In this document: positions 1 to 64,000 of the stretch, one piece after another | Numbering within the stretch: the first letter of the stretch is position 1 | Layout of the letters: each line of letters begins with the position of its first letter | Assembly: GCF_000020485.1 (NCBI RefSeq) | Contig: NC_011899.1 | Coordinates: 1,024,501 to 1,088,500 of the forward strand | Direction: 5' to 3' | DNA: 64,000 nucleotides | Source of the DNA: Halothermothrix orenii H 168 | GTDB lineage: Bacteria; Bacillota; Halanaerobiia; Halanaerobiales; Halothermotrichaceae | Notes under the pieces: model-generated | Seen by the model: only the letters and a program-made list of their open reading frames with translations | What the model was told of the DNA's origin: nothing | Databases searched by the model: none | Translations under genes and position numbers: made by a program

Positions 1-1
1 G

Positions 2-1204
2 TGTGGATCTAAAACAGTTGGGGAGAAGGCAACAAAAGATAAACAGTTTAAGTTAACATTCTTCTTTTATAAAAGTGAAATTGCAGATGCTATGGAGACT
101 ATGGCCCGGGCTTTTCAGGAAGAACACCCCAACGTTGTTATTAAAAATGAAATAATAGGCCAGGAGTATAATACTGTTCTTAAAACCAAAGATGCAGCAG
201 GCCAATTACCGGATATATTTGCTGCCTCAATACCCGGGGAAAGGGCTTTAAAAGATTTTATTGAAGCCGGTAAAATAAGGGATGTCAGTGATTTTAAAGT
301 AATGGATAATTTATCAGATGATTTTAAAGAGTCTTTAACTTTTTCTGATGGTAATATTTATATAATTCCCCTGTTTATTACCGGACGTGGTATAGTCTAT
401 AATGAAAAACTCTTTAAGAAGGCTGGAATTAAAAAATTTCCTGATACCCTTGAAGGGCTTAGAGAAGCATGCCGAAAATTAAAGAAAACAGGAATAACAC
501 CATTTGCCGCCGGAGCCAAAGATGTCTGGACTCTGGGAAGTCCTTTATTTCAGGTTGGGCATGAAGTTATGAACCCTGATGGTTGGGTAAATAAAATGTA
601 TCAGAAAGAAGCCAGTTTTAAAGATTATACACTACCGGTTATGGATTTTGTTGACTTATTTGTAGAATACAGCCAGGATAATCCACTGGGTACCGATTAC
701 ACAGAATCTGTTGTCCTTTATGCCCGGGAAGAAGCAGCTATGCTGGTACAGGGTCCCTGGGTTATGGACCTGGTTCAGGATTTAAATCCTGATGTGGCCA
801 GTTCAAGTCACATGGCTCCCATACCTTTTACCAATAACCCGGAAAAGAACAAACTCTATATAGATTATGATGGTTATTTTTGTATTAACTCCAAAACTGA
901 TAAAGAGGTTGTAAATCAATATTTTGATTTTATGATAAATGGTTCAGGTCGTAAAATCTTTAAAGAAGAAATTAAATGTCTTAATCCCTTTGGAATAACT
1001 TTTGAGACCCATGGAGTTAATGAGGATATTATTACAGCGATTGAAAGTGGTGAGGTAATTCAGGATACCCAGTTTGTAAAGATGCCTGATAATTTCTTTA
1101 TTACTATGGGAACAGTTCTGCAGGAATATATAGCCGGTAAACTTACCAGAGAGCAGGTTATGGAAAAGCTTGATGCAGAATGGTTTAAATCTATGGATAA
1201 ATAA
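2..1204 (+). CDS. Sugar ABC transporter substrate-binding lipoprotein (5' partial)
   Basis: The frame is open from base 2, so the gene runs off the left edge. The first whole codon is Cys, followed by Gly-Ser-Lys, which looks like the mature lipobox cysteine; the signal peptide is therefore outside the window. The Met at 92 is internal. The body resembles CUT1 (MalE/UgpB-type) binding proteins: an N-terminal lobe with an AFQEEHP-type segment, a central Trp/Gly-rich hinge and a C-terminal segment ending about 400 residues from the Cys. It would bind an oligosaccharide or sugar outside the inner membrane and deliver it to the two permeases that follow (gap of 69 bases, with AGGAGG ahead of the next gene). 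Substrate unknown. Confidence 0.9.
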   Translation, partial: CGSKTVGEKATKDKQFKLTFFFYKSEIADAMETMARAFQEEHPNVVIKNEIIGQEYNTVLKTKDAAGQLPDIFAASIPGERALKDFIEAGKIRDVSDFKVMDNLSDDFKESLTFSDGNIYIIPLFITGRGIVYNEKLFKKAGIKKFPDTLEGLREACRKLKKTGITPFAAGAKDVWTLGSPLFQVGHEVMNPDGWVNKMYQKEASFKDYTLPVMDFVDLFVEYSQDNPLGTDYTESVVLYAREEAAMLVQGPWVMDLVQDLNPDVASSSHMAPIPFTNNPEKNKLYIDYDGYFCINSKTDKEVVNQYFDFMINGSGRKIFKEEIKCLNPFGITFETHGVNEDIITAIESGEVIQDTQFVKMPDNFFITMGTVLQEYIAGKLTREQVMEKLDAEWFKSMDK

Positions 1205-1273
1205 CTGATAAAAAATATGAATTAATACATTATTTAATTTTTATCAATAAGGTAATATCCAGGAGGAAAGTTT

Positions 1274-2164
1274 ATGTTTCTTGCAGATAGGTCAAAACGC
1301 CGAAAAATCTATTTGTTTCTGGCCTTTGTTGGTCCTATATTTGTGTTATATACCTTATTTTTTATCCTGCCCCTGTTTGAAGGGATATATTATTCCTTTA
1401 CTGATTGGAAGGGGGTAGGGGGTAGTATAAACTGGGTTGGTTTTGATAATTATATAAACCTGTTTAAGATAGATGATGTGTTTATAAATTCCATAAATAC
1501 AACTTTTTATATTGCTTTTGTTAATGTTTTATTAACAAATATCCTGGCTATGATTTTTGCCATTGCTTTAACTAATAATTTTAAACTAAATAATCTATAC
1601 AGGGGGATAATACTCCTTCCCAACATGATTAGTATGGTTGTTTCGGGTTTTATCTGGAAATTTATGTTTTCTAAAATATCAGGGAGCTTATATGAGGCCA
1701 CAGGAATTGAATTGTTCAATAATAGTTGGCTTGGAGATATTGAGATTGTTATCTATTCAGTGGTAATTGTTAGCCTGTGGCAGGGACTGGGATACATAAT
1801 GACCATTTATATTGCGGCCCTGCAGGGTGTTGATGAAAATGTTATTGAGGCTGCTTCAATAGATGGTGCAAATTCATGGCAGATATTCTTTAAAATAAAA
1901 CTGCCATTAATGCTTCCCATTGTATCTATTGGTGCCTTTCTCAATATATCAATGTCTCTTAAAATATTTGATATAATATATTCTTTGACCGGGGGTGGAC
2001 CAGGCCATGCTTCTGAAGTAGCCATGTTAAATATTTATCGGGAGGCTTTTGTCTTTAACCGACTGGGTTATGCCAATGCAAAAGCGATAGTTTTAACAAT
2101 TATAATTGTAATTATTACTGTAATTCACTTCCGTATTACTTCCCGGGAGGAGGTAAAGATATGA
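1274..2164 (+). CDS. Sugar ABC transporter permease, MalF/UgpA type
   Basis: A 296-residue integral membrane protein with about six hydrophobic helices. It has the CUT1 permease EAA loop (EAASIDGANSWQIFFKIKLP, near residue 195), which contacts the ATPase. It lacks a long periplasmic insertion, so it is closer to UgpA/LacF than to E. coli MalF. A strong AGGAGG (1260-1265) precedes the ATG. Its stop overlaps the start of the partner permease in an ATGA arrangement, implying translational coupling. No ATPase gene is next to it; CUT1 systems in Firmicutes often share an MsmK-type ATPase encoded elsewhere. Confidence 0.93.
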   Translation: MFLADRSKRRKIYLFLAFVGPIFVLYTLFFILPLFEGIYYSFTDWKGVGGSINWVGFDNYINLFKIDDVFINSINTTFYIAFVNVLLTNILAMIFAIALTNNFKLNNLYRGIILLPNMISMVVSGFIWKFMFSKISGSLYEATGIELFNNSWLGDIEIVIYSVVIVSLWQGLGYIMTIYIAALQGVDENVIEAASIDGANSWQIFFKIKLPLMLPIVSIGAFLNISMSLKIFDIIYSLTGGGPGHASEVAMLNIYREAFVFNRLGYANAKAIVLTIIIVIITVIHFRITSREEVKI

Positions 2165-3033
2165 GCAAGCATGGTTCTAGCAACAGTAACAAAAATGGAA
2201 GTGTCATTCATATAACTGTTAACAAATATGTCATTGGTATATTAATGGGAATTGTTTCTGTAATCTGGTTTATTCCTATATATTTTATGATAATAAATTC
2301 TTTCAAACCATTCCGGGAGGTATTGATGTATACTTCCCGGTTTCCTGAAAAGTTCAATTTAAATAATTTTGTTGAGGTCTGGGAAAAGGCTAATTACTTA
2401 AAATTATTTACAAATTCAATTATAATTACATCAATATCCCTTCTGGGAATTGTTATTTTGGCATCAATGGCCGCATACAAGCTAGCCCGTTCTCATGATA
2501 ACGTAAGCAAAGGTCTGTTAGTATATTTTATTTTAACCCTGGTCATTCCTTTTCAGGCTGTAATGATACCCCTGGTAAAAATCATGAAAGATATTAATGT
2601 TATAGATACCCGTATTGGAATTATACTGGTTTATATCGCACTGGGTTCACCCATGGCAATTTTTTTGTATTATGGGTATATTAAAACATTACCGATGTCG
2701 TTAGAAGAAGCAGCCCTTATTGATGGAGCCGGTGAGTTTCAAATATTTTTTAAAATAATATTTCCCCTGTTAAAACCAATCACCAGTACAGTAATTATTT
2801 TACAATCTTTATGGATCTGGAATGATTTTTTACTACCCTTGATAACACTTCAATCTGAGGCAAATAAGACCATACCCCTGGGAACAACAGCAACATTTAT
2901 GGGCCAGTATACTCATCGCTGGGACCTGGCAATTACAGCCATGTTTCTGGCTTCATTGCCTTTAATGGTATTGTATTTCTTTGTCCAGAAATATATAGTA
3001 AAGGGGATAGTAAAGGGTGCCATTAAAGGATAA
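2161..3033 (+). CDS. Sugar ABC transporter permease, MalG/UgpE type
   Basis: A 290-residue membrane protein with six predicted helices and the second EAA loop (EAALIDGAGEFQIFFKIIFP, near residue 180), typical of the MalG-like partner in CUT1 importers. It starts inside the stop codon of the preceding permease (ATGA overlap) and is the last gene of this transporter operon: a strong hairpin terminator lies 54 bases downstream. The substrate cannot be read from the sequence. The operon is separated from the fucose cluster by about 1.2 kb and uses a different transporter class (CUT1 against CUT2), so the two need not share a substrate. Confidence 0.93.
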   Translation: MSKHGSSNSNKNGSVIHITVNKYVIGILMGIVSVIWFIPIYFMIINSFKPFREVLMYTSRFPEKFNLNNFVEVWEKANYLKLFTNSIIITSISLLGIVILASMAAYKLARSHDNVSKGLLVYFILTLVIPFQAVMIPLVKIMKDINVIDTRIGIILVYIALGSPMAIFLYYGYIKTLPMSLEEAALIDGAGEFQIFFKIIFPLLKPITSTVIILQSLWIWNDFLLPLITLQSEANKTIPLGTTATFMGQYTHRWDLAITAMFLASLPLMVLYFFVQKYIVKGIVKGAIKG

Positions 3034-3085
3034 AAATTTTTAAGTTAACTATTTTGTTTATACCTTTATAATTGTCTATATAGTA

Positions 3086-3120
3086 AAAAAACCGCCTTTA
3101 AAGGCGGTTTTAATATTTTT
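3086..3120 (+). terminator. Rho-independent terminator of the CUT1 transporter operon
   Basis: Perfect palindrome with core ACCGCC-TTTAAA-GGCGGT at 3091-3106, flanked by A-rich and T-rich arms (extended stem 3088-3111) and followed by a T-rich stretch. The flanking A and T tracts make it potentially bidirectional. Confidence 0.88.
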
Positions 3121-3425
3121 ACAGGGTTATTTAACAGGTCGGGGCCCCCTGAATATGCTAATATGTTCTGATTTAACGATAGTTAAAGTTTACGGTTTAA
3201 TATTTAATTTTTTTATTGAGAGCTTTAATAAATTATAGTATTATATATATGAAAATAAAAAAATGGATAAACTTACAATTTTATTAAAATAAATATTACT
3301 TACTGTAGTTCAACATATCAAAGTTAAGAAGGAAAACATTACAATTAAAAAAGTTATGAATCTGGTTTTACAATACCATAACAATTTTAAAGGAATAGAG
3401 TAAAATATTAATGGAGGAATGAAAA
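3121..3425. other. AT-rich intergenic stretch
   Basis: About 300 bases between the terminator and the next gene. Very AT-rich apart from one GGGGCCCC patch near 3141. I see no credible reading frame and no clean promoter. A ribosome binding site (GGAGG, 3413-3417) serves the gene at 3426. Confidence 0.5.
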
Positions 3426-3890
3426 ATGGGTAAAAAGAAAATAATTTTAATAATTGTTACTATTATTTTTATTATCAGTTTAATTACTTACAAAACATAT
3501 ATGGAAAAAAATATAATTAAAGAGGTTGTAATTGAATTTGGGAGTAATTTAAAAAAAGTTTCACTTCAAAGTCCCGAGGATAAGTTAATAAAAGATATAA
3601 ATAAGTATTATAAAGATTATGTAACAAGGGAATTACTTAATAAATGGTTAACAAATCCTTCAAAGGTACCAGGGAGATCTTTTTCAAGTCCATGGCCAGA
3701 AGAAATAGAAATTAAGAAAATAAAAAATATAGGAGGAGATAAATACCGGGTAATTGGAATAGTAAAAGAAGTTACAAGTAAAGAACTGGTTAAAGGGGAA
3801 CCATTGAATAGATACCAGGTCGAATTGATTGTAAAAAAAATTAAGAATAAATGGCTAATAAGCGATTATAGAAGGTTACCTTGTAACTAA
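3426..3890 (+). CDS. Membrane-anchored protein of unknown function
   Basis: 154 residues, not assigned to a family. Residues 4-23 form one hydrophobic helix with a Lys-rich start, so this is an N-terminal anchor with the rest outside the membrane, or an uncleaved signal. The body is Lys-rich and basic and has a SSPWPEEIEI segment near residue 90 followed by alternating beta-type sequence (YRVIGIVKEV, YQVELIVKKI, KWLISDY). That pattern suggests a small NTF2-like or similar alpha+beta fold; this is inference. GGAGG lies 8 bases before the ATG. Monocistronic, very A-rich codon use, with no functional link to its neighbours. Confidence 0.75.
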   Translation: MGKKKIILIIVTIIFIISLITYKTYMEKNIIKEVVIEFGSNLKKVSLQSPEDKLIKDINKYYKDYVTRELLNKWLTNPSKVPGRSFSSPWPEEIEIKKIKNIGGDKYRVIGIVKEVTSKELVKGEPLNRYQVELIVKKIKNKWLISDYRRLPCN

Positions 3891-4129
3891 AAGAATGTTA
3901 AATTTTATGTTACGGGGGGTTGATAGGTATTGTGAAAAAGCAAAATAGAAGTATGAAATCTTAAGGGGTTAAAACGGTTATTTACGATGTAGTTAAACAC
4001 ATTTTAGAAATGATATGGGGAATCGGCCATAAACCCGGTTTCATCGATAGTTAATAAGGTTGGCTAGACGAATAAAAAAGCACTAAAAGTAATAATAGTA
4101 TAACAAAATTAAAAATTTCCGCAAAACGT
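3891..4129. other. Intergenic region upstream of the LacI-family gene
   Basis: No convincing gene. It contains an operator-like site (4029-4044) and a short string resembling the beginning of a LacI reading frame (3977-3997) that goes nowhere. The promoter and operator sites that follow are listed separately. Confidence 0.5.
4029..4044. promoter_or_regulatory. LacI-type operator candidate 0
   Basis: ATAAACCCGGTTTCAT, centred on CG at 4036/4037. It matches the shared pattern ATAAAAYC-GRTTTYAT of the four sites around the lacI-like gene and transporter promoter with one mismatch. It lies about 90 bases upstream of the -35 box of the regulator promoter, so it could act in looping rather than direct blockage. 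Confidence 0.45.
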
Positions 4130-4158
4130 TTGACTAATAATTTAAAATGAAGTATAAT
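4130..4158 (+). promoter_or_regulatory. Sigma-A promoter of the LacI-family regulator gene
   Basis: TTGACT (4130-4135), 17-base spacer, TATAAT (4153-4158). The predicted start of transcription near 4165 gives a leader of about 125 bases before the ATG at 4291. A short palindrome, AAACGTTT (4124-4131), overlaps the upstream edge of the -35 box. Confidence 0.8.
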
Positions 4159-4255
4159 ATAGGTAAATAATTTAATTGGTGCGAATATTATATTAAGTTT
4201 TAACAAACAAAAAATTATTAGTATTATTTAATTATATTTTTTATTTTTTAAAAAT

Positions 4256-4271
4256 ATAAAACCGATTTCAT
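4256..4271. promoter_or_regulatory. LacI-type operator candidate 1 (leader of the regulator gene)
   Basis: ATAAAACCGATTTCAT, centred on CG at 4263/4264, ending 19 bases before the ATG of the regulator and about 90 bases downstream of its predicted transcription start. This position fits autoregulation by roadblock. Confidence 0.6.
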
Positions 4272-4290
4272 AATTAAAAGGGTGTTAGTT

Positions 4291-5313
4291 ATGATTACTA
4301 TTTATGATGTAGCTAAGGAAGCGGGAGTTTCACCTTCTACAGTATCAAGAGTTTTAAATAATTATAATAATGTAACTGAAACAACAAGAAAAAAAGTAGA
4401 AGCGGCCTGTAAAAAACTAAAATATGTCCCCAATGCTAATGCCAGTAGCCTTAAAAAAGATAATACTAAAACATTAGCATTAATAATTCCAGATATAGAG
4501 AATCCTTTTTTTATTTCAATTTTAAAAGGATTTGATGATAAGGCTAATAAGTTAGGTTATGATACTATTTTATGTAATACGGATGAAAGGTTAGAGAAAG
4601 AAAAAGATTATATAAAGATGGTATTAAAAAAAAGAATAGATGGTGTAGCTATAAGTACAGTAGGAAAAACGAGTGAACATATAAGTGAATTTAGTGATAG
4701 AAATATTCCATATATATTATTAGATCGTAAAGTTGAGGGATTAGATGCAGATATTGTATGTGGTGATAATTATCAAGGTGCAATAGACTTAGTCAACCAT
4801 CTTATAAATAATGGACATAAGGATATAGCTATGATTACTGGGCCTTTACATGTATCAACTAGTAGAGAGAGATTTGAAGGGTATAAAACTGCTTTAAATA
4901 GAGCAGGTATCAGTGTTGAAGAGGATTATATTAAAATTGATTATGTAAGTCAAGATTATTCTGGAGAAAAAGCTTATGAAATGACAAAGGAATTATTGGG
5001 TTTAAATGAACCCCCAACTGCTATATTTGTAGCTAATAATTTAATGGCCCTGGAAGTTTATAAAGCTTTGAAAGAGGAAGGAATATCTGTACCTGATGAT
5101 ATTGCGATAGTGTGTTTTGATGATCTTAATTTAATTTATGAAATAGAGCCGTTCTTTACTGTTATGAAGCAACCTGCTTATACAATGGGAGAAGCTGCGG
5201 CAGAGATATTAATTAAAAGAATTGAAATGAGTGATAATGGACATAGAAAAAGAAAAATAGTTTTTGAACCAGAATTGATAATCAGAAAATCATCCATTAA
5301 AGATAGTACGTAA
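4291..5313 (+). CDS. LacI-family transcriptional regulator of the fucose-type cluster
   Basis: 340 residues from the ATG at 4291. A GTG nine bases earlier lies inside the ribosome binding site AAGGGTG and is less likely. The N-terminus (ITIYDVAKEAGVSPSTVSRV) is the LacI-family helix-turn-helix and hinge start. The rest is a periplasmic-binding-protein-like sensor domain (LALIIPDIENPFF, then MITGP, then AIVCFDD). It stands directly upstream of, and in the same direction as, the CUT2 importer and fucose genes, so it is probably their sugar-responsive repressor. Five sites with one consensus lie around its own promoter and the importer promoter. Codon use is strikingly AT-rich. The stop codon sits inside a 19-bp tandem duplication. 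Confidence 0.92.
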   Translation: MITIYDVAKEAGVSPSTVSRVLNNYNNVTETTRKKVEAACKKLKYVPNANASSLKKDNTKTLALIIPDIENPFFISILKGFDDKANKLGYDTILCNTDERLEKEKDYIKMVLKKRIDGVAISTVGKTSEHISEFSDRNIPYILLDRKVEGLDADIVCGDNYQGAIDLVNHLINNGHKDIAMITGPLHVSTSRERFEGYKTALNRAGISVEEDYIKIDYVSQDYSGEKAYEMTKELLGLNEPPTAIFVANNLMALEVYKALKEEGISVPDDIAIVCFDDLNLIYEIEPFFTVMKQPAYTMGEAAAEILIKRIEMSDNGHRKRKIVFEPELIIRKSSIKDST

Positions 5314-5333
5314 AATTAAAGATAGTACGTAAA
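5296..5333. repeat. Exact 19-bp tandem duplication over the regulator stop codon
   Basis: ATTAAAGATAGTACGTAAA at 5296-5314 and again at 5315-5333, identical. The TAA of the LacI-family gene (5311-5313) falls in the first copy, so the second copy is untranslated. Confidence 0.95.
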
Positions 5334-5379
5334 ATAAAAAATTAAAAAAATTAAATCAAAAAAATATTTTAAAAAAAGC

Positions 5380-5408
5380 TTGACTATTTAAAATTGATAT
5401 ATTATAAT
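5380..5408 (+). promoter_or_regulatory. Sigma-A promoter for the fucose transport and catabolic operon
   Basis: TTGACT (5380-5385), 17-base spacer, TATAAT (5403-5408), the same two hexamers as the regulator promoter. The predicted start is near 5415, leaving a leader of about 450 bases before the binding-protein gene. The leader holds three operator-like sites and a terminator-like hairpin. Confidence 0.82.
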
Positions 5409-5441
5409 TAAAATAGTAATAATGGCGTGATTTAAAAATAA

Positions 5442-5457
5442 ATAAAATCGGTTTCAT
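5442..5457. promoter_or_regulatory. LacI-type operator candidate 2
   Basis: ATAAAATCGGTTTCAT, centred on CG at 5449/5450, about 35 bases downstream of the predicted start of transcription: a suitable position for repression. Confidence 0.62.
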
Positions 5458-5519
5458 AAAAAATAATATATTAATAAAAATTTATAATAATATATTTAAA
5501 AATATTTTTTTGAAATATC

Positions 5520-5535
5520 ATAAAACCGATTTTAC
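5520..5535. promoter_or_regulatory. LacI-type operator candidate 3
   Basis: ATAAAACCGATTTTAC, centred on CG at 5527/5528, in the leader of the transport operon. The spacing to candidate 2 is 78 bases centre to centre, between seven and eight helical turns. Confidence 0.58.
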
Positions 5536-5595
5536 TAAAAATAAGAACAAAAAGCTTCAATATATGGGGAGTAATATAATATAACTTTTAATAAG

Positions 5596-5642
5596 AACCC
5601 ACATCAACTTTAAGTATTTATTCTTAGAAGTGGGTTTTTTTT
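5596..5642 (+). terminator. Terminator or attenuator hairpin inside the operon leader
   Basis: AACCCAC (5596-5602) pairs with GTGGGTT (5630-5636), with inner pairing TAAG (5611-5614) with CTTA (5623-5626), followed by a run of eight T. It lies downstream of the promoter at 5380-5408 and upstream of the first gene, so transcripts from that promoter must pass it. Either it attenuates the operon or it ends a leader RNA of roughly 230 bases. Confidence 0.72.
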
Positions 5643-5652
5643 AATTTATTTC

Positions 5653-5668
5653 ATAAAAACGGTTTTAT
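5653..5668. promoter_or_regulatory. LacI-type operator candidate 4
   Basis: ATAAAAACGGTTTTAT, nearly perfectly symmetric and centred on CG at 5660/5661. It lies just after the leader terminator and about 195 bases before the binding-protein ATG. It is the most symmetric of the five sites. Confidence 0.6.
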
Positions 5669-5862
5669 AAATACAAAATGTTCTAAATTATATATTAATA
5701 GGGGGTGGTTATATTTGCTAGGTATTTAAACAGTAAAGAAAAATAATTAGTTATAAGGTTTAAGTCATATAATTATAGGAGTATTCAACAAAGAGAATTA
5801 CACAAAAGCAACATATATTTTAAAAAAATTAAAAATATTAAAAAACAGGAGGAGATTTTAAG

Positions 5863-6825
5863 ATGACTAGGAAAGCGTTATTTGTTGCTTTGGTAGTATT
5901 GTTGCTCACAGTTGGATTTTTAAGTGTAGGAGATGTACAGGCATCAGAAAAATATCAAATTTTAGTTAGTCCAAAAGGTTTAAGTCAATCTTATTGGTTA
6001 ACTGTAAAAGCTGGGGCAGAAGCAGCTGCTAAAGAATTAGGTGCAGAAATTGTTTGGAGAGGTCCTGCTCAGGAAACAGATGTGGCTAAACAAGTAAACG
6101 TAATCAATGATTTTGTAAACAAAAAGATAGACGCTATTGTTGTTGCTGCTACTGATGCTAATGCTTTAATACCACCTTTAAAAAGGGCACATGAAGCGGG
6201 AATTCCTGTAATTACTATAGATTCTGGTATTAATGCAGATTTTCCTATATCTCATATAGCTACCAATAATAAAGAAGCTGCCAAGAAAGCGGCTGAAGTT
6301 TTAGCAAATATAATTGGTAAAAAAGGTGAGGTTGCCTGTATACCTTTTGTAGCTGGTGCCGCAACTTCTATAGCCCGTGAAAATGGTTTTAAAGAGGGAA
6401 TTTCAAATTATAAAAATATTGATTTAGTAGCTGTTCAGTATTCCCAGAGTGATTATGCTACAGCAATGAAAGTAACTGAGAATATTTTAACAGCACATCC
6501 AAATTTGAAAGGTATTTTTGCAGCTAATGAAGCAGGAGCAGTTGGTGCGGCAAGAGCCTTGAAAGCTAGAGGAAAAACAGCAGATGTAATATTAGTTGGT
6601 TTTGATGCAGCACAAACTGAGATAGATGCTATGAAAGAAGGTATTATTGATGCCCTGATTGTACAAAGACCATATATGATGGGATATGAAGGGGTAAAAA
6701 ATGCTGTAGCTGCTTTGGAAGGAGAAGAAGTTGAAAAATTAATTGATACAGGAGTAGTTGTAGCCACTCCAGATAACATGAATGACCCTGAAGTTTATAA
6801 AGTCTTATTTCCATTAAAACAATAA
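5863..6825 (+). CDS. CUT2 sugar ABC transporter periplasmic binding protein (RbsB-like)
   Basis: 320 residues. A classical Sec signal peptide (basic start, hydrophobic core about residues 5-22, cleavage near VQAS-EK) without a lipobox cysteine, so the product should be a soluble periplasmic protein, which fits a diderm cell. The mature part has the RbsB/periplasmic-binding-protein type I layout: YWLTVKAGAEAAAKELGAEI, then IVVAATDANALIPPLKRAHE, GIPVITIDSG, and a late VGFDAAQTEIDAMKEG. AGGAGG precedes the ATG by a normal distance. First gene of the operon with the double ATPase and permease. Given the downstream genes, the ligand is probably L-fucose or a related deoxy- or pentose sugar; this is inference. 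Confidence 0.92.
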   Translation: MTRKALFVALVVLLLTVGFLSVGDVQASEKYQILVSPKGLSQSYWLTVKAGAEAAAKELGAEIVWRGPAQETDVAKQVNVINDFVNKKIDAIVVAATDANALIPPLKRAHEAGIPVITIDSGINADFPISHIATNNKEAAKKAAEVLANIIGKKGEVACIPFVAGAATSIARENGFKEGISNYKNIDLVAVQYSQSDYATAMKVTENILTAHPNLKGIFAANEAGAVGAARALKARGKTADVILVGFDAAQTEIDAMKEGIIDALIVQRPYMMGYEGVKNAVAALEGEEVEKLIDTGVVVATPDNMNDPEVYKVLFPLKQ

Positions 6826-6842
6826 AATAACCTATGTATAAA

Positions 6843-6886
6843 CCATTCTCTTCTTCTCTGATCAGAATCAGAGAAGAAGAGAATGG
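6843..6886. other. 20-bp perfect intercistronic hairpin
   Basis: 6843-6862 is the exact reverse complement of 6867-6886, with a four-base loop (CAGA). There is no T-tract on either side, so it is not a normal terminator. It lies between the binding-protein stop and the ribosome binding site of the ATPase gene. In binding-protein-dependent operons such a hairpin usually protects the upstream message and keeps binding protein above transporter level. Confidence 0.9.
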
Positions 6887-6908
6887 ATACAGAAAGGAGG
6901 GTTTCTTC

Positions 6909-8411
6909 TTGAACTATGAAATTGCTGTTAAAATGGAAAAAATAACAAAAGTATTTCCAGGTGTTAAAGCCCTTGATCAGGTTGATTTAGAAGTAAAAAA
7001 AGGAGAAGTTCATGTTTTGTTAGGTGAAAATGGTGCTGGTAAATCTACATTAATGAAAATTTTAACAGGTGTGTATTCAAGGACTGAAGGCGAAATTTAT
7101 ATAGATGGTCAAAAAGTCGAAATTCAGAATACTAAAAAAGCTATGGAACTAGGTATAAGTATGATCTACCAGGAATTTAATTTAGCCCCTCATTTAAATG
7201 TTCAAGAAAATATTTTTCTGGGAAGAGAACCTTTTAAAAATAAGTTATTAGGGTATATAGATGAAGAAAAAATGTATAAAGAAAGTAAAAGAGTATTAAA
7301 GAGATTGGGTGTTAATATATCTCCTGAATCTAAAATAAAAGATTTAGGAGTAGCTCAACAACAAATGGTAGAAATAGCTAAAGCTCTGTCTTTAAATTCA
7401 AAAATTATTATCATGGATGAACCTACAGCAGCTTTAACTGACGAAGAAAAAGAAAATTTATTTGAAGTAATTAAACAATTAAAGAATGAAGGTATTTCAA
7501 TAATATATATATCACATTATATAGAAGAAATTAATAGGATCGGAGATCGAGTTACGGTATTACGAGACGGGAGAAAAATTGATGTTGTACCCGGGTCTAC
7601 TGACCCTGATAAGCTAATATCATTAATGGTTGGAAGGGATGTTGATGAGCTTTTTCCAAAAGAAAAAGTTGATATTAAAGGAGAAACATTACGGGTGGAA
7701 AATATATCCCGGGGAAAAATTTTGAAGAATATATCTTTCACTGCAAGAAAAGGTGAAATTGTTGGTATTGCAGGTTTGGTGGGGTCCGGGAGGACAGAAT
7801 TGCTCAGAGCCATTTTCGGTGCAGACAAAATAGATTCAGGTAAAATATTTGTTAATGGTAACCAAGTAGAAATAAATTCTCCTGGTGATGCTATTGAACT
7901 GGGGTTAGCCCTTGTTCCTGAAAGTAGAAAAGAACATGGATTAAACCTGGGTATGAGTGTCAAGGATAATATTACTTTAACCCATTTAAAAGAATATGTT
8001 AACAATATTTTTATCAATAACGACAAGGAAGAAAAAGTAGGTAAAGAATTTGTAAATAATTTAAGAATTAAAACACCTTCAATAGAACAAAAGGTTAAGT
8101 ATTTAAGTGGTGGTAATCAACAGAAAGTAGTTATAGCCAAATGGCTATCCAGGAAATGCAATATTTTATTTTTCGATGAACCTACAAGAGGGATTGATGT
8201 TGGGGCAAAAGCAGAAATATTTGAATTGATGAACCGTCTGGTGTCAAATGGGGCAACAATAATTATGGTTTCTTCATATTTGCCTGAAGTCCTGGCTATG
8301 AGTGATAGAATTCTTGTTATGTCAAGGGGTGAAATTACGGGGGAATTAAGTTCAAAAGAAGCGACACAGGAAAAAATTATGCATTATGCCACTATGAATG
8401 TAATTAATTAA
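6909..8411 (+). CDS. CUT2 sugar ABC transporter ATP-binding protein (RbsA/MglA-like)
   Basis: 500 residues from a TTG start at 6909, chosen because AGGAGG (6895-6900) sits 8 bases upstream. The frame is open further upstream, but that part runs through the hairpin. Two ABC domains: the first has Walker A GENGAGKST, an AQQQMVEIAKAL signature and Walker B IIIMDEPTAALT; the second has the degenerate Walker A GLVGSGRTE seen in this family, LSGGNQQKVVIAKW and ILFFDEPTRGID. The length equals the usual RbsA size. It energises import with the preceding binding protein and following permease. Confidence 0.95.
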   Translation: MNYEIAVKMEKITKVFPGVKALDQVDLEVKKGEVHVLLGENGAGKSTLMKILTGVYSRTEGEIYIDGQKVEIQNTKKAMELGISMIYQEFNLAPHLNVQENIFLGREPFKNKLLGYIDEEKMYKESKRVLKRLGVNISPESKIKDLGVAQQQMVEIAKALSLNSKIIIMDEPTAALTDEEKENLFEVIKQLKNEGISIIYISHYIEEINRIGDRVTVLRDGRKIDVVPGSTDPDKLISLMVGRDVDELFPKEKVDIKGETLRVENISRGKILKNISFTARKGEIVGIAGLVGSGRTELLRAIFGADKIDSGKIFVNGNQVEINSPGDAIELGLALVPESRKEHGLNLGMSVKDNITLTHLKEYVNNIFINNDKEEKVGKEFVNNLRIKTPSIEQKVKYLSGGNQQKVVIAKWLSRKCNILFFDEPTRGIDVGAKAEIFELMNRLVSNGATIIMVSSYLPEVLAMSDRILVMSRGEITGELSSKEATQEKIMHYATMNVIN

Positions 8412-8439
8412 AAATTAAATTAAAAAGGAGTGAAAAATA

Positions 8440-9408
8440 GTGATTGATAATGGTGTCAATGAAACCCAAATGAGTTTTTTTAAGAGGTTTTCTGAGAAGA
8501 TTATTCCTTTTACTGGATTATTGATAATTTGTATAATACTTTCTATTGCATCACCCTATTTTCTTACCTTAACTAATATTATGGCTATAGGTATTCAGAC
8601 TACAGTTATTGCCATATTAGGTATAGGTGTTACGTTTGTAATAATTACTGCTGGAATAGATTTATCTGTGGGGTCAGTACTAGGATTAGCAGGAGTAATA
8701 ACTACCATAAGTATGGCTAATGGAATCAATATGTATTTATCTATTATTTTTGGATTATTGGTTGGTGCAGCAATAGGTTTTGTTAATGGTCTAGTGACGA
8801 CCAAGGGTAAGATCCATTCTTTTATCGCAACTTTAGGTATGATGGGTATTGCCAGGGGATTAGCATTAATAATTACAGGAGGTATTCCAGTCTCAGGTTT
8901 ACCAAGTGAATTTGATTTTATGGGAGCAGGAAAAATATTTGGTTTTTTTCCAGTACCGGTTTTTATTTTAATTATTGTTGCTATAATAGCACATTTAATT
9001 TTATCGAAGACAAGAATAGGAAGATATACATATGCAATAGGTAGTAACGCAGAAGCAACTCGCCTGTCAGGTGTTAAAGTTGATAAATATTTAATAATTG
9101 TTTTTACTATATCAGGGTTGATGGCATCATTAGGTGGCATAGTTCAGGCCTCTAGATTAGTAACCGGACAGCCTACTGCTGGAACAGGTTATGAGTTAGA
9201 TGCTATTGCTGCTGCAGTAATCGGTGGAACAAGTTTATTGGGTGGAGAAGGAAGTATTTTAGGTACAATAATTGGAGCCCTAATTATGGGTGTGCTAAGA
9301 AATGGTGCTAATTTATTAAATATATCTGAATTTATTCAACAGGTTTTAATTGGGATAATTATAATTTCAGCTGTTATTTATGATAGACACCGCCGTAGTA
9401 AGAATTAA
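8440..9408 (+). CDS. CUT2 sugar ABC transporter permease (RbsC-like)
   Basis: 322 residues from a GTG with AAGGAG about 8 bases upstream. Eight or more hydrophobic segments and the RbsC-family landmarks ITAGIDLSVGSVLGLAG (about residues 69-85), VNGLVTTKGKIHSFIATLG, and YAIGSNAEATRLSGVKV near residue 200, the cytoplasmic loop that docks on the ATPase. It probably forms a homodimer in the inner membrane. The isomerase gene follows after 53 bases with its own strong ribosome binding site, so import and catabolism are one transcription unit. Confidence 0.94.
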   Translation: MIDNGVNETQMSFFKRFSEKIIPFTGLLIICIILSIASPYFLTLTNIMAIGIQTTVIAILGIGVTFVIITAGIDLSVGSVLGLAGVITTISMANGINMYLSIIFGLLVGAAIGFVNGLVTTKGKIHSFIATLGMMGIARGLALIITGGIPVSGLPSEFDFMGAGKIFGFFPVPVFILIIVAIIAHLILSKTRIGRYTYAIGSNAEATRLSGVKVDKYLIIVFTISGLMASLGGIVQASRLVTGQPTAGTGYELDAIAAAVIGGTSLLGGEGSILGTIIGALIMGVLRNGANLLNISEFIQQVLIGIIIISAVIYDRHRRSKN

Positions 9409-9461
9409 ATTAAAAAATAATATTCTTTAAAAATAATTTAGATTTTATAGGAGGTAAAATT

Positions 9462-11273
9462 ATGTCAAATAAAACAAATTTAAAAATTAACAAACAACAT
9501 CGCTTAAGAGGTAATTTACCTAAAATCGGCATAAGGCCTGCTATTGATGGTCGTCGCAAGGGAATTAGAGAATCATTAGAAGGTCAGACAATGGGAATGG
9601 CTAAAGCTGTGGCTAATTTTTTAGAAGAAAATCTGAAGTATCCAAATGGTACACCTGTAGAATGTGTTATTGCTGATACTTGTATAGGTGGGGTAGCAGA
9701 AGCAGCTGCTACGGCTGAAAAGTTTTCACGAGAAGGTGTTGGAGTTTCGATTACAGTTTCACCATGCTGGTGTTATGGTTCAGAAACAATGGATATGAAT
9801 CCATTGATACCAAAAGCCATCTGGGGTTTTAATGGTACTGAAAGACCTGGTGCAGTTTATTTAGCTGCTCTTAAAGCGGCACATGATCAGAAAGGGTTAC
9901 CTATTTTCCCTATATATGGACGTCAAGTTCAGGATGCTGATGATAGAAGTATTCCAGAAGATGTTCAGGAAAAAATGCTCCGGTTTGCCAAGGCTGGATT
10001 AGCTGTGGCTATTATGCGTGGTAAGTCTTATCTGTCTATGGGTTCAGTTTCTATGGGAATTGCAGGTTCTATGGTTAATGAAGATTTCTTTCAGGAGTAT
10101 TTGGGTATGAGAAATGAATATGTAGATATGTCAGAATTTATAAGAAGAATGGAAGAAGAAATTTATGATAAAGCTGAATTTAAAAGAGCAATGAAGTGGG
10201 TAAAAGAAAATTGTAATGAAGGTAAAGATAACAATCCCCCTCAAGTTCAACATTCTAGAGAGACAAAAGATGAAGAATGGGAAACAGTAGTTAAGATGAC
10301 TTTAATAGCAAGAGATTTGATGGTTGGTAATCCCAAACTTGCTGAAATGGGTTATGGAGAAGAGGCTATGGGTCATAATGCTATAGCCGCAGGTTTTCAG
10401 GGTCAAAGACAATGGACTGATCATTTTCCAAATGGTGACTTTATGGAAGCTATTTTAAATTCTTCTTTTGACTGGAATGGACTCAGGGAGCCATTTATTA
10501 TGGCTACTGAGAATGATACTTTAAATGGAGTATCAATGTTATTTGGTCATTTATTAACTAATACAGCTCAAATATTTGCTGACGTAAGAACTTATTGGAG
10601 TCCAGAATCAGTTAAGAGAGTAACTGATAAGGAATTAACTGGTAGAGCCCAAAATGGTATTATCCATTTAATTAATTCAGGTTCAGCAACATTAGATGGG
10701 ACCGGTCAGCAAACTAAAAATGGTAGGCCTGTGATGAAACCTTTCTGGGAAATTAGTTCAGAAGAAGTTGAAGCTTGTCTTGAAGCGACTTCATGGCGAC
10801 CTGCTATGTTGGATTATTTTAGAGGAGGAGGATTCTCGTCTAATTATTTAACTAAAGGTGGCATGCCATTAACAATGATTAGAATAAATATTATTAAAGG
10901 ATTGGGACCGGTCCTCCAGATTGCTGAAGGTTATTCAGTAGATTTACCTGAAGACGTTCATAGAATTCTGGATCAGAGAACTGATCCTACCTGGCCTACT
11001 ACATGGTTTGCTCCTATATTGACAGGAAAAGGTGCTTTTAAAGATGTTTATTCAGTAATGAATAGATGGGGAGCAAATCATGCAGCTGTCAGTTATGGTC
11101 ATATTGGTGGAGATTTAATTACTCTAGCTGCTATGCTTAGAATCCCTGTTGCTATGCATAATGTATCAGAAGATAAAATTTTTAGGCCAAGTGCCTGGGA
11201 TGGTTTTGGGACTAATGATTTAGAGGGAGCAGACTATCGTGCATGCAAGACTTTTGGACCTTTATATGGGTGA
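9462..11273 (+). CDS. fucI: L-fucose isomerase
   Basis: 603 residues, close to E. coli FucI (591). It converts L-fucose to L-fuculose (and D-arabinose to D-ribulose) in a Mn2+-dependent reaction. The sequence starts [19 protein letters not shown] and carries [24 protein letters not shown] and [13 protein letters not shown]. Candidate metal ligands are E350 (in MATENDT) and D374 (in ADVRTYW), whose 24-residue spacing equals that of the E. coli ligands Glu337/Asp361 as I recall them, plus H547 in [14 protein letters not shown] precedes the ATG. Neighbours supply uptake, anomer interconversion, phosphorylation and cleavage. Confidence 0.97.
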
Positions 11274-11327
11274 ATGAATTCATTATTTTAACAAAGTTTA
11301 GTTGCTTATAATAAGGGGGTTTATGAG

Positions 11328-12863
11328 GTGGATTATTTAATAGGGGTAGATATAGGAACTCAAGGAACAAAAGCTATAATGATTAATAATCAAGGAAAAA
11401 TTATTGCTCAAAGTTATAAAGGGTATAATGTAGAAACACCTAAACCTTCTTGGGCTGAACAATGGCCAGATGTTTGGGTAAATGCAACATATTTTACCCT
11501 GCAAAATGTTATTGAACAATCCAAGGTTGATCCAACTAAAATTAAAGGTGTTGCGATCAGTAGCTTATACGGAGGGTCAGGTATTCCTGTTGATGAAAAA
11601 GTTACCCCCCTGGCTCCCTGTTTAATATGGATGGACCGTAGGGCCGAAGAAGAAGTTAAATGGGTAAAAGAAAATATTGACTTGCAAGAACTATTTCAGA
11701 TTACAGGTAATTTTGTTGATTCCTATTATGGGTTTACGAAAATGTTATGGATTAAAAATAACTGGCCCGATGTGTGGAGGAAAATCAATCTATTTTTACC
11801 GCCAAATGCCTTTGTGATTTATCAATTAACAGGTGAAATAGCAATTGATTATTCTTCAGCAGGTAATATAGGTGGAATATTTGATATAAAACACAGGAAA
11901 TGGTCAACTAAGATGTTAGAAAAAATGGGTATTCCTTTAGAATACCAACCCCAAAAGATAATTTCTTCAACTGATATAGTAGGTAAAATTACTAAACAGG
12001 CAGCAGAAAAAACTGGGTTAAAAGTAGGAACTCCAGTAATTGCAGGAGGGGTAGATGCAGCTGTAGCAACTTTGAGTGCAGGGGCTTTAAGTGAAGGAGA
12101 TCATGTAGCTATGATTGGCACTTCTATGTGCTGGGGATTTATTACAGAAAAAAGTAATATATCAAAGAAATTAGTTACTATGCCCCATGTAATTGATCCT
12201 TTAAATAAATTATATACATTCGGTGGTGCTGCGACAGCAGGTGCAATTATTAGATGGTTCAGGGATAAATTGGGAGAGGAAGAATTAGCTGTTGAAAAGA
12301 AACTTGATATTAATGCATATACCCTGTTGGAAATGAAATGCAAAGATATACCAGCTGGTTCAGAAGGTTTATTAGTGCTTCCTTATTTCATGGGTGAGAG
12401 AAGTCCCATCTGGGATAGTAATGCAAGGGGGACTATTATTGGCCTTAATCTTTACCACAACAAATATCATTTATATAAGGCCTTTATGGAAGGGGTAGCA
12501 TATGCGTTAAGACATAATATGGAATCTGTTTTTAACAAAGATATAAATTTAGATGGAGAAGTAATTTTAGTTGGTGGTGCAGCTAAATCAAAGATCTGGC
12601 CTAAAATATTTGCAGACGTTACTGGTTTTCCAGTCAAAATAATTAAAAATGATGTAGAAGCTCCTTTAGGAGATGCTTTATTAGCTGGTGTAGGAACAGG
12701 TGTTATAAAAAATCCTGATATTTTAAAAGAATGGTTAATTTATGAAGACATAATTATGCCAGACAGGACAAACAAAGAAATATATGATGAATATTATGTG
12801 CAGTATAAAACAGCTTATATGAACTTGAAAAGTAATATGGAAGTTTTATCTCAATTAGGATGA
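11328..12863 (+). CDS. FGGY-family sugar kinase, possible L-fuculokinase
   Basis: 511 residues from GTG (AAGGGGG 8 bases upstream). FGGY kinase fold: phosphate-binding start IGVDIGTQGTKAI, sugar-binding region WMDRRAEEE, a GGVDAAVATLSAGAL segment, and the C-terminal ATPase half with GGAAKSKIWPKIFADVTG and APLGDALLAGVG. It looks more like the xylulokinase-type branch than like RhaB. Placed between fucI and fucU, it could phosphorylate L-fuculose at C1 to give the aldolase substrate. A second FGGY kinase of a different branch follows two genes later, so the split of substrates is unclear. Family certain, substrate inferred. Confidence 0.88.
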   Translation: MDYLIGVDIGTQGTKAIMINNQGKIIAQSYKGYNVETPKPSWAEQWPDVWVNATYFTLQNVIEQSKVDPTKIKGVAISSLYGGSGIPVDEKVTPLAPCLIWMDRRAEEEVKWVKENIDLQELFQITGNFVDSYYGFTKMLWIKNNWPDVWRKINLFLPPNAFVIYQLTGEIAIDYSSAGNIGGIFDIKHRKWSTKMLEKMGIPLEYQPQKIISSTDIVGKITKQAAEKTGLKVGTPVIAGGVDAAVATLSAGALSEGDHVAMIGTSMCWGFITEKSNISKKLVTMPHVIDPLNKLYTFGGAATAGAIIRWFRDKLGEEELAVEKKLDINAYTLLEMKCKDIPAGSEGLLVLPYFMGERSPIWDSNARGTIIGLNLYHNKYHLYKAFMEGVAYALRHNMESVFNKDINLDGEVILVGGAAKSKIWPKIFADVTGFPVKIIKNDVEAPLGDALLAGVGTGVIKNPDILKEWLIYEDIIMPDRTNKEIYDEYYVQYKTAYMNLKSNMEVLSQLG

Positions 12864-12897
12864 AATTTCAGATAAATAGGACCAAGGAGGTCATCAT

Positions 12898-13317
12898 ATG
12901 GTAAAGGGTGGGTTGATTCATCCACATATATTAGAAAGTGTTGCAGCTGCTGGACATGGTGCACAAATATTAATAACTGATGGAAATTATCCAGCTTCTA
13001 CTAAAACAAAAGAAGATGTAAACAAAGTATATTTAAATCTTGCTCCGGGGTTAGTTAATGTTACTGATGTACTTAAAGTTTTAGTTGAAGTTATTAATAT
13101 AGAAGAGGCTACGGTAATGGCACCATCAAAAGGAGACAAGCCAGCTATATTTAAGGAATTTAAAAGAATATTAAGTTCTGGAACAGATTTTAATGAAATT
13201 GGACGTTTTGAATTTTACGACAAATGTGTATCTAATCAAGATCTATGCTTAGTCATTGTTACAGGGGAACAGAGAATATATGCCAATATATTATTGACAA
13301 TTGGTGTAGTAAAATAA
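12898..13317 (+). CDS. fucU: L-fucose mutarotase (FucU/RbsD family)
   Basis: 139 residues, against 140 for E. coli FucU. It interconverts the alpha and beta anomers of L-fucose (RbsD relatives act on ribose) so that isomerase and transporter receive the right form. The N-terminus GGLIHPHILESVAAAGHGAQ holds the conserved His residues, followed by ITDGNYPAST, the FucU/RbsD substrate loop; a C-terminal Tyr near residue 129 (RIYAN) fits the family's catalytic Tyr. AAGGAGG precedes the ATG. FucU and RbsD are close relatives; the fucI context decides the name. Confidence 0.9.
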   Translation: MVKGGLIHPHILESVAAAGHGAQILITDGNYPASTKTKEDVNKVYLNLAPGLVNVTDVLKVLVEVINIEEATVMAPSKGDKPAIFKEFKRILSSGTDFNEIGRFEFYDKCVSNQDLCLVIVTGEQRIYANILLTIGVVK

Positions 13318-13334
13318 TTTATAATATTTAAGAA

Positions 13335-13370
13335 AATACCTGGCCTGGTATGTATTTAGGGCCAGGTATT
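13335..13370. other. Intercistronic hairpin after fucU
   Basis: AATACCTGGC (13335-13344) pairs perfectly with GCCAGGTATT (13361-13370), with a 16-base loop and no T-tract downstream. It sits in the longest gap of the catabolic operon (130 bases) and may be a processing or stability element, or a partial terminator. Confidence 0.75.
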
Positions 13371-13447
13371 AAAGTTCTGATTATTACTGAAGTATCTTAA
13401 TGAAAAATTTTAAGGAAAAAGTTTTATATTTTTAAGGAGGTGATCTG

Positions 13448-14878
13448 ATGAATGAATACTTAAATCTTTTAGCTATTGATTTAGGTGCTTCTAATGGTCG
13501 GGCCATTATAGGTAAATATGATGGTAACAAAATAAAACTAGAAGAAGTGCATAAATTTAAAAATGGTCCAGAAAGGGTAACAAATAACTTATACTGGGAT
13601 ATTTTAAGACTTTTTCATGAAGTAAAAACCGGTATTACAAAAGCAAGTGAGTTTACAGATTATAATATAAGTAGTCTTGGTATAGATACCTGGGGGGTTG
13701 ATTATGGTTTATTAGATAGAGAGGGTAATTTACTGTCAAACCCTTATCATTATAGAGATAATAGGACTGATGGTTTATTAAAAGAAATATATAAAAAAGT
13801 TAGTAAAAAAAGGATATACCAATTGACTGGAATTCAATTCATGCAATTAAACACTCTGGTTCAGCTCTATGCAGATTTGAAATATCGACCATGGGTTTTA
13901 AATAATGCTAAAAGTCTTTTGTTTACTCCAGATTTAATAAATTATTTTTTAACTGGAAAAAAATATAATGAATTTACTATATCATCAACTTCACAATTGC
14001 TTAATCCGCTTACAGAGAAATGGGAACATGAACTCTTTGAAGAATTAGATATTCCCAGTAATATTGTGGAAACTTTAATTTACCCTGGAACGAAAATAGG
14101 TAATATTATACCTGAGGTAAAAGAAGAGTGTGGGCTTAGGGGAGATTTGCCTGTAATTGCTGTTGGAAGTCATGATACAGCATCAGCAGTGGCTGCAACA
14201 CCTTTAGAGGATAATAAAAATAGTATTTATATAAGTAGTGGGACCTGGTCACTGTTAGGGATGGAACTTGACCAGCCAATAATTAATGAAAAATCATTAA
14301 AAGAAAATTTTACTAATGAATGTGGTGTTGGTAAAAAAATAACTTTCCTAAAGAATATGTGTGGTTTATGGATGATTCAAGAATGTAAACGAATTTGGGA
14401 AAGAGAAGGCTTAGATATAAGTTATTCAGAAATTAGTAAGGCTGCCATGGAAGTTGATTCTTTTATATTTAATGTAAATCCTGATGATCCCAGATTTTTA
14501 AATCCCAAAAATATGCCCTTGGCTATAAAAGAATATTGTCAGGAAACTGAACAACAAATACCATGTAATTATGCAGAAATGGCCAGAGGTATTTATGAAA
14601 GTTTAGCGTTGAATTATAAAAGGGTTATAGATAAATTAGAAAAAATTGTAGGTGTTAAAATTGATAAAATACATATGGTAGGTGGAGGTATAAAAGCAGA
14701 AATATTATGCCAATTCACAGCAAATGTAACCGGAAAAACGGTTATAGCAGGTCCAGTTGAAGCTACTGCTATGGGAAATATACTGGCTCAGCTAATGGCC
14801 CGGGGAGAAATTAAAAATTTAAAAGAAGGTCGAGAAATAATTAAAAATTCAGTTGAATTAAAACATTATAACCCTTAA
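13448..14878 (+). CDS. FGGY-family kinase, rhamnulokinase-like
   Basis: 476 residues, ATG preceded by AAGGAGGTGATC, a near-perfect ribosome binding site. RhaB-type landmarks: LLAIDLGASNGRAIIGKYDG, GIDTWGVDYGLLD, YHYRDNRTDG, AVGSHDTASAVAATP, SSGTWSLLGMEL and a C-terminal MVGGGIKAEILCQFTANVTG with AMGNILAQLMARGE. By family it is an L-rhamnulose kinase, but no rhamnose isomerase is in the window, and fuculose-1-phosphate aldolase follows 26 bases later. It may be the working L-fuculokinase here, since the two ketoses are epimers. Substrate unresolved. Confidence 0.88.
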   Translation: MNEYLNLLAIDLGASNGRAIIGKYDGNKIKLEEVHKFKNGPERVTNNLYWDILRLFHEVKTGITKASEFTDYNISSLGIDTWGVDYGLLDREGNLLSNPYHYRDNRTDGLLKEIYKKVSKKRIYQLTGIQFMQLNTLVQLYADLKYRPWVLNNAKSLLFTPDLINYFLTGKKYNEFTISSTSQLLNPLTEKWEHELFEELDIPSNIVETLIYPGTKIGNIIPEVKEECGLRGDLPVIAVGSHDTASAVAATPLEDNKNSIYISSGTWSLLGMELDQPIINEKSLKENFTNECGVGKKITFLKNMCGLWMIQECKRIWEREGLDISYSEISKAAMEVDSFIFNVNPDDPRFLNPKNMPLAIKEYCQETEQQIPCNYAEMARGIYESLALNYKRVIDKLEKIVGVKIDKIHMVGGGIKAEILCQFTANVTGKTVIAGPVEATAMGNILAQLMARGEIKNLKEGREIIKNSVELKHYNP

Positions 14879-14904
14879 TTAAAATCAGATAGGTGGTGTG
14901 TAAA

Positions 14905-15549
14905 TTGCTTTTAGAAAAAGAACGAAAACAGATAGTTGAATATGGCAAGAAATTAATAGATTCAGGTTTGACCAGGGGAACAGGAGGAAATATAAGTATA
15001 TTTAATTTTGAAAAAAAGTTAATGGCAATTAGTCCAACAGGTATAGAATATTTTGATACTTCTCCGGAAGATGTCGTAGTTATGAACTTAAATGGGAAAA
15101 TTGTAGAAGGAAGCAAAAAGCCTTCCAGTGAATACAGGATGCATCTTATTTTTTATAAAAATCGAAATGATGTTGGTGCTGTAGTACATACTCATTCTAT
15201 TTATGCAGCAACAATAGCATCTTTAAGATGGGAATTGCCTCCTGTTCATTATATGATTGCAGTTGCTGGTAATAAAGTACCCTGTGCAGAATATGCTAGT
15301 TTTGGAACAGAAGAATTAGCTACCAATGCGTTTAAAAGTGTGGGAGAAACATATAACGCTACATTATTGGCTAATCATGGTTTAATAGCTTTGGGTAAAA
15401 ATATCTCTGAAGCATTTAAAGTAGCAGAAGAGATTGAGTTTACAGCTGAAGTTTATTATAGAGCTAAAGCTATTGGGGAGCCTGTAATTTTACCAGAGGA
15501 AGAAATGAAAGTTATGTTAAATAAATTTAAAACGTATGGTCAACAATGA
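14905..15549 (+). CDS. fucA: L-fuculose-1-phosphate aldolase
   Basis: 214 residues from TTG at 14905, which AGGTGG (14891-14896) serves at 8 bases; an upstream GTG falls inside that ribosome binding site. Class II zinc aldolase: cleaves fuculose-1-phosphate to dihydroxyacetone phosphate and L-lactaldehyde. E76, H95, H97 and H158 correspond, all with the same +3 offset, to the E. coli FucA residues Glu73, His92, His94 and His155 as I recall them. TRGTGGNIS near residue 25 is the phosphate-binding region. Last gene of the operon. No lactaldehyde reductase or dehydrogenase is nearby, so that step must be encoded elsewhere. Confidence 0.95.
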   Translation: MLLEKERKQIVEYGKKLIDSGLTRGTGGNISIFNFEKKLMAISPTGIEYFDTSPEDVVVMNLNGKIVEGSKKPSSEYRMHLIFYKNRNDVGAVVHTHSIYAATIASLRWELPPVHYMIAVAGNKVPCAEYASFGTEELATNAFKSVGETYNATLLANHGLIALGKNISEAFKVAEEIEFTAEVYYRAKAIGEPVILPEEEMKVMLNKFKTYGQQ

Positions 15550-15682
15550 ATATCATATGTTGACAAATAATTTATTAATGATACTAAAGTTCGACAAATA
15601 AAAACACAATATCCCAATCTCTGTCACCAACAAGTTAAACCGGTCATATATATGTACTAAAAATGCAAAGGAGGCGATATTA

Positions 15683-15838
15683 ATGGGAGATTACCGACGT
15701 GATAGAGATTGGGACCGGAATAGAGACCGGGATCGAAATAGAGATAGAAAGAGATACAGAGACCCGAGGTATCCCGGATGTCCCCGGTGTCCTCGTTGTC
15801 CCCGTTACCCGGACTGTCCTTACAGGCCTGACAGGTAA
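15683..15838 (+). CDS. Arg/Asp-rich, Cys-Pro miniprotein of unknown function
   Basis: 51 residues. Supported by a near-consensus ribosome binding site (AAAGGAGGCGAT, 15667-15678) followed by an ATG at 15683, and by a strong terminator 64 bases after the stop. The N-terminal half is an alternating Arg/Asp/Asn tract (about residues 5-27). The C-terminal half is Pro-rich with four Cys at 33, 36, 39 and 45 (CPRCPRC, then C after six residues), a plausible small metal-binding knuckle. The base composition is GC-rich compared with the flanking DNA. I recognise no family. An alternative frame from 15699 lacks a ribosome binding site. Confidence 0.65.
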   Translation: MGDYRRDRDWDRNRDRDRNRDRKRYRDPRYPGCPRCPRCPRYPDCPYRPDR

Positions 15839-15901
15839 AGTGACAAAACATGTTAGTTTATATAATTTATTTTTAGTATAATTGATTTATCTGACTTTAC
15901 T

Positions 15902-15930
15902 AAAAAGGTTGCCCGCCGGGCAACCTTTTA
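15902..15930 (+). terminator. Terminator after the miniprotein gene
   Basis: Twelve-base stem AAAAGGTTGCCC (15903-15914) with GGGCAACCTTTT (15918-15929) around a GCC loop. The T-rich right arm serves as the tract, and the A-rich left arm makes it bidirectional in principle. Confidence 0.85.
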
Positions 15931-16030
15931 ATTTACATATAAGAAAAAACAACATATAATAAATATGATAAAGATGCTTGTTATCTTTAATAAATATTAT
16001 TTTGAAACTGGGAATAAGGAGGTGGGAGAA

Positions 16031-16930
16031 GTGAAAAAGAAATATTTCCCATCAAGACTTAAAAGGTTTTTAGCCTTTTTATTAGATATAGTAATTTTAT
16101 GTTTTATAATATTTATTATAGGAAAATCAGGTAAAAATATATGGATAAGTATTGGTAAGTGGGACTGGATAGTTGGTTTTTTAGTCAGCATAGCTTATTT
16201 TGGCTTATTTAACAGTGCTATCGGAAAAGGAAAAACCCCGGGAAAAAGGTTATTTAAAATTAAAGTGGTAAATAAAAAAGGAAGATATTTATCTGTAACC
16301 AGGTCTGTTCTGAGAGCTGCTATTCTTTTTTTTCCTTATTTTTTTTCGACTGGATTGATTATTTTACACTACAAAACATTGTTTAGAATATATTTGACAA
16401 TAATAATAACTATGGTAATTTCTTTATTGTACTTCTTTTTATTCAATAATAAATCACATCAAAGTTTACATGATCTAATATTAAATACTTATGTTGTCAA
16501 TGAAAAGGTCAAGGTTGATAAAAAAATTAAAGCTGAATTTAAAAATTATCTGAAACACCTGGCAATAATAACGGTAATAATATTTACAGGAATACTTATA
16601 TACACTTCAACACCAGTATTTTCGGGAATATATCAAGGTATGACCAGTATATACGAAGTCTGTAGTAATGTTAGATATGTCAATTCTTTTATTTATGATG
16701 ACGAAACCGACACAATTGTCGTAGAGGTATGTTTAAAAGAAAAACCTGAGTCATATAAAGAAATTGCCAGACAGATAGCCCGTTCATTATTTAAGAATAA
16801 GTTAGTAATACATGGTCATGAAATTAAAAAAATAAAGATTAAATTGAAATACGGATATAATTTAATCCTCTACAATGAATACATTACCAGGACATTTTAC
16901 TTTGATAAAGATGAAATTACGGGTAAATAA
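16031..16930 (+). CDS. RDD-family membrane protein
   Basis: 299 residues from GTG at 16031, with AAGGAGGTG (16016-16024) at the right distance; the frame is open upstream but without such a site. The N-terminus FPSRLKRFLAFLLDIVILCF has the RDD-type Arg and Asp in the first membrane helix, and KTPGKRLFKIKVV is the conserved loop after helix two. About four membrane helices in residues 10-160, one more near 178-200, then a charged soluble C-terminal domain of about 100 residues. RDD proteins are proposed ion or solute transporters, some Na+/H+ antiporters; no specific role can be given. Single gene between two terminators. Confidence 0.82.
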   Translation: MKKKYFPSRLKRFLAFLLDIVILCFIIFIIGKSGKNIWISIGKWDWIVGFLVSIAYFGLFNSAIGKGKTPGKRLFKIKVVNKKGRYLSVTRSVLRAAILFFPYFFSTGLIILHYKTLFRIYLTIIITMVISLLYFFLFNNKSHQSLHDLILNTYVVNEKVKVDKKIKAEFKNYLKHLAIITVIIFTGILIYTSTPVFSGIYQGMTSIYEVCSNVRYVNSFIYDDETDTIVVEVCLKEKPESYKEIARQIARSLFKNKLVIHGHEIKKIKIKLKYGYNLILYNEYITRTFYFDKDEITGK

Positions 16931-16965
16931 ACACCATAATGGGTTTTATTAGTGTAAATTATTTT

Positions 16966-16998
16966 ACCCCTGTCACTTCATGTGCAGGGGTATTTTTT
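16966..16998 (+). terminator. Terminator after the RDD gene
   Basis: ACCCCTG (16966-16972) pairs with CAGGGGT (16985-16991), with inner CAC/GTG pairing, followed by A and six T. It also lies at the 3' side of the convergent peptidase T gene. Confidence 0.85.
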
Positions 16999-17055
16999 AA
17001 TGGAGTTTGTCATCCATTCCCATAGGGCCATCTCGAGACGTGTTACAATGGAAAA

Positions 17056-18282
17056 TTATTTTGTTGCATATAACTCAATAATTTTTAAAATTACATCAAC
17101 AGCTTTTTCCATGGCAAATACAGGGATATATTCATACCGGCCATGAAAGTTGTGCCCACCTGTAAAGAGGTTTGGTGTTGGTAGTCCCATATAAGAAAGA
17201 CGGGCTCCATCAGTACCACCACGGATAGGGTTAACCCTGGGAGTAACCCCTACTTCTTCCATAGCCCGACGTGCTGTATAAACAATATGTATATGCTCTT
17301 TTATCTTTTCTTTCATATTATAATACTGGTCTTTAAGGTTCAGTGTAATTGTGTTTTCTCCATATTTTACATTCAAATAATCTGCAATTTTGACCATTAG
17401 ATTCTTTCTTTCTTCAAATTTGTTTTTATAAAAATCTCTGATAATAAAGTCAAGCCTGGTTTGTTCTACACTTCCGGTTACAGACATTAGATGAAAGAAT
17501 CCTTCATAGCCCTCGGTATGAGCGGGTATTTCCGCCGGTGGAAGCATATTTATTAATTCATTTGCTATTAGAAGAGAGTTTTTCATTTTATTTTTGGCAG
17601 TTCCAGGGTGAACATTAACACCATTTACAGTTATTTTTGCCCTGGCTGCATTAAAATTTTCATATTCCAGTTCTCCAATAGGACCGCCGTCAACAGTATA
17701 GGCAAAATCTGCGCCAAATTTATCCACCCTGAATTTATCTGCACCCTGTCCGATTTCTTCATCAGGGGTAAAGGCTATTTTAATTTCACCATGGGGGTAT
17801 TCAGGGTTATTCATGAGGTGTTCAACAGCGGTAATTATTTCAGCAATTCCCGCTTTGTCGTCTGCTCCAAGAAGGGTTGTCCCATCTGTTGTAATTAAAG
17901 TCTTTCCAGTATATTTTTTTAGTTCGGGAAAATTATCAGGAGACAGGATAATATTTTTACTTTTATTGAGAACAATATCTTTTCCATTATAGTTTTCTAC
18001 AATCTGTGGTTTAACATTAGTACCACTCATATCAGGGCTGGTGTCCATATGGGCGATAAACCCGATGGTGGGCACCTTATGGTCTACATTTGAGGGAACA
18101 GTAGCCATAACATATCCATATTCATCAAGGTGAACATTATTTAATCCCAGTTCTTTTAACTCATCAACAAGTAATCTGGCAAACTTTAGTTGTCCTTCAG
18201 TACTGGGGAATGTTTCTGACCCTTCCTTTGATGTTGTGCTGTATTTAACATAACTAATAAATCTATCAACTACTTTGGCCAT
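17056..18282 (-). CDS. pepT: Peptidase T (tripeptide aminopeptidase)
   Basis: 408 residues, the usual PepT length. M20B zinc aminopeptidase removing N-terminal residues from tripeptides in the cytoplasm. Metal-site motifs: [14 protein letters not shown] (His and Asp), [17 protein letters not shown] (bridging Asp), [13 protein letters not shown] (catalytic Glu) and, at the C-terminus, [14 protein letters not shown] and [15 protein letters not shown] (His). The ATG follows GGAGG at a normal distance, with a plausible promoter upstream on the same strand. Monocistronic and divergent from the hydrolase gene at 18473. Confidence 0.97.
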
Positions 18283-18318
18283 AATAACCCCTCCATTTTC
18301 AAATATGATATATTATAT

Positions 18319-18347
18319 ATTATACCTGCTTTGAATAGTAATATAAA
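18319..18347 (-). promoter_or_regulatory. Promoter of pepT
   Basis: On the minus strand TTTATA (18347-18342), 17-base spacer, TATAAT (18324-18319), about 37 bases ahead of the ATG. The -10 box is perfect, the -35 box weak. Confidence 0.6.
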
Positions 18348-18472
18348 CCATAAAGAATAATTTTTATTAAGGGGTATATTAAAAATATTTCTAAAACAAT
18401 TAAATGTTGGTTTATTAACTACCGGATTTAAGATATAATAAGAAACAAGCTTATAAAATGGAGTGGTTTTTT

Positions 18473-19369
18473 ATGGAATTAGAACATATATATGATAATA
18501 TTTATTACTTTCCCCATTATGCCAATATTGGTGTGATAAAATGTGGTCCAGGTAAAGTTCTTCTGATTGATAGTGGTCTTGATAAAGGAATAGCCAGCAA
18601 ATTACTAAAAAGCCTTACCCAAAATAATTTAACTCCGGTAGCTATAATTAATACTCATTCTCATGCTGACCATTGTGGGGGTAATAGTTATCTCAAGGAA
18701 AGAACGGGTCTAAAAATTTATGCACCTGAACTGGAGTCCTGTATAATTGAAAACACTATTTTAGAACCAATATATTTTTATTCGGGAGCGTCCCCCATTA
18801 AAGATTTAAAGAGTAAATTTTTAATGGCTCCACCTTCAAAAGTGGATAATGTTATTACCAGGGGAGAAAAAAGTTTGAAGATAGAAGGGATTGAACTAAA
18901 AATTTACTGGTTAGATGGTCATTCCCCCGGCCACATTGGGGTAGGTTATAACGGGATATTATTTTGTGCTGATTCTGTATTTAATAAAAGTGTTATTGAT
19001 AAACATAAAATACCCTTTTTTACTGATATAAAGGGGCAGATAAAGACACTTGAACAGCTGGAGAAGCTTAATTACAATTATTTTTTACCATCACATGGTA
19101 CTCTGGTTTCTGATATTAAGCCCCTTACCAGTTTAAATATGAGGGTTATTAAAAGAATAGAACAGATTATATTGAATACTCTCATTTCCAGAAAAACTAC
19201 CGGAAAGATTATTTCAAAAACCGTCAGTGAAATGGGGTTTGAAATAAGGGGGCCTCAGACTTATTATTTAATGCATACTGTAATAAAAGCCTTTTTAGGT
19301 TATCTTTATAGTGAAAATAGAATAGAGATAGAGTTTGACCACAATTATCTATACTGGGTAAAGAAATAA
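18473..19369 (+). CDS. Metallo-beta-lactamase-fold hydrolase
   Basis: 298 residues from ATG 18473, which has GGAGTGG six bases upstream; an ATG fifteen bases earlier overlaps that site. Zinc motif HSHADHCGG near residue 65 (HxHxDH), a second-shell segment LDGHSPGHIGVGYNGILFCADSVF (His and Asp ligands), and PSHGT near residue 210 (final His). The C-terminal 80 residues look like a helical or winged-helix extension. The family covers glyoxalase II-like and many other hydrolases, so the substrate is unknown. It precedes an M19 dipeptidase gene by 71 bases. Confidence 0.88.
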   Translation: MELEHIYDNIYYFPHYANIGVIKCGPGKVLLIDSGLDKGIASKLLKSLTQNNLTPVAIINTHSHADHCGGNSYLKERTGLKIYAPELESCIIENTILEPIYFYSGASPIKDLKSKFLMAPPSKVDNVITRGEKSLKIEGIELKIYWLDGHSPGHIGVGYNGILFCADSVFNKSVIDKHKIPFFTDIKGQIKTLEQLEKLNYNYFLPSHGTLVSDIKPLTSLNMRVIKRIEQIILNTLISRKTTGKIISKTVSEMGFEIRGPQTYYLMHTVIKAFLGYLYSENRIEIEFDHNYLYWVKK

Positions 19370-19440
19370 GATAAATTTAAAGTAATAGAATAATAATAAG
19401 GATATAATTTTATTTAAAAACCTGGGGGGGTCAATTTAAC

Positions 19441-20388
19441 TTGAAAATCATTGATTTACATTGTGATACCATCAGTAAACTGTATAAATTTTCTGGCAGA
19501 CAGGGATTAAGGAGTAATGAATTACATGTTGACCTTGAAAAATTGAGACAGGCAGGTAGTAAAGCCCAGTTTTTTGCCCTGTTTCTGGACAAAAATAATT
19601 TGCCAGCAGGTACGGATTCTTATCAAATCTTTTTAGAAATGCTCGATGTTTTTAAAAAAGAGCTTGCCAAAAACAGTGACATGGTTTCCCTGGCCAGAAA
19701 TTATAGTGAATTACAAAAAAATGAAAGCGAGGGTAAAATATCTGCCTTTTTAACGATTGAGGAAGGGGCTGTTCTTCAGGGTAAATTGAGTAATTTAAAA
19801 AAAATATACCGACTCGGGGTCAGGCTTATTACTTTAACCTGGAATTACCCCAATGAGATTGGTTTTCCAAACATGAAAAATTATAAAGATAAGGGTTTAA
19901 CACCTTTTGGTAATGAAGTTATCCGGGAAATGAATCACCTGGGAATGATAATAGATGTATCTCACCTGTCTGATAAAGGGTTTTATGATGTTATAAATTT
20001 ATCCAGAAAGCCCGTTATTGCCTCTCATTCCAATGCACGTTCTTTACATAACCATCCCCGGAATTTAACCGATGATATGATTAAACTTATTGGTGAACAA
20101 GGGGGAGTTATCGGGATTAATTTTAATTCATATTTTTTAGGGGATACAAAAATAAGCACCATTGCAGATATTATTAAACATATTAAGCATGTTAAAAAGG
20201 TCGGTGGTAGTGATGTTATTGCCCTCGGTTCAGATTATGATGGGATTTCCTGCCAGCTGGAACTCAAAAATATTGGGCAAATACCGAATCTTATTTATAC
20301 CCTGGAAAAGTATGGATTCTCTGATGATGATATAGATAAATTTACCTATAAAAATGTGGAAAGAGTTATCAAGGATGTCTTAAATTAA
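19441..20388 (+). CDS. Membrane dipeptidase family protein (peptidase M19)
   Basis: 315 residues from TTG 19441, preceded by a G-rich ribosome binding site. Zinc dipeptidase of the renal dipeptidase family. It starts IDLHCDTISKLY (HxD metal ligands); TIEEGAVLQG supplies the bridging Glu; VSHLSDKGFYDV and ASHSNARSLHNHPRN supply His ligands; ALGSDYDGI supplies the late Asp. No signal peptide, so cytoplasmic. Likely roles are dipeptide, including D-amino-acid dipeptide, turnover. With peptidase T nearby this is a small peptide-degradation neighbourhood, though the genes are in different units. Confidence 0.92.
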   Translation: MKIIDLHCDTISKLYKFSGRQGLRSNELHVDLEKLRQAGSKAQFFALFLDKNNLPAGTDSYQIFLEMLDVFKKELAKNSDMVSLARNYSELQKNESEGKISAFLTIEEGAVLQGKLSNLKKIYRLGVRLITLTWNYPNEIGFPNMKNYKDKGLTPFGNEVIREMNHLGMIIDVSHLSDKGFYDVINLSRKPVIASHSNARSLHNHPRNLTDDMIKLIGEQGGVIGINFNSYFLGDTKISTIADIIKHIKHVKKVGGSDVIALGSDYDGISCQLELKNIGQIPNLIYTLEKYGFSDDDIDKFTYKNVERVIKDVLN

Positions 20389-20548
20389 TTTGGTTTATCT
20401 GTACTGGGTTATTTATATTAATTATTTTTACAGTAAAAGGTTTTTGGGTCTTTTCAAAGAATTAATTATATAAATTTGTCTTTTATAGAGTATAGTTTCT
20501 TAATTCTATGTTTGATTACTTATGTATTTTAGAGAGGAGCTGTAGCAA

Positions 20549-23500
20549 GTGGAGGATAAGCAAAGGAAAGGGTTTATCAGTAAATTACCTGTATGTAATA
20601 ATAAGGAATTTGGTAAAGGTTTTGTAGCAGGATTACTTGTAGCCCTGATCCTGGTTGGAGTTGTAGCACTATTTTTTAGCGGGAAAGTGGTTGAAGTAAT
20701 TAACTTTGCTTCCAGGGAAGAAGTAAAAGTTATTAAACACCCTGAAGGTGAAGTCGACCCCCGTGCTAATTTATATATTAAATTCTCTAAGAAAATTGTG
20801 GATAATAATATAGTCGGGAATACTATAAGTGATGGTATGGTCAGGCTAAAACCTTTTGTTCCCGGTAGTTACCGCTGGATTAAAGGTGACGAACTTTGTT
20901 TTCTACCAGAAGAACCTTTAAATCCTTCAACTGAATATGAATTAATTATAAAACCAGGTGTTATAAAATCTGATCAATATAGACTCAACGGGGAGAAGAG
21001 GTATACTTTTCAAACCGGGCGATTTAAGGTATTATCATTTAAAATCGATGTTACTGATTCCTGGGGTGAGTGGTTAAAATTAGAAGGAAAACTTAGTTTT
21101 AATTACCCTGTGTCTTTTAAAGAGCTTGAAAAATATTTAAGACTTTATCTTTATTCGGAAAAAGAAGGAGAAATATCTTCCTTAAATTATTACTTAAAAC
21201 CTTCTTCAGATAGTAATGAATTTAAAGTTATTGTCCATCGGGTTAAACTTGAGGATAAAAATCATAAAATAAAATTATTAATTAATAAAGGATTGACCTG
21301 TAAAGACGGTGGACAGGGACTTTTAAAAGACTATGTGAAACTTTCCAGAATAATTAATGAAGACCCTATCAAAGTTGGTTATATCAGGACTCAAAGTGGT
21401 TTTAATCAGGGAGAGATAAGGATAGATTTTTCTAATCCTGTGGAAGAGGAATCTATTGAAGCTTTTGTGACAGTTACTCCTGAGGTTCCTTATAATATTG
21501 AGGTTGCCCATGATGACATATATTTAATAAGTAAGGAGTTTAAACCCGGTAGAGTTTTTACCGTCACTTTAAAAAAGGGGTTACCTTCAAAAAACGCGGC
21601 TCCTCTGGCCAGAAACTATACCAGAAATTTACGCATTCCAGACCTGGACCCGGTGGTAAGGTTTAAATCACCTGGTTATTATTTAAGTAAAAAAGGTAAT
21701 AAAAACATTGTGTTAGAAACAGTTAATATTGATGAAGTTGATATGAGTATCTATAAGATTTATCCCAATAACCTTGTTCATTTTTTACCAGATAGTCCTA
21801 CCACTCTTTCTAAATCCAGGTTATCTCACCTGGGTAAAGTTGTTAAGGAATTTACCCTTAAAACAAATGGTGATAGAAATGAATTGAAAAAAAGTATAAT
21901 CTCTCTAGCGGGTTTTATTGAAAAAGAAGGGAAGGGAATCTACCAGATAGATGTCCGGGACCGGGATCATTACTGGCGCAGTGCTTCAAAAATTGTTTTA
22001 GCTACTGATATCGGAATAGTAACAAAAGTATCTGAAGATGAACTGTTAGTCTGGGTTAATTCGTTAAGGGATCTTAATTCAATTTCCGATGTTGAGGTAA
22101 CCCTGTTAAGTGTTAATAACCAGGTTATATGTAAAGGAAGAACCAATAACAGAGGGCTTGTAAGGTTTAATGGTCTTGAGGATAAAATAAAGGATTTAAA
22201 ACCATATATAGTTCTCGCTGAAAAGGGAAATGATTTTTCCTTTTTGAGGCTCAGCCACGGCCGGGTAGATTTAACAGATTTTGATATAGAAGGCAGGCAA
22301 TACCTTGATGAAGGTTTTGAAGGGTATTTATACACTGATAGAGGTGTTTACCGTCCTGGCGATAAAACTAATATTGCTGCCATTATCAGGGGTGACGGTG
22401 GGGTTGATATCGGTCAACTTCCCGTTAAACTTGAAGTCCTTGATCCTGCTGGAAATATTTACAGTGAACTTGTCAAAAAAACCGGGGCAGTCGGTCAACT
22501 TGAGTTTAATTTAGATTTGCCGAATTATGTCAAGACGGGCAAATATACTGCTAATCTTTATATTGCAGATAATATAATTGGTTCGACTGAATTCAATGTT
22601 GAGGAATTTGTTCCTGACCGTCTCAAGGTCAGTATAAAATCAAACAAGAATAGTTATAAGAGTGGAGATAAGGCTAAAATTATAGTAAAAGGTCTTAATC
22701 TTTACGGGCCACCGGCATCAGGACGCAAAGTGGAGCTGTCTGTCAATTTAAACAATTATAAGTTTACCCCTCCCGGTTACAGGTCATATAGTTTTGGAAC
22801 TTCAGATTCAGATTTAAAAGTAAAAGACCGTCAAATTTCTTCCGGCAGCCTGAACAAAGAAGGCGTTTTCAGCTATATGTATAGTTTTCCGGAAGGCTAT
22901 GATACTGGAAATATGGTTAAGGCAGTGTTTAAAGCAACTGTCAAAGAAGAAGGAGGTAGGGCTGTCAGTGCCTATTATGTTGTTGGCTACCATCCTTATG
23001 ATTATTATATTGGCCTCAGACCAGGTCGCGAGAAATATGCTAAAATAAATGAACCTTATCCCATTAAATTTGTGGTAGTTTCACCTGATGGTAAAAAGGT
23101 AACGGTTGATGACCTGACTGTTAAAGTCTATAGAATTATCTCCCATGGAATATGGAAGAAAGCCTCTGATGGACACTGGTATTACGAAAGTAATGAGGAG
23201 AAATCTGAATTATTAACAAAAGACCTGGAAGTTAATTCCTCAGAAGGTGAGTTTATTTACAACCCTCCAGATTACGGGAGGTATGAAGTAGTTATTAGTG
23301 ACAGGGATACAGGAAGTAAAAGCAGTCTGTCTTTTTATGCCACCGGTTGGGGGTATTCACCATGGGCTTTAACGAACCCCAATAAAATTGGATTGACGTT
23401 TGATAAAACCCTGTATAATCCTGGGGATATTGCCAGGATTCAGGTAAAAGCACCGTTTTCAGGGAAAGCCCTGGTTACAGTAGAACGGGAGAAAATCCTG

Positions 23501-26020
23501 GAAACAAGGATTATTGAGGTCAAAGAAAATTCAGCCCTCCTCAGAATGAAGGTTAAAGAAAACTGGAAACCAAATGTATATATATCTGTACAATTAATAA
23601 GGGAACTTAAGCCAGGTGAAGAACGGATGCCTCTCAGGGCTTTTGGTACTTCACCACTCCGTGTAAATAGTAATGATCAGAGGTTAAAAGTTAGTATAAA
23701 TTCTAAAGGGGAATTGAGACCTGACAGTAAGGCCAGATTTGAAATAGAAGTAGATGGGGTTAAAAAAGAAACCTATGTGGCAGTAGCTGCTGTAGATGAA
23801 GGGATTTTACAGTTAACTTCATTTAAGACTCCTTCACCGTTTCAGTTCTTCTATGGTAAAAAAAGTCTTGAAGTAAAGAGTTATGATTTATATAATATGG
23901 TTTTACCCGAGGTCGAGAGGGTTATCAGTAACAGTTCTCCAGCTGGTGGAGAAAGTAGGGGATTTAAAGAATCCATCAGAAAAGATAATCTTAACCCCAT
24001 TAGCGTGGCCAGGGTTAAACCGGTCAGTCTGTGGTCCGGGTTTATAAAAGTAAATAATGAAGGAAAAGCGGATATTGAATTTGAATTACCCCAGTTTAAT
24101 GGTTCTCTCAGAGTTATGGCAGTAGCTGTCTCTGAAGATAGATATGGTTCTATAGATAAAAATGTACTGGTCCGGGATCCACTGGTTATTAAGCCGACTT
24201 TTCCCCGTTTTGTAGCCCCGGAGGATTCCTTTGTGGTTCCTGTCAATATATTCAATGCTTCAGCCGGTCCAGGTGAATTTAACCTTGAACTCTTAATTGA
24301 TGGTCCTGCCCGGCTAACAGGAAAAAAAGGCAGGACTATTAAGCTGGACCAGGGCGAGGAGACAATGGTCTACTACCGGGTAAAGGCAGGTAAAGCTTCA
24401 GGTAAACTTAAATTCAAACTGAAAGTAACCGGTAATAATGTAGAGACTGATTATGATGTTGAATTACCGGTAAGGCCTGCTTCCCAGAGGGTTAATGAAA
24501 TAGTTACCGGTCAGATTTCTCCAGATGATGAAATAGATTTAAAGCTGCCAGAAGGCTGGTTTAAAGGTACAGATAATTATGTTTTAACAGTTTCACCTTT
24601 CCCGGAAGTTAAGTTCAGTGAGAGTCTGAGTTATCTTTTAAACTACCCATATGGTTGCCTTGAGCAGACTGTTTCCAGTGTATTTCCATTATTGTATTTT
24701 AATGACCTGGCCAGGACTGCCGAACCGGAATTATTTGAAGATGAAAGCCATGGTTATTATATAAAAGAAGGGATAACAAAGATACAGTCTATGCAGAACA
24801 ATGATGGTAGTTTTTCATTCTGGCCCTACGGTAACCTGAAAAATACCTGGGCATCAGTCTATGCTTCCCATTTCCTGGTTGAAGCTAAAAAAGCAGGGTA
24901 TGAGGTGTCAAACCGGGTCTATGACCGGATGTTGAGGTATTTACAGTATGTCAGTAGATTGCAGGCTATAACCCCTGATGAACTACAGACTAAGGTATAT
25001 GCCCTGTATGTTCTGTCACTGGCCGGGGAACCAGATGTTAGTAGTATGGCCTACCTTAAAAACCACCAGATGGGTAGTCTGTATCAGGATTCCAGGGCCC
25101 TCCTGGCGGCGGCATATTATCTGGCCGGAAAAAGGGAGGAATCAAAGGAATTATTGCCGTATCAGTATAACCCACCGGTGGTAGAACGTCAGACAGGGAG
25201 CAACTTTAATTCAGCTGTGAGGTCCCGGGCTTTGATTTTACTGGCTTTAACCGAGATCAATCCGGTTCATCCCTCAATCCCTGTTTTAGTAGATGATATC
25301 TCTGAAGAGGCTAGTTCTGGAAGATGGGGTACAACACAGGAAAATGCCTTTGCCCTGCTGGCAATAGGTAAGGCCCTTGATCAAAAAGGTAATGAAGAAT
25401 ATACCGGACAATTATATCTTGATGGTACTGAAATAGGGAACTTTAATCAGAAAAAACAGCTAGTAATAAAAGATAAAGGGCTTGGAGGAAAGAAAATTAC
25501 TATAACCATGGAGGGTAAAGGAACAGCATATTATTATGCCCGGGCCAGTGGTATTCCTGAATTAAATAAAATAATAGAAAAAGATAATGGTATTAAAGTT
25601 ACCAGGAAATTTTACAATAAAGCTGGGGATGAGATAGACACCAGTGAGATAATACAGGGTGAGTTAATAATAGCCGAGATAACAGTTGAAGCTGATAGAA
25701 ATAAGGTTAATAATGTGGTAGTTGTTGATATGTTACCAGCTGGACTGGAAATTGAAAATCCCAGGCTGGGTTCAAGGTCACGTCTAGAATGGGCTGAAGA
25801 AAGCACCTTACCGATAGAATATCAGGATATAAGGGATGATAGATTATTATTATTTACAACCATTAAGAATAAAGGAAGAAAATATAAATACTACTATACC
25901 CTCAGAGCGGTTACAGCAGGTGAATTCACTTTACCTCCAGTTAAGGCTGAGTGTATGTATGAACCGGAGTTAAACAGTATTTCTTCTTCTGGTCAAATTA
26001 AAGTTATCAGAGGTAAGTAA
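20549..26020 (+). CDS. Bacterial alpha-2-macroglobulin (YfhM type)
   Basis: 1823 residues from GTG (GAGAGGAG upstream), the largest gene here. One membrane helix at about residues 24-45 anchors it; the remainder would be periplasmic. The N-terminal beta-sandwich (MG) domains include YTDRGVYRPGD near residue 600. The thioester motif CLEQ lies at residues 1370-1373 (in YPYGCLEQTVSS) and is intact, followed by the alpha/alpha toroid (SFWPYG, WASVYASHFLVEA). A protease that cuts the bait region would be trapped covalently. The penicillin-binding protein 1C gene follows directly, the conserved pairing also seen in E. coli, suggesting joint envelope defence and repair. Confidence 0.96.
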   Translation: MEDKQRKGFISKLPVCNNKEFGKGFVAGLLVALILVGVVALFFSGKVVEVINFASREEVKVIKHPEGEVDPRANLYIKFSKKIVDNNIVGNTISDGMVRLKPFVPGSYRWIKGDELCFLPEEPLNPSTEYELIIKPGVIKSDQYRLNGEKRYTFQTGRFKVLSFKIDVTDSWGEWLKLEGKLSFNYPVSFKELEKYLRLYLYSEKEGEISSLNYYLKPSSDSNEFKVIVHRVKLEDKNHKIKLLINKGLTCKDGGQGLLKDYVKLSRIINEDPIKVGYIRTQSGFNQGEIRIDFSNPVEEESIEAFVTVTPEVPYNIEVAHDDIYLISKEFKPGRVFTVTLKKGLPSKNAAPLARNYTRNLRIPDLDPVVRFKSPGYYLSKKGNKNIVLETVNIDEVDMSIYKIYPNNLVHFLPDSPTTLSKSRLSHLGKVVKEFTLKTNGDRNELKKSIISLAGFIEKEGKGIYQIDVRDRDHYWRSASKIVLATDIGIVTKVSEDELLVWVNSLRDLNSISDVEVTLLSVNNQVICKGRTNNRGLVRFNGLEDKIKDLKPYIVLAEKGNDFSFLRLSHGRVDLTDFDIEGRQYLDEGFEGYLYTDRGVYRPGDKTNIAAIIRGDGGVDIGQLPVKLEVLDPAGNIYSELVKKTGAVGQLEFNLDLPNYVKTGKYTANLYIADNIIGSTEFNVEEFVPDRLKVSIKSNKNSYKSGDKAKIIVKGLNLYGPPASGRKVELSVNLNNYKFTPPGYRSYSFGTSDSDLKVKDRQISSGSLNKEGVFSYMYSFPEGYDTGNMVKAVFKATVKEEGGRAVSAYYVVGYHPYDYYIGLRPGREKYAKINEPYPIKFVVVSPDGKKVTVDDLTVKVYRIISHGIWKKASDGHWYYESNEEKSELLTKDLEVNSSEGEFIYNPPDYGRYEVVISDRDTGSKSSLSFYATGWGYSPWALTNPNKIGLTFDKTLYNPGDIARIQVKAPFSGKALVTVEREKILETRIIEVKENSALLRMKVKENWKPNVYISVQLIRELKPGEERMPLRAFGTSPLRVNSNDQRLKVSINSKGELRPDSKARFEIEVDGVKKETYVAVAAVDEGILQLTSFKTPSPFQFFYGKKSLEVKSYDLYNMVLPEVERVISNSSPAGGESRGFKESIRKDNLNPISVARVKPVSLWSGFIKVNNEGKADIEFELPQFNGSLRVMAVAVSEDRYGSIDKNVLVRDPLVIKPTFPRFVAPEDSFVVPVNIFNASAGPGEFNLELLIDGPARLTGKKGRTIKLDQGEETMVYYRVKAGKASGKLKFKLKVTGNNVETDYDVELPVRPASQRVNEIVTGQISPDDEIDLKLPEGWFKGTDNYVLTVSPFPEVKFSESLSYLLNYPYGCLEQTVSSVFPLLYFNDLARTAEPELFEDESHGYYIKEGITKIQSMQNNDGSFSFWPYGNLKNTWASVYASHFLVEAKKAGYEVSNRVYDRMLRYLQYVSRLQAITPDELQTKVYALYVLSLAGEPDVSSMAYLKNHQMGSLYQDSRALLAAAYYLAGKREESKELLPYQYNPPVVERQTGSNFNSAVRSRALILLALTEINPVHPSIPVLVDDISEEASSGRWGTTQENAFALLAIGKALDQKGNEEYTGQLYLDGTEIGNFNQKKQLVIKDKGLGGKKITITMEGKGTAYYYARASGIPELNKIIEKDNGIKVTRKFYNKAGDEIDTSEIIQGELIIAEITVEADRNKVNNVVVVDMLPAGLEIENPRLGSRSRLEWAEESTLPIEYQDIRDDRLLLFTTIKNKGRKYKYYYTLRAVTAGEFTLPPVKAECMYEPELNSISSSGQIKVIRGK

Positions 26021-26026
26021 TTTAGG

Positions 26027-26053
26027 GAAGGGTCTGCCCCTGTCAGACCCTTC
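26027..26053. other. Hairpin between the macroglobulin and PBP1C genes
   Basis: GAAGGGTCTG (26027-26036) pairs perfectly with CAGACCCTTC (26044-26053), seven-base loop, no T-tract. Possible partial terminator or message stabiliser between two genes expected to be co-expressed. Confidence 0.7.
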
Positions 26054-26112
26054 AATGTAATACCTGTATTTTTTATCTGGATAACATGAAGTATATGTAA
26101 AGGAGAGGGACG

Positions 26113-28440
26113 GTGAAGAACAGACTGATGAACCACAGATTTAAAAAACCTTTGTTTAAAATATCAGTAATAGTTATTGTAACTTTTGTACTTCTTGAAG
26201 CCCTGATCTTTATTATCCCTTTTCCAGAAGAAAAATTAAAAAGGTCCCAGTCAACCCTTGTCTATTCTAAGGAAGGTAAGGTTTTGCGGGCCTTTATATC
26301 GAAGGATGGAAAGTGGCGGATCTGGACTCCTCTTGAGGATATATCTCCCCATTTGATTAAATTTGTTGTTAATTACGAAGACCGGTTTTTTTACTATCAC
26401 CCCGGGGTTAATCCCCTGGCAATAATGAGAGCATTCTGGCAAAATATAAGGACCAGGGAGATTGTTTCAGGTGGTTCTACTATTACCATGCAGGTTAGCC
26501 GCCTAATGGAACCCAAAAAAAGGACTTTAAAAAATAAGATAATTGAGGCCTTCAGGGCCCTCCAGCTGGAGCATTTTTATACAAAGAATGAAATTCTTGA
26601 AATGTATCTTAATCTGGCCCCATATGGAGGTAATATAGAGGGAGTTGAAGCAGCCAGCTATTTATATTTTGGAAAAGCTCCCTCGCAACTTAGTTATGCT
26701 GAAGCAGCTTTAATAACATCATTACCACAATCACCGACCATATTAAGGCCTGATTATAACCCTGATGGGGCACGCAAAGCCAGAAATAAAGTTCTTAAAA
26801 GGATGTTGAGGTCTGGTGTAATTGATAAAGATAGTTATTTAGAAGCTATGGAGGAACCTGTTCCTGCTTCCAGAAGGGAATGGCCTTTTATTGCCCCTCA
26901 TTTATGCCGGGAGCTCCATCTTGAGAATAATGATAGGTCCAGAATTTATGCAACAATTGATAGTGACATACAACTAATGACAAAAAGGATGCTGGTTAAC
27001 CATCTCCGGGCCTTTAAGAGCAAAGGCATAACCAATGGGTCTGTAGTAGTTATAGATAATAAAACCCATGAAATAAAGGCCATGGTTGGTTCTGTCAGCT
27101 TTTTTGATGAAGATAATAATGGCCAGGTAAATGGGGCCCTGGCCCTGCGTTCTCCGGGCTCTACTCTGAAGCCTTTTATATATGGACTGGGTATTTGTCA
27201 GGGAATAATAACACCTGGTCATTATTTAGAAGATGTACCAATTGACTATGGTGGCTATTCACCTGAAAATTATGATAGAACATATAATGGTATAGTATCA
27301 GCTGAAGAAGCATTGAAACGTTCTTTAAATGTTCCTGCTGTAAACCTTAATGCAAGACTTAATGAAGGTACTGATCTTTACAGATTACTGAAAAAAGCCG
27401 GGATTAGTTCTATCAGGAATTTAGATAATTATGGACTGGCTATCGCCCTCGGTGGTTGTGAAATTAATTTGCTTGAGCTTACGTCTTTATATTCTTCCAT
27501 GGCCTGTGGTGGTTACTATTATGAGCCAATATTAACAGAAAACAAGAAGACAACATCGGTAAAATTATTTGATGAGGGAACCAGTTTTATAATAACAGAA
27601 ATACTGACAGAATTAAGGAGGCCTGATCTTCCTGCAGCCTGGCAGTTTACTGATTTGCCCCGGATAGCCTGGAAAACAGGCACCTCATATGGGCACCGCG
27701 ATGCCTGGAGTATAGGTTATAACCCCCGTTATACTGTCGGGGTCTGGCTGGGGAATTTTGATGGCAGGGGATCTCCTAATCTTGTTGGAGCCAGGGCTGC
27801 GGCTCCATTATTATTTGATATATTTAATGTCTTGAATAAAAATAATCCGACTGGATGGTTTGAAAGGCCTGATACTGTTGGAATAAGGAAAGTCTGCAGT
27901 CTCAGTGGTCAGCTTCCCAATAAATATTGCCCTGCTACTGTTGAGGAGTATTATTTAAAAGACCGTTCTCCAACTGTAAAGTGTCAGTTTCACCGTATTG
28001 TATATCTTAATGAAGAAGGTTACCGGGTTCCTAAAAGCATAAAAAAAGATTTTAACCTGGAAAGAAAAATATATATTCACTGGCCCCCCAGGATCGCCAG
28101 CTGGAGGACCAGCCATGGTTACCCAGTCTACCAGCTACCAGAATTACAACCTGATTTTCAGCATCAGCTTTCAGGTAAACCTCCGGTAATTGAATCACCG
28201 GTTGAGGGTGTTATCTATGATTTGCGGCAGGGTGTATCTGATAAATATCAAAAAATTGCTTTCACAGCTTCTGTCTCCAATGATGTTAGCCATATTTACT
28301 GGTTTGTTGATGGTAGTTTGATTGGGACAGTAAAACCTGGAGAAAAGCTTTTTTATCTGCCTGAACCCGGTGAACATGAGGTAGTTTGCCAGGATGATAT
28401 GGGGCGTTTGAATAAAATTAATATAATTATTAAAAAATAA
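26113..28440 (+). CDS. pbpC: Penicillin-binding protein 1C
   Basis: 775 residues from GTG (AAAGGAGAGGG upstream). One N-terminal membrane helix at about 17-37. Glycosyltransferase (GT51) domain with catalytic E89 in NYEDRFFYYHPG, then GGSTITMQVSRLM and LEMYLNLAPYGGNIEG. Transpeptidase domain with active-site S350 in GSTLK, SLNVPAVN near 395, and K521-T-G. A Cys-containing PBP1C C-terminal region (PNKYCPATVEEYYLKD onwards) ends in a beta-domain. It polymerises and possibly crosslinks peptidoglycan outside the inner membrane. It follows the macroglobulin gene by 92 bases. Confidence 0.96.
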   Translation: MKNRLMNHRFKKPLFKISVIVIVTFVLLEALIFIIPFPEEKLKRSQSTLVYSKEGKVLRAFISKDGKWRIWTPLEDISPHLIKFVVNYEDRFFYYHPGVNPLAIMRAFWQNIRTREIVSGGSTITMQVSRLMEPKKRTLKNKIIEAFRALQLEHFYTKNEILEMYLNLAPYGGNIEGVEAASYLYFGKAPSQLSYAEAALITSLPQSPTILRPDYNPDGARKARNKVLKRMLRSGVIDKDSYLEAMEEPVPASRREWPFIAPHLCRELHLENNDRSRIYATIDSDIQLMTKRMLVNHLRAFKSKGITNGSVVVIDNKTHEIKAMVGSVSFFDEDNNGQVNGALALRSPGSTLKPFIYGLGICQGIITPGHYLEDVPIDYGGYSPENYDRTYNGIVSAEEALKRSLNVPAVNLNARLNEGTDLYRLLKKAGISSIRNLDNYGLAIALGGCEINLLELTSLYSSMACGGYYYEPILTENKKTTSVKLFDEGTSFIITEILTELRRPDLPAAWQFTDLPRIAWKTGTSYGHRDAWSIGYNPRYTVGVWLGNFDGRGSPNLVGARAAAPLLFDIFNVLNKNNPTGWFERPDTVGIRKVCSLSGQLPNKYCPATVEEYYLKDRSPTVKCQFHRIVYLNEEGYRVPKSIKKDFNLERKIYIHWPPRIASWRTSHGYPVYQLPELQPDFQHQLSGKPPVIESPVEGVIYDLRQGVSDKYQKIAFTASVSNDVSHIYWFVDGSLIGTVKPGEKLFYLPEPGEHEVVCQDDMGRLNKINIIIKK

Positions 28441-28497
28441 AGCAAGAGTAAAAAATAAAACAAGTGACATTTATCTAATAAACAGAGGGTGATTGAA

Positions 28498-28791
28498 TTG
28501 GGTGTACGGTTTAAACGTGATTATGATGAAATAGTACAAGAACTGGTTGAAGCCCTGGGGAGAATAGATAACTTTTATGAATTTGTTGACCTCTCAGATG
28601 AAGAGTGGAATAGCTTAAGTCAGGAAAATCAGGAAAGGTGTTTGGAGGCTTTATCCATTGATGTTTTTTATGGTCTTGGAGGAGTTTCGTCATTCCCGGT
28701 TGGTAAAGGACAGGTAAGTTATGATCAGGATTATAACGTAATAAGAGTAACCAGTGGGGATAATGTAGTCAGTGTTATTAAACTGGATTAA
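28498..28791 (+). CDS. Small acidic protein of unknown function
   Basis: 97 residues from TTG 28498, with GAGGGTG six bases upstream; a GTG at 28489 overlaps that site and would add three residues. The sequence is acidic with an amphipathic helical N-terminal half (YDEIVQELVEALGRIDNFYEF) and a beta-like C-terminal half (GQVSYDQDYNVIRVTSGDNVVSVIKL). No signal, membrane helix or recognised motif. It follows pbpC by 57 bases without an evident terminator, so may be the last gene of that operon. Confidence 0.7.
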   Translation: MGVRFKRDYDEIVQELVEALGRIDNFYEFVDLSDEEWNSLSQENQERCLEALSIDVFYGLGGVSSFPVGKGQVSYDQDYNVIRVTSGDNVVSVIKLD

Positions 28792-28837
28792 ATGAAATAT
28801 GAACACAAGTTAAGACAGGGTTATATAAAAGAATAAA

Positions 28838-29767
28838 CTACTTGTACGTAATACCGAGGTCTTCCCATAGTTTTAAAACAGCCCCATCCTGTTTTTTGGC
28901 TTCAACCATTACATCAAACTTATATTCCCTGGCGATTTTATAAAAATTCAGGAATTCTTCAGGATTTATGTAGTCTGCATGTTTGAGGGGGGCGTTTTTG
29001 CTTTCTGGGCTGGAAAAATGTATTTTTGGTGGTCTGTCAAGCCTGTCCCATGTAGAAAAAATATCCTCAAGATAGTCTTTTAAATTTTCTCCCTGATTGT
29101 TATAGGCGTGATGGTGAACATCCAGTACCATTGGACGGTTTATTTCCTGGCAAATAGTAAGAACATCCTTGATTGTATAATTGGTATCATCGTTTTCAAC
29201 AACTATTCTTTTTTGAACTGAATCGGGGAGACGTTTAAAATTCGTGATAAACCTTTTTAAGGACTTTTCTTTATCTCCATAGACCCCACCCACATGAACT
29301 ACCATTACTGCATTTTCATCTAGACCCATAGAAGTGAGCACTCTATCATGGTATTTAAGGTCCCTTATTGCATTCTGAAATTTTTCTTCATGTTTAGTAT
29401 TGATTACAGTATATTGCCCCGGGTGAGTACTTACCTTTAACCCGTTCTTCTTTACTATATTACCAATTTTAGATAATTCTTCATTGAGTGTTTCTGTAAA
29501 ATCCCAGATTTGGCCGAGGGGGTGATTTCCCAGGGGGATTAATTGGGATGAAAAACGATATAGTTTAATTCCTTCTGCAATATTATGCCAGAGTAATCTA
29601 ATAGTATTGGTAAGGTTTTTCCGGGCGACCTTTTCCAGTCGATATATACGGCTTTCTTTATCTTTTATTTTTTTAAATTTTCCCAGAGGTACAGTACTGG
29701 CTGTAGTACAGTTTTTAATTATTGAACTGATACAGGCATACCCGAAATCAATGTTCTGGATATCCAA
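28838..29767 (-). CDS. uvsE: UV DNA damage endonuclease
   Basis: 309 residues. UvdE/UvsE TIM-barrel endonuclease that nicks 5' of UV photoproducts and other lesions, starting an alternative excision repair. Motifs: FGYACIS at the start, HPGQYTVIN near residue 118 (His ligand), VVHVGGVYGDK near 155, VVENDDTNY near 190 (Glu) and VLDVHHHAYN near 215 (His cluster). The length is typical of bacterial UvsE. It is convergent with the preceding small gene, with 46 bases between the stops. AAGGAG lies upstream of its ATG. Confidence 0.96.
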   Translation of the reverse strand: MDIQNIDFGYACISSIIKNCTTASTVPLGKFKKIKDKESRIYRLEKVARKNLTNTIRLLWHNIAEGIKLYRFSSQLIPLGNHPLGQIWDFTETLNEELSKIGNIVKKNGLKVSTHPGQYTVINTKHEEKFQNAIRDLKYHDRVLTSMGLDENAVMVVHVGGVYGDKEKSLKRFITNFKRLPDSVQKRIVVENDDTNYTIKDVLTICQEINRPMVLDVHHHAYNNQGENLKDYLEDIFSTWDRLDRPPKIHFSSPESKNAPLKHADYINPEEFLNFYKIAREYKFDVMVEAKKQDGAVLKLWEDLGITYK

Positions 29768-30124
29768 TGAGATAACTCCTTTTTTTATTTTGAATTAAAA
29801 AGCATTATATATTGTTAATCTTTATTTAGTTTTATTTTTTTATTATGTTGCCTTTTATATACAGTAAGGTAATTCCAGCAATAAATAATAGATAATTTTT
29901 TGATAAAGTTAACTACCTGGGTTTAATTTAATGATATTGGTTTAATTTAATGATATTTTTTTATTTTGGCAGGTAAGTTCGGCCTGTGCCTATAAGTATA
30001 ATAATAAAATTGAAGTAAAATACATAAGTTGTTATTTTTTTAAAACCAAAGGTATTGACCTGTATTTAGTTAAAAGTAAAAACCACTTATAGTTATTCTA
30101 ACATTTCACAGGGAGGTATTTTTA
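29768..30124. other. Intergenic region between uvsE and the GH13 gene
   Basis: About 357 AT-rich bases between divergent genes. It holds an exact 19-bp tandem duplication (29920-29957), the likely promoters of both genes (none clean enough to mark) and the ribosome binding site GGGAGG (30112-30117). No gene seen. Confidence 0.5.
29920..29957. repeat. Exact 19-bp tandem duplication
   Basis: GGTTTAATTTAATGATATT at 29920-29938 and again at 29939-29957, identical. The same unit length as the duplication at 5296-5333, but unrelated in sequence. Confidence 0.95.
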
Positions 30125-31405
30125 GTGACTATTAAGACATCCGACTGGCTAAAATCAGCTATTATTTATGAGGTGTTTCCACGAAACCATACACAAGAAG
30201 GAAATATTCAGGGGATAACCAGGGACCTGGAAAGAATAAGGGAACTGGGGGTTGATATCGTCTGGTTAATGCCTGTATATCCTGTCGGCAGGAAAGGAAG
30301 AAAAGGCAAAGAGGGAAGTCCCTATGCTATAAGGGATTACAGGTCTATTGATCCGGCTCTGGGAACATCTGAGGATTTTAAAAAATTGGTAGATAAGGCC
30401 CATCGACTCAAATTAAAAGTTATAATTGATGTTGTATTCAATCATACAGCTATTGATTCGGTACTGGTTAAAAAGCATCCAGAGTGGTTTTATAAAACAC
30501 CAGAGGGGGAGATATCAAGAAAAATTGATGACTGGTCAGATATCGTTGACCTTGATTTTTCCAGTTCTAAATTAAAAGAGTATTTAATTGATACCCTCCA
30601 GTACTGGGTAGACCTGGGGGTTGATGGGTTCAGGTGTGATGTAGCAGCATTGGTTCCATTAAGCTTCTGGAAAGAAGCCAGAGAACAAATTAAAACCGAC
30701 AGGGAAATTATATGGCTAGCTGAAAGTGTTGAAAAATCTTTTGTTAAATTTTTGAGGGAGTCAGGATATGTATGCCATTCAGATCCCGAGCTCCATGAGG
30801 TTTTTGACCTGACTTATGATTATGATGGTTTTGAATATCTTAAATCTTACTTTAAAGGGCAGGGACAAATACATGATTATATAAATCACCTTTATATTCA
30901 GGAAACTTTGTACCCGGAAAATGCCATCAAGATGCGTTTTCTGGAAAATCATGATAATGTAAGGATTGCTTCTATTATTAAAGATAAAACCCGTTTAAAA
31001 AACTGGACTGCTTTTTATCTTCTTTTACCTGGTGCTTCTTTAATATATTCTGGTCAGGAGTACGGGATCGATAATACACCTGATTTATTTAACCAGGATC
31101 CTATTGACTGGGAAACTGGTGATCCTGATTTTTATTCATATATGAAAAGACTGGTCAGTATTGCGAGAAAAATAAAGTCTAACTGTTACCGGTTCAGTAT
31201 TAAAGAAATCGTTAAGGGGATTATTGAAATAAAATGGCAGGGTCGTGAGGACTGTTATCTGTCTCTCCTGAATCTTGAAGACAGGTATGGGTATCTTGAC
31301 TGTAATAGTGTTTATTCCGGGTATGATATGTTAAACGACCGGGTATATGAATCAGGGGAAAAAATGAAAATAGAGAAAAATCCCCTTATTTTAAAGCTAA
31401 AATAG
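30125..31405 (+). CDS. GH13 alpha-amylase-family glycosidase, cytoplasmic
   Basis: 426 residues from GTG (GGGAGG upstream), no signal peptide. The (beta/alpha)8 barrel shows the four GH13 regions: I DVVFNHT (about residue 106), II GFRCDVAAL with the nucleophile Asp (about 170), III the acid Glu in IIWLAESVE (about 200) and IV FLENHDN (about 280). It lacks the N-terminal domain of neopullulanases and has only a short C-terminal domain. It would hydrolyse alpha-glucans or maltodextrins taken up by the cell. Exact specificity cannot be read. A sugar kinase gene follows after 77 bases. Confidence 0.93.
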   Translation: MTIKTSDWLKSAIIYEVFPRNHTQEGNIQGITRDLERIRELGVDIVWLMPVYPVGRKGRKGKEGSPYAIRDYRSIDPALGTSEDFKKLVDKAHRLKLKVIIDVVFNHTAIDSVLVKKHPEWFYKTPEGEISRKIDDWSDIVDLDFSSSKLKEYLIDTLQYWVDLGVDGFRCDVAALVPLSFWKEAREQIKTDREIIWLAESVEKSFVKFLRESGYVCHSDPELHEVFDLTYDYDGFEYLKSYFKGQGQIHDYINHLYIQETLYPENAIKMRFLENHDNVRIASIIKDKTRLKNWTAFYLLLPGASLIYSGQEYGIDNTPDLFNQDPIDWETGDPDFYSYMKRLVSIARKIKSNCYRFSIKEIVKGIIEIKWQGREDCYLSLLNLEDRYGYLDCNSVYSGYDMLNDRVYESGEKMKIEKNPLILKLK

Positions 31406-31482
31406 ATTATAAAGTAGGCAGGATAATGTATAATTATTATATTTAAGGGTTGATTTTTATAATGGAGAGGGGATAATATTAG

Positions 31483-32400
31483 ATGGGAAAAGATAATTAT
31501 GATGTAGTTGTTATTGGGGCAGTAGGTGTGGATACAAATGTCTATTTGCCCGGGCAGGATATAGATTTTGATGTGGAAGCCAATTTTACAACAAATATAG
31601 ATTATCCGGGGTTGGCAGGTAGCTATACCAGTCGGGGTTTTGCCAGACTGGTTGATAAGGTAGCTGTTATTGCCTATATTGGTGAGGATCATAATGGTTG
31701 GTATGTCAAAAATGAACTGGAAGGGGATGGCATTGATTGTACTTTCTTTTTAGACCCCGTGGGGACTAAAAGGAGTATAAACTTTATGTATAAGGATGGG
31801 AGAAGGAAAAATTTCTATGATGGCAAGGCGTCAATGGAGGTAAAACCCGATATTGACATTTGCAAATCTATCCTTAAAAAAACAAATCTGGCCCACTTTA
31901 ACATTGTAAACTGGACCCGTTATTTATTACCAGTGGCCAGGGAACTGGGAGTTACCATATCCTGTGATATTCAGGATATAACAGATTTAGATGATGAATA
32001 CAGGCAGGATTTTATAAATTATGCAGATGTCTTATTTTTCTCAGCTGTTAACTTTAAAGATCCTGTACCTTTAATTAAAGAATTTATTAAAAGAAAACCT
32101 GATAGGATTGTCATCTGTGGTATGGGTGACAAAGGATGTGCCCTGGGTACAGAACAGGGAATAAAGTTTTATAAAGCCCTGGATATGTTAGAACCTGTTG
32201 TGGACACTAATGGGGCCGGTGATGGATTGGCGGTTGGGTTTTTATCAAGTTATTTTATAGATGGGTTTTCACTTGAGGATTCTATATTAAGAGGTCAGAT
32301 TGTAGCCAGATATACATGTACTAAAAAGGCAACTTCGTCAGAATTAATAACAGGAGATAAATTAAATAAATACTTTGAAGAAATGAAAGAGTCCGGATAA
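31483..32400 (+). CDS. PfkB-family carbohydrate kinase
   Basis: 305 residues, ATG with a GAGAGGGG site upstream. Ribokinase fold: VVVIGAVGVDTNVYLPG at the start and the anion-hole/catalytic motif DTNGAGDGLAVGFLSSY near residue 243, with the catalytic Asp in GAGD. The first glycine pair found in many ribokinases is altered (PGLAGSYTSRGFARL in place of GG.N.A), so the substrate may differ from ribose or fructose. The neighbours (a GH13 enzyme before, a phosphoesterase after) give only weak hints. Family assignment secure. Confidence 0.9.
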   Translation: MGKDNYDVVVIGAVGVDTNVYLPGQDIDFDVEANFTTNIDYPGLAGSYTSRGFARLVDKVAVIAYIGEDHNGWYVKNELEGDGIDCTFFLDPVGTKRSINFMYKDGRRKNFYDGKASMEVKPDIDICKSILKKTNLAHFNIVNWTRYLLPVARELGVTISCDIQDITDLDDEYRQDFINYADVLFFSAVNFKDPVPLIKEFIKRKPDRIVICGMGDKGCALGTEQGIKFYKALDMLEPVVDTNGAGDGLAVGFLSSYFIDGFSLEDSILRGQIVARYTCTKKATSSELITGDKLNKYFEEMKESG

Positions 32401-32460
32401 AGCAATAAGAATAAATGACAGAATATAAAAAGCCCTATAAAAAGAATGTAGGTGGTTGTT

Positions 32461-33186
32461 ATGAGAATTTATGCAATTGGAGATTTGCATTTATCTTTTG
32501 AGAATAAAGTAATCCCTGGGGACTGGGAGAAGGTTAGTCAATATAAACCCATGTCCCTGTTTGGAGACAAATGGGTTGAACATTACCGGAAAATATATAA
32601 AAACTGGAAGGCAGAGGTTACCTGTAAGGACCTGGTGTTGGTTCCCGGTGATATTTCATGGGCTATGAAGCTGGAGGAAGCTGTTTATGACCTTGAATTT
32701 ATCGGGTCAATGCCCGGTAAAAAAATTTTCATAAGGGGAAACCATGATTACTGGTGGTCAGGGATAAGTAAAGTAAGGTCAATCCTTCCTGATGGTTGTT
32801 TTGCTCTGCAAAATGATTGTCTGGAATTTGAAGGGGTTTCTATTACAGGGACCCGGGGGTGGATTTGTCCCAATGAAGATAACTTTACCGAACACGATGA
32901 GAAAGTATATAAAAGGGAAGTAAACAGGTTAAAATTGTCTCTGGAGTCTATAAAAAATACTGATAAGAAAAAGATAGTGATGATGCATTATATGCCTGTT
33001 AACGAAAACCATGAACATAATGATTTTATTAAGGTTATGATAGATTATAATGTAGATATTTGTATATATGGTCATCTTCATGGGGAGGACTCCCATAAAA
33101 TAAGGCTGCCTGAAGAGAAATGGGGAATAAGATTTTATCTGGTCAGTTCTGATTTTCTTAACTTTAAGCCCTTAAGGATTATTTAA
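32461..33186 (+). CDS. Calcineurin-like metallophosphoesterase
   Basis: 241 residues from ATG 32461, with AGGTGG six bases upstream. Dimetal phosphoesterase motifs in order: IGDLHLS (D-x-H), LVPGDISW (GD), RGNHDYWW (GNHD), MHYMP and YGHLHGED (GHxH). It resembles the predicted phosphohydrolases of COG1768. Cytoplasmic, substrate unknown. It probably forms a unit with the preceding kinase gene (61 bases apart) and is closed by the hairpin at 33275-33310. Confidence 0.92.
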   Translation: MRIYAIGDLHLSFENKVIPGDWEKVSQYKPMSLFGDKWVEHYRKIYKNWKAEVTCKDLVLVPGDISWAMKLEEAVYDLEFIGSMPGKKIFIRGNHDYWWSGISKVRSILPDGCFALQNDCLEFEGVSITGTRGWICPNEDNFTEHDEKVYKREVNRLKLSLESIKNTDKKKIVMMHYMPVNENHEHNDFIKVMIDYNVDICIYGHLHGEDSHKIRLPEEKWGIRFYLVSSDFLNFKPLRII

Positions 33187-33619
33187 AATATTTTAAAGCA
33201 TACAAAAAGTTATTGGTTATTTATGGAGGGTTATCGGAGTAGCGGTTTAATGGCGGGGTTAAAAGTAGAACTGAGGCTAAAAAGCCGGTTGAAAAACTGG
33301 CTTTTTAGCTCTGGCAGGGGGAAATTTCCTATCCTGTCAGTATTGAAGATGAATAAAGAACAGGATGTATTCACTAAAATTTAAAAAGTGGAATTAATAA
33401 AATTCCGGTAAAATTTTAAAACAAATATTCACAATATTGCAGGAATTTAAAGGATTATATAGAATATAAAAATTGAAAAGAGTATTGTTATTCTGGCTTT
33501 CGCAAGTATTTTCAGGAATAATTTAACTGTTATGTGCTATATTATTTCTAGAGAGTGTTTTTATCTTTTTTATTTATTAAATATAAAACAAATAAAATAT
33601 TGAAAGGTTGGTGTTAAGA
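33187..33619. other. Intergenic region upstream of the EF-G-like gene
   Basis: About 430 bases. It contains the terminator at 33275-33310. A 53-codon frame at 33223-33384 runs through the terminator and has no ribosome binding site. The remainder is AT-rich and should hold the promoter of the EF-G-like gene, but no clean hexamer pair was found. Confidence 0.5.
33275..33310. terminator. Bidirectional terminator after the phosphoesterase gene
   Basis: Stem 33275-33290 with 33295-33310 (core AAAAAGCCGGTT / AACTGGCTTTTT, one G-U pair), tetraloop GAAA, T5 in the right arm and A5 in the left. Confidence 0.8.
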
Positions 33620-35686
33620 TTGGCTTCTGTAAAAACAGACAAAATTAGAAATCTGTGTTTAATCTCCCACGGGGGAGCGGGAAAAACAACAATAACTGAA
33701 ATGAGCCTTTATAATTCCGGTGTTATAAAGGAACCGGGCAGGGTAGAGGATGGTACAACTCATTCTGATTACATGCCTGAAGAGAAAAAACATCAGTTTT
33801 CTGTAGTTAATTCGTTTTTTTCCATCCCCTGGAACGGAAATCAGATAAATTGGGTTGACACCCCTGGTTATGCTGATTTCAGGGGTGAGGTTTCCAGTGC
33901 CCTGAAAATTGTAGATGCAGCAGTATTGATAATTAATGGTAATTCAGGTATAGAAGTAAATACTAATTATGTCTGGACTATGGCTGAAGATAATAATGTA
34001 GCCCGTTTTGTATTTATCAACAAGATGGATAAAGACGGGGCCAAATTTGATAAGGTTTTTGAAGAAATACAAAATAATTTAAATGGACATTTTGTCCCCC
34101 TTACTATTCCTTATGGTGAAGGAGAAAATTATAAGGGGATAATAGATCTCCTTAAAAAAGAAGCCCTGTTATATGGTGATGATGGAGAATCAAAATCTGA
34201 TATCCCTGATGGGCTGGCAGACAGGGTTGAAGAACTCTGGACCGAATTACTAGAATCAGTTGTTGAGCTGGATGATGAATTAATGATGAAGTATTTCGAT
34301 GATGAAGAAATCACTGATAAAGAGATGATAAAAGGTTTGATTAATGGTGTCAGGGCAGGGGATATTATCCCCGTAATGGTTGGTTCTGCTATCAATAATT
34401 CAGGTATTAAAACCCTTCTCAACTACTTATCAAGTCTGGTTCCAGCACCTACTGACATTGGTACAGTTACCGGTACATGGGAAGGGGAGGAAATAAAGAT
34501 TGAAGCAGGGGAATCCGGTCCCTTTGTCGGTCAGATCGGAAAAACAATGGTAGATCCCTATATTGGAAAGCTTTCAATCTTCAGGGTATTATCTGGTAAA
34601 CTAAATACAGGTTCAGAAATTTTTGTTCCCAGGTTAAATAATACCATAAAAGCCAGTAAATTATACAAATTAAATGGGGAAGAACAGGAAACTGTGGATG
34701 AGTTAAAGGCCGGGGATATTGGTGCTATTGCCAAAATAGATGATCTGGAAACATCAGATACACTTTCTGACCCGGATTTTAAAGTAGAGCTTGATCCTAT
34801 AATATTTCCTGAACCTATGCTTACCAAAACAGCTCTTCCGGCTTCAGAAGGTGATGATGAAAAAATGTCAACCGTATTACACCGCATAAGCCAGGAAGAC
34901 CCGACCTTTAAGGTAGAATATAATAAGGTCACTAAAGAACTTCTGGTTACAGGTATGGGTACAGTTCATCTGGATGTTATTAAAGACATCTGTAAGCGCA
35001 AATTCGGTGTTGAGTTTGTAACCGGTATTCCCAAGGTTGCCTATAAAGAAACAATCCAGTCCAGGGTAGAAGTTGAGGAGAAATATAAAAAACAGAGTGG
35101 GGGCCGGGGTCAATATGGTCATGTATTCTTAAGGATTGAACCCCTTCCAAGAGGTAAGGGATTTGAATTTGATGAAGAAATTTTCGGGGGAGCCATTCCA
35201 AGTCAGTATATTCCAGCTGTTGAAAAGGGTGTTGTTGAGGCTATGGAAGAAGGGGTTATGGCCGGATACCCTGTTGTCGACTGTAAGGTAACGGTTTATG
35301 ACGGCTCATACCACAGTGTTGACTCCTCGGAAATGGCCTTTAAAATTGCAGCTTCGAAGGCCTTTAAAAAGGGTATGGAACAGGCTAAACCGGTCCTCCT
35401 GGAACCCATTATGGATGTTGAAGTTATTGTACCTGAAGAGTATATGGGGGATATAATGGGTGATTTAAATTCAAGGCGTGGCAAGATTCAGGGAATGAGT
35501 TCCCGGGACGGCCTTCAGGTCATAAAAGCCCATGTACCCCAGGCTGAGATGTTTACTTATGCTACCGATTTAAAATCCCTTACCGGGGGACATGGAAAGT
35601 TTACTATGAAATTTGCTTATTATGATAAAGTTCCCAAGAAGATTGAAGATGAGATAATTAAAGAAAGAAATACAGAAACAGCTTAA
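33620..35686 (+). CDS. Elongation factor G-like translational GTPase
   Basis: 688 residues from TTG 33620, with AAGGTTGGTG about 6-8 bases upstream; an earlier TTG abuts the ribosome binding site. EF-G architecture: G domain with P-loop SHGGAGKTT (the variant loop of the EF-G-like branch rather than AHIDAGKTT), DTPGYADF and NKMD; then domain II, the III/V ferredoxin folds and domain IV with the GGRGQYGHV segment near residue 495. This branch lies apart from the canonical fusA that sits with the str ribosomal genes, and its role is uncertain (translocation variant, recycling or stress). Monocistronic between two terminators. Confidence 0.92.
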   Translation: MASVKTDKIRNLCLISHGGAGKTTITEMSLYNSGVIKEPGRVEDGTTHSDYMPEEKKHQFSVVNSFFSIPWNGNQINWVDTPGYADFRGEVSSALKIVDAAVLIINGNSGIEVNTNYVWTMAEDNNVARFVFINKMDKDGAKFDKVFEEIQNNLNGHFVPLTIPYGEGENYKGIIDLLKKEALLYGDDGESKSDIPDGLADRVEELWTELLESVVELDDELMMKYFDDEEITDKEMIKGLINGVRAGDIIPVMVGSAINNSGIKTLLNYLSSLVPAPTDIGTVTGTWEGEEIKIEAGESGPFVGQIGKTMVDPYIGKLSIFRVLSGKLNTGSEIFVPRLNNTIKASKLYKLNGEEQETVDELKAGDIGAIAKIDDLETSDTLSDPDFKVELDPIIFPEPMLTKTALPASEGDDEKMSTVLHRISQEDPTFKVEYNKVTKELLVTGMGTVHLDVIKDICKRKFGVEFVTGIPKVAYKETIQSRVEVEEKYKKQSGGRGQYGHVFLRIEPLPRGKGFEFDEEIFGGAIPSQYIPAVEKGVVEAMEEGVMAGYPVVDCKVTVYDGSYHSVDSSEMAFKIAASKAFKKGMEQAKPVLLEPIMDVEVIVPEEYMGDIMGDLNSRRGKIQGMSSRDGLQVIKAHVPQAEMFTYATDLKSLTGGHGKFTMKFAYYDKVPKKIEDEIIKERNTETA

Positions 35687-36055
35687 AATTAAGTCTATAA
35701 AATATCAAACAATAAACCCTTCCGGACATCCGGGAGGGTTTTTTTAAGTTAATAATATAATATTACTGGAAGGGGTGGAGAATATAAAAATAACCATAAA
35801 ATGGAATATATACTTGCATTTTACCTTAAATTGTGATAAAATAAAAATGCCTCTTATGTATTACTATATAGCTATTTGTTAGCATTTTAATTACACCAGT
35901 CACTTCGCCCTGAATAAGGGCGTATTTCTATCTGTTTAATGAATATAAATTATATAAAAAGTTATTATCTCAGTATTTTTACTATTTATATACGATTTTT
36001 TAAAAATCTATAAGGGGGGTTTTTTATAGAAAAATATTGAGTGGAGGTGTTGTAA
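35687..36055. other. Intergenic region and leader before the opine dehydrogenase operon
   Basis: About 370 bases. After the terminator come an AT-rich stretch, a six-base-pair hairpin CGCCCT/AGGGCG (35906-35922), and a TCTATAA/TTATAGA stem (36007-36030) that encloses a G6 run like a decoy ribosome binding site. The real site GGAGG lies at about 36043-36047. A weak TTGCAT-17-TAAAAT pair (35814-35842) is the best promoter candidate. Confidence 0.45.
35715..35745 (+). terminator. Terminator of the EF-G-like gene
   Basis: AACCCTTCCGG (35715-35725) pairs with CCGGGAGGGTT (35730-35740) around ACAT with one mismatch, followed by a T run. Confidence 0.88.
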
Positions 36056-37258
36056 ATGTATAAAAAGGTTGAACGTTTTGCAGTTCTTGGTGCCGGTAAT
36101 GGAGGTCAGGCTTTAGCGGCTTATCTGTCATTAAACGGTTATACAGTTAACCTTTATAACAGGAGCCCGGAAAGAATTGAACCGGTCAAAAAAGCAGGTG
36201 GTATTCACTTAAGTGGTGTTTTTAAGGGTTTCGGTAAATTAAATGAAGTTACTTCTGATATAAAAAAGGCTGTAAAGGGAGTAGAAATTATTATGGTTGC
36301 TACTCCGGCAGTCGCCCATAAATATCTCGCCAGAGAATTGAGTCCTTTCCTCGAAGATGGCCAGATTATTCTCCTCAACCCTGGAAGGACCGGGGGAGCC
36401 CTTGAGTTTTATAATACTTTACAAAATAATGGCTGTCAGGCTGATGTAATTATATCAGAGGCCCAGACTTTTCTTTATGCGAGTCGGGTTATTGGTCCTG
36501 CCAGGGCTAAGATATACGGGGTAAAAAATAGGGTCGCCATTGCTGCCTTCCCCAGTACAAGGACAAGGGAAGTTATCGATTGCCTTCACCCCGTTTTTCC
36601 CCAGTTTTCACCAGTTGAAAATGTATTAAAAACAAGCCTTGATAATATTGGCGCTATTTTCCATCCTGCTCCTACTTTGTTAAATATGGCCAGGATTGAA
36701 TCCGGTGGAGAATTTGAATATTATCAGGAAGGGATAACTCCATCAGTTGCTAAAATACTTGAAGCAATGGATAAAGAGAGGATGGAAGTGGCTACAGCCC
36801 TTGGAGTTGAGCCGACAAGTGCCCAGGATTGGTTAATACTCTCATATGGTGTCAAGGGTCGGAACCTGTATGAACTACTTCAGGATAATAAACAGTATCA
36901 GGGGATCGGTGCTCCTTCCAGGATAGACCATCGTTATGTTCTTGAAGATGTCCCCATGAGTCTGGTTCCCATTGCTTCACTGGGTGATTTGCTGGGGGTT
37001 GATACTCCGACCATTGATATAGTCATAAACCTTGCCAATATAGTTTATGAAACTAATTTCTGGGAAACTGGAAGAACAGCAGCATCACTGGGACTTAATG
37101 GATTAACACCTGACCAGATACAACGGCTTGTTAACCAGGGTACTATTGAAGATTTCAGGGTTGCCTTTGAAGTTAATCAATCTTTATATAGAAAAGCAGA
37201 TAGTCTAATATTCAACACATATAAACGGGATGGTGAGGTTGAAGCATGGAACGATTAA
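36056..37258 (+). CDS. Opine (octopine/nopaline-type) dehydrogenase family protein
   Basis: 400 residues, GGAGGTG ahead of the ATG. The N-terminal Rossmann domain has the dinucleotide motif VLGAGNGGQALAAYL (residues 9-23) and an acid-free second strand LYNRSPER, hinting at NADP or a broad cofactor. The central IMVATPAVAHKYLARELSP and LLNPGRTGGALEF fit octopine dehydrogenases. The C-terminal helical domain carries HPAPTLLNMARIESG, the region with the catalytic His. Such enzymes reductively join an amino acid and a 2-oxoacid, or the reverse. The last codons overlap the next gene by 13 bases, so the two are translationally coupled. Natural substrates unknown. Confidence 0.87.
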   Translation: MYKKVERFAVLGAGNGGQALAAYLSLNGYTVNLYNRSPERIEPVKKAGGIHLSGVFKGFGKLNEVTSDIKKAVKGVEIIMVATPAVAHKYLARELSPFLEDGQIILLNPGRTGGALEFYNTLQNNGCQADVIISEAQTFLYASRVIGPARAKIYGVKNRVAIAAFPSTRTREVIDCLHPVFPQFSPVENVLKTSLDNIGAIFHPAPTLLNMARIESGGEFEYYQEGITPSVAKILEAMDKERMEVATALGVEPTSAQDWLILSYGVKGRNLYELLQDNKQYQGIGAPSRIDHRYVLEDVPMSLVPIASLGDLLGVDTPTIDIVINLANIVYETNFWETGRTAASLGLNGLTPDQIQRLVNQGTIEDFRVAFEVNQSLYRKADSLIFNTYKRDGEVEAWND

Positions 37259-38877
37259 TAATTGGGGCTTCGATTGGAAATTGTGTCCATGTAGCCGGTG
37301 TCCTAAATTTTCTTAGATTAGCTGAAGAACATGGTTATAATACTAAATTCTTGGGGCCCGCAGTGTCTATTGATTACCTGTTAGATGCTGTCCAGGAGTC
37401 AAACCCGGAAATGGTAGCAGTAGGATACAGGTTAACTCCGGAAACCGGCTACAATTTATTTAAAAGGCTAAAAGAAAGTGTTATTGAAAGGGGATTGACC
37501 GGCTATAAATTTGTGTTCGGTGGGACCCTACCTGTTGCCAGAGAAGCTAGAAAGGTAGGGCTTTTTGATGCTATCTTTAGTGGTGAAGAAGAACTTGAAG
37601 AAATTATTGCTTTTCTGGAAGGCAGGGAATTTAAGTCTGAAGATATCAACTTTGGTGAAAATTTGCTGGAGAGAATAGAGATTAAAAAACCATATCCTGT
37701 TATTAGACACCATTTTGGTCTTCCTTCGGTTGAGAAAACAAGAGAGGGAATAAAGAAGATATCGGAAAGCAAAGTCCTGGATGTAATTTCCCTTGGACCT
37801 GATCAAAATGCCCAGGAGTCATTCTTCAGGCCTGAAGAGATGGATGAAGATGAAAAAGGAGCCGGTGGTGTACCTGTGAGGACAGAACAGGACTTGATCT
37901 CATTATATGAGGCTACCAGACGGGGTAATTATCCCCTGATGCGGTGTTATAGTGGTACCCGTGATGTATTTAAAATGGCAGAGATGCTTTTAAGAACGAT
38001 ACATAATGCCTGGGCTGCCATCCCCCTTTCCTGGTATAATAGACTTGACGGTAGGGGCCCCAGGGGGCTTCTCGAGTCTATCAGGGAAAATCAACAGCTT
38101 ATGAAATGGCATGGAGTACGTGATATACCCGTTGAAGTAAACGAATCTCACCACTGGAGTTTGAGAGATGCCCATGATACTGTAGCCGTGGTTATGGCTT
38201 TTTTAGCTGCTTATAATGCTAAACAAATGGGTGTTAAAAACTATATTGCCCAGTATATGTTCAATAACCCGGCAGGGACTACAGCTTCTATGGATCTGGC
38301 CAAGATGCTGGCTAAAAAAGAACTTATTGAAAGCCTGGTTGATGATAAGTTCAGGGTATTGACCCAGGTCAGGGCTGGTCTGGCCAGTTTTCCACCAAAT
38401 CTGGACAGGGCTAAAGGTCAGCTTGCTTATTCAACCTATTTAGGTATGGCTTTGAAACCGGATATTGTCCATGTTGTAGGGTATTCAGAAGCAGACCATG
38501 CAGCCACAAGTTCTGATGTCATCGAAAGCTGTCAGATAGCAAGGCAGGTTATAAATAATTCCATTTATGGTTATCCTGGAATTGGATATGATCCTGATAT
38601 TAAAAAACGTAAAGATGAACTATTAAAGGAAGCAGAAATTCTTCTAAATGCTATTAAAAATGTTGCTAATAATGATGTTGAGGATCCGTGGTCTGACCCT
38701 GAAACCCTGGCCCGTTCTATAAAGATTGGTTTAATTGATGCTCCTCACCTGAAGGGAAATCCTGAAGCAGCCGGAAAACTAACAACCCGCATGGTAAATG
38801 GAGCCTGTTATGCATATGATTATAACGAAGATAGAATAATAACAGAAGAAGAGAGAATACAACGCCTGGGGGGTTAG
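37246..38877 (+). CDS. Cobalamin-binding-domain protein with a large mutase-like C-terminal domain, function unknown
   Basis: 543 residues. Residues 1-125 fit the B12-binding Rossmann-like domain: C13-V-H15-V-A-G18, then Y61-R-L63, then G92-G93. The spacings (42 and 28) match the consensus DxHxxG-x41-SxL-x26/28-GG, with the axial-ligand His kept but the first Asp replaced by Cys. Residues about 200-490 look like a TIM barrel, with blocks PLSWYNRLDGRGPRG, NESHHWSLRDAHDT, MGVKNYIAQYMFNNPAGTT and HVVGYSEADHAATSSDV. The layout is faintly like methylaspartate mutase E, but I cannot place the family. It overlaps the opine dehydrogenase gene at its start, and the Crp-family gene begins 2 bases after its stop. 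A cobalamin-dependent rearrangement or methyl transfer feeding the dehydrogenase is a guess. Confidence 0.72.
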   Translation: MERLIIGASIGNCVHVAGVLNFLRLAEEHGYNTKFLGPAVSIDYLLDAVQESNPEMVAVGYRLTPETGYNLFKRLKESVIERGLTGYKFVFGGTLPVAREARKVGLFDAIFSGEEELEEIIAFLEGREFKSEDINFGENLLERIEIKKPYPVIRHHFGLPSVEKTREGIKKISESKVLDVISLGPDQNAQESFFRPEEMDEDEKGAGGVPVRTEQDLISLYEATRRGNYPLMRCYSGTRDVFKMAEMLLRTIHNAWAAIPLSWYNRLDGRGPRGLLESIRENQQLMKWHGVRDIPVEVNESHHWSLRDAHDTVAVVMAFLAAYNAKQMGVKNYIAQYMFNNPAGTTASMDLAKMLAKKELIESLVDDKFRVLTQVRAGLASFPPNLDRAKGQLAYSTYLGMALKPDIVHVVGYSEADHAATSSDVIESCQIARQVINNSIYGYPGIGYDPDIKKRKDELLKEAEILLNAIKNVANNDVEDPWSDPETLARSIKIGLIDAPHLKGNPEAAGKLTTRMVNGACYAYDYNEDRIITEEERIQRLGG

Positions 38878-38879
38878 AT

Positions 38880-39560
38880 GTGGCCAACGGTAAGGATTTA
38901 AGTTTTTTGAGGAAGTTTATTTTATTCTCTGAAATGAGTGATGAAGACCTGAGTACGGTTGCTTCTTTGCTGCAAACCCGTATTTTTAAAGATGGTACCA
39001 ATATTTTTTTTGAAGGGGAAGAAGGGGACCGGGTATATTTCCTGAAAAAAGGAAGGGTAAAGGTCAAAAAAACTTCCCCTGATGGGGGTGAACAGATTCT
39101 GGAAATAATAACCCCGGGTGATGTATTCGGTGAGGTTGTTTTGTTCGGGATAGATAGGTATCCAGCTACTACTGTTGCTATTGGCGAGGTAGTAGTTGAC
39201 TATCTATCCCGTTCAAAATTTAGAAGATACTTTACCAATAACCCGGAAATAGGGTGGGGAATGTTAAAAGTTATGGCCCGTAAACTGGCCCGCTCCCAGA
39301 AACGAATTGAAAATCTGGGGCTCAGGGATACCAAAGGCAGGGTTGCAACCCTTATTATGGATATGATGAGGGATTTTGGAGAGAAAAATAATCAAGTTGT
39401 TAAGCTTCATTTTAATCGTCAGGAACTGGCCAATTTTATTGGAACATCCCGGGAAACGGTAAGTCGGACTTTAAGTGAATTTAAAAGTGAGGGGTTAATA
39501 GATATTAAAGGGAAGAAGTTGATTATTAAAGATATAGAGGGTTTAAAGCGGTGGTTATAG
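38880..39560 (+). CDS. Crp/Fnr-family transcriptional regulator
   Basis: 226 residues from GTG, with GGGGGG six bases upstream, inside the end of the preceding gene. The N-terminal cyclic-nucleotide-type beta-barrel (residues about 10-125: IFFEGEEGDRVYFLKKGRVKV, GDVFGEVVLFG) is joined by a dimer helix to a winged helix-turn-helix with FNRQELANFIGTSRETVSRTLSEF (about 177-200). No N-terminal Cys cluster, so not an iron-sulfur Fnr. The effector is unknown. Its tight linkage suggests it senses something made or used by the two preceding enzymes. Target sites could not be identified. Confidence 0.92.
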   Translation: MANGKDLSFLRKFILFSEMSDEDLSTVASLLQTRIFKDGTNIFFEGEEGDRVYFLKKGRVKVKKTSPDGGEQILEIITPGDVFGEVVLFGIDRYPATTVAIGEVVVDYLSRSKFRRYFTNNPEIGWGMLKVMARKLARSQKRIENLGLRDTKGRVATLIMDMMRDFGEKNNQVVKLHFNRQELANFIGTSRETVSRTLSEFKSEGLIDIKGKKLIIKDIEGLKRWL

Positions 39561-39624
39561 AAATAATATATAAGATTTTAGATAGTTATTGGAGTACTAT
39601 TTCCGGTTAAGTGGGAGGATAAAC

Positions 39625-41091
39625 ATGTCTTTATTATTGCCATTTATAAGTGGTTTATTTTTTATAATTTCACTTAGCTTTTCACATTATTATATCCTGG
39701 GATGGTTGGCCCTGATACCTTTACTTTTTGTTTTACGTAAAGCCAAACCTGCCCAGGGGTTATTTAAGGGTTGGTTTACCGGTTTTATAATTATTAGCGG
39801 GACCGGTTACTGGCTTTACAGTCCCCTGAAATCTTTCAGTGGTTTACCTGTTTATGGTGTTGTAATACTACTTTTATTACTTTTTATTTTAGTCAGCAGT
39901 TTTTACGGACTCTGGGGATTCCTTTTTTGCTGGTTACAGAGTAAAAAAGGGTTAAACGTCCTGTTACTGGGCGTAAGCTGGACAGGTATGGAGTTTCTTC
40001 GCTTTTTAATTATACCTGATTACCCTTTTGCCTTTTTAGGTTATACTCAGTCATGTTTTCCTTATCTCCTCCAGCTTGCTGATATTGGGGGGGTGTTTCT
40101 GGTTTCATTTGTGGTGGTTTTAATAAATGGACTATTATTTAAAATTATTGTAGAAAGAAGAACGAGTCAATTTATATCTCTGCTGTTAATTTTACTTTTA
40201 GTAGTTGGTTATGGAAGCTGGCGGATTAATCAAATTAATAAAATTACCCCTGAAGTTGTTAAAATAGGATTTGTTCATACTGATTTATCTCCAGTAGAAA
40301 AATGGCGGGAAGAGAATATAATCCCCAATATAAATAATCTGTTAGAAATGACAAAAGGGATATCTGATACCAGTATTGTTTTCTGGCCTGAGTCATCTTT
40401 AACATTTAATATAATAAAAGATGATGGTTACCGGGAATTTTTTTATAGTAAAATAAAAAATATGAAACCATATCTCCAGGTCGGGAGTCTCTCAGGCATA
40501 GATGGAAAATCAGGAATATATAACAGTAGTTTTCTTATAGATCCCAACCGGGGTATATTGCAGAGATATAATAAAATAAGACTTGTTCCCTTTGGTGAAT
40601 ATATGCCCCTGGCTAACATAGTTGAATTTCTTACCGGGATAACCATGCTTTCAGAAATCCATGGTGATAAAGTAACAGTATTTAATTTACCAGGGTATAA
40701 ATACAAGGTAGTAACCTGTTCTGAAATACTATATCCCGATACTGTCAGGAAAAAAGCTCAATTTACCAATTTTATTGTAAATCCTTCCAATGAAGCGTGG
40801 TATAATGCCGGCAACCTCCAGCAACAAATGTGGGTGGCAGCGGTATTCCGGGCTGTTGAAAACAGGCGTCCTGTAATCAGGTCTACAAATTACGGTCTGT
40901 CAGGGGTAATTACTGCAGTTGGGAAACCCCGGTTAAAAATTTTACCCCACAGTAAAGGTGGATATAAAAGTACGGTTGTTAAAGGAAGGGGTACAACCAT
41001 ATATCAGTTAGCTGGTGATTTACCGGCCTTTCTAATATTATTACTTTTAATAGTCTGGTTTTTATTAAAAGTCTACCGGGATCATTTTTGA
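39625..41091 (+). CDS. lnt: Apolipoprotein N-acyltransferase
   Basis: 488 residues from ATG 39625, with GGGAGG six bases upstream (the frame is open further up without such a site). An N-terminal block of about six membrane helices (residues 1-195), then a nitrilase-fold domain with the triad E256 (FWPESSL), K317 (YNKIRLVPFGEYMP) and C365 (VVTCSEILYPD), and a final C-terminal helix. The spacing resembles E. coli Lnt (267/335/387, from memory). It adds the third acyl chain to lipoproteins in the inner membrane, an activity linked to diderm lipoprotein sorting. It ends 10 bases inside the convergent rqcH gene. Confidence 0.94.
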   Translation: MSLLLPFISGLFFIISLSFSHYYILGWLALIPLLFVLRKAKPAQGLFKGWFTGFIIISGTGYWLYSPLKSFSGLPVYGVVILLLLLFILVSSFYGLWGFLFCWLQSKKGLNVLLLGVSWTGMEFLRFLIIPDYPFAFLGYTQSCFPYLLQLADIGGVFLVSFVVVLINGLLFKIIVERRTSQFISLLLILLLVVGYGSWRINQINKITPEVVKIGFVHTDLSPVEKWREENIIPNINNLLEMTKGISDTSIVFWPESSLTFNIIKDDGYREFFYSKIKNMKPYLQVGSLSGIDGKSGIYNSSFLIDPNRGILQRYNKIRLVPFGEYMPLANIVEFLTGITMLSEIHGDKVTVFNLPGYKYKVVTCSEILYPDTVRKKAQFTNFIVNPSNEAWYNAGNLQQQMWVAAVFRAVENRRPVIRSTNYGLSGVITAVGKPRLKILPHSKGGYKSTVVKGRGTTIYQLAGDLPAFLILLLLIVWFLLKVYRDHF

Positions 41092-42839
41092 TAGGCCAGT
41101 TTTTCGATTATTTTTTTGTCTGGATTGACGTAAATAGTTTTATAATTTTCATAATAGACCAGACCAGGTTTAGCACCTTTTGGTTTTTTGACATGTTTTA
41201 TCTCAGTATAATCGACCGGAACGTTTTCTGACATCCTTCCTTTGCTATAGTAGGCAGCGATAATAGCTGCCTCTTTTATTGTTCTGGTCGGTATTTCATC
41301 CCCGGTATGATTCCTGATTATAACGTGGGAACCAGGTAATTCTTTGACATGGAGCCATAAATCCTGATTATTTGCTATCTTTTTACTGAGTTTATCATTC
41401 TGGCGATTATTCCGACCAACCAGGATATCATGACCGGTTGTTGCTTTAAACCTGAGAGGGGGTAAGGGTTTTTGTTGTTTTCTTCTATTATTTATCCTGT
41501 TCTTTTTTTTAATATAACCTTCATCCCCTAGCTCTTCTTTTATTTCCCTGATTTCCTCCCTGCTTTCAGCCTGTTCCAGATTTAACATGACCTGCTCTAG
41601 GTATCTTTCTTCATGTTTTAATTTCCTTAATTCCCTTTTGATATATTTTACACCCTTTTTAGCTTTGTTGTATTTTTTGAAATATCGCTGGGCATTTTCT
41701 GAAGGACTTAACTTAGGATCAAGTTTGATGTTGGTTTTTTCCTGACCCGGACTAAAATAATCAATAACTTCAGCCTGTTTCATTCCCTTTGTCAATATAT
41801 ACATATTGGCCTTTATTAACTCGCCTATTTTTTTATATTCGTCCGCCCTTTTACTCTCATTAAGCTGTTTTCTCAGTTTATTTCTTTTTTTTCGATTTTT
41901 CTTTAAATAGTTGGATACAACCTTGATTAGACTATTTTTAATACTACCAATATGGGCTAATTTAATTTTGTTTTCATAGTAATAATCAAACAGGGAAGCT
42001 GTATTATCAAATATTAAATCTTTTTTAATATCCTTATTATGTTCAAGGGGAAAGGCGGAAAAATAACAGATATTATTATTATTATCAATACCAATAGTTG
42101 GTTTAAATTTACCCTCAATAACGAGCCTAAATATATTATTAAAACCATCCCATAATTTATTTCTTTCAAAAGGTGATAAACCGCCGTAGGGTTTTTTATG
42201 GTCAAGTCCCGACCTATAAACAATTTCTTTTGCCATGTTGGGTCCAATCCCCCTAAAATTATACATAATGGCCTTGAAAGAGGACTGGGAAAAATCATCA
42301 GGAATCTTTTTAAAAAACTCTTCCCTGGTTACCTTAAGGGGATTTAATTTATCCTGCCTGGGAGGATAATGATACTTTATTCCAGGGTATAGTTCCCTTT
42401 TAGTATTAACTTCTTTAGTAATTCTCTTTATGGCATCGAGTATGTAACCATTGTCATCAGTCAGGATTATATTACTGTGCCTGCCCATTATTTCTATTAT
42501 TAGCCTGTAAATATTATTTTTTTTATTTATGGTTATTTCCAGAATTCGTTCAAAATCAGGTTGTTTTATCTCCCCGATGGTTCCATTAATAAGGTATTTT
42601 CGTAATAACATACAAAAAGCTGGTGGGGTCAAGGGATTTTTGAATTTAAGTGAGGTAATATGTATTCTGGGGTTTCTGGCTCCGGCTGAGATAAAAAGAT
42701 TAATATTTTGACCTGGTTGTCTCAGGGTAAAGGTTAAATTGTCAGCTTCAGGCTGATATATTTTATCAACCCTTGCCCCCTGTAGTTCTTCGGTCAGCTC
42801 TTTTTTAATTGCCGCTAGCATAATTCCATCAAGTGCCAT
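41082..42839 (-). CDS. rqcH: Rqc2 homologue RqcH (NFACT family)
   Basis: 585 residues from ATG 42839 (AAGGAG nine bases upstream; a TTG closer to it abuts the site). NFACT-N domain starting MALDGIMLAAIKKELTEEL, a helix-hairpin-helix part with GIGPNMAKEIVYRSGLD near residue 195, a long charged coiled coil (about 300-430), and the C-terminal NFACT-R domain with KATTGHDILVGRNNRQND and LWLHVKELPGSHVIIRN. It binds obstructed 50S subunits and directs alanine tailing of stalled nascent chains; older annotation calls it fibronectin-binding protein. Convergent with lnt, overlapping by 10 bases. A good promoter lies upstream. Confidence 0.95.
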   Translation of the reverse strand: MALDGIMLAAIKKELTEELQGARVDKIYQPEADNLTFTLRQPGQNINLFISAGARNPRIHITSLKFKNPLTPPAFCMLLRKYLINGTIGEIKQPDFERILEITINKKNNIYRLIIEIMGRHSNIILTDDNGYILDAIKRITKEVNTKRELYPGIKYHYPPRQDKLNPLKVTREEFFKKIPDDFSQSSFKAIMYNFRGIGPNMAKEIVYRSGLDHKKPYGGLSPFERNKLWDGFNNIFRLVIEGKFKPTIGIDNNNNICYFSAFPLEHNKDIKKDLIFDNTASLFDYYYENKIKLAHIGSIKNSLIKVVSNYLKKNRKKRNKLRKQLNESKRADEYKKIGELIKANMYILTKGMKQAEVIDYFSPGQEKTNIKLDPKLSPSENAQRYFKKYNKAKKGVKYIKRELRKLKHEERYLEQVMLNLEQAESREEIREIKEELGDEGYIKKKNRINNRRKQQKPLPPLRFKATTGHDILVGRNNRQNDKLSKKIANNQDLWLHVKELPGSHVIIRNHTGDEIPTRTIKEAAIIAAYYSKGRMSENVPVDYTEIKHVKKPKGAKPGLVYYENYKTIYVNPDKKIIEKLAYQK

Positions 42840-42865
42840 TAAAATCAACTCCTTATCTATATGAT

Positions 42866-42894
42866 AGTATATGCCATCTTGTAGTATGAGTCAA
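42866..42894 (-). promoter_or_regulatory. Promoter of rqcH
   Basis: On the minus strand TTGACT (42894-42889), 17-base spacer, TATACT (42871-42866), about 27 bases ahead of the start codon. Divergent from the P-ATPase promoter 16 bases away. Confidence 0.8.
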
Positions 42895-42909
42895 TTTATT
42901 TTGTTCTTT

Positions 42910-42938
42910 TTGACACTGGCTATGAATATGATTATTAT
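42910..42938 (+). promoter_or_regulatory. Promoter of the P-type ATPase gene
   Basis: TTGACA (42910-42915), 17-base spacer, TATTAT (42933-42938), about 75 bases before the ATG. Confidence 0.78.
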
Positions 42939-43013
42939 GAAACTTTCTCCTTACTGTGGTGAAATTTAAAAATAAAAAAACAATTTTGAAGGTTAAACCT
43001 GGGGTGGTTATTT

Positions 43014-45713
43014 ATGGAAGATAGAGAATATTACCGTCTGTCAAAAAAAGAAATTGAAGACAGGTTTCAGACTTCATTTAAGAAGGGAATAAGTAGCCGG
43101 GAGGCCAGACGAAGACAGTTTGATTACGGTCCGAATCATTTAAAAGAGACAAATGGTCGAGGTATAATTCATATATTTTTAAGTCAGTTTCAGGATTTTA
43201 TGATAATGGTTTTAATGTTTGCTACCATATTATCCTTTTTACTGGGTGAAATCAGTGATGGTTTTACCATTCTGGCCATAATTGTATTAAACGCAATTAT
43301 GGGATTTATCCAGGAGTATAGGGCTGAAAAGTCCCTTGAAGCCCTGAAAAAGTTAACAGCTCCAAAAACAAAAGTAATCAGAAATGGAAAGATTCAGGAA
43401 ATCAACGCCCGGGAACTGGTACCTGGTGATATTATTATGATAGAAACAGGTGACAGGATTCCTGCTGATGCCAGAATTATTGACTCAACAAATCTACAGG
43501 TTGATGAATCCCTTTTGACCGGTGAGTCGGTGGCTGTTGATAAGTCCAGTAAAAACATTACCCGAAAAAATCTGGCCCTTGGTAATCAGACCAATATGGT
43601 GTTTATGGGAACTACTGTAACCCGGGGCAAAGCCAGGGCTGTGGTTGTAAATACTGGTATGGAAACAGAAATGGGTAAAATAGCCAGTTTAATAAATAAT
43701 AATAATGACAAAGAATTAACCCCACTCCAGAAAAGGCTGAAGCACCTGGGTAAATGGCTGGTTTTTCTCAGTGTATTCATTACCATGTTGATTGTTGTAA
43801 TCGGTGTTTTAAAAGGTCAATCGATTTATCAAATGTTTCTGGCCGGGGTTAGTCTGGCAGTAGCTGCTATCCCGGAGGGATTACCAGCTATAGTTACTTT
43901 AGCCCTTGCTATCGGTGTACAGAAGATGATTAAGAATAATGCCATAGTAAGGCGTCTTCCTGCCGTAGAAACCCTTGGTTGTGCTACAGTTATTTGTTCA
44001 GATAAAACAGGCACCTTAACAGAAAATAAAATGGAAATGACTAAAATATATCTTAATAGAAAAATAATGAAGTTTAAAAAAGATTTAAAATCCCCGGGGC
44101 TTAAGAAATTATTAATGATAGGGGCTCTCTGTAATGGAGCCCAACCTGCAGAAGAGGAAAAAAGTGGCCCGTTTAAAAAAATCAGGGAATTTATTTCCGG
44201 AAATCAGGTACCTTCTTTTTTGGGTGATCCCACCGATGTGGCCCTGGTAAGGGCTATATATAAATATGGACTTTCTTTGAGAGATTTAAAGACCGATTAT
44301 GAGGTTTTAAAGGAAGAACCCTTTAATTCTGTTAGAAAAAGGATGTCAGTTTTAATAAAGGATACTTCTACAAATAAAAGACAATTATGGGTTAAGGGGG
44401 CCCCTGAAGTTATCCTGAGCCTCAGTGATTATGTTGAAATCAATGGTAATATTCAGAGATTAACCAAAAAGGCCAGAAAAGAGATATTAAAGGCCAATGA
44501 CAGAATGGCCGAAGATGGTTTGAGAGTCCTGGCCATAGCCTATCGTGATTTTTCAGACCGGGCCAGGAAAAAGGATTTGACCAGATATGAAGATAAACTA
44601 ATTATTCTCGGTTTAGTAGGTTTAATTGATCCCCCTCGTCCTGAAGCCTATAGGGCTGTTGAAAGTTGTTACCGTGCTGGAATAAGACCGGTAATGATTA
44701 CAGGTGATCATAAAATTACAGCCAGGGTTATCGCTGAAGACCTCGGAATTATTTCCAGGGGAGGACGGGTTCTGACCGGAAATGAGCTTAAACAGGTCAG
44801 TAATAAACAATTAAAAGGACTGGTTAAGGAAATACAGGTCTATGCAAGAATATCACCTGAGGATAAATTAAGGATTGTTAAGGCCCTGAAGGAAAATAAT
44901 GAAATTGTCGCCATGACAGGAGATGGGGTGAATGATGCCCCGGCTGTCAAAGAAGCTGATATTGGAATTGCTATGGGAGCCAAGGGAACAGATGTTACCA
45001 AAGAAGTGTCATCATTAATATTGGCTGATGATAATTTTGCTACCATTGTTAAAGCAATTAAAGAGGGAAGAAAGATATATAATAATATAAGGAAGTTTAT
45101 TAGATACCTTTTATCCTGTAATATAGGTGAAATACTGGCTATTTTTCTGGGGATCACCCTGGGTTTACCTATTCCCCTATTACCTATTCAGATTTTGTGG
45201 GTTAATCTGGTAACTGATGGACTTCCTGCTCTTGCTCTGGGAATGGAAGATGATGGAGAAGATGTAATGGAGAAACCTCCCCGGGACCCTGATGAGAGTG
45301 TCTTCGCCCATGGAATGGTAAGTAATATTACCAGTCAGGGTTTTTTAATAGGAATCAGTACCATGCTTGCTTTTCTTCTGGCAGTTTTTAAATTAAACCT
45401 TGATATTAATACAGCACGGACTATGGCTTTTTCAACCCTTGTTTTCTCACAGCTATTTTTTGTATTTAATTGTCGGTCTGAAGAAAGGCCGTTCTGGAAT
45501 ATGTCTCCTTTTTCCAACCCCTATCTCTTCATGGCTGTTTTAATCTCACTGGTTATGCAGTTGGGTGTAATCTATTTACCTTTTTTAAGTAAGTTCTTTA
45601 AAACAACAGTTTTAAATCCAGAACAATGGCTAATAGTAATTGTTCTATCAACATGGTCAACTATATTTTTAGAAATAATAAGGGGTATTATAAATAATTA
45701 TAAAAGGGATTGA
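43014..45713 (+). CDS. P-type Ca2+-transporting ATPase (P2A/SERCA-like)
   Basis: 899 residues. Cation ATPase N-terminal domain (1-70), actuator domain with [11 protein letters not shown] near residue 175, phosphorylation site D330 in [13 protein letters not shown], nucleotide domain with [10 protein letters not shown], hinge [21 protein letters not shown], and about ten membrane helices. Ion-site sequences: [18 protein letters not shown] in helix 4 and [17 protein letters not shown] in helix 6 (Asn and Asp), matching the Ca2+ site of SERCA-type pumps, so Ca2+ export is likely, though Na+ or Mn2+ relatives exist. It has its own promoter and is divergent from rqcH. Confidence 0.93.
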
Positions 45714-45728
45714 AAGAAGACAAATTCC

Positions 45729-45757
45729 TTGTCAAATTAGGCATACTGTGGTATTAT
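45729..45757 (+). promoter_or_regulatory. Promoter of the remA-gmk-rpoZ-coaBC operon
   Basis: TTGTCA (45729-45734), 17-base spacer, TATTAT (45752-45757), about 80 bases before the first start codon. Confidence 0.7.
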
Positions 45758-45836
45758 AAATAAAAGCAAATGAGTAATTTATGTTCCATTTTTATTTACA
45801 TAAATAACACAAGATGCTAATGAGGGGGATTTAAAA

Positions 45837-46091
45837 TTGAGTGTTAATTTAATTAATATAGGATTTGGAAACATTGTAGCAGGAAACAGGGTAATTGCTG
45901 TTGTTAGTCCTGAATCAGCACCTATAAAGAGAATAATCCAGGAAGCCCGGGAGAGGGGTATGCTCATTGATGCTACCTATGGTAGAAGGACCAGGGCTGT
46001 CATCATTACAGATAGTGATCATGTTATTCTATCAGCTATTCAACCAGAAACAGTCTCCCACCGTTTAAGCGGGGAAGATGGGAACAGATAG
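45837..46091 (+). CDS. remA: RemA-like protein (DUF370)
   Basis: 84 residues from TTG 45837, with GAGGGGG upstream. The family signature is clear: [68 protein letters not shown]. In Bacillus subtilis RemA is a small DNA-binding activator of biofilm matrix operons, and the gene stands before gmk, exactly as here. In this organism the regulated genes are unknown. First gene of an operon, 23 bases before gmk. Confidence 0.93.
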
Positions 46092-46114
46092 GGAGTAGTG
46101 AAAGGAGACCTAAA

Positions 46115-46699
46115 ATGGGAAAGGGGAAACTTTTTGTACTGTCAGGTCCTTCTGGTGTAGGTAAAGGGACGGTTTTAGATAAATTATTATCTGATTTTAA
46201 AGATGTCCAGTACTCTGTTTCTGCCACTACAAGAAAACCCAGACCGGGGGAGAAAGATGGAGTAGATTACTTTTTTCTCAGCCGTGAGAAGTTTTTTAAA
46301 ATGGTTGAGAATAATGAATTTATCGAATGGGCCGAAGTCCATAATAATTATTACGGAACTCCTAAAATATTTGTAGATAAATGCCTGGCTGAGGGTAAAG
46401 ATGTTATTCTGGAAATAGATATTCAGGGGGCACGCCAGGTCAAAAAGCTCTACCCCGATGCCATCTTTATTTTTTTGGTTCCCCCGTCTCTTAATGAATT
46501 AAAAAGGCGTTTAAATCATCGTGGTTCAGAAGATGAAAAAAATATGAAAATCAGGTTAAATAATGCTGAAGATGAATTAAAAGAGGTTAAAAATTATGAT
46601 TATAAAGTTGTTAATGACCGGCTTGATGATGCTGTTGAAAAATTAAAATCTATAATTATAGCTGAAAAATGTAAAATAAGGGAGGAGGATTGTCAATGA
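46115..46699 (+). CDS. gmk: Guanylate kinase
   Basis: 194 residues, AAAGGAGACC ahead of the ATG. Phosphorylates GMP to GDP with ATP. P-loop LSGPSGVGKGTV (residues 6-17), GMP-binding region SATTRKPRPGEKDGVDYFF (about 35-53), then EIDIQGARQVKK and the lid RLNHRGSEDEKN. Its stop codon overlaps the start of rpoZ (ATGA), implying coupled translation. Confidence 0.98.
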   Translation: MGKGKLFVLSGPSGVGKGTVLDKLLSDFKDVQYSVSATTRKPRPGEKDGVDYFFLSREKFFKMVENNEFIEWAEVHNNYYGTPKIFVDKCLAEGKDVILEIDIQGARQVKKLYPDAIFIFLVPPSLNELKRRLNHRGSEDEKNMKIRLNNAEDELKEVKNYDYKVVNDRLDDAVEKLKSIIIAEKCKIREEDCQ

Positions 46700-46902
46700 T
46701 AACCTATCCTTCAATGGGAAAGCTTTTAAAAAAAGTGGACAGTCCTTATACTTTAGTTATACTGGCTTCAAGGAGGGCCCGTCAATTAAACGTGGGAGCC
46801 AGGGGACTTATTGAAGAATATAAAAGTAAAAAACCTGTCTCCAGGAGCCTGGAGGAGATCGCAGCGGGTAAAGTCACCTATGAAATTAAAAGACGTAATT
46901 AG
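46696..46902 (+). CDS. rpoZ: RNA polymerase omega subunit
   Basis: 68 residues from ATG 46696, with AGGAGG at 46683-46688; a TTG two codons earlier is too near that site. MITYPSMGKLLKKVDSPYTLVILASRRARQL is typical omega, with a later RSLEEIAAGKVTYE. Promotes assembly of the beta' subunit. Overlaps the gmk stop by four bases. Confidence 0.95.
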   Translation: MITYPSMGKLLKKVDSPYTLVILASRRARQLNVGARGLIEEYKSKKPVSRSLEEIAAGKVTYEIKRRN

Positions 46903-46942
46903 TTTTTATAATTCTTTTTAAAATTCAGGGAGAGGTTATAAA

Positions 46943-48127
46943 ATGGATGAAGAAAAAAAACACGTTCTGCTGGGGGTAACTGGTGGAATTGCAGCCTACA
47001 AGGCTGTCGATGTGGCCAGCCGTTTAACTAAAGCAGGGGTATCAACCCATGTGGTAATGACAGAATCAGCCAAAAAGTTTGTAACCCCACTAACCTTCCG
47101 GAGTATTACCCATAATCCGGTAGAAGATGATTTGTTTACTCCTCCGGCCCATTATAATGTAAAACATACTTCCCTGGCCAGCCTGGTCGATGTCTGCCTG
47201 GTGGCCCCGGCAACAGCTAATTTTATTGGCAAAATAGCCAGTGGTATTGCTGATGATCTGTTGACAACAGTAATTATGGCCACCAATTCACCGGTTTTAA
47301 TCTCTCCTTCAATGAATGTTAATATGTATAACAACCCTATAGTTCAGGATAACATTTCATACCTGAAGGATAAGGGATATAAAATAATTGAGCCTTCTTC
47401 GGGTTATCTTGCCTGTGGTGATACCGGGAAGGGAAGGTTACCTGAACCTTATCAACTCGTTGAACATGTCTTAAAATATTTATCTGATAAAGATCTGCAA
47501 GATAGAAATATTTTGATTACGGCAGGACCTACCAGAGAGCCTCTGGATCCGGTCAGGTTTTTATCGAATTATTCCAGTGGGAAAATGGGTTATGCCCTGG
47601 CCCGGGCTGCTTCTTTCAGGGGAGCCAGAGTGACCCTGATCTCTGGACCGGGGAATCTAAAGCCTCCTGTCGGAGTTAATTTTATTAGAGTAAAGACGGC
47701 CAGGGATATGTTTGGTGAAGTAAAAAGTCTGGCAGACGATCAGGATATTTTTATTCTGGCAGCTGCTGTTTCTGATTACCGACCATCCCATTTTTCCAGA
47801 CATAAAATTAAGAAAAAAGATACAGATATGAAACTGGTTCTGGAACGCAATCCTGATATTGCTGCTTATTTAGGTAAGAATAAAACCTCAAAACAGTTAT
47901 TAATAGGATTTGCGGCTGAATCAGACAGTATTATAGAAAATGCCCGGGAGAAAATGATAAAAAAGAATCTTGATATGATTATTGCCAATGATATTACTGG
48001 AGAGAATACCGGTTTTGAAAGTGATTATAATAAGGGTTATTTAATTCGAAGAGGGAATGTTGAAAAATTACCGGAGATGGATAAATATAAACTGGCTAAT
48101 TTAATTTTAGACCAGATAAACAAATAG
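46943..48127 (+). CDS. coaBC: Bifunctional phosphopantothenoylcysteine decarboxylase/phosphopantothenate-cysteine ligase
   Basis: 394 residues. N-terminal flavin-dependent CoaC domain (VLLGVTGGIAAYKAVDVASRL, active-site His in ARY-type loop PAHYNVKHTSLA, APATANFIGKIASGIADDLL, PSMNVNMYNNP) and C-terminal CoaB domain (ITAGPTREPLDPVRFLSN, SSGKMGYALA, AAAVSDYRP, KKKDTDMKLVLERNPDI). Two consecutive steps of coenzyme A synthesis. In B. subtilis the next gene would be priA; here a 5.4-kb block intervenes before priA at 53544. Confidence 0.97.
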   Translation: MDEEKKHVLLGVTGGIAAYKAVDVASRLTKAGVSTHVVMTESAKKFVTPLTFRSITHNPVEDDLFTPPAHYNVKHTSLASLVDVCLVAPATANFIGKIASGIADDLLTTVIMATNSPVLISPSMNVNMYNNPIVQDNISYLKDKGYKIIEPSSGYLACGDTGKGRLPEPYQLVEHVLKYLSDKDLQDRNILITAGPTREPLDPVRFLSNYSSGKMGYALARAASFRGARVTLISGPGNLKPPVGVNFIRVKTARDMFGEVKSLADDQDIFILAAAVSDYRPSHFSRHKIKKKDTDMKLVLERNPDIAAYLGKNKTSKQLLIGFAAESDSIIENAREKMIKKNLDMIIANDITGENTGFESDYNKGYLIRRGNVEKLPEMDKYKLANLILDQINK

Positions 48128-48136
48128 TTACGGGGT

Positions 48137-48165
48137 AAAAAAAGGAGCAGGTTTAACCTGCTCCT
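48137..48165 (-). terminator. Terminator for the DUF1540 gene on the minus strand
   Basis: GGAGCAGGTT (48144-48153) and AACCTGCTCC (48155-48164) form the stem. The seven A at 48137-48143 become a T tract only on the minus strand, so the orientation fits the leftward gene. It may also slow leftover transcription from coaBC. Confidence 0.75.
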
Positions 48166-48231
48166 AATATTATGTGTCCGGGATAAACCCGTCCGGGCCC
48201 GGTTACTATATTAAAATACTATGTTTATATT

Positions 48232-48257
48232 AATAAAGCTAAAAAATAAAGCTAAAA
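48232..48257. repeat. Exact 13-bp tandem duplication
   Basis: AATAAAGCTAAAA at 48232-48244 and again at 48245-48257, just beyond the 3' end of the DUF1540 gene. Confidence 0.9.
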
Positions 48258-48270
48258 TTAGATGACAGAA

Positions 48271-48465
48271 CTACTTATTAGCTTTTGCTAATTCCGGTTT
48301 TTGATTAGCCTCTTCAGATTGTTCAGCCCGGAAACTCATACAGCTTATTGCTTCATTTCCGGTGGCCTCGGGAGTATTTGTCAGGACCCTGATATTTTTT
48401 CGAGTACACTTACGGGATTCGTTATAAACACAATTTTTAACATCACAGATTATTTCCTTTGGCAT
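48271..48465 (-). CDS. DUF1540 small cysteine protein
   Basis: 64 residues on the minus strand with a strong ribosome binding site (AAAGGAGGG) before ATG. Four Cys in the DUF1540 arrangement: ICDVKNCVYNESRKCTRK and ISCMSF, likely a small zinc-binding fold. The tail is polar and Lys/Glu-rich. Family function unknown; members are common in clostridial and Halanaerobiales-type genomes. It has its own leftward terminator and interrupts the rightward housekeeping run. Confidence 0.87.
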   Translation of the reverse strand: MPKEIICDVKNCVYNESRKCTRKNIRVLTNTPEATGNEAISCMSFRAEQSEEANQKPELAKANK

Positions 48466-48755
48466 ATTAAATCCCTCCTTTTCTTTTAAATAGTATAGCC
48501 ATAATAAGATAAAAAATTACAAAAGAGTTTATTTTGTAATTTTTGCAGGAATTATTATTATAATGTTTAAGTAATTATTGGATAAACTATGATTGGTGTG
48601 TTTAAAAAAATATTATTCAAAACTTTAGTTATTTGCTTTCATGGTCACATTTTATAATTGTTTTTTCTGGTTGCAACCGGGTGACGACTTCCGGTTAAAT
48701 GGTCTTTCTATTTTTCTACGATTATCATTTTATTAACAAAGAAGTTATAAGGGGG

Positions 48756-49553
48756 GTGAATTTTATAATAGATCCGGTAGCATTTCAAATTGGAGGTTTA
48801 GCAGTTAAGTGGTATGGTATTATCATTGGATTTGCAACCATTCTTGGACTGGGTCTGGTCCTTCGGGAGGCAAAATATTATCATAAGATTAAACCAGAAT
48901 TTTTTCTAGATTTTTTTATTTACGGTGTGCCAGTAGCCATCGTCTGTGCTCGTTTATACTATGTTATTTTTAACTGGAAATATTACAGTAAAAATCCGGT
49001 AATGATTCTGGCCCTGCGCCAGGGTGGTATTGCTATTCATGGAGCTATTTTTGGTGGTTTATTTGTTCTTATTTATCTCTGCAGGAAGAGAAGGGTAAAC
49101 TTCTGGGAGAGTGTAGATATCCTGGCTCCAGCTGTAATTTTAGGACAGGCTATTGGACGTTGGGGTAATTTTATTAATCAGGAAGCCCATGGCGGGGTAA
49201 TAAGTCAGGAATTTATCAGTCATTTTCCTGAATTTATTCAGAGACAGATGTATATTAATGGTAGGTATTACCACCCTACTTTTTTATATGAATCCCTGTG
49301 GGATGTGTTTGTCTTTATAGTTTTAATAATCCTGCGGAGGAAGAATTATGTGAAACATGGGGATATTTTTGCCACATACCTTATCGGTTATTCTACCGGC
49401 AGATTTTTTATCGAGGGGATGAGAACTGATAGTTTGATGTTTGGGCCATTCCGGGTGGCGCAGCTGGTAAGTATTGGGTTGATTATTATCGGCCTTTTCT
49501 TAATTTATAAAAGGCATAGAAGCACTGTTAGATTAGGAACGTGTAAAATTTAA
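48756..49553 (+). CDS. lgt: Prolipoprotein diacylglyceryl transferase
   Basis: 265 residues from GTG 48756, chosen because MNFIIDPVAFQIGGLAVKWYGIIIG fits Lgt N-termini; the GTG oddly overlaps the G-rich ribosome binding site (48749-48758). The frame extends to 48699. Lgt signature GRWGNFINQEAHGG near residue 135 and several membrane helices. It transfers diacylglycerol to the lipobox Cys, the first step of lipoprotein maturation that Lnt completes. The last codons are supplied by the insertion sequence: after VRLG the frame reads Thr-Cys-Lys-Ile then stop, whereas the uninterrupted gene would have ended at Gly followed by TAA. Confidence 0.93.
   Translation: MNFIIDPVAFQIGGLAVKWYGIIIGFATILGLGLVLREAKYYHKIKPEFFLDFFIYGVPVAIVCARLYYVIFNWKYYSKNPVMILALRQGGIAIHGAIFGGLFVLIYLCRKRRVNFWESVDILAPAVILGQAIGRWGNFINQEAHGGVISQEFISHFPEFIQRQMYINGRYYHPTFLYESLWDVFVFIVLIILRRKNYVKHGDIFATYLIGYSTGRFFIEGMRTDSLMFGPFRVAQLVSIGLIIIGLFLIYKRHRSTVRLGTCKI
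49527..49536. repeat. Left target-site duplication of the insertion sequence
   Basis: GTTAGATTAG, repeated at 51073-51082. The match extends by one G on the right copy, so the duplication is 10 or 11 bases. Confidence 0.85.
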
Positions 49554-49590
49554 GTAGGAAAAGAAGGAAAACAAGGTATAGATAAAGAAA

Positions 49591-49633
49591 TAGAGACCTC
49601 AAACAAACCCGACCAAAGGAGTTGAGGTCTCTA
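49591..49633 (+). promoter_or_regulatory. Hairpin over the transposase start codon
   Basis: TAGAGACCTCAA (49591-49602) pairs with TTGAGGTCTCTA (49622-49633), a perfect 12-bp stem. The loop contains AAAGGAG (49615-49621), and the last stem base is the A of the transposase ATG. It could restrict translation from read-through lgt transcripts. Confidence 0.75.
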
Positions 49634-51012
49634 TGGTAAATATTTTACTACAAAACATAACAGATATCAATACCTTGGAGAAGGCAGCACTGGAACTTGC
49701 AAGGCAGATAATGGAGAAGGTAATAGAAAAGCTTGAAGAAGAGCTATTTAAAAATAAAGATAAAAATTTAGAAGTAGTAAGATTTTTAGAAAGAACGATA
49801 TCGACTAAAGTTGGAAACATCAAGCTTAGAAGGCGACTATATAAAGACCAAAAAACAGGAAAAAGCGTCATTTTACTGGACAAAAAACTGGGGTTAAAAA
49901 AGAAAAAAAGAGTAAGTGGAGAATACCTAAAACTGCTGGTAATACTGGCAAGTAAGATGAGCTACAGGCAAGTGGAGGAAGTACTGGCTGAAGCCGGTTT
50001 TCCCCATTTAAGCCATACAACTATCTTTAATGAAGTCAGGGATTTTGGAAAAAGGGAGTCAGAGAGACTCAAACATGAAAAAGAGGAAGTATTCACTGGA
50101 GGTAAGATTTTAAAAGGAGAGGAAAAAGAAATACCACTACTATTCATTGAAGCTGACGGGATAATGGTTGGTAGTCAGGAAGAAGGAGGAAAGAAGCTGG
50201 AAATCAAACTGGGATTAATCCATGAGGGCTGGGAATACACTAGTCCAGCAAAAAAACGGAAGAGATTGAAGGAGCCACAAATAGTAGCAGGAGTCTATGG
50301 AAAAGCAGATGACTTTTATGAAGAATTAATCCATCAAATAAGCAAAAAATATAATCTTGAAAACACTTTAGTAGTATTAAACGGGGACGGTGCCAGCTGG
50401 ATACAAAAGACCAGTAAGGAATACTTTGAAAATATAATAGTACAACTGGATAGGTATCATATAAAAAGAGATATAGGATTATACTTTGGAAGAGAAGTTG
50501 CAGATGATTTATGCAGGGTATTAGCAGAAGGAAGAAAGCAGGTATTTCTGGACACATTGGAATCGTTAATATGTATGGGAGAAACAGCTGAAAACCGAGA
50601 AAAGAGGAGGAAAATAATAAAGCATTTTAAAAAGTATGAAGAGCACTTATTAGATTACAGATATCGAATACCAACAGAATTAAGGAATAAAGAATTACAT
50701 GGGATGGGAGCAGCTGAGGGCTATGTGGATAAGAATGTGGCTCGCAGGATGAAGAACCAGGGAATGAATTGGAGCAAAAAAGGTGCTGAGGCAATGGCTA
50801 GAATTTTAATGTTAAAACATAACAAGGAATTAAAAGAAAGACTTGGAGATCAGTATTACACAATAAAAAACCCGGTAAGGAAAATAAAATATATGTTTAA
50901 GAAAGTGGACAGGGATTGGAGTAAGTGGTTACAGGCAAAAATACCTGCAATAAATGGTCCAGATAGCGGTAAAGATTGGGTAAAAGCAATAAGAGGACTG
51001 GCAACTATTTAG
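49633..51012 (+). CDS. ISLre2-family transposase
   Basis: 459 residues, full length for this family (also called UPF0236). N-terminal coiled-coil helix (ALELARQIMEKVIEKLEEEL), a segment RTISTKVGNIKLRRRLYKD, then SKMSYRQVEEVLAEAG (helix-turn-helix-like) and a catalytic core with LFIEADGIMVGSQ, VLNGDGASWI and LDRYHIKRDIGLYFG, which provide candidate acidic residues. C-terminal VDKNVARRMKNQGMNWSKKGAEAMARIL is typical. No frameshift or internal stop, so potentially active. Confidence 0.94.
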   Translation: MVNILLQNITDINTLEKAALELARQIMEKVIEKLEEELFKNKDKNLEVVRFLERTISTKVGNIKLRRRLYKDQKTGKSVILLDKKLGLKKKKRVSGEYLKLLVILASKMSYRQVEEVLAEAGFPHLSHTTIFNEVRDFGKRESERLKHEKEEVFTGGKILKGEEKEIPLLFIEADGIMVGSQEEGGKKLEIKLGLIHEGWEYTSPAKKRKRLKEPQIVAGVYGKADDFYEELIHQISKKYNLENTLVVLNGDGASWIQKTSKEYFENIIVQLDRYHIKRDIGLYFGREVADDLCRVLAEGRKQVFLDTLESLICMGETAENREKRRKIIKHFKKYEEHLLDYRYRIPTELRNKELHGMGAAEGYVDKNVARRMKNQGMNWSKKGAEAMARILMLKHNKELKERLGDQYYTIKNPVRKIKYMFKKVDRDWSKWLQAKIPAINGPDSGKDWVKAIRGLATI

Positions 51013-51072
51013 AATAAATATTTATGGGTTGTTTGAGGTGAAATATTCTTCCTACCTTTTCTTGACACGTAC

Positions 51073-51082
51073 GTTAGATTAG
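51073..51082. repeat. Right target-site duplication of the insertion sequence
   Basis: GTTAGATTAG, identical to 49527-49536. Read in the lgt frame it continues GGG TAA, restoring the presumed original lgt terminus. Confidence 0.85.
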
Positions 51083-51089
51083 GGTAAAA

Positions 51090-51118
51090 TTGACATACAA
51101 TATATTGTATGCTAAACT
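51090..51118 (+). promoter_or_regulatory. Promoter of metK
   Basis: TTGACA (51090-51095), 17-base spacer, TAAACT (51113-51118); a TATAAT at 51118-51123 is too far from this -35 but may assist. About 95 bases of AT-rich leader precede the ATG. No S-box-like structure is visible in that leader. Confidence 0.65.
51094..51111. promoter_or_regulatory. 18-bp perfect palindrome in the metK promoter spacer
   Basis: CATACAATATATTGTATG equals its own reverse complement. It overlaps the last two bases of the -35 box and fills the spacer, the usual place for a repressor operator. I do not recognise the binding protein. Confidence 0.7.
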
Positions 51119-51217
51119 ATAATTAATTATAAATTAATACATATTGGTACAAATTTCATTAAATTATCTAATTTTAAATATTAATTATTAAAAATATAAT
51201 TGAAAGTGGTGATATAA

Positions 51218-52426
51218 ATGGGCAGAAGGTATTTATTTACCTCAGAATCTGTAACAGAAGGTCACCCTGATAAAATCGCTGATCAGATTTCTGATGCGGT
51301 ACTTGATGAGATACTGAGTAAAGATTCTCAGGCCAGAGTTGCCTGTGAAACTTTTGTTACAACCGGTCTGGTGCTGGTATCGGGGGAGATTTCTACTGAT
51401 TGTTATGTAGATGTTCCCCATATTGCCAGAGAAACTATCAAAAAAATAGGTTATGACCGGGCTAAGTATGGATTTGATGGGGATACCTGTTCTGTTTTAA
51501 CAGCTATTGATGAACAGTCACCCGATATTGCAATAGGTGTTGATAAGTCCCTGGAAAGCAAAGTAGGGATAGACGAAAATCAGTTGGGTGCCGGGGATCA
51601 GGGGTTAATGTTTGGCTATGCCTGTAATGAAACCCCCGAACTTATGCCTTTACCTATTATTCTGGCTCATAAGCTGGCCAGAAGGCTGGCTGAAGTTAGA
51701 AAAAAGGGGATTCTACCTTACCTGAGACCTGATGGTAAAACCCAGGTTACAGTAGAATATGAAGACGATCGACCAGTTAGAATTGATAAAGTACTGGTTT
51801 CAGCTCAGCATCATCCGGATATCAGTTCTACCCAGATTAAAGAAGATATTACTAGACATGTTATAAATTATATAATTGACGAAAACCTGAGGGATGATAG
51901 GACAGAGATTTTAGTAAATCCAACCGGTCGTTTTGTTATCGGTGGTCCTCATGGTGATACTGGTTTAACCGGGAGGAAGATTATTGTAGATACCTATGGT
52001 GGTATTGCCAGACATGGGGGAGGTGCTTTCTCCGGTAAAGACCCGACAAAAGTTGACCGGTCTGCAGCGTATGCAGCCCGGTATGTGGCTAAAAATATTG
52101 TAGCGGCTGGTTTAGCCGACAGATGTGAGGTTCAACTGGCCTATGCAATCGGGGTGGCCCGGCCGGTATCAATCATGGTTGATACCTTCGGGACAGGGAA
52201 AGTAAGCCATGATATCCTGGTAAAATTAATAAATGAAAATTTTGATTTAAGACCGGCCAGTATCATAAGGAACCTGGATTTACGCAAACCAATTTATAGT
52301 AAGGTCGCTAAATATGGTCACTTCGGTCGCTCTGATCTGGATTTGACCTGGGAGAGGACCGATAAAAGTGAGGCCCTGAAAGCTGGTGCAGAAACCTTGG
52401 CAGGAAGCAAAATACCGGAGGATTAA
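51218..52426 (+). CDS. metK: S-adenosylmethionine synthase
   Basis: 402 residues. Makes S-adenosylmethionine from methionine and [24 protein letters not shown] (residues 8-28, with the substrate-binding His), [12 protein letters not shown] (about 127-138), and [22 protein letters not shown] (about 267-288, phosphate loop) are all intact. The product is the methyl or radical donor used by rsmB and rlmN further along. The start has AAAGTGGTGA upstream. A palindromic operator candidate lies in its promoter. Not cotranscribed with lgt now that an insertion sequence separates them. Confidence 0.98.
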
Positions 52427-52440
52427 TTCCTTCGGTATTT
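52410..52440 (+). terminator. Hairpin at the end of metK
   Basis: Stem 52410-52422 with 52428-52440 (AAATACCGGAGGA / TCCTTCGGTATTT, one G-U pair), loop TTAAT containing the metK stop codon, followed by a T-rich but interrupted stretch. A weak terminator or stability hairpin. Confidence 0.6.
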
Positions 52441-52488
52441 ATATTGTTTAAATATGATTAAATTGTGGTTGGAGATGGGGGTGAGCTC

Positions 52489-53547
52489 TTGTCTAACAAT
52501 TCAGGTGGGGTTAGTGTAATTGACAAAAATACCATAAAAAAGGGTTTAAAATATGCAGTAGTAATCAGTTTAGTAATTTCGGCCCTCATTGTATTATTAA
52601 CATTTGATAAAGCCAGTTTTGAAAGAGCACTGGCCAGTATTAACCCTCAGTTTATGGGGGTCTTATTGTTTCTTCTCCTTATAAACTGGCTGGTAGCAGG
52701 GTTAAGAATTAAAATACTGGTAACCACAGTTGGTGGGAATATAACTTTACTTGATGGTATAATTATATATCTATCAGGTGCTTTTGTCTCAAATGTCACC
52801 CCGTTTGCTACCGGGGGTGGGCCCTTCCAGGTGTATTTCCTCCATAAAAAAGGGTTGAATGTGGGTAAGGCTTCTATAGTTGTTGTTACCCAGTTTATTT
52901 TAAGAATTTTTTTCTTTGGTATTTTAACACCATTATTTTTAATTTTTTTCAGGTGGGCTATTTCACCGGGAATTATTCCTGATTATCTTTTTTATACTGC
53001 TTTTGGTTTTGGAATTTTATTTTCCACAATTATTATTATCTTTAGCCTGGTACCAGGGGTTACTGATACATTATTGAATTATCTTTTCAGTATAGATAAA
53101 GTTAAAATGTTTTTTAAGAATAACCAGAGGGCCAAAAGATTACTTGTCAAGGCCAGACAGGAGCTATATGATTTTCGTCGTTCTCTGTCATTACTGGCAA
53201 AATATAAAGGGAGGCTTTTACTGGCCGGGTTGTGTACTGCCCTATACTGGAGTACTTTATTTATGATAATGCCGATAATACTCGGTGGGTTAAATTTAGA
53301 ACCTCATTTTTTCAGGTCTTATATTATGCAGACAATATATTATCTGGTAATTCCATATATGCCAACACCAGGGGCCAGTGGAATAGCAGAAATTGGTTTT
53401 GCTTCATTATTTGTTTCCTTTATTCCTGGTGATCTTATCGGTCTGGTTACCTGTATCTGGAGATTTATCACTTTTTATGTCGTTTTAACAGTTGGAGGTA
53501 TTTTTGCCCTCCGGGAAATAACCAGAAGTAGGGGTCAGGAATCATGA
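52489..53547 (+). CDS. YbhN/flippase-like integral membrane protein
   Basis: 352 residues from TTG 52489 (GGGGGTGAG just upstream; the frame is open to a GTG at 52465). Lysylphosphatidylglycerol synthase transmembrane-region (UPF0104/YbhN) family: about seven or eight helices, the conserved block NVTPFATGGGPFQVYFLHKKGL near residue 105 and YMPTPGASGIAEIGFASLF near 290. Proposed roles are lipid flipping or envelope lipid transport; no LPG-synthase catalytic domain is attached. Its stop overlaps the priA start (ATGA), so it is translationally coupled to a replication gene. Confidence 0.85.
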   Translation: MSNNSGGVSVIDKNTIKKGLKYAVVISLVISALIVLLTFDKASFERALASINPQFMGVLLFLLLINWLVAGLRIKILVTTVGGNITLLDGIIIYLSGAFVSNVTPFATGGGPFQVYFLHKKGLNVGKASIVVVTQFILRIFFFGILTPLFLIFFRWAISPGIIPDYLFYTAFGFGILFSTIIIIFSLVPGVTDTLLNYLFSIDKVKMFFKNNQRAKRLLVKARQELYDFRRSLSLLAKYKGRLLLAGLCTALYWSTLFMIMPIILGGLNLEPHFFRSYIMQTIYYLVIPYMPTPGASGIAEIGFASLFVSFIPGDLIGLVTCIWRFITFYVVLTVGGIFALREITRSRGQES

Positions 53548-55781
53548 AGAAATATGCCAGGGTTGTTGTTGATATAAAGGCTCCCGGTCTTAACCGTTCG
53601 TATGATTATAAGATACCGGAAGATCTGGAAAATAAAATAAGTATTGGTACTGCCGTAAAAGTACCTTTTGGAAAGCAGATTATAACCGGTTTTATAACCG
53701 GTTTTTCTTCTCAAACGAGGGTTGAATCAGTAAAGATTAAAGAAATTATGAATATAATATCTGAAGAACCCCTTTTTGATAAAAGTATGTTAAAATTATT
53801 TGCATGGGTAGCTTCTTATTATAAAACATATTTGATAAATGTAATTAAAATAGCAATTCCCACCGGTCTTGTTTCTGGAAAGGTCGGCAAAATTAAAAAA
53901 AGATATGTTAAATTGTTACTTGCTGAAGAGGAAGCCAGGCGGGTTATTGAAAAAATAAATACCAGGGCTCCCAAGCAGGCCCTGGTTGTGAAGGTATTAA
54001 TGGAAAACGATAATATTGATTATACTGTAAGTAAACTGGCTGAAACAGCCGGAACCTCTCCCGGTACTGTCTACAGGCTCATAGAAAAGGGCTATTTAGG
54101 GTATGTTAAAAAAGTTAAAATAAGAAGACCTGATTTGGGAGAAAAAGAAGATGTTAAGCCGGTTAAACTTACTCCGGTTCAAAAGCAGGTCATTGAGAAA
54201 ATTGAAGACAGTATAGAAAAGGGAGTCCCAGATACTTTTTTACTACACGGGGTTACTGGAAGCGGTAAGACCGAGGTTTACATTAATACTGCATCCAGGG
54301 CAGTAGAACAGGGTAAAGGTGTTATCATTCTGGTTCCAGAAATATCCCTTACTCCTTTAATGGTCAGGCGTTTTTATAACAAATTTGGGGAACAGGTAGC
54401 TGTAATGCACAGTAACCTCTCACTGGGAGAAAGGTATGATGAATGGCGTCGTCTAAAAGAAGGAAAGGCTAAAATAGTTATCGGGGCCAGATCAGCTGTA
54501 TTTTCCCCGGTCAGGAATCTGGGATTAATTGTTATTGATGAAGAACATGAAAATTCTTATAAACAGGGAGAAAATCCATATTACCATGCCCGTGAAGTAG
54601 CTGTTATGAGGGGTAAACTGGAAAATGCTTCAGTGGTATTGGGGTCTGCAACTCCATCACTTGAAAGTTATTACCGGGCCCGGAAGGGATTTTATAAATA
54701 TTTGTCGCTACCAGAAAGGATAAATCAGGAAAGACTCCCACCGGTTGAAATTATAGACATGAGAGATGAATTGAGACAGGGTAATACCAGTATTTTTAGT
54801 AGATCACTGCGGGATGCAATTAACAAAGCCTTATCAAATAAGGAGCAGGTGATTATTTTTTTAAATAGAAGGGGTTATGCTAATTTTGTACTTTGCCGGG
54901 AATGTGGCCATGTTATAAAGTGCAATAATTGTGATATTTCTCTTACCTACCACGCTGACGAAGACCTGTTAAGATGTCATTATTGTGATTATACCAGGGG
55001 TAAACCTGATAAATGTCCCCTGTGTGGTAGTAAATTAATTAAAGAGTTTGGAATAGGTACGGAAAAACTCCAGAATGAACTGGCTAATGAATTTGTCGGG
55101 GCGCGAGTTGATAGACTTGATGTGGATACAACAACGAGAAAGGGTTCCCATCACAGGATATTAAAGAGATTTGAGGATGGGAAAACTGATATTCTGGTAG
55201 GGACACAGATGGTGGCAAAAGGGCATGATTATCCTAATGTGTCAGTGGTTGGTGTAATTTCTGCAGATACAATCCTCAATTTACCTGATTTTCGTTCTTC
55301 TGAAAGAACCTTTCAACTTTTAACCCAGGTAGCCGGAAGGACAGGGCGGGGTTCTAAACAGGGACGGGTTATTATTCAGACCTATAACCCTGACCATTAT
55401 AGTATTAAATCGTCTAGTCATCACAATTTTAGAGAATTTTATCGTCATGAGATTAGGTTAAGACATGCATTAAATTATCCTCCCTTTTCTCTGTTAGTAA
55501 ATATAATCATAAGTGGGTTAAAGGAGAAAATTGTAGTCAAGAAAGCTCAAAAATTATATAATTTTTTAATGCAGTATAACCAGCAAATAAATGAAATGCT
55601 CGGGCCTGCTCCGGCCCCTGTTTATAGATTACGAAAAAAATACAGGTGGCAGATAATTCTTAAATTTAAAAGCTATAAAAAGAGGAATCACGTTTTGTCT
55701 GAATTACAGAAATCTTTCTTACCTGACCAGGGTAGGAATGTCAACATTATTATTGATGTTGATCCTGTTAAAATGATATAA
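53544..55781 (+). CDS. priA: Primosomal replication restart helicase PriA
   Basis: 745 residues. N-terminal 3'-end-binding domain (residues 1-110), winged helix (about 140-190), helicase core with Walker A LHGVTGSGKTEVYI and Walker B VIDEEHENSYKQG, and an inserted zinc region with Cys pairs (LCRECGHVIKCNNCDISL, LRCHYCD, DKCPLCGS). GTQMVAKGHDYPNV and QVAGRTGRG are helicase motifs V and VI. Reloads the replisome at stalled forks. The ATG overlaps the previous stop. In Bacillus it directly follows coaBC. Confidence 0.97.
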   Translation: MKKYARVVVDIKAPGLNRSYDYKIPEDLENKISIGTAVKVPFGKQIITGFITGFSSQTRVESVKIKEIMNIISEEPLFDKSMLKLFAWVASYYKTYLINVIKIAIPTGLVSGKVGKIKKRYVKLLLAEEEARRVIEKINTRAPKQALVVKVLMENDNIDYTVSKLAETAGTSPGTVYRLIEKGYLGYVKKVKIRRPDLGEKEDVKPVKLTPVQKQVIEKIEDSIEKGVPDTFLLHGVTGSGKTEVYINTASRAVEQGKGVIILVPEISLTPLMVRRFYNKFGEQVAVMHSNLSLGERYDEWRRLKEGKAKIVIGARSAVFSPVRNLGLIVIDEEHENSYKQGENPYYHAREVAVMRGKLENASVVLGSATPSLESYYRARKGFYKYLSLPERINQERLPPVEIIDMRDELRQGNTSIFSRSLRDAINKALSNKEQVIIFLNRRGYANFVLCRECGHVIKCNNCDISLTYHADEDLLRCHYCDYTRGKPDKCPLCGSKLIKEFGIGTEKLQNELANEFVGARVDRLDVDTTTRKGSHHRILKRFEDGKTDILVGTQMVAKGHDYPNVSVVGVISADTILNLPDFRSSERTFQLLTQVAGRTGRGSKQGRVIIQTYNPDHYSIKSSSHHNFREFYRHEIRLRHALNYPPFSLLVNIIISGLKEKIVVKKAQKLYNFLMQYNQQINEMLGPAPAPVYRLRKKYRWQIILKFKSYKKRNHVLSELQKSFLPDQGRNVNIIIDVDPVKMI

Positions 55782-55802
55782 TTTGTTAGGGAGGTGGCGT
55801 TA

Positions 55803-56267
55803 GTGCCAGTTTTACAGATTAGAAAAATAGGTGATCCTGTTTTAAGAAGTAAAGCTAAGCCTGTTACAGAAATAACAAAAAAGACTCTTAGTTTAATAGA
55901 TAATATGGTTGAAACCATGTACCAGGCCGAAGGGGTTGGTCTGGCTGCCCCCCAGGTTGGGGTTTCAAAGAGAATTATTGTTGTGGATACCGGGGAAGGT
56001 CAGGGCCTGATTGAACTTATTAACCCTGAAATTATAGAAACCGAGGGCAAAGATATTATGGAAGAAGGTTGTCTGAGTGTACCAGGACAGACTGGAAAAG
56101 TTATACGTGCCAGCAAAGTTACGGTTAAGGGTTTGAACCGGGGCGGGAAAGAAGTCAGGATCAGGGCTGAAGGTTTTCTTGCCAGGGCCTTTCAGCATGA
56201 AATTGATCATCTAAACGGAATTTTATTTATTGATAAAGTGGTCAGGATTGGAGAAGAAATGATTTAA
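55803..56267 (+). CDS. def: Peptide deformylase
   Basis: 154 residues from GTG 55803, with GGGAGG (55789-55794) eight bases upstream; an earlier GTG lies inside that site. Removes the formyl group from nascent chains. All three motifs present: [18 protein letters not shown] with metal ligand C90, and QHEIDHLNG with H132, E133 and H136. Stands 15 bases before fmt, the enzyme that adds the formyl group. Confidence 0.98.
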
Positions 56268-56282
56268 GAAGGTGGTATTGGC

Positions 56283-57233
56283 ATGAATATAGTGTTTATG
56301 GGAAGTCCTGATTTTGCAGTACCCGGTCTTGAGAAATTGTATAATGAGCCCGGTATAACAATAAAGGCTGTGGTCACCCAGCCTGATCGAAAAAAAGGGA
56401 GGGGCCATAAGCTAAGGCCTACTCCGGTAAAACAGATGGCTCATAAACTGGGATTAAAGGTGCTTCAGACTGACAATATAAACCGGGAAGAATTTATTAC
56501 TAATTTAAGGGATTTAAGTCCAGAAGCTATTGTAGTTGTTGCCTTTGGACAGAAGTTGGGTAAAAAGGTTCTTGAATTACCATCTTACGGGTGTATAAAC
56601 TTACATGCCTCTTTGCTTCCCAGATACCGGGGAGCCAGTCCGATACATCGGGCTATAATAAATGGTGATAAGGTTACTGGGGTTACTACCATGTATATGG
56701 ATGAGGGCTGGGATACAGGAGATATTATATATAAAAAAGAAGTCAAAATAAACAGAGAAGATACAGCAGGTACCCTTCATGATAAACTGGCCAGTATCGG
56801 TGGGGATTTACTGGTAAAAACCCTTAATGATATTGAAAAGGGTGTTGCTCCCAGGGAAAAACAGAGTGAAGATAAAGCCAGCTATGCTTATAAAATTGAC
56901 AGAAAAATCGGGGAACTGGACTGGTCCAGAAGTAGTGAGGATATATTTAATCTGGTCAGGGGGGTAAATCCCTGGCCCGGTGCCTATACCACCTGGAAGG
57001 GTAAGTTGCTTAAAATCTGGTGGGTTGAACCCCTGAAGTTAACAGTGACTGAGAATGATAAAAAGATGGAAGCAGGGGAAGTAATTACAGCCAGTCAGGA
57101 GGATGGTATAATTGTGAAAACCGGGGATGATGCTGTAAAAATTATTGAATTACAGCTGGCTGGAAGAAAAAAAATTACTGCTGACAAATTTGTTTTAGGT
57201 TATAATATAAAAGAAGGAGATAAACTTGGCTAA
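56283..57233 (+). CDS. fmt: Methionyl-tRNA formyltransferase
   Basis: 316 residues. Formylates the initiator Met-tRNA using 10-formyltetrahydrofolate. MNIVFMGSPDFAVPGLEKL at the start, NLHASLLPRYRGASPIHRAI near residue 109 (the SLLP folate motif with catalytic Asn and His), TTMYMDEGWDTGDII (catalytic Asp), and the C-terminal OB-like domain with VNPWPGAYT. ATG preceded by AAGGTGG. Adjacent to def as in most bacteria. Confidence 0.97.
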   Translation: MNIVFMGSPDFAVPGLEKLYNEPGITIKAVVTQPDRKKGRGHKLRPTPVKQMAHKLGLKVLQTDNINREEFITNLRDLSPEAIVVVAFGQKLGKKVLELPSYGCINLHASLLPRYRGASPIHRAIINGDKVTGVTTMYMDEGWDTGDIIYKKEVKINREDTAGTLHDKLASIGGDLLVKTLNDIEKGVAPREKQSEDKASYAYKIDRKIGELDWSRSSEDIFNLVRGVNPWPGAYTTWKGKLLKIWWVEPLKLTVTENDKKMEAGEVITASQEDGIIVKTGDDAVKIIELQLAGRKKITADKFVLGYNIKEGDKLG

Positions 57234-57247
57234 AGGAGGTATGTTTT

Positions 57248-57940
57248 ATGTATATGCCCTTTTTCTATGATCCGACTGCCATTCTTTTGATACCGGCTAT
57301 TATTATTGCCATCTATGCTCAGGTTAAGGTTAAATCTACTTTTAATAAATTTAACAAAATCAGGTCACAGAGTGGTTATTCCGGGGCTGAAATTGCCAGG
57401 AAAATACTTATAAGTAGTGGGATAGATGATGTTTCTGTTAACCAGATTCAGGGTCATTTAACAGACCATTATGACCCCAGAAAAAAAGTCCTGAACTTAT
57501 CACCTGAAGTTTATTCAGGTAGATCACTGGCAGCCCTGGGGGTTGCTGCCCACGAGGCAGGTCATGCTATACAGGACGCCAGGGACTATAAACCCATGAG
57601 AATAAGGGCGAGTCTGGTTCCTGCTGCCAGTATTGGTTCCAGCTGGGGCTTACCGCTGGCTGTATTCGGGTTTTTTATGCAGTCAAGATTTATGATTGGA
57701 CTGGGTCTTATAGTATTTACAGCAGCAGTCCTGTTTCATATTGTTACTTTGCCGGTTGAATTTAATGCCAGCAACAGGGCTATTCAGATTCTTAACAGGG
57801 GTTTTTTGAGTAAAGAAGAATTGAATGGTGCCAAAAAAGTTCTGAGAGCAGCGGCATTTACCTATGTTGCAGCGACGCTTGTAGCTATTATAAACCTTTT
57901 AAGAATATTAATATTATTTGGTATGGGCAGGGATGAGTAA
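57248..57940 (+). CDS. YugP-type membrane zinc metallopeptidase
   Basis: 230 residues; AAAGGAGG (57233-57240) sits seven bases before the ATG. N-terminal membrane helix (FYDPTAILLIPAIIIAIYAQ) followed by KVKSTFNKFNKIRSQSG, zinc motif HEAGHAIQ near residue 99 (His, Glu, His), and two or three C-terminal helices. LPVEFNASNRA near residue 170 is the conserved segment with the candidate third ligand. The family (neutral zinc metallopeptidase, YugP in B. subtilis) has no firm substrate. It is inserted between fmt and rsmB, as in several clostridial genomes. Confidence 0.9.
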   Translation: MYMPFFYDPTAILLIPAIIIAIYAQVKVKSTFNKFNKIRSQSGYSGAEIARKILISSGIDDVSVNQIQGHLTDHYDPRKKVLNLSPEVYSGRSLAALGVAAHEAGHAIQDARDYKPMRIRASLVPAASIGSSWGLPLAVFGFFMQSRFMIGLGLIVFTAAVLFHIVTLPVEFNASNRAIQILNRGFLSKEELNGAKKVLRAAAFTYVAATLVAIINLLRILILFGMGRDE

Positions 57941-57943
57941 TAG

Positions 57944-58609
57944 ATGCCGTTATTAACAATATTTTTTCTATTTCTCATTATATTCATGGCTCCATACTTA
58001 ATTTTACCATTATTCCTTTTTATAGGCCTGCTCTTGCTTTTAATTCCCTTTAAATTTACTCTGGATTCTATTTTTAATCTGATCACAGTTCCTGTACAGC
58101 TTTATCATATCGCTACCAATCCTGTATTACGAAAAAATCACGGGCTGGAACATGCTACAGTTAATGTCCTCGAGAGGGAATTTGGTTATAAAAACCTGGC
58201 TGGTTATGCCGAAAATTCAGGTTTTTATATTATTGGGGCTGATAATGTACACCTGGTAGAAGAAGCTGCCCGTCGTGGCCTACGGTTAATGAGGTCTGGT
58301 TACAGTGATTTAGCTATTCATCGCAGGTGTGGGACCAGTTTAACGGTAGCTAATTTTGTATCAGCGGTTATTTTCCTGTTACTTCTGTTTTACACTGGAT
58401 ATTTTAGTCTCTTTTATATAATTATGGCCATTATTATAGCCAATATTGTAGCTAAACCGTTGGGTATGTTTGTCCAGCAATACTTTACAACTACATCAGA
58501 TGTAGGGGATATACAGATAGTCAGGGCAGAGTATGTTAATATGGATAATTTCTGGAACCAGCCCGTTAAAATATTTGTCCATACCCGACAGATACCGTAT
58601 ATTAATTAA
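57944..58609 (+). CDS. DUF6391-like membrane protein
   Basis: 221 residues, starting three bases after the preceding stop. Two hydrophobic stretches at about residues 3-40, a central soluble part with NHGLEHATVNVLEREFGYKNLAGYAENSGFYI... features (HGLEHA, with His and Glu that could bind a metal), a Ser/Gly-rich loop, and a C-terminal membrane pair (about 135-175). The function is not established. Its tight spacing with the zinc peptidase suggests a joint envelope role; this is inference. Confidence 0.8.
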   Translation: MPLLTIFFLFLIIFMAPYLILPLFLFIGLLLLLIPFKFTLDSIFNLITVPVQLYHIATNPVLRKNHGLEHATVNVLEREFGYKNLAGYAENSGFYIIGADNVHLVEEAARRGLRLMRSGYSDLAIHRRCGTSLTVANFVSAVIFLLLLFYTGYFSLFYIIMAIIIANIVAKPLGMFVQQYFTTTSDVGDIQIVRAEYVNMDNFWNQPVKIFVHTRQIPYIN

Positions 58610-58656
58610 ATTTTTAGTTTATAAATATAATAAGGGTTATGTTAGGAGATATTTTT

Positions 58657-59979
58657 ATGTCAATATCAAGAAAAGTAGCAATTAAGGTATTAATTGAGAT
58701 TGATAAAGGGGCATATTCAAATTTAGTTTTGAATAAAGAATTAAATAAGGTTTCAGATAAAAGAGATAGGGCCTTTATTACAGAATTAGTATATGGAGTT
58801 TTAAGACAAAAAAAACGACTGGATTATATGCTATCCTGTTTTTCAAAACGCCCCCTGAGAAAAATGGATAATGAAGTATTATCAGCTTTAAGGGTCGCGC
58901 TGTACCAGATCGAATACACCGATAGTGTACCAGCCCGGGCTGCAGTTTATGAAACAGTTGAAGCCCTCAAGTCTTTTACCGGACATGGTGCTGTTAAATT
59001 TACAAATGGGGTTTTGAGGTCTTATCTCAGGAATAAAGATAAAATAATCTTTCCTGACCGGAATCAAAACCCGGTAAACTTTTTAGCAAACTATTATTCT
59101 TATCCAGAATGGATAATTAAAGAATGGATTAATAAATACGGGTTTAAAGATACAGAAAGGTTATGCCAGTATCTGAATGATTCACCACCGGTTACGGTAC
59201 GGTACAATCGGTTACAGGTAGATCAAAAACGTTTTCTTGAAGTTTTTAAAAAATATAATATAGAGGTTGAAAGTACTACTGTTCCTGATTGTTATGTTGT
59301 TAACAATTTTAATACTATTAAAGACCTGCCTTTATTTAAGGATGGAGGTTTTATAGTCCAGGGGCCTGCTGCAACCCTGGCAGGTTTTGTTTTGGGCCCG
59401 GACCCCGGGAACAGGGTACTGGATATGTCTGCAGGCCCGGGTGGAAAGACAACCCATCTGGCAGAGTTAATGAATAATCGGGGAGAGATTATAGCCCTTG
59501 ATATATATGAACATAAGTTAAAGTTAATCGAGGAAAACTGTAACAGACTCGGTGTTAATATTGTAAAGACAATAAAGGTTGATGGTCGTGATTACACCAG
59601 TCAAGAAAAATTTGATATGGTTTTAGTGGATGCCCCCTGTACCGGCCTTGGGCTTGTTGCCCATAAACCAGAAATAAAGTGGAATAGAACAGAGAATGAT
59701 GTAAAAAAACTTCAGGAAATACAGAAGAGTCTTTTGCATAATGCTTTATCTCTGGTCAGGGATGGGGGATTTGTACTGTACAGTACATGTACTCTTACCC
59801 GTGCTGAAAATGAAGAAGTTGTTAATCAGGTATTACAGCAGACTGATTTTGTAGTATCCCCTGTTAATATGGAAAAAAGGCTGTCTGAAATAGGGTTTTC
59901 AGGTAAATTTAAAATAACCCCGGAGGGTTACCTGGAGTTCTTCCCCCCTGAAAGTAAGACCGAAGGTTTTTATGGCTAA
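58657..59979 (+). CDS. rsmB: 16S rRNA m5C967 methyltransferase
   Basis: 440 residues from ATG 58657 (AGGAG upstream; an ATG six codons earlier is also possible). N-terminal NusB-like RNA-binding domain (residues 1-130), then an S-adenosylmethionine-dependent methyltransferase domain with DMSAGPGGKTTHLAEL, VDAPCTGLG (one Cys) and STCTLTRAENE (the catalytic Cys). Methylates C967 of 16S rRNA. Located between the membrane-protein pair and rlmN. Confidence 0.97.
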   Translation: MSISRKVAIKVLIEIDKGAYSNLVLNKELNKVSDKRDRAFITELVYGVLRQKKRLDYMLSCFSKRPLRKMDNEVLSALRVALYQIEYTDSVPARAAVYETVEALKSFTGHGAVKFTNGVLRSYLRNKDKIIFPDRNQNPVNFLANYYSYPEWIIKEWINKYGFKDTERLCQYLNDSPPVTVRYNRLQVDQKRFLEVFKKYNIEVESTTVPDCYVVNNFNTIKDLPLFKDGGFIVQGPAATLAGFVLGPDPGNRVLDMSAGPGGKTTHLAELMNNRGEIIALDIYEHKLKLIEENCNRLGVNIVKTIKVDGRDYTSQEKFDMVLVDAPCTGLGLVAHKPEIKWNRTENDVKKLQEIQKSLLHNALSLVRDGGFVLYSTCTLTRAENEEVVNQVLQQTDFVVSPVNMEKRLSEIGFSGKFKITPEGYLEFFPPESKTEGFYG

Positions 59980-60006
59980 ATTACAAAAATATGGAGGAAA
60001 TTATTG

Positions 60007-61056
60007 ATGGAGACAAAAGAGGATTTGAAGTCATTAAGTAGAAAAGAGTTATTAATGTGGTTTGAAAAGAGGGGATATCCTTCATTCAGAGCCAGCCAAT
60101 TGTTTAACTGGATTTACCGTAATGGGGTTGATGAATTCTCCAGGATGAATAATCTGCCTCTGGTCTTAAGGGAGGAGCTGGAGGAAAAAAGTTATCTTAC
60201 TAAATTAAAGATAGTTAATAAAAGCAAAGCAGAAGATGGAACTGTAAAATACCTCTGGGAACTTAAAGATGGGGAAACTATTGAAAGTGTTTTTATACCC
60301 TATGAGGGAAGCCGTAATAGTGTTTGTATTTCGAGTCAGGTTGGTTGTTCACTGGGGTGTAAATTTTGTGCCACCGGACTAACTGGATTAATCAGGAATT
60401 TAACACCCGGGGAGATTGTTGATCAGGTTTTACAGATTCAAAAGGAAATTAGTAATGATAAATACGGGTCCCCCAGGGTATCCAATGTTGTTTTTATGGG
60501 GATGGGGGAACCCCTGGCCAATATGAAATCTGTCCTTAAAGCAATAGAAATCATGAATGATAGTAAGGGCTTAAATATTGGCAAAAGAAAAATTACAGTG
60601 TCGACCTCGGGATTGGTACCCCAGATCAAAGAACTGGCTGATAAAAAATTGCAGATAGTTCTGGCTATATCTTTAAATGCACCCAATAATGCGCTCAGGG
60701 ATAAACTAATGCCTATAAACCGGAAATTTCCCCTGGAAAAGCTCCTTGAAGCTGTCAGATATTATACAGAGGTTACCAATAGACGGGTTACTTTTGAGTA
60801 TGTTTTATTAAAGGGAACAAATGATTCCCCTGAACATGCTTTTCAGCTTGTAAATTTACTGAGTGATATTCATGGCCACGTTAATTTAATACCCTTTAAT
60901 CCTGTTCAGGAAACAGAGTTTAAGAGACCTTCGAAGGAAACTGTTAACAGGTTTAAGGATATACTTATTAATAATGGTGTAGAAACCACGGTCAGGCAGG
61001 AAAGAGGTACCAGGATCGAGGCTGCCTGTGGTCAGTTACGCCGCCTAAATTATTAA
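60007..61056 (+). CDS. rlmN: Dual-specificity 23S rRNA m2A2503 / tRNA m2A37 methyltransferase
   Basis: 349 residues from ATG 60007, with GGAGG eight bases upstream. Radical SAM enzyme: CSLGCKFC near residue 115 binds the 4Fe-4S cluster, FMGMGEPLAN and ISLNAPNN follow, and the C-terminal AACGQL holds the Cys of the methylation cycle. Methylates A2503 of 23S rRNA and A37 of some tRNAs. Lies 13 bases before the phosphatase gene. Confidence 0.98.
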   Translation: METKEDLKSLSRKELLMWFEKRGYPSFRASQLFNWIYRNGVDEFSRMNNLPLVLREELEEKSYLTKLKIVNKSKAEDGTVKYLWELKDGETIESVFIPYEGSRNSVCISSQVGCSLGCKFCATGLTGLIRNLTPGEIVDQVLQIQKEISNDKYGSPRVSNVVFMGMGEPLANMKSVLKAIEIMNDSKGLNIGKRKITVSTSGLVPQIKELADKKLQIVLAISLNAPNNALRDKLMPINRKFPLEKLLEAVRYYTEVTNRRVTFEYVLLKGTNDSPEHAFQLVNLLSDIHGHVNLIPFNPVQETEFKRPSKETVNRFKDILINNGVETTVRQERGTRIEAACGQLRRLNY

Positions 61057-61069
61057 AGGGGTGGTTTTT

Positions 61070-61780
61070 TTGCAGTATTCTGTTTTCAGTGATAAGGGAA
61101 AGGTCAGGGAAAAGAATGAAGATAATTATCTGATAAAATTAAACCCCATCCCGATTCTGGCAGTTGCTGATGGACTGGGAGGTCATAAAGCCGGTGAGGT
61201 AGCCAGTAAAATGGCTATCGATTTTATAAAAGAATACTCCTTTGATCCTGAAGGAGAATTACTTGAGGATCTTTACAGGGGGTTTTGTGAACTTAATAAA
61301 AAAATTATAAATTCAGCCAGAGAAAACACCTCATGTCAGGGAATGGGGACCACCCTCTCTCTGGGAATTATCTGGAATAATATTCTTTATATTGGTCATA
61401 TTGGGGATAGCAGAATTTATTTATTTAGAGAGAATAAGCTAAAACAACTTACTACTGATCATTCCTTAGTAAATGAACTATTACAGGAGAATAAAATTAC
61501 AAAAGAAGAAGCATATAACCATCCCCAGAGTCACATATTAACCCAGGCTCTCGGGACCAGTCCTGACCTTGAGGTAGAAACAAAAAAATTCCGGTTAACT
61601 GAAAAAGATTATTTGTTACTGTGTACCGATGGGTTAACCGATATGGTTCCTCCAGATGATATAAGCAAAGTATTTAGAAATGAGAATGACGTTGATGGTA
61701 TTTCCAGGCAACTGGGAAAACTTGCTTTAAAAAGAGGCGGAGTAGATAATATAACTATTATTGTTTGTAGTATAAGCTAG
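61070..61780 (+). CDS. PP2C-family serine/threonine phosphatase
   Basis: 236 residues from TTG 61070, with AAAGGGGTGG upstream (a GTG nine bases earlier is inside that site). All PP2C motifs: SDKGKVREKNEDNY, VADGLGGHKAGEVAS, MGTTLS, IGHIGDSRIYLF, TDHSLV, LLCTDGLTDMV and GGVDNITIIV; the Asp residues bind Mn2+ or Mg2+. It reverses phosphorylation by the PASTA kinase encoded directly downstream. Equivalent of PrpC/Stp. Confidence 0.95.
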   Translation: MQYSVFSDKGKVREKNEDNYLIKLNPIPILAVADGLGGHKAGEVASKMAIDFIKEYSFDPEGELLEDLYRGFCELNKKIINSARENTSCQGMGTTLSLGIIWNNILYIGHIGDSRIYLFRENKLKQLTTDHSLVNELLQENKITKEEAYNHPQSHILTQALGTSPDLEVETKKFRLTEKDYLLLCTDGLTDMVPPDDISKVFRNENDVDGISRQLGKLALKRGGVDNITIIVCSIS

Positions 61781-61792
61781 GTGGGTGAGATT

Positions 61793-63709
61793 ATGAAAGG
61801 AAAAGTTTTCAACAATCGTTACAAAATCATAAAAGAACTGGGCAAAGGTGGCATGGCTATTGTATACGAAGCCCAGGATCTTTTGCTTGATCGTCGGGTC
61901 GCTTTAAAGATGCTCAGACCCGAGTATGTCCATGATAAAGGTTTTTTGCGAAAGTTTCGACATGAGGCTAAAGCTGTAGCCCGGTTATCCCATCCCAATG
62001 TTGTTAATATTTTTGATATCGGGCAGGATAATGATTATCATTACCTGGTGATGGAGAATGTTAAGGGCAGGAATTTAAAAGAAATTATTCAAGAACGGGG
62101 AAGATTAAGTATTCAGGAAGCCCTTGATATAGCAAATCAAATCTGTGCTGCCCTCAGTGTTGCTCATGAGAACAATGTTGTCCACTGTGATATAAAACCT
62201 CACAATATATTATTGACTGAAGATAATCAGGTTAAAGTAACCGATTTCGGGATCGCCCGGGCTGCTACTTCATCAACTTTGACAATGACTAACACTATTA
62301 TGGGTAGTGCCAATTATTTTTCACCTGAACAGGCCCGGGGTGGTGAAATTAAAACCTATTCTGATATATATTCCCTGGGTGTTGTCCTTTATGAGATGCT
62401 TACCGGGAAAGTTCCCTTTAATGGTGACAGTCCTATATCAGTTGCCCTTAAACATATTCAGGAAAATCCTAAAAAACCATCACTATTAAATCCTGAAATC
62501 CCACCTGAAGTTGAAAGAATTGTAATGAAGGCCATGTCAAAAGAACCGGAAGAGCGGTTTAAAAGTGCCCGGGAAATGAGGCAAAAAATAACAGCTACTT
62601 TAAAAAATTTAAAAAGTAATAACCAGGAATCCGATAAAACAATCGTTTTGTCAGATGATGGAGATACCAAGATATTGCAGAAAGTGGATCCTGTCGAAAA
62701 AAATGATAAAAGTAAAGGTAATGAAAGAGTATATTTAAGTAAGACTGATAATAAAGCTTCAAATAACTGGATGAAGTGGGCTTCCCTGATAATTGGAATC
62801 ATATTTTTGGTGACAATGGGGGTTTTTATTTTTTACCAGCAATATATGGAAGTACCTATTGTTGAGGTACCTGATGTTGTGGGCTTAGAGATAGATGAGG
62901 CCCGGGAAGTCGCTGCCCAGGTTGGCCTGCATATTGAAAAACAAAACGATGTGCATCACCCGGAAGTTCCAGAATCACATATTATATCGCAATATCCAGT
63001 TGGTGGTGAAAGGGTACGCCAGACCAGAGTTATTATGGTTACCGTCAGTAAGGGGCCGGCTATTTTAAAGTCACCTGATTTAGTAAATAAAACCCTCAGG
63101 GAAGCGGAAGTTATCCTGGATAATCAAAATTTAAAAATCGGAAAAAAGGAATTTGTTTATAACGACGAATACCCCGAGAATGTAATTATTGAACAAATGC
63201 CAAAACCTGGTGATGAAATCAATGTAGAATCAACTATTGACCTGGTAATTAGTAAGGGAGCTAAACCCAGGATGGTTTCTGTGCCCAATGTTGTGGGGTT
63301 AAGACTCGAAGAGGCTGAAAAGATAATTGAAGAAAATGATTTAAAAGTTGGGGAGATTAATAGAGAATGGACAAGACGATTTATAAAAGGGCAGGTATCT
63401 GGTCAACAGTATCCGGTTGGTAAAAAAATACCTGAAAATAGTACTATTAATCTTACCGTAAGCCAGGGACTTATAAACGAAAAACGTTCCGAAGTCCATC
63501 TGGGAACCAGGGTTGATTTCTATGTTCCCCCTGGAGCGAGAGAGAATAAGATAGAGGTTGTTGTGATTGACGATAATGGTCGGGATGTTGCCTATCAGGG
63601 AACCCATAAACCTGGAGAAAGGGTTATACAGTATATAAATAGTGTCGGTACTACTACAATTGAGGTTTATTGTAATGGTGATTTGCTCGGCTGGGAAACA
63701 ATAGATTGA
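61793..63709 (+). CDS. prkC: PASTA-domain serine/threonine protein kinase
   Basis: 638 residues from ATG 61793, with AGGTGG eight bases upstream. Cytoplasmic Hanks-type kinase (about 10-275): GKGGMAIVYEA loop, Lys in RVALKML, HCDIKPHNIL, VTDFGIAR, MGSANYFSPEQARGG. One membrane helix near 328-350. Outside, three PASTA repeats (about 352-420, 421-490 and 491-560), then a C-terminal beta-like domain of about 70 residues. Senses muropeptides or lipid II and controls growth and the wall. Coupled to the upstream phosphatase (12 bases). Confidence 0.96.
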   Translation: MKGKVFNNRYKIIKELGKGGMAIVYEAQDLLLDRRVALKMLRPEYVHDKGFLRKFRHEAKAVARLSHPNVVNIFDIGQDNDYHYLVMENVKGRNLKEIIQERGRLSIQEALDIANQICAALSVAHENNVVHCDIKPHNILLTEDNQVKVTDFGIARAATSSTLTMTNTIMGSANYFSPEQARGGEIKTYSDIYSLGVVLYEMLTGKVPFNGDSPISVALKHIQENPKKPSLLNPEIPPEVERIVMKAMSKEPEERFKSAREMRQKITATLKNLKSNNQESDKTIVLSDDGDTKILQKVDPVEKNDKSKGNERVYLSKTDNKASNNWMKWASLIIGIIFLVTMGVFIFYQQYMEVPIVEVPDVVGLEIDEAREVAAQVGLHIEKQNDVHHPEVPESHIISQYPVGGERVRQTRVIMVTVSKGPAILKSPDLVNKTLREAEVILDNQNLKIGKKEFVYNDEYPENVIIEQMPKPGDEINVESTIDLVISKGAKPRMVSVPNVVGLRLEEAEKIIEENDLKVGEINREWTRRFIKGQVSGQQYPVGKKIPENSTINLTVSQGLINEKRSEVHLGTRVDFYVPPGARENKIEVVVIDDNGRDVAYQGTHKPGERVIQYINSVGTTTIEVYCNGDLLGWETID

Positions 63710-63731
63710 TAAGTATCGAGAGGGGGGTTTG

Positions 63732-64000
63732 ATGAAAGGACTGGTAACAAAAGCCGTTGGCGGGTTTTTCTTTGTAGCTGATGAACAACAGAATATAATA
63801 AGAACCAGAATACGTGGTAAGGTAAAAAGGAAAGTATATCCAGGGGATTTTGTAAAAGTGAATGATGCCATGATAGAAAAGCTTTATCCAAGAACAAATT
63901 TGCTATTTCGACCTGCGGTAGCCAACGTTGACCAGGTACTTGTTATTCATTCTATTCAAAATCCTCCCTTTGCCCGTAAAATGCTGGATAAATTTCTAAT
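63732..64000 (+). CDS. rsgA: Ribosome biogenesis GTPase RsgA (3' partial)
   Basis: ATG 63732 with GAGGGGGG upstream, open to the right edge (89 codons seen). MKGLVTKAVGGFFFVAD, GKVKRKVYPGDFVKV and PRTNLLFRPAVANVDQVLVIHSIQ are the OB-fold domain and the linker into the circularly permuted GTPase domain of RsgA. It checks late 30S assembly. It follows prkC as in Bacillus subtilis. Confidence 0.93.
   Translation, partial: MKGLVTKAVGGFFFVADEQQNIIRTRIRGKVKRKVYPGDFVKVNDAMIEKLYPRTNLLFRPAVANVDQVLVIHSIQNPPFARKMLDKFL

Follow-up and report, generated by a model that had tools for sequence, protein, structure and literature searches.

A candidate repressor-gated transcription terminator in the leader of the L-fucose operon of Halothermothrix orenii

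Why should a terminator-like hairpin stand between the promoter of a sugar operon and the first gene of that operon? The question is raised by a stretch of 64,000 nucleotides from Halothermothrix orenii H 168, hereafter the window. The organism grows optimally at 60 °C and 10% NaCl, and its chromosome is a single contig of 2,578,146 bp (PMC2626281). The initial annotation had offered two answers, namely that the operon is attenuated, or that its promoter makes a separate RNA of about 230 bases and the operon is started from an unseen promoter after position 5642. Our analysis points to a different one, a terminator gated by a DNA-bound repressor, a reading to which we assign a probability of roughly 0.57. 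Features of the locus are given in Table 1.

Table 1. Features of the fucose locus, in positions of the window
Feature	Position	Strand	Basis or remark
Promoter TTGACT-17-TATAAT before lacI	4130..4158	+	Promoter score equal to that of the 5380-5408 site
U-tract (T6AT6) ahead of lacI operator Ob	4237..4249	+	Sequence
Operator Ob before lacI	4253..4274		TAAAACCGATTTCA at 4257-4270
lacI-family repressor gene	4291..5313	+	Profile; probable fucose regulator by neighbourhood
Sigma-A-type promoter TTGACT-17-TATAAT, fuc operon leader	5380..5408	+	Start expected near 5415
Operator O1	5439..5460		22-bp frame on TAAAATCGGTTTCA at 5443-5456; no U-tract ahead; motif also in G008
U-tract (T7) ahead of O2	5505..5511	+	Coincides with predicted RNA:DNA hybrid of an O2-stalled polymerase
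Operator O2	5517..5538		TAAAACCGATTTTA at 5521-5534
Terminator-like hairpin	5593..5639	+	Arms AAGAACCCAC (5593-5602) and GTGGGTTTTT (5630-5639); G-C core 5598-5602 with 5630-5634; loop about 27 nt
Hairpin U-tract (T8)	5635..5642	+	Sequence
Operator O3	5650..5671		TAAAAACGGTTTTA at 5654-5667; centre 26.5 nt past last hairpin G
L-fucose operon	5863..15549	+	Gene calls and profile assignment

The operon contains genes for a sugar-binding protein, an ATPase, a permease, FucI, an FGGY kinase, a FucU/RbsD-like protein, a rhamnulokinase-like protein and an L-fuculose-phosphate aldolase. FucI scored above two NCBIfam equivalog cut-offs and the aldolase above one; the transport genes, the kinase genes and the LacI-type regulator were assigned to family level only. 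Both FGGY kinases (11328-14878), one xylulokinase-like and one rhamnulokinase-like, scored below the L-fuculokinase cut-off. Judging from gene neighbourhood, the LacI-type regulator is probably the fucose regulator. A 19-bp tandem duplication (ATTAAAGATAGTACGTAAA, two copies) at 5292-5342 runs across the lacI stop codon, and the gene end is repeated just downstream. In addition, a candidate remnant of a second lacI start was observed at 3970-4060 (TATTTACGATGTAGTTAA, 16 of 18 positions shared with the lacI start; marginal in blastn, E 0.02-0.07). It is accompanied by an operator-like site at 4030, and a relative of another family in the same order, G008, retains two tandem lacI copies.

Both elements on which the initial annotation was built are present. 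The TTGACT-17-TATAAT promoter is the best sigma-A-like site in the gap between lacI and the operon, with a score of 11.1 against 5.2 for the runner-up, the scorer using general base frequencies. Bare consensus matches are not rare (13 sites found versus 13.5 expected in 2.5 kb, both strands), and a site as good occurred in 7 of 37 long co-directional gaps, own gap included, in our H. orenii background sample of 464 kb (the window plus 20 stretches of 20 kb). The stem-loop followed by eight T begins 184 nt past the -10 box, and its last U lies 220 nt before the ATG. It has the G-C-anchored stem and following U-tract of an intrinsic terminator (10 pairs, 4 of them G-C, then T8), and a folding energy of -13.9 kcal/mol at 37 °C and -5.4 at 60 °C with the A-U extension. 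It was missing from the automatic scanner list because of its 27-nt loop, the scanner permitting loops of 3-8 nt. The proposal that any transcript from the visible promoter must pass a leader terminator was supported.

Two LacI operators had been counted in the leader; the gap contains three (5443, 5521 and 5654), with another before lacI (4257). The one that the initial annotation missed, O3, begins 11 nt past the last U of the hairpin. The underlying motif, TAAAAYCGRTTTYAT, has five sites at the locus (4030, 4257, 5443, 5521 and 5654), and among the forward-strand genome places listed its exact matches were two, both at the fuc locus. A search of the H. orenii genome with a general LacI consensus gave no match. 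Centres of O1, O2 and O3 lie 41.5, 119.5 and 252.5 nt past the -10 box, which places all three downstream of the expected start, and the adjacent LacI-type repressor would be expected to bind them.

What would a polymerase do at these operators? In E. coli, when LacI stalls a polymerase, the RNA 3' end stops 3-4 nt short of the 22-bp operator (PMC4499122), and at a promoter-operator spacing of 30 bp polymerase was reported to travel at most 25 bp (PMC4132739). Using this geometry, borrowed from E. coli LacI and E. coli polymerase, we predicted the 10-nt hybrids TTTTTTAATT for O3, ATTTTTTTGA for O2, TTTATTTTTT for Ob and CGTGATTTAA for O1. The RNA 3' end of an O3-stalled polymerase is predicted at 5645-5647, and the distance from hairpin to 3' end would be 7-9 nt counted from the A-U extension or 12 nt counted from the last G-C pair. 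The spacing of hairpin, T-rich hybrid and blocker site would fit an arrangement of the RNA polymerase I (Pol I) type. U-tracts coincide with the predicted stall hybrid at three of the four operators, a result matched by random placement in 0.66% of trials (p 0.0066), which is weak evidence, a lead and not proof, since the flanks of O2, O3 and Ob are alike (Ob/O2 75% over 65 nt, blastn E 3e-6; O2/O3 79% over 38 nt).

At other loci, operators were located as recurrent CG-centred palindromes in gaps beside LacI genes by a finder blind to T-tracts. It returned 69 CG-centred sites versus 2, 4 and 6 with a GC, AT or TA centre at equal minimum G+C; the latter are too few for a rate, yet they indicate that the finder picks LacI-type sites. 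A U-tract was defined as 8 or more T in the predicted hybrid window, and three controls were used: same-side A, and T or A counted on the other strand at the opposite side. The T measure was devised after the window had been seen, and the threshold of 8 was set on the first 80 relative loci, before the replication analysis. Loci were hand-picked from among matches listed by E-value. The locus of the window (L110), a locus overlapping another (L112, with L101) and the G008 fuc locus, which had already been seen (L123), were excluded from the sets; for L121-L149, 28 of 29 loci were taken with other flanks and only that copy was counted.

In an early trial with 11 looser H. orenii sites, 6 had a U-tract at threshold 7. 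The stricter finder drops two sites of locus L120; of the 9 sites left, 4 have at least 7 T and 2 have at least 8, and the same-side A control gives 1. At the strict threshold, other H. orenii loci (sites in 5 of 18 loci, 9 sites) thus gave 2 U-tracts versus 1, 0 and 0 in the controls, and the first set of relatives (sites in 11 of 80 loci, 26 operator-directions) gave 6 versus 0, 0 and 0. The replication set comprised 81 loci, 53 from the order and 28 from the class, of which 18 had sites, with 45 operator-directions; U-tracts were present in 14 of these versus 1, 2 and 2 of 45 in the controls (Fisher p 2.9e-6, controls pooled). The replication set includes orthologues of sites in the first set and sites orthologous to one another, and without sites of related flanks the figures were 8 of 29 versus 0, 2 and 1 (p 6e-4). 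Over all sets, U-tracts were found in 22 of 80 operator-directions versus 2, 2 and 2, or in 15 of 62 versus 1, 2 and 1 when flanks at least 60% identical were collapsed; the remaining 58 of 80 fell below the strict threshold.

Over all sets, operators with a strong promoter at least 30 nt upstream had a U-tract in 11 of 22 cases (non-redundant, 6 of 11), against 0 of 13 where the strong promoter was nearer than 30 nt (non-redundant, 0 of 12; p 0.002 for 0/13 versus 11/22), and those with no promoter scoring 9 or more had one in 11 of 45 (non-redundant, 9 of 39). The background U-tract rate, matched for promoter distance, was 1.7% in the H. orenii sample and 4.1% in LacI loci without found operators. 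T content was highest between positions -21 and -16 relative to the operator centre, and at -18 to -16 its frequency was 0.66 versus 0.29-0.41 at most non-operator places (n=67, far or no strong promoter). A palindromic operator has no means of distinguishing one flank from the other, and a bias aligned with the direction of transcription therefore argues for a transcriptional role.

The combination with a hairpin was also found elsewhere. Hairpins of the form AAGAAC...GTTCTTTTT, wobble forms included and with good energy, numbered five in the 1.52 Mb examined (overlaps included): those of the window, L296, L287, L299 and L267. The L267 hairpin lies inside an ORF with no operator after it. Each of the other four precedes a LacI-type palindrome, and the distance from last stem G to operator centre is 26.5 nt in both the window and L296, 27.5 nt in L287 and 28.5 nt in L299. 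The operators behind these four hairpins differ: the O3 sequence in the window, then CGGTAACGTTAACG, CGGAAACGTTACCG and CGCAAGCGGTTGCG.

L296 and L287 carry a LacI-type gene and come from two species of one genus, in a family other than that of H. orenii; in L296, a ribokinase-like gene follows (read by eye). Both consist of a TTGACA/TATAAT promoter, a U-tract with operator at 50 nt, the hairpin, a U-tract and an operator at 196 nt, with 255 or 120 nt from the last operator to the gene, and so share the order of promoter, operator, hairpin and operator with the window. The stem base AAGAACCCAC/GTGGGTT is identical in all three, and common descent of the leader element is therefore possible. 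At the three stem differences between L296 and L287 (C-G/U-G, U-G/U-A and A-U/G-U), pairing is kept in 3 of 3, all by one-sided changes. Their hairpins are strong (-33.6 and -30.3 kcal/mol) and might terminate unaided. By an automatic measure, a hairpin of -6 kcal/mol or better stood ahead of 4 of 22 U-tract operators (L296, L299, L300 and L265) versus 2 of 58 others. The distances of palindromes from any hairpin-plus-T site showed a small bump at 25-29 nt, partly made up of overlapping frames of the same sites. A further candidate, in L297 (2183-2241), consists of a hairpin and U-tract with a LacI-type palindrome 24.5 nt beyond.

Relatives of the fucose locus itself gave a different picture. 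G008 has two lacI copies at 65% identity and a fucI at 79% identity, and the same operator motif occurs before each lacI copy and before fucI, which supports the H. orenii operators. Its lacI-b operator starts 8 positions past the -10 box of a TTGACA-18-TATAAT promoter. Within 38 genomes of the order plus a sample of 398 from the phylum, only G008 had a close regulator (65% identity); four further genomes of the order gave regulator matches at 43-44%. Eleven of 12 non-own fucI neighbourhoods were examined, and the operator motif was present in G008 only; for the sugar-binding protein, a search of genome contigs found only two relatives. Conservation of the leader in relatives had been suggested as a check. 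At G008, the sole orthologous fuc locus whose regulator is close, none of the three operators has a U-tract (T counts 3, 6 and 5), and the stretch from operator to fucI lacks a hairpin terminator; hence the device is not conserved at the fuc operon. Two other observations were made at these loci. In G018 (L065, 4031-4059 of the reverse complement), a terminator-like hairpin with T7 (-13.8 kcal/mol) precedes fucI without this operator motif, and upstream of G008 lacI-a a CRISPR-like array with repeat GTTTTAATCGCACCAGAGTGGAATTGAAAT was seen by eye (L066, 10400-10700, minus strand).

The sequence features, their geometry and the U-tract enrichment in related loci are established, and from them we infer repressor binding, stalling, release and induction by fucose as follows. 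Transcription would start near 5415 and cross a leader in which the adjacent LacI-type regulator would have three operators. Repressor bound at O3 would stall polymerase with its RNA 3' end at about 5645-5647, the hybrid then being at its weakest, made up of the U-tract at 5635-5642 and the following A/T, with the hairpin foot 7-9 or 12 nt behind. The pause would give the weak hairpin time to form and free the RNA. An inducer, presumably fucose, would strip the repressor, and most polymerases could then proceed into the operon. O2 may represent a simpler copy of the device, with repressor and U-tract and no hairpin, and Ob before lacI likewise. The lack of a U-tract at O1 counts against a gated terminator.

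The chief rival is a plain weak terminator. On this account, an intrinsic terminator serves lacI and the leader with partial, unregulated read-through, O3 lies close by accident, and the operators work through looping or as simple roadblocks. The hairpin is the sole hairpin-plus-U signal that the scan found between lacI and the operon. Of the 37 long co-directional gaps, 23 contain a hairpin of -10 kcal/mol or better, and among 24 strong gap hairpins 7 are located over 200 nt beyond the stop codon; the distance of this hairpin from lacI is therefore not odd per se. Judged on folding energy only, with a less strict T-tract, it does not stand out, since 427 hairpins inside genes reach -10 in the 464 kb. 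Defined as a class (at least 6 pairs, at least 4 G-C, loop up to 30 nt, T-tract), its stem was seen in 0 of 1000 dinucleotide shuffles of the 549-bp gap, and co-directional gaps contained 10 hairpins of the class with loops of 9-30 nt in 41.5 kb of gene strand, against 22 in some 818 kb of sequence lying outside gaps, both strands counted, a density about 9 times higher. However, the hairpin stands downstream of the operon's own best promoter, an order of promoter, hairpin and gene found in 4 of 37 long gaps of the sample, own gap counted. One of the other three (L098) is a SAM riboswitch leader, so this order can mark regulated leaders and is not unique. By the measure common to the sample, the hairpin has only -3.0 kcal/mol at 60 °C, and 24 of 32 listed gap hairpins are stronger (-6.5 to -15.2); unaided, it is probably a poor terminator at this temperature. 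Recurrence of the hairpin-operator spacing in other LacI leaders also argues against accident, and we regard a plain terminator as unlikely. Elsewhere in H. orenii, two minus-strand gaps (L093 8192-8932 and L095 6274-6865) have a strong promoter and a hairpin terminator before the gene and no Rfam match at gathering score, and are candidate unknown leaders.

Attenuation, the first answer of the initial annotation, stands as far as a terminator in the leader is concerned. In its classical form, an antiterminator fold, an RNA-binding factor or a ligand chooses between termination and read-through. The leader position of the hairpin would suit this, as would a weak upstream partner for its 5' arm (AUAUGGGG) and a conserved AAGUGG in L296 and L287 that could pair with CCACUU. 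An alternative anti-terminator fold had been suggested as something to look for, but the best upstream pairing was equalled by 149 of 500 shuffles in the window, and by 116 and 110 of 500 in L296 and L287. The window leader matched no Rfam family, either at gathering score or with E relaxed to 5, and L287, L296, L297 and L299 had none at gathering score. The CAT_RBD domain of BglG had 0 matches in the genome, with 4 of 14 control genomes positive; an ANTAR search was uninformative, since no control genome was positive. A known riboswitch or Rfam leader and BglG/LicT antitermination were rejected on these grounds, and so was a leader peptide before the hairpin, as no ORF with a listed ribosome-binding site was found upstream of it. 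Classical attenuation thus appears quite improbable.

The second answer, a separate regulatory RNA with the operon started by a promoter after 5642, received no support. An RNA of about 228 nt (5415-5642) is indeed expected and its length fits. The later part of the leader does contain features, as a strong ribosome-binding site (AGGGGGTGG) and then a mini-ORF, TTG-CTA-GGT-ATT-TAA, were observed at 5700-5729, 133 nt before the first gene. In G008, moreover, the best-scoring promoters before fucI are downstream of the operator. Against this, the best promoter score wholly downstream of 5642 was 3.2, versus 11.1 at 5380-5408, and on this basis an operon promoter after the hairpin was rejected; moreover, no RNA similar to the H. 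orenii leader RNA was seen in the G008 leaders. We consider a separate RNA very unlikely. A remnant of an IS200/IS605-type element or MITE, considered because of the large-loop hairpin, was rejected, as the hairpin is single-copy in the genome (30 genome matches to a 125-base query, only the own locus exceeding about 31 nt).

The repressor-gated terminator that we favor resembles two known systems. In transcriptional roadblocking, a repressor bound downstream of the promoter halts the elongating polymerase, as described for LacI, PurR, GalR, CcpA and CodY (PMC4132739, PMC10310618). Repression by a LacI roadblock was 25-fold at most, the clearing of stalled polymerase was ascribed mainly to Mfd, and multiple roadblocks were proposed for cases that call for a wide range (PMC4132739). 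The accessible parts of these sources describe no U-tract or hairpin at the stall site of known systems, whereas H. orenii has both, and the U-tract here is specific to strand and side. Those parts of the review PMC10310618 contain nothing on U-tracts at repressor roadblocks, and a literature search from which subscription journals were mostly absent found no bacterial work on the subject. No H. orenii transcriptome or LacI-regulon paper was found in the literature search either.

The second system is the Pol I terminator with Reb1, Nsi1 or TTF1, in which a hairpin, a non-template T-rich stretch and a DNA-bound blocker stand in the same order (PMC12366685). It is eukaryotic and lies at the end of the rRNA genes, whereas the H. 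orenii device would be bacterial, with a probable sugar-responsive repressor as blocker. Pol I stalls 15 bp short of the site, where its hairpin is still 20 nt away from the 3' end, and it must therefore backtrack. Release is fast when block, T-rich stretch and hairpin are combined, and a Pol I stopped 8 bp behind the hairpin terminated quickly whichever of two kinds of block was used (PMC12366685). The distance of 7-12 nt predicted for H. orenii is near the bacterial value of about 8 (PMC12366685). In the same work, termination by yeast Pol I at the Lac repressor was slow, and LexA did not support it at a distance requiring backtracking (PMC12366685), which cautions against easy transfer to a gated terminator. 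Leader attenuators and intrinsic terminators, such as that of the SAM riboswitch in L098, likewise place a hairpin and U-tract between promoter and first gene. In contrast, no described aptamer, leader family or peptide and no significant antiterminator was found in the H. orenii leader; its stem is weak, its loop has 27 nt and its proposed gate is bound to DNA.

A broader proposal is that LacI repressors in the class of H. orenii often act as switchable termination factors, with distal operators carrying a U-tract at the stall hybrid and a full form adding a hairpin at fixed distance, a bacterial inducible counterpart of the Pol I terminator of Reb1, T-rich stretch and hairpin. We advance this tentatively, at slightly less than even odds. 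If it is true, operators would have a built-in release signal that turns a repressor into an on/off termination factor, and multi-operator leaders would make sense. It would also provide a design rule, hairpin, U-tract and operator with about 27 nt from last G to operator centre, and the same three-part logic would operate in bacterial regulation and eukaryotic rRNA termination.
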